Notes under the pieces: generated by a model
Database searches by the model: none
Seen by the model: only the letters and a program-made list of their open reading frames with translations
Told to the model about the DNA's origin: nothing
Part shown: positions 1-39,057 of the stretch, one piece after another
Layout: every line of letters starts with the position of its first letter
Numbering within the stretch: the stretch's first letter is position 1
Made by a program: the position numbers and the translations under genes
Assembly: GCF_009733735.1 (NCBI RefSeq)
Contig: NZ_WNJP01000008.1
Span: 1-39,057, forward strand
Reading direction: 5' to 3'
Origin: Sandarakinorhabdus oryzae
GTDB taxonomy: Bacteria > Pseudomonadota > Alphaproteobacteria > Sphingomonadales > Sphingomonadaceae
DNA: 39,057 nt

Positions 1-1
1 C

Positions 2-181
2 GCCCATGACCTGGCCGAAGCGATGGCCCAGGCGCTCACCGCCCGCCGCGCCGATTGTGTCGCCCACGGCCGCCGCTTCGCCTGGGAGGGCTGTGTCGAC
101 CAGTTCCTCGCCGCGCTGGTGTCGGGCGACGGCCAGCCGGTGCCGCAGCTGCTGGTGCCGGGCCTGCCGCTGGTCGCCTGA
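2..181 (+). CDS. C-terminal end of a glycosyltransferase (partial)
   Basis: This open frame enters from the left edge and ends at TGA 179-181. It encodes 59 residues. The segment RFAWEGCVDQFLAAL resembles the C-terminal helix of GT4/GT1-type glycosyltransferases, where a short [FY]SWE motif is followed by a helix packing on the acceptor domain. The gene body lies outside the window, so donor and acceptor cannot be inferred. It ends 39 bp before the epimerase on the same strand, so the two are probably one transcript, and a sugar-nucleotide context would fit both. The call rests on a short tail only. Confidence 0.5.
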   Translation, partial: AHDLAEAMAQALTARRADCVAHGRRFAWEGCVDQFLAALVSGDGQPVPQLLVPGLPLVA

Positions 182-220
182 CCGATTGCGCCGCCGTCGC
201 GGGTGGCCTAGGTCGCCGCC

Positions 221-1186
221 ATGCGCGTGCTTCTCACTGGGTCATCGGGCTGGCTCGGCCGCTTCCTGGCGCCGTTGCTGCGCGCGCACGGCCATCAGGT
301 CATCGGCCTCGACATCGCGCCGGGGGCCGACACCGACGTGATCGGCAGTGTTGCCGATGCGGCGCTGGTCGACGGCCTGTTTGCCCGCCACGGCTTTGAT
401 GGCGTCCTCCACGCCGGCGGCCTGCACAAGCCCGACATCGCCCGCTATCCGCGCCAGGCCTTCATCGATGTGAACGTCTCCGGCACGCTCGCCCTGCTGG
501 AGGCCGCCATCCGCCACGGGGCCAGCCGCTTCGTCTTCACCTCCACCACCTCGCTGATGATCACCCAGGCCATCCGCGACGAGGCGAGCCGCGAAGCGGT
601 GTGGCTGGATGAAGACAGTGGCCCGCTCAGTCCGCGCAACATCTATGGCGCGACGAAGCGCGCCGCCGAGGAGCTGTGCCGGCTCGCCCATGCCGATCAC
701 GGCTTGGCCGTGATCGTGCTGCGCACGGCGCGCTTCTTCCCGGAGGAGGACGACACCCACCGCGACCTTTCGGGCCCCAACCTCAAGGCCAACGAGTTCC
801 TCAATCGCCGGCTGACCGTGGAGGATTGCGCCCGCGCCCACCTGGCGGCGCTGGAACAGGCGCCACGCATAGGCTTTGGCCTCTATATCGTCTCGGCGCC
901 GACGCCCTTCCATCGCGACGAGGTGGCCGAACTGAAGGCCGATGCGCCCGCCGTCATCGCCCGGCATTTCCCCGATGCCGCCGCGCTCTATGCGGCGCGC
1001 GGCTGGGCGCTGCCGCGCCGCATCGGCCGCGTCTATGATGCCGGCAAGATCGAGCGCGAGCTCGGTTTTCGCTGCCAGACCAATTTTGCCGCCGTGCTCG
1101 CCGCCTTGCGCACCGGCGGTCCGCTGCCATTCCAGCATGATCCGGCCTATGTCTCGCCGGCCGTGCGGCCAGCGGGCGCGGCCTGA
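221..1186 (+). CDS. NAD-dependent epimerase/dehydratase (extended SDR)
   Basis: This 321-residue protein is an extended short-chain dehydrogenase/reductase. The N-terminal dinucleotide site is TGSSGWLG (residues 6-13, GxxGxxG pattern). A Ser/Thr cluster (STTS, 108-111) and YGATK (Tyr142, Lys146) supply the catalytic Ser-Tyr-Lys set. The C-terminal half is the variable substrate domain. Family members act on nucleotide sugars or related keto/hydroxy substrates; the specific substrate cannot be read from the sequence. Its position directly after a glycosyltransferase suggests sugar metabolism, whereas the following gene starts a different group. No strong Shine-Dalgarno sequence precedes ATG 221, but this is the first Met of the Rossmann strand and gives the usual N-terminus. 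Confidence 0.85.
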   Translation: MRVLLTGSSGWLGRFLAPLLRAHGHQVIGLDIAPGADTDVIGSVADAALVDGLFARHGFDGVLHAGGLHKPDIARYPRQAFIDVNVSGTLALLEAAIRHGASRFVFTSTTSLMITQAIRDEASREAVWLDEDSGPLSPRNIYGATKRAAEELCRLAHADHGLAVIVLRTARFFPEEDDTHRDLSGPNLKANEFLNRRLTVEDCARAHLAALEQAPRIGFGLYIVSAPTPFHRDEVAELKADAPAVIARHFPDAAALYAARGWALPRRIGRVYDAGKIERELGFRCQTNFAAVLAALRTGGPLPFQHDPAYVSPAVRPAGAA

Positions 1187-1246
1187 GCGGCTTGCGGGCG
1201 CGGCAGCTTGCCCCTAACCAAGGCCCATATTCGGGGAGAGAGACTG

Positions 1247-2518
1247 ATGACCAAATTTGCCCTGGCCCTGGCCGCCCTGCTGGCTAGCACCGCCGCCACT
1301 GCCGCCGAAACCGTGGTGATCACCGCGGCGCGCATGCTCGACGTGGCGACCGGCAAGATGATCGACAAGCCGATCATCGTCGCCGTCGATGGCCGCATCA
1401 CCCAGGTCGGCCGCCAGGGCGATCTGGTGGTGAAGGATGGCAAGCGCATCGATCTGGGTGATCTCACCATCCTGCCCGGCCTCATCGACATGCACGTCCA
1501 CCTCACCAGCGATCCGGCGCTGGGCTATGATGCCGATCTCCACCATGTGCCGGCCTATTTCGTCGCCGTCGGTGTCGCCAATGCCGACCGCACGCTCGAT
1601 GCCGGTTACACCACGGTACGCAATGTCGGTTCGGCGCAGTTCGGCGATGTCGGCCTGATGCAGGCGATCAATGAGGGCGTGATCCGTGGCCCGCGCATCG
1701 TGCCGGCGGCCTATGCGCTGGGTGCCACCGGCGGCCATTGTGACGACAATCGCTTCCCGCCGGGCATGACCGTCGATCGCAGCGGCGTTGCTTCGGGCCC
1801 GCAGGGCTTCCGCGAGAAGGTGCGCGAGATGCACCGCTATGGCGCCGATGTGATCAAGTTCTGCGCCACCGGCGGCGTCTTCTCGGCGCGCGATACCGTC
1901 GATGGCCAGCAACTGACGCAGGAGGAAATGGACGCGCTGGTTGATGAAGCCCACCGGCTGCGCATGAAGGTCGCCGTCCACGCCCACGGCGCCGATGGCA
2001 TCAAGGCCGCCATCCGCGCTCACGCCGATACGATCGAGCACGCCAGCCTGGCCGATGCCGAAGCCTTCGCCCTGGCCAAGGCCAACGGCACGTGGTTCTC
2101 CATGGATATCTACAACGATGATTATATCCTGGCCGAAGGCGCGAAGAACGGCGTGCCGGAGGAGAATCTCGCCAAGGAACGCGCCATCGGCCTGAAGCAG
2201 CGCCAGACCTTCCAGGCAGCGTGGAAGGCCGGCGTGAAGATGGTGTTCGGCACCGATGCCGGTGTCTATCCGCACGGCACCAATGCCCGCCAGTTCGCCA
2301 AGATGGTGGAATGGGGCATGACCCCGATCGACGCCATCCGTGCCGCCACGGTGAAGGCCGCCGAAGCACTGGGCCGGGAAGCCGATGTCGGCCAGATCAC
2401 GCCCGGCCATTATGCCGATATCGTCGCGGTGGCCGGCGATCCGACGCAGGATGTGAAATTGCTGCAGGATATCAAGGTGGTGGTGAAGGGCGGCGCTGTC
2501 GCCAAGGATATTCGCTGA
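1247..2518 (+). CDS. Secreted metal-dependent amidohydrolase (imidazolonepropionase-like / Xaa-Pro dipeptidase-like)
   Basis: This 423-residue amidohydrolase begins with a clear Sec signal peptide (MTKFALALAALLASTAATAA, cleavage near residue 20), so it should act in the periplasm. The metal-binding HVH motif (His83, His85) follows the family phrase LPGLIDMHVHL. Further metal ligands are expected in VAVHAHG, in DTIEHASL and in FGTDAGVYPHG (the late Asp). Secreted enzymes of this subgroup hydrolyse peptide or cyclic amide bonds. ATG 1247 was chosen because GGGGAGAGA lies just upstream and because it begins the signal peptide; an in-frame TTG at 1208 would add 13 unlikely residues. Its TGA overlaps the ATG of the next gene by one base, implying translational coupling with a second amide-hydrolysing enzyme. 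Confidence 0.88.
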   Translation: MTKFALALAALLASTAATAAETVVITAARMLDVATGKMIDKPIIVAVDGRITQVGRQGDLVVKDGKRIDLGDLTILPGLIDMHVHLTSDPALGYDADLHHVPAYFVAVGVANADRTLDAGYTTVRNVGSAQFGDVGLMQAINEGVIRGPRIVPAAYALGATGGHCDDNRFPPGMTVDRSGVASGPQGFREKVREMHRYGADVIKFCATGGVFSARDTVDGQQLTQEEMDALVDEAHRLRMKVAVHAHGADGIKAAIRAHADTIEHASLADAEAFALAKANGTWFSMDIYNDDYILAEGAKNGVPEENLAKERAIGLKQRQTFQAAWKAGVKMVFGTDAGVYPHGTNARQFAKMVEWGMTPIDAIRAATVKAAEALGREADVGQITPGHYADIVAVAGDPTQDVKLLQDIKVVVKGGAVAKDIR

Positions 2519-4566
2519 TGCCGCGCTGGTTCACGGCGCTGTTCTGGTCGTCCATCGCCATCGCCACGGTCGTGGTCGGACTTTCGACCTGGGACGCGTT
2601 CAGCGCCAGCCCGCCCGCGGCGGACCCGGTGCGCCCACGCCAGGTGAAGATCGAGCGCGACAAGTGGGGCGTGCCGCACATCCACGGCCACACCGACGCC
2701 GATGTCGCCTATGGCATCGCGCTCGCCCATGCCGAGGATGATTTCAGGAACCTGGAAGAAGTGCTCGCCGCGGTGCGCGGCCGTGCCGGGGCGATATTGG
2801 GCGAAGACGGCGCCAAGCTGGATTTCGCCGGCCATCTGCTCGATGCGCGCGGGGTCGCGGATCGTGGCTATGCCAGTCTGTCGCCCGCCACCCGGGCGCT
2901 GGTCGAGGCCTATGCGCAAGGGCTGAATGACTATGCCCGCCGCCACCAGAGCGAGCAGCGTCTGCAGGGCCTGTTCCCGGTGACCGGCAAGGACATCGTT
3001 GCCGGCTTCGTGCTGCGCTCGCCCTTCTTCTTCGGCATGGAGCGCGTGCTGGGCCCGCTGGCGGAAGGCAAGCTGCCGCCGCGCGATGCCGGCCCGGTGG
3101 ACGAACGCGGCAGCAATGCCTTCGCCGTCTCTGCCGCCCGTTCGGATGATGCCACCACCCGCCTGATCATCAACAGCCACCAGCCGTGGGAAGGCGGCGT
3201 CACCTGGTGGGAACTGGTGGCGCATTCGGATGAAGGCTGGGATTTTGCCGGCGCCAATTTTCCCGGCGCGCCGTTCCCGCTCCTGGGCCACAACAAGACG
3301 CTGGGCTGGGCCAACACGGTCAACCGCATGGACCTGATCGATGTCTACAAATTGGTGCTCAACGCCGACCGCACCCAGTATCGGTTTGATGGCAAATGGC
3401 TGCCGCTGGAGGCCAGGCGCGTCTGGCTGCGCGTGAAGTTCGGCCCGCTGGTGCTGCCGATCCCGCGCACCGTCTATCGCAGCCGTCACGGCGCGGTGAT
3501 CTTGAACGATCGGGGCGGCTTTGCCATCCGCCACGCCGGCATCGGCGAGGTCGCCCAGGTCGAACAATATTATCGGCTGAACAAGGCGAAGGATTTTGCC
3601 GAATGGCAGGCGGTGATGGCGATGCAGGCCGTGCCGGCGACCAACTTCGTCTATGCCGACCAGGCGGGGCACATCGCCATGGTCTACAACGCCAAATTCC
3701 CGGCGCGCGCCAAGGGCTTCGACTGGAAGGGCGTGCTGCCCGGTGACACGTCGGCGGCGCTGTGGACGACCTATCTGCCGTGGCGCGCCGATCCGATGGT
3801 GATCGATCCCAAAGCCGGCTGGGTGGCCAACAGCAACAATGTGCCGTGGGTGGCAACCGCGCCGGAAGACAATCTGAAGGCGGCGGATTTCGCGCCCGAA
3901 CTGGGCATTGAAACCTACACCACCAACCGCATGCACCGCTTCGTCGAACAGTTCGCGGCGATCAACGGCCCGATCAGCCGCGCCGCGCTGCTGCGCATCA
4001 AGTTCGACAAGGCCTACAGCCGCGCCTCGCCGGCCGGCCAGTGGATGGCCAAGGTGCTGGCGCTCGATACCGCCGGCAAGCCCGACCTCGCCGCCGCGCA
4101 GGCGCTGCTGAAGCAATGGGACTGGACGGCGGACGGGGTGGGCAAGGCCGACGCGCTCGCTGTCGCCGTGATGGCCAGCGCCGGGCGCGAAGTCTATCGC
4201 GGTGACCCGCTGCCGCCAGCCGAGCCCAAGCTGCGCGAGGTGGTTGACTGGATGAAGGCGACATTCGGCCGCCTCGACGTGCCACTGAGCGAAACCCAGC
4301 GCCTGCGCCATGGGCCGAAGGATCTGCCCGTCTTCGGCGGGCCGGACACGCTGCGCGCCATCTATGCCCATAAGGACAAGGATGGCCGCCGCGTGGCGGA
4401 CAATGGTGATGGCTTCATCATGCTGGTGGAATGGCCGAAGGACGGCCCGGTGAAGGCGCGCTCCATCCACCAATATGGCGCCGCCACCATCCGCCGCGCC
4501 AGCCCGCATTATGCCGATCAGTCGCCGCTGTTCGTGCGCGAGGAGTGGAAAGAGGTGGCGTTTTGA
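2518..4566 (+). CDS. Penicillin acylase-family Ntn-hydrolase (AHL/penicillin acylase-like)
   Basis: This 682-residue protein is of the penicillin amidase S45 family. Residues about 5-25 form a hydrophobic export signal or membrane anchor. The family fingerprint DKWGVPHIHG follows at 48-57, then the autoprocessing site with nucleophile Ser199 in ERGSNAFAVS. In known members the precursor is cut before this Ser, giving alpha and beta chains, and Ser cleaves acyl-amide bonds. Known substrates include penicillins, cyclic lipopeptides and acyl-homoserine lactones; which applies here cannot be told. The length is close to the usual 700-800 residues. The start at ATG 2518 overlaps the preceding TGA (TGATG), and the in-frame stretch upstream from 2221 is only shadow of the amidohydrolase. 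Coupling with a periplasmic amidohydrolase suggests stepwise breakdown of an amide or peptide substrate. Confidence 0.9.
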   Translation: MPRWFTALFWSSIAIATVVVGLSTWDAFSASPPAADPVRPRQVKIERDKWGVPHIHGHTDADVAYGIALAHAEDDFRNLEEVLAAVRGRAGAILGEDGAKLDFAGHLLDARGVADRGYASLSPATRALVEAYAQGLNDYARRHQSEQRLQGLFPVTGKDIVAGFVLRSPFFFGMERVLGPLAEGKLPPRDAGPVDERGSNAFAVSAARSDDATTRLIINSHQPWEGGVTWWELVAHSDEGWDFAGANFPGAPFPLLGHNKTLGWANTVNRMDLIDVYKLVLNADRTQYRFDGKWLPLEARRVWLRVKFGPLVLPIPRTVYRSRHGAVILNDRGGFAIRHAGIGEVAQVEQYYRLNKAKDFAEWQAVMAMQAVPATNFVYADQAGHIAMVYNAKFPARAKGFDWKGVLPGDTSAALWTTYLPWRADPMVIDPKAGWVANSNNVPWVATAPEDNLKAADFAPELGIETYTTNRMHRFVEQFAAINGPISRAALLRIKFDKAYSRASPAGQWMAKVLALDTAGKPDLAAAQALLKQWDWTADGVGKADALAVAVMASAGREVYRGDPLPPAEPKLREVVDWMKATFGRLDVPLSETQRLRHGPKDLPVFGGPDTLRAIYAHKDKDGRRVADNGDGFIMLVEWPKDGPVKARSIHQYGAATIRRASPHYADQSPLFVREEWKEVAF

Positions 4567-4621
4567 GGTCTGGTGATTGTCCCGTAGTTGCGCGGGCTTT
4601 GCTTCCTGTTATCCGGGTCAC

Positions 4622-5482
4622 ATGAGCTCGCGCGTCGCCCAGCGGCTTGCCGACCGTTATGATCGGCTCACCGTGTCCGAACGGATGATCGCCGGCTGGC
4701 TGGCCGACAATCTCGATCAATTGCCGTTCGAAACCGCCGCTTCGATCGGCCAGCGTGTTGGCGTGTCGGCGATGACGGTGGCGCGGCTGGTCAAGAACCT
4801 GGGCTATGACAATCTGTCGGCGCTGAAGGATGATCTGCGCGACGATGCCCGTGATGCGCCCTGGCTGCTCACGCGGCCGGCACCCTCGGCCGATGCCCGG
4901 CTGAAGGCCGAAACCGCCGCCATCGCCGCCGTCTATGCCCAGGCCGAAACGCCGGAATGGGCCGCCGCCGTGGCGCTGCTGGCCACCAGCCCGCACGTGC
5001 ATGTCGCCGGCTTCCAGACCGAGGCCGGGCTGGCTGCCGGCTTCGCCCGCCATCTTTCCTACGTGCGTCCCCATGTGCAGGCGCTCGACATGGCGGCCGG
5101 CATCATGGACGTGCTGTTCGATGCCGGGCCGCAGGATCTGTTCGTGGCGATCGATGTGCGGCGCTATTCGCGACAGTTCCGCCTGCTCGCCGAACGGGTC
5201 GCGGCCAGCGGTCGGCCACTGGTGGTGATCACCGATCCCTATTGCCCGTGGGCGCGCGACCTGACGCCCCATATCCTCACCGCCGAAGTGGCGCTCGGCC
5301 ATTTCTGGGACATGAACTCGGCGCTGGCCTCGCTCTTGAACCTGCTGGTCGATGGTGTGGTGCAGAAGATCGGGCCGGATATCGTCCACCAGCGGCTCGA
5401 CCAGCTCGCCGAGAATTACAGCGACTTCATTGGCTTTCAGGGCCGGACCAAACCGGCCAGTCCGCAGGCGGATCGCAGCTGA
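4622..5482 (+). CDS. RpiR/MurR-family transcriptional regulator (HTH + SIS)
   Basis: This 286-residue regulator has an N-terminal RpiR-type helix-turn-helix (residues about 1-75, including AASIGQRVGVSAMTVARLVK). A sugar-isomerase (SIS) fold follows (about 115-240), which in this family binds phosphosugars or related effectors. It lies 55 bp after the acylase gene on the same strand and may regulate the amidohydrolase/acylase pair or a sugar pathway upstream. ATG 4622 is preferred because it begins a normal RpiR N-terminus; an upstream TTG (4577) would add 15 atypical residues. No convincing Shine-Dalgarno sequence is visible, which is odd for this window. Its 3' end overlaps the convergent pseudouridine synthase gene by 56 bp. 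Confidence 0.85.
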   Translation: MSSRVAQRLADRYDRLTVSERMIAGWLADNLDQLPFETAASIGQRVGVSAMTVARLVKNLGYDNLSALKDDLRDDARDAPWLLTRPAPSADARLKAETAAIAAVYAQAETPEWAAAVALLATSPHVHVAGFQTEAGLAAGFARHLSYVRPHVQALDMAAGIMDVLFDAGPQDLFVAIDVRRYSRQFRLLAERVAASGRPLVVITDPYCPWARDLTPHILTAEVALGHFWDMNSALASLLNLLVDGVVQKIGPDIVHQRLDQLAENYSDFIGFQGRTKPASPQADRS

Positions 5483-6080
5483 CGGCGAGGCGCTGGCCAT
5501 CGGGCAAGGTGAGGGCAAGGCTGCGGGCATGCAGCCGCATCAGGCCTGCTCCATCGCCATAGACCGGGTCGCCAGAAATCGGGCAGCCGATGTGCGCGGC
5601 ATGCACGCGGATCTGGTGGGTGCGGCCGGTTTCGGGCCGGAACTCGACCAGCCGCAGCGCCGGATCAAGCACGCGCCAATGCGTGCGCGCCGGCTTGCCA
5701 TCGCGGCGCACCACCATCCGCCAACCGCTCTGTGCCGTTGAAACCTTGCTCAGGGGGGCGTCCACCAATCCGTCGGCCGTTGCCGGCAACGACGACAATA
5801 TGGCCCAATAACGTTTCTCGGCCTGCTTCTCCGCAAAGGCCGCGCTCAGCCATTTTGCGCCGCGCCGGGTGCGGGCGATGGCGAGGCAGCCCGACGTGTC
5901 CCGATCCAGCCGGTGCGCCGCCACCGGCACGAAGCCGCCGATCGCCAGGGCCGGCAGATGATCCTCCAGGCTGGCCGGCGTCTTCGGCCCCGGATGCACG
6001 GCCAGGCCCGCCGGCTTGTTGATGACAACAACGTCGCGGGTTTCCAGCAGGATGGGAAAGGGGAAGGTCAAATCATTCAA
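5427..6080 (-). CDS. RluA-family RNA pseudouridine synthase
   Basis: This 217-residue enzyme converts uridine to pseudouridine in rRNA or tRNA. The family signature HRLDRDTSG is at residues 56-64, with catalytic Asp59. The family end motif RTHQIRVH is present (ETGRTHQIRVHAAHIG), and INKPAGLAVHPG is the usual N-terminal strand. There is no N-terminal S4 RNA-binding domain, so this is a short catalytic-core member; the target site cannot be assigned. The gene converges on the RpiR regulator with overlapping 3' ends and diverges from the flagellin gene across a 103-bp intergenic region that carries the flagellin promoter. Confidence 0.9.
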   Translation of the reverse strand: MNDLTFPFPILLETRDVVVINKPAGLAVHPGPKTPASLEDHLPALAIGGFVPVAAHRLDRDTSGCLAIARTRRGAKWLSAAFAEKQAEKRYWAILSSLPATADGLVDAPLSKVSTAQSGWRMVVRRDGKPARTHWRVLDPALRLVEFRPETGRTHQIRVHAAHIGCPISGDPVYGDGAGLMRLHARSLALTLPDGQRLAVSCDPPADWPVWSGPESQ

Positions 6081-6104
6081 AACAGGGCCATTTCAAAACA
6101 GGTT

Positions 6105-6131
6105 TAAGCGAAATTCACGGCAAGCCGTTTC
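6105..6131 (+). promoter_or_regulatory. Candidate sigma-28 (FliA) promoter of the flagellin gene
   Basis: TAAGCGAA (6105-6112), an 11-bp spacer, then GCCGTTTC (6124-6131). The sigma-28 consensus is TAAAGTTT-N11-GCCGATAA; the spacing is exact, TAA and GCCG are matched, and the flanks are weaker. It sits about 53 bp upstream of the flagellin ATG, in the only intergenic space before it. FliA itself is encoded at 21199-21933 in this window. Confidence 0.45.
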
Positions 6132-6183
6132 CAGTGCAGCGCCCCGCGACGTTGCGGCGGCGGGAAGCGGGAGTGACCCCAAG

Positions 6184-8352
6184 ATGACCGTGATCAACAC
6201 CAACATCAACGCGCTGACCGCCCAGAATGCGCAGCGCACTGCCAATAACATGATGGGCCTGGCCATGCAGCGCCTGTCGACCGGCCAGCGCATCAACAGC
6301 GCCAAGGACGACGCCGCCGGCCTGGCCATCAGCCAGAAGATGACCGCCGACGTGCGCGGCCTGGCTGTCGCCATGCGCAACGCCGGCGATGGCATCAGCA
6401 TGGCCCAGACGGCGGAAAGCGCCATGGGCGAAGTGACCAACATGCTGCAGCGCATGCGTGAACTGGCCGTGCAGTCGGCCAACGGCACGCTGACCGGTAT
6501 CGACCGCAAGGCGGTGCAGGCCGAAGTCCGCCAACTCATTGGCGAAATTGACAATATCGGCGTGCGCACCAACTTCAACGGCCAGAAGCTGCTCGACGGC
6601 TCGGCCCGCGACGTCAAGCTGCAGACCGGCAGCCGCGCGGGCGAAACCGTCTCGTTCAGCCTCGGTTCGACCCGGGCCCGCGATCTCGGCCTCGGCTCCA
6701 GCCCGGCTCTGACCGCCACCGGCGCCTTTGAAGCCACTGCCGCCAACCTCGGCGCCAACCAGGCCCTGCAGGCCGGTGACCTCGTCATCAACGGCGTCAC
6801 CATCGGCTCGTCGCTGTCGTCTGATGACAGCCTGTCGTCGGCCAACAAGGCGGCCTCGGCCGTGGCCAAGGCCGCCGCTATCAACCGCGCCACTGCCCAG
6901 ACCGGCGTGCGCGCCGTGGTTGGCCAGACGGTGATGACCGGCTCGGCGATGACGGCGGCGGCGCTCACCGGCACCGTCACCATCAACGGCGTCACCACGG
7001 CCTCGGTCGCCACCACCACCGATGCCGCCGAAAGCCGCCGCCTGGTGCGCGATGCCATCAACGCCATTTCCGGCCAGACCGGCGTGCGCGCTGTGGACAC
7101 CGGCGACACCAATGGCGGCATCCGCCTGGAAGCCGATGATGGCCGCAACATCGAAGTGGCGCTGACCACGCTGACCGCCGCCTCCACCGGCCTGAAAGTG
7201 GGTGCCCAGTCGGGCAGCTTCAGCCTGGAAAGCGTCAACGGCCAGCCGATCGAGATCAGCTCGGCCAACAGCACGTCGGCGCGCATCAGCCGCGCTGGCC
7301 TGGCGGCCGGCAGCTTCGAACGCGGTGTTTCGACGGTGAACAGCGATGCCCGCGCCGTGGCCGCCAACGCTGGTGCGATCAAGACGCTGAACAACGGTGA
7401 CCTGTCGATCAACGGCGTCGCCATCCGCGCCGCCAACGCGGCCGACGATCTGTTCTCGTCCACCGTGGCGACCTCGTCGTCGAAGTCGGCCAGCGCCATC
7501 GCCATCGCCGCGGCCATCAACGCCGCCTCGGCGCAGACCGGCGTGACCGCCAAGACCAATGATGTGACGCTGAGCGCCACCACCACCGCCACCACCCTGG
7601 CCGGTGCCGCCACGCTCGACATCAACGGCGTGTCGATCACCATCGATGGCCTGGCCACCACCGACACGGCCCAGGCCCGCCGTGAAAAGGTGGCCGCCGC
7701 CATCAACAACTTCACCGGCATGACCGGGGTGATGGCCAGGGACAATGGCCTGGGCGGCCTCGATCTGACCGCCGGCGACGGTCGCAACCTTTCGGTGGCC
7801 AACACCGGCACCGCCACCACGGCGGAACTGGGCCTGAGCGGCACCACGGTGAAGGGTTCGGGCGATGCCTACACGATCGCCGCCACGGCGGCTGGCGCAT
7901 CGACGGCCTATGCCACCGTCCGCCTGGAATCGGCCAAGGCCATCGAGGTCAAGGCCGGCAGCCAGGCCTTCGGCACCGCGTCCAACTTCACGGCGCTGGG
8001 CTTCGAGGAAAACAGCTATGGCGCCTCGCGCGGTGGCCTGCGCATCTCGGACATTGACGTGTCGACCGCCGACGGTGCCACCGCGGCCCTGGACGCCATC
8101 GACGAGGCGCTGAACAGCGTCAACCTCGATCGCGCCGGCATCGGTGCCGTGCAGAACCGGCTGGAAGCGGCGGTGAACAACCTGTCGTCCAACAGCACCA
8201 ACCTGCAGGCCTCGCGCAGCCGGATCCAGGACACCGACTTCGCGCAGGAATCGACCAACCTGGCCAAGAACCAGGTGCTCAGCCAGGCCGCGCAGGCGAT
8301 GCTGGCCCGGGCCAACCAGTCGGCCCAGCAGGTCACCCAGCTGCTGCAGTAA
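6184..8352 (+). CDS. fliC: Flagellin with duplicated central region
   Basis: This 722-residue flagellar filament protein has the conserved D0/D1 N-terminus (VINTNINALTAQNAQRTANN; LSTGQRINSAKDDAAGLAIS) and C-terminus (RIQDTDFAQESTNLAKNQ; final VTQLLQ). It is exported by the flagellar type III system and polymerises outside the cell. The middle, residues about 170-625, is long for alphaproteobacterial flagellins and contains four INGV-type flagellin/hook repeats (GDLVINGVTIG at 198, GTVTINGV at 263, GDLSINGVAI at 405, ATLDINGVSI near 475). They are arranged as two A-B units and indicate an internal duplication. ATG 6184 begins the universal MxVINTN start and has GGGAG at 6169-6173. Upstream in-frame codons from 6016 are not part of the flagellin. 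No other filament or basal-body genes adjoin it. Confidence 0.95.
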   Translation: MTVINTNINALTAQNAQRTANNMMGLAMQRLSTGQRINSAKDDAAGLAISQKMTADVRGLAVAMRNAGDGISMAQTAESAMGEVTNMLQRMRELAVQSANGTLTGIDRKAVQAEVRQLIGEIDNIGVRTNFNGQKLLDGSARDVKLQTGSRAGETVSFSLGSTRARDLGLGSSPALTATGAFEATAANLGANQALQAGDLVINGVTIGSSLSSDDSLSSANKAASAVAKAAAINRATAQTGVRAVVGQTVMTGSAMTAAALTGTVTINGVTTASVATTTDAAESRRLVRDAINAISGQTGVRAVDTGDTNGGIRLEADDGRNIEVALTTLTAASTGLKVGAQSGSFSLESVNGQPIEISSANSTSARISRAGLAAGSFERGVSTVNSDARAVAANAGAIKTLNNGDLSINGVAIRAANAADDLFSSTVATSSSKSASAIAIAAAINAASAQTGVTAKTNDVTLSATTTATTLAGAATLDINGVSITIDGLATTDTAQARREKVAAAINNFTGMTGVMARDNGLGGLDLTAGDGRNLSVANTGTATTAELGLSGTTVKGSGDAYTIAATAAGASTAYATVRLESAKAIEVKAGSQAFGTASNFTALGFEENSYGASRGGLRISDIDVSTADGATAALDAIDEALNSVNLDRAGIGAVQNRLEAAVNNLSSNSTNLQASRSRIQDTDFAQESTNLAKNQVLSQAAQAMLARANQSAQQVTQLLQ

Positions 8353-8366
8353 GGCGGGAGGCCTAT

Positions 8367-8395
8367 CCCCCAATCGGCTTCGGCCGCGATGGGGG
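8367..8395 (+). other. Hairpin just after the flagellin stop
   Basis: CCCCCA (8367-8372) pairs with TGGGGG (8390-8395), with an inner GGC/GCC pairing around TTCG. It has no U-run and lies between the stop codon and the intrinsic terminator, so it may protect the mRNA 3' end. Confidence 0.4.
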
Positions 8396-8405
8396 CTCGT
8401 CAGGA

Positions 8406-8441
8406 GGGGCGGCGCCGGCAAAGCGCCGCCCCTTTTCTTTT
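8406..8441 (+). terminator. Rho-independent terminator of the flagellin gene
   Basis: GGGGCGGCGC (8406-8415), loop CGGCAAA, GCGCCGCCCC (8423-8432), then TTTTCTTTT. A perfect 10-bp GC stem followed by a T-rich tract, 53 bp after the flagellin stop. Confidence 0.92.
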
Positions 8442-8507
8442 GCGCGCAGACACCGGTAGCGGTTTACGTGGCCAGCCCCGCTTGCTATCGGGCCCCTTCC
8501 AGTGCGC

Positions 8508-8598
8508 GGAGCGGTGGCCGAGTGGTCGAAGGCGCACGCCTGGAAAGTGTGTATGGGTCAAAAGCTCATCGAGGGTTCGAATCCCTCCCGCTCCGCCA
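8508..8598 (+). tRNA. tRNA-Ser (anticodon GGA)
   Basis: A 91-nt class II tRNA. The acceptor stem GGAGCGG (8508-8514) pairs with CCGCTCC (8588-8594), followed by discriminator G and an encoded CCA (8596-8598). The anticodon stem CACGC/GTGTG encloses the loop CTGGAAA with anticodon GGA, reading UCC/UCU serine codons. A long variable arm precedes the T arm (GGGTTCGAATCCC), as expected for tRNA-Ser. No integrase or att duplication is visible next to it. Confidence 0.97.
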
Positions 8599-8635
8599 AG
8601 TTTTTCATGTTGTTGAGAGAATTGTGGGATGGCTC

Positions 8636-8662
8636 AAAAAGTCCCTGTGTTTCCGGGACTTT
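8636..8662 (-). terminator. Intrinsic terminator of the REC-EAL gene (possibly bidirectional)
   Basis: AAAGTCCC (8638-8645), a 9-nt loop, GGGACTTT (8655-8662). Read on the minus strand the stem is followed by UUUUU, giving a terminator about 100 bp after the REC-EAL stop. Read on the plus strand it follows the tRNA with a shorter U3. A second hairpin, TTTGCCGT/ACGGCAAA (8690-8709), lies between it and the gene and lacks a U-run. Confidence 0.7.
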
Positions 8663-8763
8663 GCAGACCAGATCCTGCGCTCCCTTGTTTTTGCCGTAGA
8701 GACGGCAAATCGCCCCCCGTATCTCCTCTCGGGCGTTGGCGTGTACGGCAGACCGAACGGGGT

Positions 8764-9993
8764 TTATGCCGTCAGCCTTGGCGGCCGGTAGTTGTCCATC
8801 CATGTGAGCGCCGAACTGGCATCCATCGGGCTGGCGATCGCATAACCTTGCGCGTTATCGCATCCGATGGCGCTCAAATACTTGAGGGTTTCAAGGCTTT
8901 CCACACCTTCGGCCGTGACCGACAGGCCGAGGCGGTGTGACATCAGCACAATGGCTTCAACGATGGCCCGACTGTCGGGCGAAGCCGGCAAGTCCCGCAC
9001 GAACTGGCGGTCAACCTTGAGCTCGGCAAAGGGCAGGCGGGCGAGTTGGGCCAGCGAGGAATAGCCGACCCCGAAATCATCGATCGAGAGCTTGAAGGCC
9101 TTCATGCAGAAGCGGGTGGTGAGGGCGAGACCGGCGATCGGATCGTCCATCGCACTGGCTTCGGTGATCTCCAGCGTGATGCTGGCCGGATCGACACCAT
9201 TGGCCAGGCATTTGGCTTCGATCTCATCGGCAAGCGCGATATTGCTCAGCGAACGGGGCGACAGGTTGATCGCCAGGCACAAGGCCGGCCTGGCCCCGAG
9301 CCCGGCAAACCAGTGCAGAGCTTGATCGAGAATCTGATCGGTCAGCCTGTCCACCAGCGCGTTGGCTTCGATCAGCGGCAGAAACAGATCGGGCGACACC
9401 AGGCCCAGCGTCGGGTGTCGCCAGCGCACCAGCGCCTCGAAACCGGTAAGTTGCCCGCTGACGCAGTGGATCTTGGGCTGATAATGCACCTCGAACTGGC
9501 GGGTCAGCAGGCCGGCTTCCACGTCGACCAGCGTGATATGTCCGGCGTTCGTTCGCCGTGTCGCCGTGGCGCTATCAACTCGCAATCTGGTGAATGCATC
9601 TTGCAGCATCGAGCGCAATGCCCGCGGCGAAAACGGTTTGGGCAGGGTTCCCAGCAGGTCCAGCCCCAGCTCCAGTGCCGTGCGGCCGGCGGCTTCGAGC
9701 ACACGGCTGCCCACGCCGCTGCTCAGGATGATCCCCGCCCGGCAATTGCGGGCGTTGAGGCGGTGCAGCACCTCGATGCCGTCACAATCCGGCATAAGGA
9801 GATCGAGAATGACGACGTCGGCCCCGGCGCTGTTCAGCGCAGTTTCGAAGGCGGCATTGGTCTGCACGGTTTCAACCGCTATCCCGATCTGCTCGGCGAT
9901 ATAGGCGATGATGGCGCCCACATCGGCATCATCGTCGAGCACGAGCAGCCGGCCGCAGGTGGAAGCCGATGGCACGTCAATCGGTTGGATCAC
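8764..9993 (-). CDS. REC-EAL response regulator, predicted c-di-GMP phosphodiesterase
   Basis: This 409-residue protein has a receiver domain (about 14-130; acidic pocket LDDDAD, phospho-acceptor Asp64 in VVILDLLMPD) followed by an EAL domain (about 150-400). The catalytic set looks complete: EAL at 186-188 in TGFEALVRW, Asn in INLSPRS, Glu in LEITEAS, the Asp pair in IDDFGVGYSS, Lys in ELKVDRQFV and Glu in TAEGVES. It should hydrolyse c-di-GMP to pGpG under control of phosphorylation and so favour motility. No cognate kinase gene is fused to it, but the divergent five-PAS hybrid kinase starts about 200 bp away. The start is GTG 9993 with AAAGG a few bases upstream; there is no in-frame ATG nearby. 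Confidence 0.92.
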   Translation of the reverse strand: MIQPIDVPSASTCGRLLVLDDDADVGAIIAYIAEQIGIAVETVQTNAAFETALNSAGADVVILDLLMPDCDGIEVLHRLNARNCRAGIILSSGVGSRVLEAAGRTALELGLDLLGTLPKPFSPRALRSMLQDAFTRLRVDSATATRRTNAGHITLVDVEAGLLTRQFEVHYQPKIHCVSGQLTGFEALVRWRHPTLGLVSPDLFLPLIEANALVDRLTDQILDQALHWFAGLGARPALCLAINLSPRSLSNIALADEIEAKCLANGVDPASITLEITEASAMDDPIAGLALTTRFCMKAFKLSIDDFGVGYSSLAQLARLPFAELKVDRQFVRDLPASPDSRAIVEAIVLMSHRLGLSVTAEGVESLETLKYLSAIGCDNAQGYAIASPMDASSALTWMDNYRPPRLTA

Positions 9994-10120
9994 CGCCGCC
10001 GCCTTTCAAAACGTGAAAAACCTGTAAGCTCGCAAAAAATGACCAGCCCTTGTTAACGACCGCAGCCGCGTGCCGTTAAGCCTGAACATGAACTTCCTGC
10101 CTGACCAATCTGGCCACCGA

Positions 10121-10136
10121 TGGCACGACTTTTGCA
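10121..10136 (+). promoter_or_regulatory. Sigma-54 promoter upstream of the five-PAS hybrid kinase
   Basis: TGGCACG-ACTT-TTGCA matches the RpoN consensus TGGCACG-N4-TTGCW at every position, with the invariant GG and GC correctly spaced. It lies 59 bp upstream of the kinase ATG 10195 and points toward it. Transcription would start near 10147. Such promoters need an AAA+ activator, none of which is encoded in this window. Confidence 0.75.
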
Positions 10137-10194
10137 TAGCTTATCCCCCTGAAAGGGTCCACCATGCCTGCCTGAACACCGGACACGGGACTCA

Positions 10195-13100
10195 ATGGAC
10201 AGACGATCAGGGCAAGCCGGCGGGCCAGCCTTCGTGACAAAGGCCGGGCTCTGGCTGAACCGCGCGGCCTTTCGACCGGCACATGAATGGGCAGTGGGCT
10301 GCGGCGTTGCAGCGCTTGTGATCTTCCTTGTCAACAATTTCACGACGATCAACCACCTGGGCGGGCTGCTGTATCTGCTGGTGGTGTTTGCCGCCGGGTT
10401 CAGCGGCAATGGCCGGCTGATTGTCGCGGCCACGATGGGCAGCATCGCCCTCACGCTGGTCGGTGACTGGATGGTGCGCACCGGATCGCTGGCCAGCTGG
10501 CAGATTGCCAACAGCCTGGCAACGGCGGCCACCTTGCTGTTCAGCGGCATGGTCGTGCTGTTGGCCTGCCGGCAGTACAAGGCACTCTACCGGCGCGAAC
10601 GCCGGATGGAAGCAATGACAGCCGCGCTGCGCGATGCCCAGTATCTGCTGCAGATGGCTGGCAAGCTTGCCCGGATTGGCGGGTGGCAGTTTGATCCCGA
10701 AACCGGCACGCTGGCCCTGACCGATGAGCTCAAGGTCATGATGCGGCTGGACATGGACCGGCAATTGCAGGGTCGGGACATTCTGGAACGCTTCAGCCCC
10801 GATCATGCCGAGCGGCTCATGCATCTGGTCGGCCAGGCGCTGCGCGACGGCGAAAGCTTTGAAACCGATCTGCCGATCACGACGCGCAGTGGCGGCATCG
10901 TCTGGTTGCGGGTGATCGGTGAAGCCGCGATCGACGGTCGCACCGGGCACCGCATCGTGCAGGGTGCGCTCAAGGACATCACCGAGCGCAAGCGGGTCGA
11001 AGATGAAGCCCGCGATCAGCAGGCGCAGTTGCATCTGCTGCAGACAGCGATCGAGCGCGTGGACGACATTGTGCTGATCACCGAGGCCGATCTGGATCAG
11101 CCAGGGCCGCGCATTGTCTATGTCAATGACGCCTTCGAACGCCGCACCGGCTTCTTGCGCGCAGAGGCGATCGGCCAGTCGCCGCGGATCCTGCAGGGGG
11201 CCAAGACCAGCCGCCGGACGCTGGACCATATCCGGCAATGCCTGCAGGCCGGTCAGCCGGTGCGTGCCGAGCTGATCAACTACACAAAGAATGGCGCGGA
11301 ATATTGGGTCGAGCTGAAGATCATGCCGCTGTCCATCGAAGGCGGCGCGGTCACCCATCTGGTCGCCATCGAGCGCGATGTGACGGCGCGCAAGCGGCAG
11401 GAGGAAAATGATCGGCAACAGGCCCAGCTGACCGCGCTGTCTGAACGGCTCGGCAAGATCGGCGGCTGGATCGCCACACCGGCGAACAACCAGATCATCT
11501 GGTCCGATGGCGCGCGTCGGCTGATGAAGTGGGCTGCGGAATCGACGCCCAGCCTCGATCAGACCTTCGAGTTCTACAAGCCGGCCTCGCGCGCGATCGT
11601 GGATGCGGCGTTCCGGGCCTGCGTCACGCAGGCCATCCCGTTCAATATCGAGGTGGAGGGACGGACCAGCGATGGCAGCGACATCTGGGCACGGGTGGCA
11701 GGGACGCCCGAATTTGATGATGACGGCCGGGTGGTGCAGGTGGTCGGCGTGGTGCAGGACATTACCGAAGCCAAGGAAATGCAGCTCGCCCGCGCGGCCC
11801 AGCAGCAGATGCTGGCCGAACGCACCGCCCAGCTGGAAGAAGCACAGCGGATCGGCAGCATCGGCAGCTGGAGCTATGACTTTGCCCTGGATCGTCTGAC
11901 CTGGTCACGACAGACCTACACGATCTTCGGAATCGATCCCGCCGATTTCAGCCATGATTTTGCCGGGCTGCAGGCGATGATCCACCCGGATGACCGGGCG
12001 TTGTTGGACCAGCTGCATGCCACGGCGCGGGGTGATCAGCGCCGCGCGGTCACCCAGTTCCGGGTGATCCAGTCCAATGGCGATGTGCGGCATGTCGAAC
12101 AGATTGCCGAACCCGTTCAGGGGCAGGATGGCAATGTCTATGCCGGAACCGTGCAGGACGTGACCCAGCAGGTGAAGGACGCGCAGGCCTTGCGCGAAAG
12201 CGAGGAGCGCTTCCGGCTGGTCACCGATGTCTCGGCCGACATCATCTGGGACTGGGACGTGCCGAGCGGCACCGTGTGGTGGACCGACCGGGCGCCGGGC
12301 CGTTTCGGTTTCGACCTGCCCCCCAACATCACGATCGACCGCTGGGCGGAAATGATGCACCCGGATGATCGCGGCCCCATGGAACAAAGCCTGATGGCCG
12401 CGATGCAGGCGGGCGATGCCGAATGGTCTGCCACCTACCGTGCGGTGGCGGCCAGCGGCAATTCGATCGACGTCGCCGTGCTGGCCAAGCTGGTGCGGGA
12501 CAATGAAGGGGCTGTGGTACGGGTGGTCGGCAGCATGAATGATGTGACCGAGCAACGCCTGCTGGAGGACAAGCTGCGCAGTGCCAGCAAGCTGGAGGCC
12601 GTCGGCCAGCTCACCGGTGGCATCGCCCATGATTTCAACAATCTGCTCACCGTCATCATGGGCAATGCCGAGCTGCTGGAGGATGAGCTGGAAAGCCAGC
12701 CGCGGCTGCAGGGCCTGGCGCGCATGTCGCGCAGTGCGGCCGAACGCGGCAGCGAATTGACCAGTCGGCTGCTGTCATTTGCCCGACGCCAGCCGCTCGA
12801 TCCTCGGGCCGTGGACATTGCCACGCTGGTGTCTGGCCTGACGCCACTGCTGAAACGGACGATCGGGGCCGACATCGAATTCGCGACGGTCTTTACGGCG
12901 CCATTGAGCCCGGTGCAGGTCGATGCCTCGCAGCTGGAAAATGCCCTGCTCAACCTGTGCATCAATGCGCGCGATGCCATGCCGGATGGTGGTCGCATCC
13001 TCATCGAAGCCCAAAATGTGGTGCTGGACGCGCTGTTCTGCAGCCAGCACGCCGATGTGTTGCCGGGGGAGTATGTGCTGCTGACGGTCACCGACACGGG

Positions 13101-13731
13101 CGTCGGGATGGACAGTGCAACGCTGGACAAGGCGGTTGAGCCCTTCTTCACCACCAAGCCGGCTGGCAAGGGCAGCGGCCTTGGCCTGTCGATGGTCTAT
13201 GGCTTTGCCAAGCAGTCGATGGGGCATATGCGGATCTATTCCGAGCCGGGCCACGGCGCATCGGTGCATCTGTTCCTGCCCCGTGCCGCCGCCGCCGAGC
13301 CCGTCAGCCTGCCGCAGAAAAAGGCGCAGGCCGTCGGCGGCAATGAACGCATATTGGTGGTGGAGGATGATGAACTGGTGCTCGATCACGTGTCCAACCT
13401 GCTCACCCAGCTCGGCTATCAGGCCCAGTGTGTCAGCAATGGGCCGGAGGCGCTGGCTGTACTGAAATCAGGGCAAGAATTTGATCTGCTGTTCACCGAT
13501 GTGATGATGCCGGGCGGCATGAACGGGCGGCAGTTGGCCGATGCGGTGCTGGCCATCCGGCCGCAGATGCAGGTGCTCTATGCATCCGGCTATGCGGAAA
13601 ATGCCATCGTGCACAATGGCCAGCTGGAACTGGGTGTGCATTTCCTGCACAAGCCCTATCGCCGGGAAGAATTGGCGCGGAAAGTGCGTGAAGCGCTGGC
13701 GTCGGCGCCGGCGGCGCGCGTTTCAGGCTGA
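10195..13731 (+). CDS. Membrane-bound hybrid sensor histidine kinase with five PAS domains
   Basis: This 1178-residue protein has four hydrophobic segments within residues about 30-125, resembling a compact 4-TM sensor anchor. Five consecutive PAS/PAC units follow (about 150-265, 275-400, 405-525, 540-660, 665-785), most ending in the usual D[IV]T(E/A) phrase (KDITERKR, RDVTARKR, QDITEAKE, QDVTQQ, NDVTEQ). HisKA has His812 in [11 protein letters not shown]. HATPase_c has LCINARDAMP, VTDTGVGM and [11 protein letters not shown]-terminal receiver has Asp1102 in FDLLFTDVMMPGG. It would autophosphorylate on His812 and pass phosphate to its own receiver, then onward. PAS2 is LOV-like but lacks the photoactive cysteine (GQSPRILQG). 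A sigma-54 promoter precedes it, and its last 9 bp overlap the convergent second hybrid kinase. Confidence 0.93.
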   Translation: MDRRSGQAGGPAFVTKAGLWLNRAAFRPAHEWAVGCGVAALVIFLVNNFTTINHLGGLLYLLVVFAAGFSGNGRLIVAATMGSIALTLVGDWMVRTGSLASWQIANSLATAATLLFSGMVVLLACRQYKALYRRERRMEAMTAALRDAQYLLQMAGKLARIGGWQFDPETGTLALTDELKVMMRLDMDRQLQGRDILERFSPDHAERLMHLVGQALRDGESFETDLPITTRSGGIVWLRVIGEAAIDGRTGHRIVQGALKDITERKRVEDEARDQQAQLHLLQTAIERVDDIVLITEADLDQPGPRIVYVNDAFERRTGFLRAEAIGQSPRILQGAKTSRRTLDHIRQCLQAGQPVRAELINYTKNGAEYWVELKIMPLSIEGGAVTHLVAIERDVTARKRQEENDRQQAQLTALSERLGKIGGWIATPANNQIIWSDGARRLMKWAAESTPSLDQTFEFYKPASRAIVDAAFRACVTQAIPFNIEVEGRTSDGSDIWARVAGTPEFDDDGRVVQVVGVVQDITEAKEMQLARAAQQQMLAERTAQLEEAQRIGSIGSWSYDFALDRLTWSRQTYTIFGIDPADFSHDFAGLQAMIHPDDRALLDQLHATARGDQRRAVTQFRVIQSNGDVRHVEQIAEPVQGQDGNVYAGTVQDVTQQVKDAQALRESEERFRLVTDVSADIIWDWDVPSGTVWWTDRAPGRFGFDLPPNITIDRWAEMMHPDDRGPMEQSLMAAMQAGDAEWSATYRAVAASGNSIDVAVLAKLVRDNEGAVVRVVGSMNDVTEQRLLEDKLRSASKLEAVGQLTGGIAHDFNNLLTVIMGNAELLEDELESQPRLQGLARMSRSAAERGSELTSRLLSFARRQPLDPRAVDIATLVSGLTPLLKRTIGADIEFATVFTAPLSPVQVDASQLENALLNLCINARDAMPDGGRILIEAQNVVLDALFCSQHADVLPGEYVLLTVTDTGVGMDSATLDKAVEPFFTTKPAGKGSGLGLSMVYGFAKQSMGHMRIYSEPGHGASVHLFLPRAAAAEPVSLPQKKAQAVGGNERILVVEDDELVLDHVSNLLTQLGYQAQCVSNGPEALAVLKSGQEFDLLFTDVMMPGGMNGRQLADAVLAIRPQMQVLYASGYAENAIVHNGQLELGVHFLHKPYRREELARKVREALASAPAARVSG

Positions 13732-16560
13732 AACAGCGGGCTCGCGCTGCCGGTCGATTGCCGCTCTCACCATTTTGGCCAGTTCGTCACGGCGATAGGG
13801 CTTCCTGAGCATCGGAAACACCCGTTCGGAAACCCCAGCCGGGCGTTCGGCGCGGTCGGCAAAGCCCGATGTCAGCAGCACCGCCAGGCCGGGCCGCAGC
13901 GCGAGGGCTTCGGCCACCAGCCCATGGCCATTGAGCCCGCCGGGCATGACGATATCGGTGAACAGCAGATCATAATGGCCGCCCTGCCGCACCAGTTCCA
14001 GCGCCTCGACGCCATTGCTGGCACTGGTCACCCGGTATCCCAGCAGTTCAAGCTGGGCCACCACCTGGCCCTGCACCATCGGATCATCCTCCACCACCAA
14101 GAGATGCTCGGCGCCGCGCGGCAAGGCCGTGGCTGCGGTCTTTTCCGGTGTGGGTTTGGCGGCCAGAGCAGCGCGCGGCAGCCACAATTCCACGGTCGTG
14201 CCATGGCCGGGGGAAGAGAGGATCTGCACCGCCCCGTGCGACTGCTTGACGAAACCATAGACCATCGACAGACCAAGACCGCTGCCCTTGCCAACGTCCT
14301 TGGTGGTAAAAAACGGCTCGAAGGCGTGCAGACGGGTGGCTTCGTCCATCCCCTCGCCGGTGTCGCTGACGGCGATCATCACATGAGCGCCGGGCGGCAG
14401 ATCGGGTGGGCGGTTGAACCTTTTGTCGTCCTGGTCAAAATTGCGGGTGGTGATCGTCACCGTGCCGCCCTCCGGCATGGCATCGCGGGCGTTGACCACC
14501 AGGTTGAGCAGCGCGTTTTCCAGCTGGGCCAGATCAACGGTGGCAGGCCACAGGTCGGGCGCGAGCTGCACCATCAATTCATTTGTGGCGCCAAGCGCTT
14601 GGCGCAGGAAATCCTCCATGCCCGCCAACAGCAGGTTGATGTCCACCGTGGCCGGTTCCAGCTGCTGCCGGCGCGAAAAGGCCAGCAGCTGGCGGGCCAG
14701 AACGGCGCCGCGTTCGGCGGCGCGGACGATCATGCCGGCCAACCGGTGCTGGAGCGGGCTTTCGCTCAGCCCCTCTTCCAGCAGTTCGGCATTGCCAAGG
14801 ATGACGGTGAGCAGATTGTTGAAATCATGCGCCACACCGCCGGTAAGCTGGCCAACGGCTTCGAGCCGGTGTGTCTGCCGCAACTGCGCTTCGACGGCAC
14901 GCTGCTGGGTGACATCGGTGACCATCATGCAGACGGCAGGGCCGTCATCCCAATTGAGACAGAACATCCGCGCCTCGATCTCCACCGGCCTGCCATCAGC
15001 GCGCTGGCCTTTGAGCACCATCATCTCTGGCGTGGGTTCATCGGCCAGCAGCGCCTTGATGATGGCGGCCATGCGGATGCGTTGCTCGTCGTCAAAAAAG
15101 CGCTCGAAGTTGGGAAGCGCCACGACATCGGCTTTTCCCGGCAAGCCAAGAATATAGGCCAGAGCATCATTGGCCATCAGGGGCTTCAGATCGCGCAGGA
15201 CCAATATGCCGATCGGCGCTTCGGCAATCAGTGTTTCCATGCTGGAATTGACGGCCTGCAGCGCCTGCTGCTGCCGGATGCGATCCGTGATATCCAGATG
15301 TGTGCCGATCAGCTTGGGCGGCGCGCCATCGATGCTAGGTAGCTGCCTGATGACACCCAATATGGTGCGCTTGATGCCGTCCAGTGACTGGATCGAAAAC
15401 TGACGTTCGGCCCGGCCGCCGTTGGCTATCACGGCATTCATGCCGGCCCGAATTCCAGGCCGATCCGCTTCATCGATCAGCGTGGGCCAGAGCGCCATGG
15501 TTGGCGCGACATCTGCTGGGACCGCATAAATGTCGTGCATCACCTGGTTCCAGGCCAGCGTGCCATCCTCTGCCAGTTCCCAAATGCCCATCCGGGCGGA
15601 ATCAACGGCCAGTGACAGGCGGGCTGCGGTCTCCCGATTCTCTTCCTCGATCCGGCGGCGTTCGGTAACATCAAGGCGCGTGATCACGGCGCCAATGCGA
15701 TCCTGATAGAGAATTGGTGTGGCGATAGCACGGATCCATAGCGGCCGCGGATCGCCTGGTTTGGGAAAGGCATATTCAATCTCGAACTGCGGCTGTTGCC
15801 CGGACAAGACTGACCGGACACCTGCCAACACTGCATTACCGGTTCCCGGCAAGGCCTGCTCCAAATCATGGCAGGAATCCAGATAATTGCCGCCGACCAT
15901 CATCTTGGGATTCAGGCGGCCATGCAAATCCAGAAAGCGATCCCAAAAGCCGTTGACCGCGATGATCACGCCATCATGGTCAATCAGGGCAACCTGCGCC
16001 GGCAATGCCTCCAGGATGGCGTCGCGCGTGGCGAGCAGGGACTGACGTGCGTCAGCCTCCTCCCGCAGTGACCGGTTGGCGGCTTCAAGTTCGATCGATT
16101 TTTCTTCGAGCTTGCGCACCAGCGTGGCGCTGTACTGGTGCAGCAGCAGCGGATTTTCCGCCTGTGCCGCCGCACTGGCCGGCTTGATCCGCTGCTCCAG
16201 CACCGCGCGCACGGCGGCGATCAGCGCTTCGGGCTGGGTGGGTTTCACCTGAAAGGCATCGGCGCCCATCGCGATGGCGAGCTGTTCATCCTCGGGCGCG
16301 GTATAGGTGGCGGTATAGACCATCACCGGCACATCGCGCAGCCGCGCATCGGCCTTCCAGTGGCGCAGCAGCGTATAGCCATCCATCACCGGCATCAGCA
16401 GATCGGTGATGCACAGGATCGGCAGGTGCTGCCGGGCCATCGCCAGCGCTTCGGCGCCATGGCGGGCCGCTTCCACCGTGAAACCATGGCCGGTCAGCAG
16501 GGCCTGCAGCAGATAGAGATTATCCGCCTTGTCATCGACAACAAGGATCGTGCCGGTCAC
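13723..16560 (-). CDS. Hybrid histidine kinase, REC-PAS3-HisKA-HATPase-REC
   Basis: This 945-residue soluble kinase is the last gene of the four-gene phosphorelay operon. It has an N-terminal receiver with Asp53 ([12 protein letters not shown]), a helical linker (about 140-180) and three PAS-type units (about 180-310, 320-440, 445-560). HisKA has His578 in [11 protein letters not shown]. HATPase_c has [21 protein letters not shown] and GKGSGLGLS. The C-terminal receiver has Asp869 ([13 protein letters not shown]). There is no transmembrane segment. Its kinase core is closely similar to that of the divergent five-PAS kinase, suggesting paralogues. The start codon is GTG 16560, overlapping the stop of the receiver gene (GTGA), so translation is coupled. 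The N-terminal receiver could accept phosphate from the upstream kinase, making a multi-step relay; this is inference. Confidence 0.93.
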
Positions 16561-16943
16561 GGTTGGGCCTGGAAGGCTGCGGGGAGGAAGCCGGTGACTT
16601 CGGCCACGAAACTGTCAGGATCGATTGGCTTTTCGATATAGCCGTCGCAGCCGGCCGCCAGCGCCTTGGTGCGGTCGCCGGGCATGGCATAGGAGGTCAC
16701 CGCGACAATCGGCACGCCCTGCAAGGCCTCGATCCGGCGCAGCGCGCGGGCGACGTCATGGCCGTGCATGCCCGGCAGCTGGATGTCCAGCAGCACGATG
16801 TCCGGCGGGTTGGCCACCGCCTGTTCGATGCCGCTGGGGCCATCAAATGCCGGCTCGACCCGGAAGCCGTGCTTTTCGAGCAGGAACGTTGCCAAATAGC
16901 GGTTCTGCTCATTGTCTTCGATCAGCAGCACATGCGGGCTCAT
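16557..16943 (-). CDS. Single-domain response regulator (DivK/CheY-like)
   Basis: This 128-residue protein is a stand-alone receiver. The acidic pocket is IEDNEQN, the phospho-acceptor is Asp53 in IVLLDIQLPGMHG, the switch Thr lies in VAVTSYAMPGDR and the Lys in YIEKPID. The AMPGDR...GCDGYIEKPI arrangement is like DivK of Caulobacter and other essential-type alphaproteobacterial single receivers, but orthology is not shown. It starts at ATG 16943, overlapping the kinase stop (ATGA), and ends overlapping the next kinase start (GTGA). Its Shine-Dalgarno sequence GGAGG (5 nt from ATG) is the end of a run of nine G in the kinase gene. It is likely a phosphate shuttle between the two flanking kinases. 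Confidence 0.92.
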   Translation of the reverse strand: MSPHVLLIEDNEQNRYLATFLLEKHGFRVEPAFDGPSGIEQAVANPPDIVLLDIQLPGMHGHDVARALRRIEALQGVPIVAVTSYAMPGDRTKALAAGCDGYIEKPIDPDSFVAEVTGFLPAAFQAQP

Positions 16944-19417
16944 GCGAACCTCCCCCCCCCGAGTGCTCCAATTCCGGTAGGGTGCCTGTCTTCGGCGGCC
17001 AGTTCAAGCCGGCGCGGCAAATTGATGGTAAACATCGTGCCATGCCCGATCCGGCTTTCCACCGTGATGCTGCCGCCCAGGAAATCGAGCAGGCGGCGGC
17101 AGATCGCCAGGCCAAGACCGGTGCCCTCGTGTTGGCGGGCCAGGCCGCTATCAATCTGGCGGAAGGGCTGGAACAGCGTGTCCATGTCGCGCAGGTCGAT
17201 GCCGATGCCGGTGTCGACAACGCGGATCTCAATGCGATCATCCGGCAGGGCGGCAAGTTCGATGCGGACCGCGCCGGCTTCGGTGAATTTGATGGCGTTG
17301 TTGACGAGATTGATGAGGATCTGTTCGATCCGGCGCTGATCGGACAGGATCAGCGTGTCGGCCAGATCCCAGTGGACACTGAGCCGCAGCGCCTTGGCCT
17401 CGGCAGCGGGCGCCAGCAACGTGACCGTGCGATCAACTGCCGTGCGCAGATCGAACGGCCGGGCGAAGATGTCGAGCTCGCCGGCTTCAATCTTGGAAAT
17501 ATCCAGCACATCGTTGACCAGTTCGAGCAGGTGGCGCGCGCTGCTGCGCACCATGCCAAGCTGTTTGGCCTGCTCGGCCGTCAACGGGCCAGCCAGACCC
17601 TGGCTGATGATGCCGGTGAAACCGATGATCGAATTGAGCGGCGTGCGCAGTTCGTGCGACATGGTGGCGAGAAAGGTGGATTTGGTGCGATCCGACGTTT
17701 CAGCGCGGGCGACGGCCGCCTGCAGATCGCGCGTGCGCTCTGCAACGCGCGCTTCCAGTTCGGCATTGAGGCGCAGCAATTCCTCGCGCGCCGCGTGCTG
17801 ACCGGTTATATCGATCGACAGCATTATCGCGCCTTCGGGATCGGGCACCATGCGGACATCGAAACGGCCATTGTCGCCGTCGGGATAGGTGAAGCTGATC
17901 TCGCTCTGAACCTCCACCCGCTGTTCCAGGCACTGGCGCATCATGGCATGGAGTTCATGGTCCTCAACCCCGGGCCAGCATTCGGTCATGGTGCGGCCCA
18001 GCAGTTCGGCCGCAGGGCGGCGATTCTGCACCACGGCGGCGTGGTTGAGATAGCGATAGCGCTGTTCGAAATCGACCAGCTGGCAGGCTTCGAGAATGGT
18101 GTCGAGCGTGGCGCGGTGACGGCGTTCGGTCTCCTTCAGCGCGTCACGCGCGGCGCGCAGATCGGATACATCGACCCCAACGCCAACCAGGTGCGGCTGC
18201 CCTTCGAACATCACGCGCTGGCCGGTGAAGAAATGCGGAATCAGCCGGCCATCGCGGGTGAGCAGATTGGCTTCGAGCGTGGCTGAGCCAGTGGCGAACG
18301 CCCGGGCGACAGCCTCGCGCTGGGCCGGCTTCTCCGTGACCGGGAAAATGTCTTCGGGGTGCATGGCGGCAATTTCGGCGGCGCTGTAACCTGTCACCGT
18401 TTCAAGGTTGCGGTTCCAGCGCAGAAACCTGCCCTGCTCGTTGAACAGATAGACGCTGCCCGGAATGCCCTGAATCATCGATTCCGAAAAGCTGCGCTCC
18501 CGGCGGACAATCTGCTCTGCGGTCAGCATCGAGTCTTCGCGCTGGAATCCGGCGATGGCCTGCGCGATGTCATTGGCCGCCCCGGCCAGTAGCGCCACTT
18601 CCTGTTCTCGGAACCAGCCAGGCTCGCCGGCATAGACGCTCAGCGTTCCCACCAGCCGATCGCCCACCCTGACCGGGAACGCCGCCGATGCGCAAAAGCC
18701 GCTTTTGATTGCCAGCGGCTGCCACGGCATGCCCGCAAAGTCGCTGATCAGATTGTTGAACACCACCGCGCGATTTTCCCGGAAGGCCGTGCCCGTCGGG
18801 CCCTTCCCCTGCCATCGTTCATCGGTGAAGATGCGCAGTTCCTGCAGATAACCATGATCATCGCCATAATCGGCTACCGGAACGATGGTGCCCGATTCCG
18901 GTGACAGCCAGCCGATCCAGGCCATGCACAGGCCCGCCTGTTCGACCAGCGCCCGACACACAGCCACCAGCACCGCCTGCCGGCCCCCGCCCTGCCCGAT
19001 GGCCCGGTGGATCTGCGCCAACGCCGCTTGCAGGCGGTTGATCCGCGCCAGCTGAGCGCGGGCCAGGTGCGCGGCCGACACATCCCGCAGGGTGAAAGTG
19101 TGCAGCGGCCGCTCCGCACTGGCCAGCGTTTGCCGGGACATTTCGATCTGGCAGGTTCGGCCATCGGCCGCACTTATGGCAGCAGTGATGGCGGCGGCGC
19201 CATCCACCAGGCTGGTGGCCTGCGGCAGCAGACCGGTAATCGCCGTGCCCAGAACGGCATTGCGGCTGACGCCGAACAACTGGCTGGCCGCCGTGTTGAA
19301 GATCAGGATGCGGCCAAGATCATCGGCGACGATGACGGCATCGCTCACGGTATCGATGATGCGGGCAAGGCTGCGGTCTGCCAGGTCAATCGCAGGCTCG
19401 GATGTCCGCGTGCCCAT
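16940..19417 (-). CDS. Sensor histidine kinase, PAS-GAF-PAS-PAS-HisKA-HATPase
   Basis: This 825-residue cytoplasmic kinase has PAS1 (about 15-120), a GAF domain (about 125-300; FREQEVALLAGAANDIAQAI at its end), PAS2 (about 305-425), PAS3 (about 430-540) and a coiled-coil linker. HisKA has His588 in MSHELRTPLNSIIGF. HATPase_c has LVNNAIKFT, VVDTGIGID, HEGTGLGLA and SRIGHGTMF. It has no receiver of its own, so phosphate should go to the FixJ-like regulator encoded 4 bp upstream or to the receiver overlapping its stop codon. No heme-PAS or flavin motif is obvious, so the signal is unknown. A C9 run on the plus strand (16952-16960) falls in the last codons (GGG near the C-terminus). Start ATG 19417 immediately follows the regulator stop. 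Confidence 0.92.
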   Translation of the reverse strand: MGTRTSEPAIDLADRSLARIIDTVSDAVIVADDLGRILIFNTAASQLFGVSRNAVLGTAITGLLPQATSLVDGAAAITAAISAADGRTCQIEMSRQTLASAERPLHTFTLRDVSAAHLARAQLARINRLQAALAQIHRAIGQGGGRQAVLVAVCRALVEQAGLCMAWIGWLSPESGTIVPVADYGDDHGYLQELRIFTDERWQGKGPTGTAFRENRAVVFNNLISDFAGMPWQPLAIKSGFCASAAFPVRVGDRLVGTLSVYAGEPGWFREQEVALLAGAANDIAQAIAGFQREDSMLTAEQIVRRERSFSESMIQGIPGSVYLFNEQGRFLRWNRNLETVTGYSAAEIAAMHPEDIFPVTEKPAQREAVARAFATGSATLEANLLTRDGRLIPHFFTGQRVMFEGQPHLVGVGVDVSDLRAARDALKETERRHRATLDTILEACQLVDFEQRYRYLNHAAVVQNRRPAAELLGRTMTECWPGVEDHELHAMMRQCLEQRVEVQSEISFTYPDGDNGRFDVRMVPDPEGAIMLSIDITGQHAAREELLRLNAELEARVAERTRDLQAAVARAETSDRTKSTFLATMSHELRTPLNSIIGFTGIISQGLAGPLTAEQAKQLGMVRSSARHLLELVNDVLDISKIEAGELDIFARPFDLRTAVDRTVTLLAPAAEAKALRLSVHWDLADTLILSDQRRIEQILINLVNNAIKFTEAGAVRIELAALPDDRIEIRVVDTGIGIDLRDMDTLFQPFRQIDSGLARQHEGTGLGLAICRRLLDFLGGSITVESRIGHGTMFTINLPRRLELAAEDRHPTGIGALGGGRFA

Positions 19418-19421
19418 CGGC

Positions 19422-20048
19422 TTATCCAGGGGACCGCAATTCGGCGACGAAGCCCAGTTTGAGCGCGTCGGACAATGTGCGCACGCCCAGGCGCCGCATC
19501 ATGTGGGCCCGGTGCATTTCCACGGTGCGGGGGCTCAGCTCAAGCTGCCGGGCCAGTTCCTTGTTCGACAGGCCGGTCATCAGGCCGTGCAGCACATCCG
19601 CCTCACGCGGGCTGAGGGTGCTGACCAGCCGGACCGCTTCGAGCTTGTGCGGGTTTTCCGCAAGCATGTTGTCAATCTTCTGGAACGCCAGGTTCAGCGT
19701 TTCCAGCAGATCGGGCCGGCGGAAGGGCTTTTCCAGGAAGTCCGTCGCGCCCAGCTTCATCGTGCGCACGGCCGTGGCAACATCGCCATAACCGGTCATG
19801 ACCACGGTCGGATGCGTGGCCAGATAGGCCTGGGCCTGCTCCAGCACGCCAAGCCCGTTGACGCCCGGCATCTGCATGTCGAGCAGCACGCAGCCTGGTG
19901 GCAGCTTTGGCAATTGATTCAGGAAATCGAGAGGATCGGAAAAGCCGATCGCGCTCCAGCCGGCATTTGTGATCCACATTTCGGTGGATTCACGCACCAG
20001 ATGATCGTCGTCAACGATGTAAACCGTGCGGCCGGTTTGCATCCCCAT
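19422..20048 (-). CDS. FixJ-family response regulator (REC + LuxR HTH)
   Basis: This 208-residue transcription factor has a receiver (about 7-120; pocket VDDDH, Asp57 in CVLLDMQMPGVNG, Thr in VVMTGYGDV, Lys in LEKPFRR) with the helical linker typical of FixJ. A C-terminal LuxR-type HTH follows (LSPREADVLHGLMTGLSNKE; RTVEMHRAHMMRRLGV). It heads the operon and its TAA is 4 bp from the start of the PAS-GAF kinase, its probable partner. Family members regulate respiration, nitrogen fixation or stress genes, and the targets here are unknown. Either ATG 20048 or ATG 20042 could be used (MGM start). A hairpin-forming GGCCCCCATG/CATGGGCC pair (20052-20084) lies just upstream. Confidence 0.92.
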   Translation of the reverse strand: MGMQTGRTVYIVDDDHLVRESTEMWITNAGWSAIGFSDPLDFLNQLPKLPPGCVLLDMQMPGVNGLGVLEQAQAYLATHPTVVMTGYGDVATAVRTMKLGATDFLEKPFRRPDLLETLNLAFQKIDNMLAENPHKLEAVRLVSTLSPREADVLHGLMTGLSNKELARQLELSPRTVEMHRAHMMRRLGVRTLSDALKLGFVAELRSPG

Positions 20049-20172
20049 CTAGGCCCCCATGTGCTGCATTGGCTTGCATGGGCCGCCGTCATCGGGGTGT
20101 CAATCTTTCTTGCCTGTCGGGTTAATTCCGAGACTTGACCGGTGCGCGCAGCCGCCAGACCACGCCGGTCGG

Positions 20173-21168
20173 TCATTCGGGCAGGGCCGCATGTTCGCAG
20201 CGATTGCGGCCGTTGCGCTTGGCCCGATACAGCAACGCATCAGCCGTCTTCATCCAGTGGGCATTGTCGCCGATGTCGGGGTCGAGGCCGGCAAGGCCAA
20301 AACTGGCCGTGATCCGGATCCCGGGCAGCGCCGGGATTGCCATTTCAGTCACCGCCGTGCGCAGACGTTCGACAACTTCAATGGCGTCATCCAGCGCGGT
20401 ATCGGACAGCAGCAGACCGAATTCCTCACCACCGATCCGGCCAAAGAAATCATCCTTGCGCAGCAGGCTGCGACACAATTGGCCGAATGCGCGCAGCACG
20501 GCATCGCCACCGTCGTGGCCAAAGCTGTCATTGATGCGCTTGAAGTAATCCAGATCGCAGACGGCAAGAACCGCTAGATGACGGCGCGCCCGCCGACGGC
20601 CGATCGCCAGATCGAGCTGGCTGAGGAAGGCGCGACGGCTGATGGCGCCGGTCAACTGATCATAGTTCGCGATTGATCGCACTTCGAGTGCATCGACCGC
20701 CACGGCCGCCAGATTGGCCAGGGTTTCGATGTCGCTCCGCGTGAATTCACGCGCGCGCGTGTCAAGCGCGCACAGCGCGCCGACATTGTAACCGTCGGGA
20801 GTCTGCAAGGGCACGCCGGCATAACTGAGCAGATGCGGGGCGCCGGTGACCAGCGGATTTTCCGCAAAGCGCGGATCGCGGCGGGAATCGCCGACAATCA
20901 TGGCCCTGGGCTGCCTGATGGTATGATCGCAAAAGGCGATGCCGCGGGCGGTTTCTGCCACGGCGATATTCTGTCTGGACTTGAACCACTGGCGATCCTT
21001 GTCGATGAACGAGACGGCCGCCATGGGGACGTCGAGGGCCGAACAGATCAGCGCCGTGATCCGGTCAAATTGCGGTTCATTGGCCGTATCAAGGATGGCA
21101 TAGCGTTCCAGCGCTGCAAGGCGACCGGGCTCATCATCAAGATGCGGCTCCGTAGCGAATGCCAACAT
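20173..21168 (-). CDS. GAF-GGDEF diguanylate cyclase
   Basis: This 331-residue enzyme has an N-terminal GAF domain (about 20-160; the subgroup phrase GIAFCDHTIRQP and YAGVPLQTPDGYNVGALCALD). A GGDEF domain follows (about 170-325) with an active-site GGEEF at 246-250 and the substrate-binding DLDYFKRINDSFGHDGGD. It should make c-di-GMP from two GTP. The inhibitory I-site RxxD is intact (RKDD at 237-240, five residues before GGEEF), so product feedback is expected. ATG 21168 was chosen because GGGGAGA lies 8 nt upstream; a TTG at 21183 would put the Shine-Dalgarno sequence inside the gene. It starts 30 bp after fliA and is probably co-transcribed with it. Confidence 0.92.
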   Translation of the reverse strand: MLAFATEPHLDDEPGRLAALERYAILDTANEPQFDRITALICSALDVPMAAVSFIDKDRQWFKSRQNIAVAETARGIAFCDHTIRQPRAMIVGDSRRDPRFAENPLVTGAPHLLSYAGVPLQTPDGYNVGALCALDTRAREFTRSDIETLANLAAVAVDALEVRSIANYDQLTGAISRRAFLSQLDLAIGRRRARRHLAVLAVCDLDYFKRINDSFGHDGGDAVLRAFGQLCRSLLRKDDFFGRIGGEEFGLLLSDTALDDAIEVVERLRTAVTEMAIPALPGIRITASFGLAGLDPDIGDNAHWMKTADALLYRAKRNGRNRCEHAALPE

Positions 21169-21198
21169 GGAATGTCTCCCCAAGCAACATTTACAGGA

Positions 21199-21933
21199 TC
21201 AGGCCCAGCCCGCGACCTTGCAGCGCAGCGCAATCAGGGCGGCCTTCTTGATCTGGCACACCCTGGACTCGCCGACATTGAGGATTTCACCAATTTCGGC
21301 CAGACCGCATTCTTCGACAAAGTACAGCTGCAGTACCGTCCGCTGACGCTCAGGCAGGGTGCTGATGGCCTCGGCGAGCGCTTCTGACGACATCTTGAAT
21401 TCCAGACAGCTGTCAGCCTGGGGAGACTGGTCGGTAAAATAGGGATTATTGTCGGCGTAGCTGTCGTCAAGCGAGCAGATATGGACACTTTGCTGCATGT
21501 CGATGGCTTGCATGTAACGCGTGAGCGACATGCCGGCGGCCTCAGCCACTTCGGCGTTGGACGGCTGCCGGCCCAATTCGCTGGACAGACGATTGCGCAG
21601 CGCGTTCAATTCCCGACGCTGCCGCAGAACGCCGCGGGATAGCGTGGAAAGCTTGCGGGTTTCATCGATCATGGCCCCGCGGATCCGGGTCCGGGCATAG
21701 GTGCTGAAGCAGGCCTCGCCACGATCAACAAAGGTGCGGGACGCACTGATCAGCGCCGCAATGCCGACCTGCACGAGATCATCAATTTCCACACCAGCCG
21801 ACACGCTGTACGAAACAGTTCGCGCGATCTGACGTACCAATGCATCATAATCCTTGATGAGTGAATGAAGCTTAGTGTCCTCAGATTTATCAATCCGGTC
21901 ACTAAACGCGGTTTGAAAAGCAACTAGTTGCAT
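21199..21933 (-). CDS. fliA: Flagellar sigma factor FliA (sigma-28)
   Basis: This 244-residue sigma-70-family factor has FliA-type regions. Region 2 contains SYSVSAGVEIDDLVQVGIAA and FSTYARTRIRGAMIDETR (with LSRGVLRQRRELN). Region 3 contains LGRQPSNAEVAEAAGMSL. Region 4 contains LPERQRTVLQLYFVEE and LAEIGEILNVGESRVCQIKK. It should direct RNA polymerase to late flagellar promoters such as the candidate upstream of the flagellin gene. ATG 21933 is preferred over the adjacent GTG 21936 because GGGGG lies 8 nt before it. The diguanylate cyclase follows after 30 bp. The upstream region carries a strong palindrome and a CtrA-like site. No anti-sigma gene flgM is in the window. Confidence 0.93.
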   Translation of the reverse strand: MQLVAFQTAFSDRIDKSEDTKLHSLIKDYDALVRQIARTVSYSVSAGVEIDDLVQVGIAALISASRTFVDRGEACFSTYARTRIRGAMIDETRKLSTLSRGVLRQRRELNALRNRLSSELGRQPSNAEVAEAAGMSLTRYMQAIDMQQSVHICSLDDSYADNNPYFTDQSPQADSCLEFKMSSEALAEAISTLPERQRTVLQLYFVEECGLAEIGEILNVGESRVCQIKKAALIALRCKVAGWA

Positions 21934-21975
21934 CACATTTCCCCCGTAAATGATTACCGCTTATTTCACCTTTAA

Positions 21976-22001
21976 CCACGTCATAATGATTATTGACGTG
22001 G
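21976..22001. promoter_or_regulatory. Palindrome upstream of fliA (candidate operator)
   Basis: CCACGTCA (21976-21983) and TGACGTGG (21994-22001) are perfect inverted 8-mers. The spacer TAAT-G-ATTA-T continues the symmetry with one extra base. It lies about 43 bp upstream of the fliA ATG, where an operator or a 5' leader hairpin would sit. No U-run adjoins it, so it is not a terminator. Confidence 0.5.
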
Positions 22002-22016
22002 ACTTTTCAGGTGTGA

Positions 22017-22031
22017 TTAAGCGTCATTTAC
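22017..22031 (+). promoter_or_regulatory. CtrA-like box (TTAA-N7-TTAC)
   Basis: TTAA-GCGTCAT-TTAC matches seven of eight positions of the alphaproteobacterial CtrA half-site pair TTAA-N7-TTAA. It lies about 85 bp upstream of fliA, a plausible CtrA target class. Short AT-rich motifs occur by chance, so this is tentative. Confidence 0.3.
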
Positions 22032-22383
22032 GACGTCGCGTTTACCATCAGCAATATCGTTAACTTCCTACAGTATTTCTACGATACTACTGTACCGGAC
22101 CTGCTGTGGGGTGCCGGGGAATCGGATCCAGGCTCCCGATCGGCCTCTGCGTTTCTGACTGTCAGCACGCATGTGTCAGCTGGAACAGCTCAGGCCGCCA
22201 GCACATGGATCGCTTGCGTCGTCCGGCCCTGCTGAAGTCGCCTGGCGTGCTGAGCGCTCTCGGTGACAACGCGTCAGCGGACGTCGATCCCAACCGTTTG
22301 AAGCGCGTCCAATCCCTGCATCGGATGGTCATATGCGCTGAAACGGCCAGGTCCGGAACCCATTGAAACCCGGTAGAGTTAAA

Positions 22384-22412
22384 TTGGCATTTACTATGTC
22401 AATATCTTGTAT
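22384..22412 (+). promoter_or_regulatory. Sigma-70-like promoter of the TadG-like gene
   Basis: TTGGCA (22384-22389), 17-bp spacer, TTGTAT (22407-22412). The -35 matches 5 of 6 positions and the -10 is moderate. It lies 60 bp before ATG 22472 in locally AT-rich DNA. Confidence 0.4.
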
Positions 22413-22471
22413 TTTCGACGGACTTTGGACTAACCGCGCAGCCCAGGTTTCATGCGAGGGGGGCTGGAATC

Positions 22472-23749
22472 ATGTGTGGGAAATCCTTCTGCCAAGCGCG
22501 CCGTGACCGCCGTGGCAACGTGGTCGCCATGACCGCGCTGCTGATGCCGGTGCTGATCGGCGCGGCCGGTCTGGCAAGCGACACGATGCAGTGGACGCTA
22601 GTGCGCCGATCGCTGCAGCGGCAGGCCGACTCGGCCGCCCTGGCTGGCGCCTATGGACTCAGCCAGGGTCAGGATGTCGTCAGCGCTGTCGCCGAGGATC
22701 TCACCAAGAACAGCAATTTCGAACTGAGTGGCGAGCCGCTGATCGAAAATGCGCCGACAGCCGGGCCCTTCGCTGGCGACAGAGATGCGGTGCGCGTGCG
22801 TCTCACAGCCGAGTCCCGCTTGCCCTTCACGGCTATGTTCCTGGGACGAGCCATCGTCATCAGCGTGGAGGCGACAGCCGGCCTGGTGCAGGGTGGCGAA
22901 TATTGCCTCATGGCACTCGACAACAGCGATGCGCGCGGCATCACCGTCAGCGGCGACACCACGCTTGATGCATCGTGCGGCATGCACAGCAACAGCGCAG
23001 GCCAATCCGCCATCGCAGGCCAGGGCAGCTCCGACATCTTCGCCACGCCCGTGTCTGCGGTCGGCAATATCGACGATCAAAGTGGAGCGTTCCGGTCTGG
23101 AACCATATTCCAGCCATATACGGCCTTGCAGCGCGATCCTTATGCCTATCTGCCTGATCCCGCCATCAGCGCCACCATCAGTGACGGCGATGTGCAGCCA
23201 AACCAGACCCGAACGTTCGCGCCAGGCACCTATCGGGGCATGAACATCCAGGGCAATGCCGTGCTGATGCCTGGCATCTATTACATTGATGGCGCGCGGT
23301 TGACCGGGGGTGACGCCAATAATGCTGGACTGCAGATCGGGTCGCAGGCGACAATTACCGGCAGCGGCGTCACATTGATCCTGACGTCGTCCAGTCCGTC
23401 TGTGGGCGGCTCATTCGCCGGCATGAAGATAAACGCGGGCGCCACCGTGAACCTGACGGCCCCCACGTCCGGCACCTATCAGGGCATATTGATCTACCAG
23501 GATCGGCGCGCTCCTGCGATGGGTGACACGCTGCAGATCAATGGCAACAGCGGATCAAAGCTGCAGGGCGCCATTTATGCGCCACGCAGCGAAATCGTCA
23601 TCAACGGCAACGCCGGCATGAACACCAACTGCCTGCAGATCGTTGGCTATCGTCTGACGTTCAACGGCAGCAGCAGGATTACCAATGACTGCCCGGCGTT
23701 CAGCAATGCCGGTGCATTCAAGCGCAATCTGATCCGCTTGCTGAACTGA
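22472..23749 (+). CDS. TadG-like pilus/surface-associated protein (Tad domain)
   Basis: This 425-residue protein starts with the TadE/TadG-type anchor. A basic stretch (RRDRRGNV) is followed by a hydrophobic helix (residues about 17-38) and then the signature RRSLQRQADSAALAGAYGLS. The rest is a Gly/Ser/Asn-rich extracytoplasmic domain of beta-strand character. It contains repeated phrases such as GTYRGMNIQGNAVLMPGIYY and GSKLQGAIYAPRSEIVINGN, commonly seen at the C-end of Tad-domain proteins. Four or five cysteines are present (EYCLMALD, DASCGMHS, NTNCLQIV, NDCPAF) and could form disulfides. TadG proteins sit in the cell envelope and assist Flp pilus assembly, but no tad/cpa genes are adjacent, so this is an orphan. 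ATG 22472 follows GAGGGGG at a somewhat long spacing. Confidence 0.75.
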   Translation: MCGKSFCQARRDRRGNVVAMTALLMPVLIGAAGLASDTMQWTLVRRSLQRQADSAALAGAYGLSQGQDVVSAVAEDLTKNSNFELSGEPLIENAPTAGPFAGDRDAVRVRLTAESRLPFTAMFLGRAIVISVEATAGLVQGGEYCLMALDNSDARGITVSGDTTLDASCGMHSNSAGQSAIAGQGSSDIFATPVSAVGNIDDQSGAFRSGTIFQPYTALQRDPYAYLPDPAISATISDGDVQPNQTRTFAPGTYRGMNIQGNAVLMPGIYYIDGARLTGGDANNAGLQIGSQATITGSGVTLILTSSSPSVGGSFAGMKINAGATVNLTAPTSGTYQGILIYQDRRAPAMGDTLQINGNSGSKLQGAIYAPRSEIVINGNAGMNTNCLQIVGYRLTFNGSSRITNDCPAFSNAGAFKRNLIRLLN

Positions 23750-24093
23750 TCGCTGATCCCCCCTTAAAGATGCGACTGGCCTTCGCCGTGCGGTATTTCG
23801 GCTGACCCATTGGCGTCACCAGCCTTGCAACATTGGCAGATCGGCTTTCGCCGTTTTGCCATGGGCGAGGTTTCTCCGCGCCGCCGGCGCATTGCTGGTG
23901 CGGGCTGAGCGGTGGATGAACGATTCCCTCGTGATCACCCCCTCCAGTCGAGCTTGAGCCGCAATCCGAAAGCCTCGCTGTCAAGTCCCCAAGGTTAACG
24001 CCGTTACGCACCCCGATCAGGTTCCCGACCCGCGGGCGCCAGAACCAGTCGGGCCACCTCTCGTGCTCCGGCCGCAACAAAGGAGAGGCTGTG
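23750..24093. other. 344-bp intergenic region without a recognisable gene
   Basis: It lies between the TadG-like gene and the PEP-CTERM gene. It contains short GC hairpins (GCGCC-GCC-GGCGC at 23878-23890; GGTTC/GAACC arms at 24020-24024 and 24042-24046) and the Shine-Dalgarno AGGAGAG (24081-24087) of the next gene. Open frames here are short and unrecognised. I see no clear promoter or terminator. Confidence 0.6.
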
Positions 24094-25251
24094 ATGAAGT
24101 TGAACCAACTGCGCACCACCCTGGCCGCCAGCTTGGCTCTGGCCGCTACCGCAGCGCAGGCGCAGCAGGTGGTGAACCTGACTCCGACCAGCAACATCAA
24201 TGCCGTTTTGCTCACCCTCAAGCCTGGCGACACGTTGAAGCTGACGGGGACGTTCGAAACGGCCGTCCGCTTTACCAAGCGTGATTTCGGTGGGGTGACG
24301 CTGGACGCCAGGGGCGCCATCCTGCGTGAGGGCCTGCTCATGCAGGACGTACGGAATCTGAACATCGTTGGCGGCACCTTTGGCCGCACGGATGCCGACA
24401 CCCGCGAATGGGCGACCCTGGGGATTGCCAACAGCGCACATATCAGTGTTTCGGGAACAACCGTGGTGGGCAATGGCAATATGCGGGGTGCCGGCATCAA
24501 GGTCACGGGTTCTCAATTCGTCACGATCCGCGACAACCGCCTGTCGGGGCACCTGGGATCGATCATGTTGGCGTCGTCGGTCGACTCGCTGATCACCCGC
24601 AACGTGATGACCGCGGCTGCCAGCGATGGCATCCAGATTGTCGACAGCCATCGCGTGATTGCGGCATCCAACAAGTGCAGCGATTTCACGCCGGGGCTGG
24701 GTGCACACCCGGACTGTATTCAGTTGTGGAGCGTCGCCGACAAGCCACTGCAATCGGATATCTTCATCCTCAACAACAGCGCGATCGGCAACATGCAGGC
24801 GTATCTGTCTTCCGATCCAAAGACCGGCAGCGGCACTCAACTGACATTTGCCGGCAACTACGCAGCAGTTACCTACACGCACAGTGTGACGTGCGGCAAC
24901 TGCACGAATAGTGTGTTCTTCAACAATGTGCTGTCCAACCTGCCCAACGCGGTGCACGGCGCGCCGTCGCTGAAGATCGGACCGTCGCCCACCAACGTGG
25001 TAGGCTACAACCCGCTTTATGATCTGCGTGGCCGCACGGACGGCTGGCTGCCCGATCCATTGTGGACTTCGTTCCAGCCCGATATTGCCGGGCAGGTCGG
25101 CAGCAAGTGGGATGACCGCAGCTTTGGCTTTCGCTCGGCGAACGAGTTGGGTGCAGCCGTGCCCGAGCCGGCGAATTGGCTGATGATGGGGTTGGGCTTT
25201 GCGCTGGTCGGCATGAGCCGGCGTCGCAGGCCGCAGCTGGTCCTGGCCTGA
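24094..25251 (+). CDS. Secreted right-handed beta-helix protein with PEP-CTERM sorting signal
   Basis: This 385-residue protein has an N-terminal Sec signal peptide (LAASLALAATAAQA, cleavage near residue 24). The body, about 30-340, is rich in parallel beta-helix-like turns (ARGAILREGLLMQDVRNLNI; ITRNVMTAAASDGIQIVDSH; IFILNNSAIGN), as in pectate-lyase-fold or NosD-like proteins. At the C-end VPEPANW is followed by a hydrophobic helix and RRRR. That is a PEPxxW-type PEP-CTERM signal, recognised by exosortase in family members, so the mature protein should be surface-anchored or exported with exopolysaccharide. No exosortase gene is in the window. Catalytic residues cannot be assigned; polysaccharide binding or cleavage is a guess. 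ATG 24094 is preferred over the adjacent GTG 24091 for a better distance from AGGAGAG. Confidence 0.8.
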   Translation: MKLNQLRTTLAASLALAATAAQAQQVVNLTPTSNINAVLLTLKPGDTLKLTGTFETAVRFTKRDFGGVTLDARGAILREGLLMQDVRNLNIVGGTFGRTDADTREWATLGIANSAHISVSGTTVVGNGNMRGAGIKVTGSQFVTIRDNRLSGHLGSIMLASSVDSLITRNVMTAAASDGIQIVDSHRVIAASNKCSDFTPGLGAHPDCIQLWSVADKPLQSDIFILNNSAIGNMQAYLSSDPKTGSGTQLTFAGNYAAVTYTHSVTCGNCTNSVFFNNVLSNLPNAVHGAPSLKIGPSPTNVVGYNPLYDLRGRTDGWLPDPLWTSFQPDIAGQVGSKWDDRSFGFRSANELGAAVPEPANWLMMGLGFALVGMSRRRRPQLVLA

Positions 25252-25263
25252 GCAGGAGGTGGC

Positions 25264-25401
25264 GATCAGCCGGGCAGGCGGCTCCGGTTCCAGCGAGTGG
25301 TCGACGACTTCACCCGCGAATGCTTGGCGTTGTTCGTCGACACGTCGCCGCCGGACGGCTGGGTCTCGGCGGAACTGGATGGTGTGATGGCTGGCCGATA
25401 A
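25264..25401 (+). pseudogene. Fragment of an IS3-family transposase (orfB, integrase core)
   Basis: Forty-five codons ending at TAA 25399-25401 read DQPGRRLRFQ then RVVDDFTRECLALFVDTS. This matches the well-known stretch of IS3-group OrfB between the first and second catalytic Asp (usually RVLNVVDDFTRECLAIEVD). Both the upstream W.DI.. region and the downstream DNG.EF motif are missing, no terminal repeats are visible, and the fragment starts 12 bp after the PEP-CTERM stop. It is a decayed relic of an insertion. Confidence 0.65.
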
Positions 25402-25583
25402 TGCGTTGCGTGCGCCTGTTGATCGACTTGCGCGGCTGTTGTTGGACGATCCGATGAAGCCGCATCGCCTCGCCGGCGAAGAGCTGGTTGGGGACAAGGA
25501 TGATCGCGGGTTCTACCCGACCAGGCATGGTTGGCAGGCTTTGCCTGTTTCGTTGATGTTCATTCCTGGACACTGCGCCTGAA

Positions 25584-25722
25584 ATTCCCTGTTATCGCGA
25601 CACCAATTCCCTGCTCGGGAACCGGTGCATTTTGCGGTAATAGCCGATTTTTCAGAGACATATGCGGGCATTCGGCCGCGGATGCCGATGCGAAACATAT
25701 CGATAACAGGGAAAACAGGGAA
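25584..25722. repeat. Inverted-repeat element with doubled TTCCCTG motifs
   Basis: TTCCCTGTTATCG (25585-25597) and CGATAACAGGGAA (25701-25713) are perfect 13-bp inverted copies. The left side carries a second AATTCCCTG (25605-25613) and the right side a second AACAGGGAA (25714-25722), so each arm holds the motif twice. The roughly 100-bp centre has no gene. It could be a miniature mobile element or a folded RNA. Confidence 0.6.
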
Positions 25723-25861
25723 ATTTGGCACTGAGCCTGGTTCGCGGCAGACGTCTTCCACCGCCAACTGTCCGATCACGCAATAACCGTCATCATCAAA
25801 CCTGCAGCATCTCAGGGCTTTGTCCTGACGTGAAAGCACCGCTAGATGCGCGCGGTTTGCA

Positions 25862-25867
25862 AGGAGG
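25862..25867 (+). promoter_or_regulatory. Strong Shine-Dalgarno fixing the alpha/beta hydrolase start
   Basis: AGGAGG sits 7 nt before GTG 25875. It also lies 3 nt before an out-of-frame ATG (25871), so initiation must pick the GTG to make the hydrolase. Confidence 0.75.
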
Positions 25868-25874
25868 TCCATGC

Positions 25875-26861
25875 GTGGACGCACGTGATGACATTGACCC
25901 GATGTGGGCACCGCAGCCCGATGCGCTGCCCGACTGGTTTCATGAAGCCCTCGCCGTGCCGCGCGAGGAAGGCTTCATCGACGTCGCGGGAACGCGCATC
26001 CATTATTTTCGGTGGGGTGACGCCAAGCATCCCCCGATCCTGATGACGCATGGCTTTCTGGCGCATGCGCGCTGCTTTGCGTTCATCGCACCGTTTCTGG
26101 CGGGGGATCATCACGTCATCGCCTATGACCTGTCGGGCATGGGCGACAGCGCCAACCGGCCCGGGTGCGACGCGCAGGCGCGCGGTGCCGAGATGGTCGG
26201 GGTTGCCGAGGCGCTTGGGTTATTCGATGGGCCGGCCAAGCCGGTCATCATTGCGCACAGCTTTGGCGCTTCCGTCGGCTTGACGGCGATCGCGTTGGCC
26301 GCGGACCGATTTTCCGGCTTGATCCTGTGCGACATGATGGTGCTGCGACCCGAGGTGCTGGCGGAGCGGAACCGGCAGGGTAACGGGCGTCCGGGCTCGG
26401 GCGACCCCAACAAGCCGCAACGCCGCTATCCGGACTATCCCACCGCGCGCAGCCGATATGTGCTGTCCCCGCCGCAGCCTGTTGGTGAGCCATTTCTGAT
26501 GGATTACATGGCCTTTCACTCGCTGCGTCGGAGCGGTGAGGACTGGACCTGGAAGTTTGATCCCGAGGTCTTCCGTCAGAACGACGCGGATCCGGGATGG
26601 CATGAGATGGGCAAGCGCCTGGTTGCCACGCCGGGCCGCAAGGCCATCGTCTATGGCGCCCAAAGCCAGTTGTTCACGCCGGACTCGGCTGACTATGTGC
26701 GGGAATTGGGCGGCAGCGATATTCCGATCGTCGCGGTTCCGCAGGCGCGCCACCACCTCATGCTCGATCAGCCGCTGGCGTTTGTCACGGCGCTGTGCAG
26801 TATCGTCGAGATGTGGCAGACCAACGAGAATACAATTCTTGATCAGGCGCGACCCGCTTGA
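25875..26861 (+). CDS. Alpha/beta hydrolase
   Basis: This 328-residue protein has the alpha/beta hydrolase fold. The oxyanion-hole strand is ILMTHGFLAHARCF. The nucleophile elbow AHSFGAS has Ser129, the strand HHVIAYDLSGMGDS precedes it, and a C-terminal catalytic His lies in ARHHLMLDQP. There is no signal peptide, so it acts in the cytoplasm. Such enzymes hydrolyse esters, epoxides, haloalkanes or C-C bonds; the substrate is not evident. GTG 25875 was taken as the start because of the ideal upstream AGGAGG; the frame is open back to 25725 but that part looks non-coding. It converges on the SDR gene with only 10 bp between stops. Confidence 0.85.
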   Translation: MDARDDIDPMWAPQPDALPDWFHEALAVPREEGFIDVAGTRIHYFRWGDAKHPPILMTHGFLAHARCFAFIAPFLAGDHHVIAYDLSGMGDSANRPGCDAQARGAEMVGVAEALGLFDGPAKPVIIAHSFGASVGLTAIALAADRFSGLILCDMMVLRPEVLAERNRQGNGRPGSGDPNKPQRRYPDYPTARSRYVLSPPQPVGEPFLMDYMAFHSLRRSGEDWTWKFDPEVFRQNDADPGWHEMGKRLVATPGRKAIVYGAQSQLFTPDSADYVRELGGSDIPIVAVPQARHHLMLDQPLAFVTALCSIVEMWQTNENTILDQARPA

Positions 26862-26871
26862 GCCGCCGTCA

Positions 26872-27660
26872 TCACTCGGCGAAGCCGGCCCCCGTGCTGG
26901 CAAGGGCGACGCCGCCATCCACGGTGATCGTGTCGCCGACCACATAATCCCCGGCGCGGCTGGCGAGGTAGATGGCGGCGCCGGCCATGTCCTCGTCAAC
27001 ACCAATCCGGCGCGAGGGGATGAATTTCGAAATCGCATCGCCATGATCGCGGGCGACCCGGTTCATCTCGCTGGCAAAGGCGCCCGGTGCGATCGAGGTG
27101 ACATTGATGGCATCGTTCACCAGCCGCGCCGCCATGCGCCTGGTGAGATAGATCAGCGCCGATTTGGAGGCGTGGTAGCTGTAGGTTTCCTGCGGATTGA
27201 GCCTTATGCCGTCGATCGACGTGATGTTGATCACCTTGGCCGGCTGCGCGCGCGTGCCCGACGCCTTCAGCAGACCATGCAGCGCCTGGGTCAGGAAGAA
27301 CGGCGATTTGACGTTCAGGTTCATCACCTTGTCCCAGCCGCTTTCGGGAAACTCCTCGAACGGGGCGCCCCAGGCGGCGCCGGCATTGTTGACGAGAATG
27401 TCGAGCCTTGATTCCTGCGCGGCGAGCTGTGCAGCCAGCGCCTGGCAGCCCGCGACCGTCGAGACATCCTGTGGCAGCGGGATGCAGTTTGGCCCCAGTT
27501 CCGCCGCCGTTTCGAAGCAGGCAGGCGCCTTGCGTGACGAGATATAGACCTTGGCGCCCTGGGCAATGAAGCCGGCGGCGATCATCTTGCCGATGCCGCG
27601 GCTGCCCCCGGTGACAAGCGCGACGCGGCCATCGAGGCGGAACAGGCTGCTGGTGTCCAT
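26872..27660 (-). CDS. Short-chain dehydrogenase/reductase (classical SDR)
   Basis: This 262-residue NAD(P)-dependent oxidoreductase has the cofactor motif TGGSRGIG (17-24), the structural NNAG (91-94) and the catalytic Ser148, Tyr162 and Lys166 (YHASK). C-terminal motifs are IAPGAFASEM and YVVGDTITVDGG. It is of the FabG/3-hydroxyacyl-reductase type, but substrate specificity is uncertain. ATG 27660 is chosen because AAGGA lies 7 nt upstream; ATG 27666 would leave only one base. It follows the acyl-CoA dehydrogenase gene by about 40 bp on the same strand, suggesting that the two act on the same acyl or alcohol substrate. Confidence 0.9.
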   Translation of the reverse strand: MDTSSLFRLDGRVALVTGGSRGIGKMIAAGFIAQGAKVYISSRKAPACFETAAELGPNCIPLPQDVSTVAGCQALAAQLAAQESRLDILVNNAGAAWGAPFEEFPESGWDKVMNLNVKSPFFLTQALHGLLKASGTRAQPAKVINITSIDGIRLNPQETYSYHASKSALIYLTRRMAARLVNDAINVTSIAPGAFASEMNRVARDHGDAISKFIPSRRIGVDEDMAGAAIYLASRAGDYVVGDTITVDGGVALASTGAGFAE

Positions 27661-27699
27661 GATCATGTCCTTGAATCGAGGCCGCAGGAAGAAAGGCGA

Positions 27700-28944
27700 T
27701 CAGTGCAGCCCCGTCTCGTGCCGTCCGACAACCATGTGGTGCACTTCGTCGGGACCATCGGCAAAGCGCAGGTGGCGAACGTCGGCATAAAGCTCGGCCA
27801 GCGGTGTCCATTGCGAAATGCCGGCGGCACCGTGGATCTGGATGGCCTGGTCGATGATCTGGCAGGTCTTTTCCGGCACCATCGCCTTCACCATGCTCAC
27901 CCACACCCGCGCCTCGCGGTTGCCCAGCACGTCCATCGCCTTGGCGGCCTTCAGCACCATCAACCGCATCGCCTCGATCTCGATGCGGGCGCGGGCGATC
28001 AGTTCCAGATTCTTGCCCAGCATGATCAGCGGGCGGCCAAACGCCTCGCGCGAATTGCCGCGCTTCACCATGTAATCCAGCGCGATCTCGGCCTTGCCGA
28101 TGGTGCGCATGCAGTGGTGGATACGCCCCGGCCCCAGCCGCACCTGCGAAATCTCGAACCCGCGGCCTTCGCCGAGCAGGATATTTTCATACGGCACCCG
28201 CACGTTTTCAAAGCGCAGATGCATGTGGCCGCGCGGCGCGTGATCTTCGCTGAACACGTGCATCGGCCCCAGGATCTTCACGCCGGGCGTGTCCATCGGC
28301 ACCAGGATCTGGGATTGCTGGCTGCTCGCCGGGCCATCGTCGCTGGTGCGCACCATCACGATCATCACCTTGCAGCGCGGATCACCGGCACCCGAGATAT
28401 AGAATTTCTCGCCGTTGATCACCCAGTCCTTGCCATCACGGACGGCGCGGGTGCGGATGTTCTTGGCATCAGACGAGGCCACATCAGGTTCGGTCATGGC
28501 ATAGGCCGAGCGGATTTCACCGGCGAGCAGGGGCTCCAGCCAGCGCTTCTTCTGCTCGGGCGTGCCAACCCGTTCCAGCACTTCCATGTTGCCGGTATCG
28601 GGCGCCGAGCAGTTCAGCGATTCCGATGCCAGCGGCACCTTGCCCAGTTCGGCGGCGATATAGGCATAATCCAGATTGCTCAGCCCCTCGCCGGTTTCGG
28701 CATTGGGCAGGAAGAAATTCCACAGGCCCGCCGCCTTGGCCTTGTCCTTCGCCGTCTGCAGCAGTTCCAGCTGCCCCGGCGCCCAGCTCCAGCGATCGGC
28801 CCGGCCCTTGCCCAGTTCCTCGAACTTTTCCGAAATCGGTACGACATTGTCGTTGATGTGACGGACAACGGCATCGAACAACGGCCGCGCCTTTTCTGAC
28901 ATGCGCAGATCGTTCATCTCGGGATTGGTGAAGATATTGGTCAT
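27700..28944 (-). CDS. Acyl-CoA dehydrogenase (ACAD10/11-like)
   Basis: This 414-residue flavoprotein introduces an alpha-beta double bond into acyl-CoA. The mid-domain flavin/substrate strand is SAYAMTEPDVASSDA, the beta-domain has WVINGEKFYISGAGDP and the C-terminal domain has QIHGAAGISQ. The end motif RFADGPDEVHH is characteristic of the ACAD10/11-like subgroup rather than short-chain ACADs. ATG 28944 (MTNIFTNPE) follows AGAGGA; an extension to 29007 adds atypical residues. The SDR gene lies downstream and the MBL-fold gene 130 bp upstream, possibly a loose operon for lipid or terpenoid catabolism. Confidence 0.92.
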   Translation of the reverse strand: MTNIFTNPEMNDLRMSEKARPLFDAVVRHINDNVVPISEKFEELGKGRADRWSWAPGQLELLQTAKDKAKAAGLWNFFLPNAETGEGLSNLDYAYIAAELGKVPLASESLNCSAPDTGNMEVLERVGTPEQKKRWLEPLLAGEIRSAYAMTEPDVASSDAKNIRTRAVRDGKDWVINGEKFYISGAGDPRCKVMIVMVRTSDDGPASSQQSQILVPMDTPGVKILGPMHVFSEDHAPRGHMHLRFENVRVPYENILLGEGRGFEISQVRLGPGRIHHCMRTIGKAEIALDYMVKRGNSREAFGRPLIMLGKNLELIARARIEIEAMRLMVLKAAKAMDVLGNREARVWVSMVKAMVPEKTCQIIDQAIQIHGAAGISQWTPLAELYADVRHLRFADGPDEVHHMVVGRHETGLH

Positions 28945-29074
28945 CGTATTGGGTCCTCTGGTTCGCCCGCATGCTTGCCGCCATGCCAAGGGTGCGCAAG
29001 CCCACAATTTGGAGACCGCGCGCGGGCCGGTTTCCCCGTTTGGCTGTGAACGCGGCCCAGCCCGCTCCCCGGCG

Positions 29075-30049
29075 TTACCGATTTGCCAGCGGATAAAGTG
29101 TGAGCAGCGTCATCTGGCTGTTGACGGGGAAGCGGCGGATGATGAACCCGCGGCCCTCCAGGTCGCCAGACTGGATGCGCTTGATGGCGGTTCTTGTGTC
29201 TTCAAGGTCGACGGTCGAGAGCCACGGTGCCTGCGGCGGGGCATCATTGCGGCAGCAGTGAGCGCCATAGAGCCTCGTATCAGGCGGCAGCATGGCGAGC
29301 AGCCGGTCGATGGTGGTGACATAGGTTGAAAGGCTGGAATCGGGTACAAAGGCATAGAGGGTCGTCGGGTACAGGAAATCTCCGGTGTAGAGGCGCTTGC
29401 CGGCCGGTTCCCAGACTGAAATCGAATTCGTGGTATGGCCGGGCGTGGACAGGATGGTAACGGAACGGTCGCCCAGATCGATCGTCTCTCCAGGCCTGAT
29501 CCACTGCGTCACCGTGAAGTCGACCGGGTCCGGGCGGGCAAATTGATAGCGGCCCAGACGCACTTCTTTGCCCTGCGCGCGGGCCCGTGTTTCCGGCAGG
29601 TCGATCAGTGCGATATCGCGAAAGAAACCGAGACCGTTGGTGTGGTCGTGATGCAGGTGGCTGGGAATGACGGTGACCGGCAGCTTGGTCAGGCCGGCGA
29701 TGGCGCGGCTTATGTCGTGCGCGCGGGTTGCACCGCTGTCGATCAGGAGCGCGCGGCGCGTGCCGACCAGCAGATATTCGTAATTGTCGGGATCAGCGGC
29801 GGGCTCGCCGATCGCCCAGGTGCCCGGTGCAATCTGCTCGACACGCCAGTGCCCGTCGACAACCGCTCCCGCGGCCCTGCCAGGCAGTGGCCGGAATTGC
29901 GCCGGATTGGCCGGCGCCGGCATGATGTTCGTTTCGAGCCTGGCAGCGACCATGGTCAGTTCGGCGAAGGCAAAGGGCAGCAGCGCAACAAGCAACGCCA
30001 TCGCACCGGCAGCGACAGCCAACCCGCCAATCCATTTTCGCCAGCGCAT
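29075..30049 (-). CDS. Exported MBL-fold metallo-hydrolase
   Basis: This 324-residue protein has a hydrophobic N-terminus (about 7-29) acting as signal or anchor, then a metallo-beta-lactamase fold. The zinc motif HLHHDH is at 131-136, followed by LSTPGHTTNS, YTGDFLY (bridging Asp) and a final YGAHCC His. Members include lactonases, glyoxalase II-like and aryl-ester enzymes, and the substrate cannot be called. It is not a class B beta-lactamase by any motif I can see. GGGGGGAG lies about 8 nt before ATG 30049. It diverges from the YtcJ-like amidohydrolase across 141 bp. Confidence 0.85.
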   Translation of the reverse strand: MRWRKWIGGLAVAAGAMALLVALLPFAFAELTMVAARLETNIMPAPANPAQFRPLPGRAAGAVVDGHWRVEQIAPGTWAIGEPAADPDNYEYLLVGTRRALLIDSGATRAHDISRAIAGLTKLPVTVIPSHLHHDHTNGLGFFRDIALIDLPETRARAQGKEVRLGRYQFARPDPVDFTVTQWIRPGETIDLGDRSVTILSTPGHTTNSISVWEPAGKRLYTGDFLYPTTLYAFVPDSSLSTYVTTIDRLLAMLPPDTRLYGAHCCRNDAPPQAPWLSTVDLEDTRTAIKRIQSGDLEGRGFIIRRFPVNSQMTLLTLYPLANR

Positions 30050-30190
30050 CTGCTTGCTCCCCCCTCACCATCGCACATCGGCGCTTGCACCGCCGCAAGA
30101 TCGCCGCCTAACATCAACCCCGGATGAGGCCGACACGCCGCCAGTTCTCCCCAATGATCTGACGACGAACTTGCCAGGGAGCAAAGGGAT

Positions 30191-31939
30191 ATGAAGGCGG
30201 GTCTGTTCGCAAGTGTGCTCGGCGTCGCCCTGCTCTCCGTCAGTGCTGCCCCGGCAACGGCCAAGGCCGCGTCCGGCAGTGCGGATCTGATCCTGACTGA
30301 CGCCCATGTCTACACGCTGCGCTGGGGCGAGCCGGCGCGCGATGGCACGCCGGCACCCGATGCGCCCATAACAAACGGCACGTGGCACCCCGATGCCACG
30401 GCGGTGGCGATCCGCGGCGGCAAGATCGTCTATGTCGGCAGCGACAAGGGGGCGCTGGCGCTGCGCGGCAAGCGGACCCGGGTGATCGATCTGAACGGCG
30501 CGACCATGATCCCCGGGCTGGTCGATTCCCACACCCATTTCATCGAACTGGGCGCCAAGCTGGAATCGGTCGATCTGACCGATGTCGCCACCGAAGCGCA
30601 GGCGGTTGCAAAGGTGGCCGAGCGGGCGAAGTCCGTCCCCAAGGGCGAATGGATCTTCGGTGCCGGGTGGGACGAGGGGGCCTGGGCCAACCGCTATCCG
30701 GACAAGCAGCTGTTGAGCGCCGCGGTGCCCGATCATCCGGTGGTGCTGCGCGGTCTGCACGGCTTTGCCATCTGGACCAACCAGGCCGCGCTTGATGCTG
30801 GCAAGATCACCAAGGCCAGCCCTGTGCCGGTCGGCGGCGAGATGCGGCTGGGTGCGGATGGCCAGCCCAATGGCCTGTTCCTCAACCGCGCGGCGACGAT
30901 GGTCGAAACGGCGCAGCCGCCCGAGCCGCCGGGAGTTGTCGCGCGCCATGCGCTGAAGGGCCTCACGCAGATGGCCGCCGACGGCTATGTGACGGTGCAC
31001 GAGGCGGGTGTGGGCAGCGCGGCGATGGCCGCACTACAGAGCCTCGAGGACGAGCACCGCCTGCCGATCCGGGTCTATGCCATGCTCTCGCTGCGCGACC
31101 CGCCCCTGATGCGGCAGTGGATCGCCCGAGGGCCGGACCGGGACAATGACTCCATGCTCGTCACGCGCGCGGTCAAGGCCTATTACGACGGCGCGCTGGG
31201 ATCGCGCGGGGCGCGGCTGCTGGCCGACTATGCCGACAAGCCGGGCCACCGCGGCATCAGCGGCAGCGGTTATGGCTTTGACCAGGACTTGGCCAGGGCG
31301 GCGATGAGGGCCGGCTTCCAGCTGGGGACCCATGCCATCGGCGATGCGGGCAACCGCGAAGTGCTCGATTTCTTCGAGGCTCAGTTCAAGGCCGATCCCG
31401 CCACCGCACAGGGCCGCCACCGGATCGAACACGCCCAGGTCGTCTCTCCGCAAGACCAGCCGCGCTTTGCCCGGCTGGGCGTGATTGCCTCGATGGAACC
31501 GCCTCACGCGGTGGAAGACAAGGGCTGGGCCGAAGAGCGTCTCGGCCCGCAGCGCATTCTTGGTGCCTATGCCTGGCGCACGCTGCGCCGCGACGGTGCG
31601 CGACTGACCTTCAATGCCGACAATCCCGGCTCAGACCACAGCATCTTCTATGGCCTGCACGCCGCGATCACCCGCCAGGACAAGCAGCGCCAGCCCCCCG
31701 GCGGATGGTATCCGGCAGAGCGGCTGACGATCGAGGAAGCGATCCGGGCCTATACCAACTGGTCGGCCTATGCCGCCTTCCGCGAAGGCCAGACGGGGAT
31801 CATCGCCAAGGGGCGATGGGCTGATCTGACCGTCATGGATATTGATCCCTTTGCCCTGGCTGGATCCGCGCCGGAGAAAATCCTGGCCGGCCGGATCCGG
31901 GCGACCATCGTGGGCGGCAAGCTGGTTTATCAGCGATAG
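30191..31939 (+). CDS. Exported YtcJ-like amidohydrolase
   Basis: This 582-residue protein has a Sec signal peptide (ending near ATAKA, residue 26) and an amidohydrolase-3 domain. The metal motif is MIPGLVDSHTHF. Other family blocks are GEWIFGAGWDE, LGTHAIGDAGNREVLD, HRIEHAQVVSP and LTFNADNPGSD. Family members cleave N-substituted formamide-like or other amide bonds; their true substrates are mostly unknown. The late metal-site segment reads FNADNP where many homologues have FGSDWP, but the Asp is retained. AAAGGG immediately precedes ATG 30191. It is a second exported amidohydrolase in this window, unrelated to the one at 1247. Confidence 0.9.
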   Translation: MKAGLFASVLGVALLSVSAAPATAKAASGSADLILTDAHVYTLRWGEPARDGTPAPDAPITNGTWHPDATAVAIRGGKIVYVGSDKGALALRGKRTRVIDLNGATMIPGLVDSHTHFIELGAKLESVDLTDVATEAQAVAKVAERAKSVPKGEWIFGAGWDEGAWANRYPDKQLLSAAVPDHPVVLRGLHGFAIWTNQAALDAGKITKASPVPVGGEMRLGADGQPNGLFLNRAATMVETAQPPEPPGVVARHALKGLTQMAADGYVTVHEAGVGSAAMAALQSLEDEHRLPIRVYAMLSLRDPPLMRQWIARGPDRDNDSMLVTRAVKAYYDGALGSRGARLLADYADKPGHRGISGSGYGFDQDLARAAMRAGFQLGTHAIGDAGNREVLDFFEAQFKADPATAQGRHRIEHAQVVSPQDQPRFARLGVIASMEPPHAVEDKGWAEERLGPQRILGAYAWRTLRRDGARLTFNADNPGSDHSIFYGLHAAITRQDKQRQPPGGWYPAERLTIEEAIRAYTNWSAYAAFREGQTGIIAKGRWADLTVMDIDPFALAGSAPEKILAGRIRATIVGGKLVYQR

Positions 31940-31955
31940 GCCGTTCAGGTCGACG

Positions 31956-31979
31956 GGCCTGCGGCCAATCGGCCAGGCC
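31956..31979 (+). other. Hairpin after the YtcJ-like gene
   Basis: GGCCTG (31956-31961) pairs with CAGGCC (31974-31979), with an inner GCC/GGC pairing around AATC. There is no U-run, so it is at best a weak or factor-dependent 3' end signal. Confidence 0.35.
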
Positions 31980-32079
31980 ATGCATTGATCATGCGGCGGA
32001 TGTCATCTCCGGCCTGCGTGCGCCACAAGCAGGGGCGCTGTTCCCGACTGCGTCCGGGATCGGGAAGGCGATCAGGCAC

Positions 32080-32118
32080 AAAAAGGCCGGCGGTCCGATT
32101 GTCTCGGAGCCGCCGGCC
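32080..32118 (-). terminator. Rho-independent terminator of the TonB-dependent receptor gene
   Basis: GGCCGGCGG (32085-32093) pairs perfectly with CCGCCGGCC (32110-32118). The stem continues inward with TCCGA/TCGGA, interrupted by one bulged base. On the minus strand it is followed by CC and UUUUU. It lies 12 bp after the receptor stop. Confidence 0.88.
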
Positions 32119-32129
32119 AGAGTGGGCGA

Positions 32130-34478
32130 TCAGAACTTGTAGCCGAGCGTCACGCCATAGGTGCGCGGCGGCATCAGCGTGCCGCCGATGGCGCGGCTGG
32201 TCGAAATCGAGAAGCTGCCGGCATAGACCAGCTCGTTGGTCAGGTTCTTAACCCACAGGTTGGCGGTGAAGCGATCGCCGGGGTGGGTGTAGAGGATGTT
32301 GGCGTCAAGCTGGATATAGCCTTCCTGCGCCAGCCGGTCGTCGTTGAACTCGGTGTGATACTGCTTGGAGCGATAGGCAAAGTTGCTGGCCAGCGTGACG
32401 CTGCCACCATTGCCCGCTTCGATCCGATAGCTCGGGTTGAGGTTGACGCTCCAGCGCGGCGACATGCGGGTGGAGTTGCCCGACAGGTCCTTCAGCAGTG
32501 CGTTGGGATCGGCACCCGGCGCGAACAGCCGGGCATCGAGCGGGTCGGACGCGCGGAAGTTGGTGAAGGTGGAATGGAGATAGGCCACCGAGCCATCGAG
32601 GGTGAAGGCCTGGGTCGGCCGCCAGCGCATCTCGACTTCAACGCCATAGGCTTCCGAACGCGCCGCGTTGGTGAGCGTGCTGGTGAAGAAGGGCGGCGCC
32701 GGGATCGGACGGGTCAGCGAGAACTGGCCGTTCTTCAGCGTCTGGAAGAAGGCCGCGACATTGGCATCGAAGGTGGCGCCATTGAATTTCAGGCCGATTT
32801 CATAGGCTTCGACCTTTTCCGGGTCCACGAACGGCAGCGGCTGGGTGAGCGAGGTGCGGCGGGTGGAGCCGATCTCGGCGGTGCCGCTCTTGAAGCCGCG
32901 CGACCAGTTGGCATAGATCAGCACGCCGTCGGTCGGGCGATATTCGAGGCCCAGCGACGGCGAGAAATCGCGCCAGCTCTTGGCGACATCCCACATCGGA
33001 ATGCCCAGGCGCACGCTGTCGAGCAGGAAGCCAGTCGGGCCATCGCCGATGCCGGTGTTGTTGACCAGGCGGCGCTTTTCCCAGCTGTAGCGGCCGCCGG
33101 CCTTGATGGTGAACTGGTCCGACAGCTCATAGCTGACGTTGGCATAGGCAGCCCAGGTCTTCACATAAAGGCTGCCGTCGAACTGGATGCGGAACGGATC
33201 GGTGTTGGTCAGCACGTCGAGGCCGATGTGGTTTTCGGCGTTGATACGCTCGTCCAAGTAGAAGAGGCCGAACACGCCATGGAAGCGGTCGGTGTCGACG
33301 TTGCCCTGCAGTTCTTGGCTGAACTGGTTCTCGAACACCGGCTGCCAGTGGTTGGCACTGCTGCGGATCGGCCCGGTCTGCGCCAGCGCATAGCCCAGGT
33401 AGGTCGACATGTCGAAATCCTGGAAGAAGATCGCATCGAACTTGCGATAGCTGGTCAGCGACTTCAGCGTGACGGCGTCACTGGCCTCCACCGTGATCGC
33501 GCCGGTGAAGGCATATTGGGTGCGATTGTTGATCGGATCGAAGTTGGTGGCGAGGTTGCGCGGATTGGTGGAGAAGCGGGCCTGGCTGCCATCGAGATTG
33601 GTGCGCTGGCCGAGCGCGCTCAGCCCGTCATTGGCCGGGTTGGCGTCGGTGAGCACGCCGGGGAAGGAGACTTCGCGGAACTTGATGGCCAGGGCCCGAT
33701 CGTCTTCGCGGTGATATTCACCGGTCAGCAGGATATCGACCGTTTCGGTCGGCTTGAACTCGAGGTGGGCGCGCATCGACAGCTGGCGGGCGTTGTCGAT
33801 GTCGTTGCCGGTCACTTCGTTGATGCCATAACCGTCGCGGCGAATGGCGCGCACGGCAAAGCGGCCGAGCACACCCTCGGCAATCTTGCCACCGATGGCC
33901 GCTTCACCGATCAGGTTGAGCTGCGGGCCGCCAACGGTGAGGCGGGCATAGCCGCGGGTTTCTTCGGTCGGCTTGGCGGTGATCAGGTTGACGGCGCCGC
34001 CGGTGGCGTTGCGGCCATAAAGCGTGCCTTGCGGCCCGCGCAGCACTTCCACGCGCTCCAGATCGAACAGCGAGCCCAGCTGCGCCTGGGCCAGCGACAC
34101 CACGGCGCCATCGACATAGAGCGCCACCGACGGATCAACGCCCGGCAGCGAGCTCGACAGGCCGATGCCGCGGATGAACAGCTTGGCGAAGTTGAAATCA
34201 TTGCCGAAGCTGATGCTGGGCACCAGGTTCTGCAGCGCTTCGATGCCGGCGGTGTTGGTGCTGGCCAGCTTGTCGGCGGTGACAGCCGAGACCGAAACCG
34301 ACACGTCTGACAGCGATTGCTCGCGCTTTTGCGCGGTGACGACGATCTCGCCATCGTCCTTGGCGGTGTCGGCGGCAGCGGTCTGCGCCATCGCCACGGA
34401 CGGCAAGGCGGCGAGCGCCAGCACGGAAACCGACAGCACGGCAGCGCGACGCACGCTCGAGCGGGTGATCTGCGACAT
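32130..34478 (-). CDS. TonB-dependent outer-membrane receptor
   Basis: This 782-residue protein is an outer-membrane beta-barrel transporter. It has a signal peptide ending near SVAMAQ (residue 32) and a TonB box-like segment EIVVTAQKREQSL. The plug domain (about 55-165) has RVEVLRGPQGTLYGRNATGG, a hallmark of the sphingomonad/Caulobacter large receptor group. A 22-strand-type barrel follows, ending with GVTLGYKF and a terminal Phe. It imports an unknown ligand; siderophore, sugar and aromatic or terpenoid ligands are all possible. GGAG lies 8 nt before ATG 34478. Nearby catabolic genes suggest uptake of an organic substrate, which is inference. Confidence 0.93.
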   Translation of the reverse strand: MSQITRSSVRRAAVLSVSVLALAALPSVAMAQTAAADTAKDDGEIVVTAQKREQSLSDVSVSVSAVTADKLASTNTAGIEALQNLVPSISFGNDFNFAKLFIRGIGLSSSLPGVDPSVALYVDGAVVSLAQAQLGSLFDLERVEVLRGPQGTLYGRNATGGAVNLITAKPTEETRGYARLTVGGPQLNLIGEAAIGGKIAEGVLGRFAVRAIRRDGYGINEVTGNDIDNARQLSMRAHLEFKPTETVDILLTGEYHREDDRALAIKFREVSFPGVLTDANPANDGLSALGQRTNLDGSQARFSTNPRNLATNFDPINNRTQYAFTGAITVEASDAVTLKSLTSYRKFDAIFFQDFDMSTYLGYALAQTGPIRSSANHWQPVFENQFSQELQGNVDTDRFHGVFGLFYLDERINAENHIGLDVLTNTDPFRIQFDGSLYVKTWAAYANVSYELSDQFTIKAGGRYSWEKRRLVNNTGIGDGPTGFLLDSVRLGIPMWDVAKSWRDFSPSLGLEYRPTDGVLIYANWSRGFKSGTAEIGSTRRTSLTQPLPFVDPEKVEAYEIGLKFNGATFDANVAAFFQTLKNGQFSLTRPIPAPPFFTSTLTNAARSEAYGVEVEMRWRPTQAFTLDGSVAYLHSTFTNFRASDPLDARLFAPGADPNALLKDLSGNSTRMSPRWSVNLNPSYRIEAGNGGSVTLASNFAYRSKQYHTEFNDDRLAQEGYIQLDANILYTHPGDRFTANLWVKNLTNELVYAGSFSISTSRAIGGTLMPPRTYGVTLGYKF

Positions 34479-34730
34479 TTCTTCTACTCCCCCATGAACC
34501 AGGTTTGCGTTCCCGCCCCGGTTTCATCAAAAATCCCTGCTGGCCTCCCAGCCTGAGCGGGCGCTAGTCCAGATGACGGAGCGATGACAATGCATTTCCG
34601 ACAATGGCCATTAGAAATAGCGAAGTCTGAAGGGAAATGGCAGAGTGGTTGGCCGGTGTGGCCGGCGCGTGGAGGGACCCTTGCGCAGATGCCGATGCGG
34701 GCGATGGACTGAACGGACGACCGGGAGAGC
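34479..34730. other. 252-bp divergent region between the TonB receptor and nat
   Basis: It should carry promoters for both genes. There is a locally AT-richer stretch around 34525-34625, but I see no convincing -35/-10 or sigma-54 site. Open frames crossing it (for example from 34637) are shadows running into nat in another frame. Confidence 0.5.
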
Positions 34731-35534
34731 GTGGTGGATTTCGCGGACTATTTCAACAGGATCGGGCTTCAGCGGCCACAGGGTGTGACGCGAGACACGC
34801 TGGCGGCGCTGCAATTTGCCCAGCGCGCAGCGATCCCGTTCGAGAATATCGATGTGCTCCTGGGGCGTGGCATCAGCACCGAGCCTGCGGCAATTTTCAC
34901 CAAGCTGGTGACGCAGCGGCGCGGCGGCTATTGCTTCGAACAGAACCAGCTGCTGGCGGGCGCGCTCACCGAATTGGGGGTGGCGCATCGGCTGGTGCTG
35001 GCCCGCGTCTGGTTGGGCGCAACCGAGATGCCGGCGCACACGCACCTGGCCGTGGTGGCCGAAATGGCCGGGCAAGCATGGCTGCTCGATGCCGGCTTTG
35101 GTGGCGGATATTGCCCGCCGCTGCCATTGGTGACCGGCAGTGTGGCCTCCGATGGCGAAGGCGCCCGATATCACCTGCATCATGACCCTGGCATTGGCTG
35201 GATCCTCGACCGCGAGGCCAATGGCTCGCTCGTGCGGCAATACAGCTTCACCCTGGCCGAGGTGTTCCCGGCTGATATCCGCCTGTGCAACCACTGGACG
35301 TCGACCCACAAGGCCTCGCGCTTCACGCAGCTGCTGGTGGTCAACCGGGTGACGGCGGCTGGCCGGCTGGGCCTGACTGGTGGCGATTTCGTCCGGGTTG
35401 CTGACGGCCGGTCAACGCATGCGTCCATCACCCGAGACCGATTGGGCCCGCTGCTCGCCGACGAATTCGGGCTGGAGCTGGACCCAGCCGATACTGCGGC
35501 GCTGGCACGCTTCGTCGAGGCCGTGAACGCATGA
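34731..35534 (+). CDS. nat: Arylamine N-acetyltransferase
   Basis: This 267-residue enzyme transfers acetyl from acetyl-CoA to arylamines, hydrazines or related acceptors via a Cys-thioester. The triad is visible: Cys68 in RRGGYCFEQN, His105 in HTHLAVV and Asp120 in WLLDAGFGGGY, with the same spacing as characterised bacterial NATs (69-107-122 in Salmonella). The length is within the usual 260-285. Starts GTG 34731 and GTG 34734 are both possible; GGGAGAG (34723-34729) fits the second slightly better. Its last five codons and stop lie inside the left arm of a 30-bp inverted repeat, so the C-terminus EAVNA may have been rewritten by that element. Confidence 0.93.
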   Translation: MVDFADYFNRIGLQRPQGVTRDTLAALQFAQRAAIPFENIDVLLGRGISTEPAAIFTKLVTQRRGGYCFEQNQLLAGALTELGVAHRLVLARVWLGATEMPAHTHLAVVAEMAGQAWLLDAGFGGGYCPPLPLVTGSVASDGEGARYHLHHDPGIGWILDREANGSLVRQYSFTLAEVFPADIRLCNHWTSTHKASRFTQLLVVNRVTAAGRLGLTGGDFVRVADGRSTHASITRDRLGPLLADEFGLELDPADTAALARFVEAVNA

Positions 35535-35785
35535 AATCCACCCTTCGTGATGGCCCGGAGAAGCCAAATCGGCGTTGGCGGGAGGCGAAGGCGGGGCAAA
35601 GCCCCCCGGCGAGCCGCCCGACGACGTTGATTTGGCTTCTCCGGGCCACCGCAGGCGGCGATATCCAGCCCGATGCAGCGCTCGCTGCGCTTGGGCGGTA
35701 GCGCCGCTACCGCCACGGCGCTTGCTCACTCGCCTCGGGCTGCATAGCGCCGTCCCGAAGGGTGGATTTCATGCGTTCACGGCCT
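35518..35785. repeat. Nested palindromic element with 30-bp perfect terminal inverted repeats
   Basis: The outer arms 35518-35547 and 35756-35785 are perfect 30-bp inverted copies (left begins AGGCCGTGAACGCATGAAAT). Inside, TGGCCCGGAGAAGCCAAATC (35551-35570) has a perfect inverted copy at 35629-35648. Further hairpins are GGGGC-AAA-GCCCC (35593-35605), GCAGCG/CGCTGC (35675-35688) and GGCGGTAGC-GCC-GCTACCGCC (35694-35714). The left arm covers the stop of nat and the right arm reaches the stop of galD. The open frames inside are low-complexity and are not called as genes. Confidence 0.9.
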
Positions 35786-36854
35786 AGAACACCACGCCGT
35801 CCATCAGCTTGCGCGCCGTGCGCAGCAGCGCGGCGGACTGAACCTGGCCGGCGGCATCGGTCGTCAGGATGCAGGTCAGCTCGCCGGTCGGATGTTCGAC
35901 CGACAATGTCTTGACCGCACCATCGGGAATCTGCGCCACGGCGGCGGCCGGCGATCCGGGCACCAGGCAGGCGGTGGCGACGCTGACGGCGCCGAGCACG
36001 CCGATGCTGGCGTGGGCGCGGTGCGGGATGAAGCTGCGCACGGTAATGGCGCCGCCCTGGCGCGGCGGGGCGACCAGCATCATCTTGGGCACGGATTTGG
36101 CCGCGACGTCGCCCAGGTTCATCAACGGGCCGACCGCCAACCGGATCGCCTCGATCCGCTGCTTCAGCGCGTCATCGGCATCGAGCGTGGCGCGGTCCTC
36201 ATAACCGGTCACGCCCACATCCGCGGCCCGCATCACCACGCAGGGCATGCCATTGTCGATCAGCGTCACCGGCACGCCGTTGATCACGTCGACCGCATTG
36301 CCGGTCGGCAGCAGCGCGCCGCAGCTGGAGCCGGCGGTGTCGCGGAATTCCAGCGGCACCGGCGCGTGGGTTCCCGGCACGCCGTCGATGCGCGCCGTGC
36401 CATCATAAATTACGCGGCCGCCCGGCGTTGCCACCGTCGCCACCGCGGCCTGGCCGGTGTTCTCCATGAAGATGGCAACATCGGTGGTGCCGTCCTGCGC
36501 CGGCACCAGCCCGCGCTCGATGGCGAAGGGGCCGACGCCCGCGAGGATATTGCCGCAATTCTGCGCATCGGTGACAATGGCCTGATCGACGAACACCTGC
36601 AGGAACAGATAATCGACGTCGATGCCCGGCCGGCTCGACCGGCTGACCACCGCCACCTTGCTGGTCAGCGGATCGGCACCGCCCATGCCGTCGATCTGCA
36701 CCGGATCGGGCGAGCCCATGATGCGCAGCAGCAGCGCATCGCGCGCCGCGGTGTCGGCGGGCAGGTCCGCTTTCAGGAAATAGCCGCCCTTGGAGGTGCC
36801 GCCGCGCATCCACATGCAGCGCACGCCTTGCGCCGGCTCGCTGGGCTCAGACAT
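35784..36854 (-). CDS. galD: 4-oxalomesaconate tautomerase (PrpF family)
   Basis: This 356-residue PrpF-fold isomerase has the signature [13 protein letters not shown] (14-26) and [16 protein letters not shown]. The conserved Cys segments are [16 protein letters not shown] and [11 protein letters not shown], with [20 protein letters not shown] near the end. The sequence follows the GalD pattern of Pseudomonas gallate catabolism through its whole length. GalD converts 4-oxalomesaconate from the keto to the enol form before hydration. PrpF methylaconitate isomerases are the main alternative, but the galC neighbour favours GalD. ATG 36854 overlaps the galC stop by 8 bp (ATGTCTGA), so translation is coupled. 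The TAG stop is at the edge of the palindromic element. Confidence 0.88.
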
Positions 36855-37521
36855 ATTTCAGGCCCATTTCCGCCAGCTTGCCGCGCATGTTGTACATGTC
36901 GAGCCCCAGCTCGCCACGGGCGAGGCGGGCGCGCTTGTCGGCTTCATTGGCTTCGCGGGCTTCGGCGGCGCGGGCGACATCGGCGGCCTTTTCGCGCGGC
37001 ACCACCACCACGCCGTCATCATCGGCCACGATCACGTCGCCAGCGTTGATCGGCGCACCGGCGCACACCACCGGCACATTGACCGAGCCCAGCGACGCCT
37101 TGATCGTGCCTTGCGCAAATACTGCCTTGGCCCACACCGGGAACTTCATTTCGGTGAGGTCGCGCACGTCGCGGATGCCGGCGTTGATGATCAGCCCCTT
37201 GCAGCCACGCGCCTGGGCCGAGGTGGCGAGCAGGTCGCCGAAATAGCCGTCCTCGCACGGGGAGGTCGGCGCGATCACCAATATGTCGCCGGGGCGCAGC
37301 TGTTCGATGGCGACATGCACCATCCAGTTGTCGCCGGGCGGGGCGGAGATGGTGATGGCACTGCCGGCGATGCGGGCGCCGGCGTAGATGGGGCGCATAT
37401 GGCTGGCCAGCAGCCCGGTGCGCCCCTGCGCCTCGTGCACGGTGGAAACGCCGCAGCGCTCCAGCACGGCGATCACCTCGGGGTCCGCCCGCTCGATATT
37501 CTGGACGACGATGCCGCTCAT
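36847..37521 (-). CDS. galC: 4-carboxy-4-hydroxy-2-oxoadipate aldolase (RraA-like; GalC/LigK type)
   Basis: This 224-residue RraA-fold class II aldolase cleaves 4-carboxy-4-hydroxy-2-oxoadipate to pyruvate and oxaloacetate, ending the 4,5-cleavage pathway of protocatechuate and gallate. It may also decarboxylate oxaloacetate. Conserved features are [33 protein letters not shown] and the metal-site strand [14 protein letters not shown] (G-x20-R-D pattern). [13 protein letters not shown] is another conserved stretch. ATG 37521 is preferred over ATG 37524 because AAGGAG is then 6 nt away. It shares an 8-bp overlap with galD and diverges from the LysR-type regulator. The hydratase (GalB/LigJ) and ring-cleaving dioxygenase genes are not in the window. 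Confidence 0.9.
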
Positions 37522-37524
37522 CAT

Positions 37525-37618
37525 GTGCTCCTTCGTGTGCGCCGCCTAGGGGCGACCGCTTGGCCATGGAAGTCGGAAGTTTGTCGCCATCATAAGGACA
37601 TGCTAATTCGAAGGCGAT
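37525..37618. promoter_or_regulatory. Divergent galC / LysR-regulator promoter region
   Basis: This 94-bp region separates galC from the regulator and should hold both promoters and the regulator's binding site. An inverted pair GGCGAC (37551-37556) and GTCGCC (37583-37588) is visible. A T-N11-A LysR box cannot be singled out with confidence. Confidence 0.5.
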
Positions 37619-38764
37619 ATGCTCTGGCAGCTGAACCTGCGCCACCTGCGCGCCATGGCCGCAATCACGCGGCTGGGCAGCATTTCGGCGGCGGCCCAGG
37701 CGGTGAGCATCACCCAGCCGGCGATCACCCAGGGGTTGAGCAAGCTGGAGACGCAATTGGCCCTCACGCTGTTCGAACGCCAGCCTGGGGGTATGAAAGC
37801 GACGCCGGCGGCCGAGCTGTTCGCGGCCCGGGTGGAGCGGGCGCTGGCCCATATCGGCAGCCCGCGGGTGACGACGGCGCAGCTGCGTGCCTTGCTCGCC
37901 ATTGCCGAGGCCGGCAGCTATCCCAATGCCGCGCGCCTCACCGGGCTGGCGCAGCCGACTCTGCACCGTGCGCTTGGCGATCTGGCCATTGCTCTGCGCC
38001 GGCCGCTGCTGGAACGGCGCGGCAAGGGCATCAGCTTCACCGATGCCGGGCGGCGCACCATCCGCCAGTTCCGCCTCGCCCGCGCCGAGCTTGATGCCGG
38101 GCTGACCGAGCTCGAGAATCTGAAGGGCCGCGAGGTCGGCCGTATCGTGGTCGGCGCCATGCCGTTGTCGCGGGCGCGAGTGCTGCCGGCGGCGATGGCG
38201 GCCTTTCACGCGCGCTTTCCCCATGCCCGGGTGGCGGTATCGGAAGGCGCCTTTGGCGAACTGATCGAGCCACTGCGCGATGGCGAGATCGACATGATGA
38301 TCGGCGCCCTGCGCGACCCGTCGCCGGGGCCGGATATCCAGCAGCAGGCGCTGTTCACCGACCAGCCGGCGATCTTTGGCCGCAAGGGGCATCCGCTTGC
38401 GGGCACGGCCCCCGATCTGGCCGCGCTGGCGCGCTATCCCTGGGTGGTGCCGGCACCGAGCACGCCGCTCTACAACCAGTGGCGGCTGATGTTTGAAAGC
38501 GCCGGCATGGCGCTGCCCGATGTGCCGATCGAGTGCGGATCGGTGATCGCCATCCGGCAATTGCTGGTCGCCACCGATTTTCTCACCCTCTTGTCGCCTG
38601 ATCAGGTCGCGGTCGAGCTGGAGGCGCAGTGGCTGGTGCCGGTCGCCGAGACGCCGGCCCGCATGTCGCGCACCATCGGCATCAGCACCCGCACCGGCTG
38701 GCGGCCGACAGCGCTGCAGGCGGCTTTTGTCCAGCAATTGCTGCAGACCGTGGGAAAGGCTTGA
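37619..38764 (+). CDS. LysR-type regulator with two tandem HTH domains
   Basis: This 381-residue regulator is about 80 residues longer than normal LysR proteins. The extra length is a second winged HTH. HTH1 spans about 6-65 (LRHLRAMAAITRLGSISAAA; LFERQPGGMKATPA). HTH2 spans about 86-145 (AQLRALLAIAEAGSYPNAAR; LLERRGKGISFTDAG). The two align along their length, including the LFER/LLER turn. A periplasmic-binding-protein-like effector domain follows (about 174-375, RIVVGAMPLSRARVLPAAMA). It is divergent from galC, so it probably controls gallate/protocatechuate genes, with a pathway intermediate as effector; this is inference. AAGGCG lies just before ATG 37619. Similar double-HTH LysR proteins may be a distinct subgroup. 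Confidence 0.9.
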   Translation: MLWQLNLRHLRAMAAITRLGSISAAAQAVSITQPAITQGLSKLETQLALTLFERQPGGMKATPAAELFAARVERALAHIGSPRVTTAQLRALLAIAEAGSYPNAARLTGLAQPTLHRALGDLAIALRRPLLERRGKGISFTDAGRRTIRQFRLARAELDAGLTELENLKGREVGRIVVGAMPLSRARVLPAAMAAFHARFPHARVAVSEGAFGELIEPLRDGEIDMMIGALRDPSPGPDIQQQALFTDQPAIFGRKGHPLAGTAPDLAALARYPWVVPAPSTPLYNQWRLMFESAGMALPDVPIECGSVIAIRQLLVATDFLTLLSPDQVAVELEAQWLVPVAETPARMSRTIGISTRTGWRPTALQAAFVQQLLQTVGKA

Positions 38765-38846
38765 TTGGCCCACAGTTCCGGAAAACTTATGGGTGGGCAC
38801 CGGTTCGGATTGGACGGGGCGGACGGCGGGTGACTAGGGGCCGCGC

Positions 38847-39057
38847 ATGGCATCCCTCGTGACCCTGATCGGTTTTGGCGAAGCCGGCCAGAGCTTTGCC
38901 GGCGCGGCCGGCTGGGGCCGCGCGGCGCGCGCCTTCGATATTCGCGATGTTGACTTTGCCGGCACCGGCGTCACCGGCTGCGCCAGCCTGGGCGAGGCGC
39001 TGGCCGGCGCGGCGCAGGTGATCAGCGTGGTCATCGCCGATGCCGCCGTGGCCGCTG
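38847..39057 (+). CDS. NAD(P)-dependent dehydrogenase, 6-phosphogluconate/3-hydroxyisobutyrate type (partial)
   Basis: The first 70 codons of a gene that leaves the window at the right edge. The N-terminus SLVTLIGFGEAGQSFAGAAG is a Rossmann dinucleotide site (GxGxxG as GFGEAG). AAQVISVVIADAAV is the next beta strand, as in NAD-binding-2 beta-hydroxyacid dehydrogenases. Proteins of this type occur with 4,5-cleavage genes in sphingomonads, but the substrate domain is missing. ATG 38847 lies 82 bp after the LysR-type gene, on the same strand; no strong Shine-Dalgarno sequence is seen. Confidence 0.75.
   Translation, partial: MASLVTLIGFGEAGQSFAGAAGWGRAARAFDIRDVDFAGTGVTGCASLGEALAGAAQVISVVIADAAVAA

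Follow-up and report, generated by a model that had tools for sequence, protein, structure and literature searches.

Several families of short bacterial repeats have properties that bear on the locus described here. The MITEs RUP and the enterobacterial RU have TA at their ends, target TA, form stems and are thought to be moved by transposases of insertion sequences (IS) (PMC2229807, PMC2759123). Among the Alphaproteobacteria, MITEPye1 of Paracoccus yeei has IS-like ends and a long stem-loop, and is linked to IS1182 (PMC11578231). Repeats of this kind may also encode the ends of proteins: 58 CDSs are reported to overlap pneumococcal BOX repeats, with the repeat encoding the 3′ stop codon in 36 of them (PMC3049150), and QMITE2 of Coxiella burnetii provides a C-terminal extension of 33 residues in enhC (PMC5896051). 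For insertion sequences, the most relevant assemblage is the IS427 group of the IS5 family, with lengths of about 832–865 bp, two overlapping frames and 2-bp repeats (PMC3281130).

The window considered here, meaning the whole stretch of DNA that was analysed, comprises 39,057 nucleotides of Sandarakinorhabdus oryzae (the source genome). It contains a complete palindromic element between the convergent 3′ ends of nat and galD (Table 1). The features examined below suggest, with a probability of roughly 0.8, that this element is a non-autonomous MITE with ends of the IS5 family, IS427-like in character, which targets YTAR sequences.

Table 1. Features of the palindromic element and its neighbours (window coordinates).
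Feature	Position	Strand	Remarks
nat (arylamine N-acetyltransferase, PF00797)	34731..35534	+	EAVNA and TGA = 35517-35534, in element and boundary codon
Left target dinucleotide, GA here (originally TA, as inferred)	35517..35518	+	First two bases of GAG, replacing the inferred nat TAG
Complete cloverleaf palindromic MITE-like element, 268 bp including terminal A..T	35518..35785	.	30-bp perfect arms; own-genome family; 94% copy at C399:781-1048
Left arm of outer stem = terminal inverted repeat AGGCCGTGAACGCATGAAATCCACCCTTCG	35518..35547	+	Perfect; family ends resemble genus IS5-family ends
Left inner arm	35548..35650	.	Perfect 20-bp pair 35551-35570 / 35629-35648; GGGGCAAAGCCCC tip at 35593; limits approximate
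Right inner arm	35655..35753	.	GCGGTAGCGCCGCTACCGC tip at 35695; limits approximate
Right arm of outer stem	35756..35785	-	Perfect reverse complement of left arm
galD (4-oxalomesaconate tautomerase, NF033377)	35784..36854	-	Ends ..GVVF-TAG at element boundary
Right target dinucleotide TA	35785..35786	+	With element C at 35784 = CTA, galD TAG on minus strand

The preliminary description had reported two perfect 30-bp inverted arms enclosing a second perfect 20-bp inverted pair, and both lie exactly at the positions given in Table 1. It had also called the palindrome nested; the palindrome stands, but the structure is more exactly branched and cloverleaf-like, with one outer stem and two long arms. 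Between these arms, 18 of 23 aligned copies carry a full CCC-NNN-GGG mini-hairpin, which completes the cloverleaf; a form shorter by two bases is present in the window copy and in four close relatives. The predicted RNA fold of 35515–35788 has a free energy of −207.6 kcal/mol (z −15.6), and none of 200 shuffles is equally stable. There is no further pairing beyond either end of the outer arms, and elsewhere in the window the longest inverted pair (for pairs of at least 14 bases within 300 bp) is an 18-base self-palindrome at 14588. No transposase frame is present within the 268 bp.

The element belongs to an interspersed family with a length of about 267 bp. R1, a covariance model built on the left arm from 21 sequences and matching the window copy at 35548–35657, identifies at least 13 copies in the source genome. 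It also has matches in at least 16 of the 24 genomes of the genus set and, in a sample of the family, in at least 11 of 199 genomes and at least seven of 96 genera, the source included; all are lower bounds, with 150 candidates scored per genome in the genus set and 19 in the family sample. Partial DNA matches in two genomes (G008 and G015) fall outside the 16. The closest source copy is that on C399, which is located between other genes; further source copies are more distant.

A set of 46 elements, 12 from the source genome and 34 from relatives, forms the basis of the counts given below; broken or partial copies were left out, as was the 13th source copy (C24), which has no TA at either end. 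Core lengths are 263–301 in 44 of the 46, and the other two are shortened. When up to 600 bases are compared at E 1e-10, no flank is common to any two of these elements, in a search whose control returned all 92 self-matches; at E 1e-3, flank matches consist only of stretches of 21 to 48 bases. Two elements, L012 and L013, are omitted from alignment A1; in L013 (1394–1696, on source contig C21), the left arm contains an additional hairpin of about 36 bases. In L172 (1468–1663) and L187 (1470–1656), both shortened copies, the outer stem and left arm are kept and most of the right arm is gone. Four whole-element queries gave no match in plasmids, and the matches there to two short queries from the ends were all short, in one record and in 36 records (E up to 10, mostly Rhizobium). 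A 16-base arm pattern occurs in 91 stretches of the genome contigs, in which BLAST of the element returns matches of 31 bases at most.

The stems vary among copies and yet stay paired. In the 23 aligned copies, the outer stem retains 26 to 30 Watson–Crick pairs out of 30, and for 72 of 106 pairs there is at least one copy in which both partners have changed. Covariation scores 0.548, compared with 0.144 after shuffling and no more than 0.097 with slid partners. Pairing holds for 96.0% of cells in the structure as a whole, a share that is biased towards the consensus structure, as this was voted from folds of the same sequences. Mispairs over all stems amount to 32 G.T and 31 A.C, a tally of sequences rather than of events; the ratio of G.T to A.C is 23 to 5 in the left arm, 1 to 16 in the right arm and 8 to 10 in the outer stem. 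Between the two closest source copies, four pairs within five columns have changed on both sides, and four other pairs on one side only. Template switching can give rise to clustered double changes of this kind (PMC8794818).

Such strong covariation, together with the very stable fold, the conserved hairpin tips and the position of the window copy between convergent 3′ ends, is also what a structured RNA or bidirectional terminator would offer, if it were kept by selection at gene ends and its mobility were secondary. This explanation is the best of the alternatives, but it is unlikely. If selection acted on one RNA strand, one type of mispair should prevail, and since G.T and A.C are nearly equal overall, with no G.U excess on either strand despite the lopsided single arms, selection on RNA is not favoured. 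Furthermore, no Rfam family reaches its gathering score in 35000–36300, where there are seven weak matches, and no intrinsic-terminator-like site was found in 35450–35850. Among the 46 copies there are no insertion sites common to species, and at least one of them (L003) sits immediately ahead of a gene that is read as pyrroline-5-carboxylate reductase. The earlier proposal that a hairpin RNA might shield both convergent 3′ ends is a prediction from folding, and the pattern of stem changes lends it no favour. Instead, because the arms change as Watson–Crick pairs in the absence of an overall G.U excess, correction of one arm by the other at the DNA level is favoured; arm-to-arm copying, by template switching within the palindrome, is likely to be the main process that keeps the long stems paired. 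A natural series of long palindromes whose stems change in step, and show no overall RNA bias, could make template-switch repair measurable in the wild.

The ends of the element, which are AGGYCGTGAACTCAT-like and AGGGTCAGGACCC-like, match those of IS5-family insertion sequences from the genus. The IS4/5-type transposase domain PF13340 occurs in 10 of the 24 genus genomes. An 18-mer from the element ends (up to three mismatches) is found at eight of 24 PF13340 loci, compared with two of 59 control loci and none of 72 shuffles (Fisher 5e-4, a rough value given four overlapping pairs among the 24 loci). Both control matches are copies of the element itself; at the remaining 16 PF13340 loci, element-like ends are missing. 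These probes, taken from the element ends only, replaced an earlier motif count (nine of 24 against one of 59), for which the motif had been written after those loci had been viewed.

A whole insertion sequence of the genus, L252, has a length of 832 bp and the ends TAGGTCGTAAACTCAT and ATGAGTCTACGACCTA, and contains two overlapping IS5-family frames, of which the first scores above the NF033580 cut-off and the second below it. In its length and its two overlapping frames it resembles the IS427 group, of which it may be a member. An IS of the same kind is present on an IMG/VR contig (L236), where a PF13340 plus DDE transposase lies between CTAGGTCGTGAACTCATAAA and TATGAGTCTACGGCCTAG. The sequence AGGNCGTGAACTCATAAA occurs in 15 IMG/VR contigs (L235–L249), and in only one of them, in the IS of L236, is there a mirrored 18-base end within 4 kb downstream. 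In 13 of the 15 it is preceded by T, and the sequence that follows mostly differs, as if the end were common to several elements. A lone AGGGTCTGAAATC at C377:24008 had no partner on reading.

The enzyme that moves the element is probably a common bacterial jumping-gene enzyme of the IS5 type. The source genome has no PF13340 match and no transposase with matching ends; its present-day mover may be missing, unassembled or of another kind. Branched hairpins, and sites that lack a clear target duplication, would also suit a Y1 (IS200-like) transposase, of the REP/RAYT type or another, acting through single-stranded hairpins. This alternative is very unlikely, as the element ends match IS5-family elements and the Y1 domain PF01797 is absent from the source genome and present in only one of the 24 genus genomes; a Y1/RAYT transposase was rejected as the mover. 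The single PF01797 locus in the genus set (L162, G008:C27) has no element end, its best match showing five mismatches in 18, which is the level of shuffles.

The cloverleaf shape is not confined to these ends. Six loci from other genera of the family (L213, L214, L215, L216, L217 and L221) have the same shape with quite different outer stems, namely AGACCCTGTTTC.. or AGAGC..TTTCCG..; each is a long, nearly perfect palindrome, and several begin with TAG. It is conceivable, if somewhat doubtful, that the cloverleaf core is a selfish unit that has acquired several terminal repeats and hence uses several transposases. If so, arm-to-arm copying would spread a new end from one side to the other, and the element could change hosts and enzymes while keeping its insertion at stop codons.

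Insertion sites can be examined directly where relatives lack the element. The search for such sites covered five of the 12 joined source sites, using a query of 2497 bases (the five sites together have three more), and was restricted to rows in which a single match spanned the junction. At four source loci, all the relatives fetched (5, 6, 5 and 4 rows) are without the element, the fourth alignment (L011, 4 rows) being ragged. At the L004 site, six relatives read TGA|TG, a TGA stop that overlaps the next ATG; the source copy is located between T and GA, so that the old frame now terminates in TAG and the ATG that follows is preserved. The L003 copy has TG on both sides. These empty sites show past insertion, presumably by transposition. 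The preliminary description had considered a mobile palindromic element, and this part of it is supported by the copies in the source genome, the empty sites in relatives and the ends shared with IS5-family elements.

TA stands to the left of 25 of the 46 elements and to the right of 34; 18 have it at both flanks and 41 at one flank or both. The left TA is part of YTA in 22 of 25, and the right TA is part of TAR in 32 of 34. Exceptions include the window copy, with GA on the left, and the C399 copy, with TT on the right. Two explanations suit copies flanked by TA at one end and TN at the other equally well: a TA duplication whose inner base was later repaired, or a terminal A..T without any duplication. 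In the mechanism envisaged, a transposase acting in trans would insert the element at T|R positions, above all at TA within YTAR or CTAG. This DNA has few sites of that type, many of which are stop codons.

Membership of the Caulobacter CIR, or CcrM-linked repeats with side arms, is highly improbable: arms are likewise described for CIR elements, but according to the cited portion of that account these expose the motif GANTC (PMC2229807), whereas only five of the 46 elements contain any GANTC at all (the left flanks have 0.31 per 267 bases).

In 27 of the 46 copies, the longest open frame on at least one side ends in a stop codon that starts with the boundary TA; in 10 copies this applies to both sides. 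For background YTAR sites in the same loci, the corresponding numbers are 17 of 63 and, for both strands, three of 63 (Fisher 0.0014 and 0.014, for frames of at least 100 codons defined without gene calling, and with copies within one genome partly non-independent). A rationale may lie in the sequence of the element itself, which starts with GG after the target TA. Because the first base after TA is G, insertion into a stop codon would rebuild TAG; where two convergent genes share CTAG, TAG would be rebuilt on both strands, and the copy would separate the genes and break neither. Insertion at stops would then be neutral. The rarity of the target accounts for part of the coincidence, and selection against gene breakage may account for the rest. 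This offers a simple account of harmless entry into a compact genome: the target is often a stop codon, and the first base of the element rebuilds it. In practical terms, a copy located at a gene end is a potential source of error for gene callers and for screens of RNA structure.

In the window, the end of nat reads GTC GAG GCC GTG AAC GCA TGA. As the preliminary description had noted, the left arm encodes the last codons and the stop of nat: five codons (EAVNA) are read into the arm, and the TGA (35532–35534) lies inside it. On the other side, the galD stop TAG (minus strand, 35784–35786) straddles the end of the right arm. The same description had proposed, as part of one option, that the C-terminus of nat was replaced, which is not entirely accurate. 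Of 29 NAT homologues compared (71 other genomes gave a match), 21 stop at or before the column of V262 of nat, and EAVNA is the end of none; the homologues extend roughly to the insertion point, and nat has probably gained five codons rather than lost an end. In all five genus relatives compared, galD ends in VFA or VFG followed by TGA, one residue beyond the galD of the window.

The simplest history would start from nat and galD ending on one shared TCTAGA, with the element landing in its TA. The galD gene would still end on the rebuilt TAG, and a single later T-to-G change at 35517 would have turned a former nat TAG into GAG, thus adding EAVNA. Within the genus set NAT is found in the source genome only (one of 24), so the empty nat–galD site has no comparison genome there, and no genome showed the TCTAGA ancestor. 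By the test proposed in the preliminary description, its other option, that a fragment of nat was inversely duplicated on the spot, is refuted, although the left arm does carry nat codons: the palindrome has at least 13 interspersed copies in the source genome, one of them 94% identical and between other genes, and none of the 29 NAT homologues has the EAVNA end.

On titles and abstract openings among the matches listed, no description of this element family was found in the open literature. The comparison with described systems is nevertheless instructive. The genus IS L252 is like the IS427 group, represented by IS1248 and ISPpa2 of Paracoccus (832 bp, 2-bp repeats; PMC3281130), in size and frames, and its ends are like those of the element; in contrast to that group, the element forms a single long palindrome that lacks a transposase gene. 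MITEPye1 shares with it an alphaproteobacterial host, IS-like ends and a long stem-loop, but is tied to IS1182 rather than to IS5. QMITE2 resembles the window copy as a MITE through which a gene gains extra C-terminal residues; neither a cloverleaf nor a stop-rebuilding end is described for it in the part of the source cited here. BOX is built of boxA- and boxC-type modules, and the cited section on it does not describe a mechanism that rebuilds CTAG or TAG. Like the element, CIR repeats have side arms, but the element mostly lacks their GANTC. RUP and RU share the short length, TA target and stems; going by the cited portions of those accounts, the element alone is a branched cloverleaf with a 30-bp outer stem that changes in step, and is often found at stops. 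From its sequence features the element is best filed as a MITE, one that is unusual in its cloverleaf, in the paired change of its 30-bp stem and in its coincidence with stop codons.
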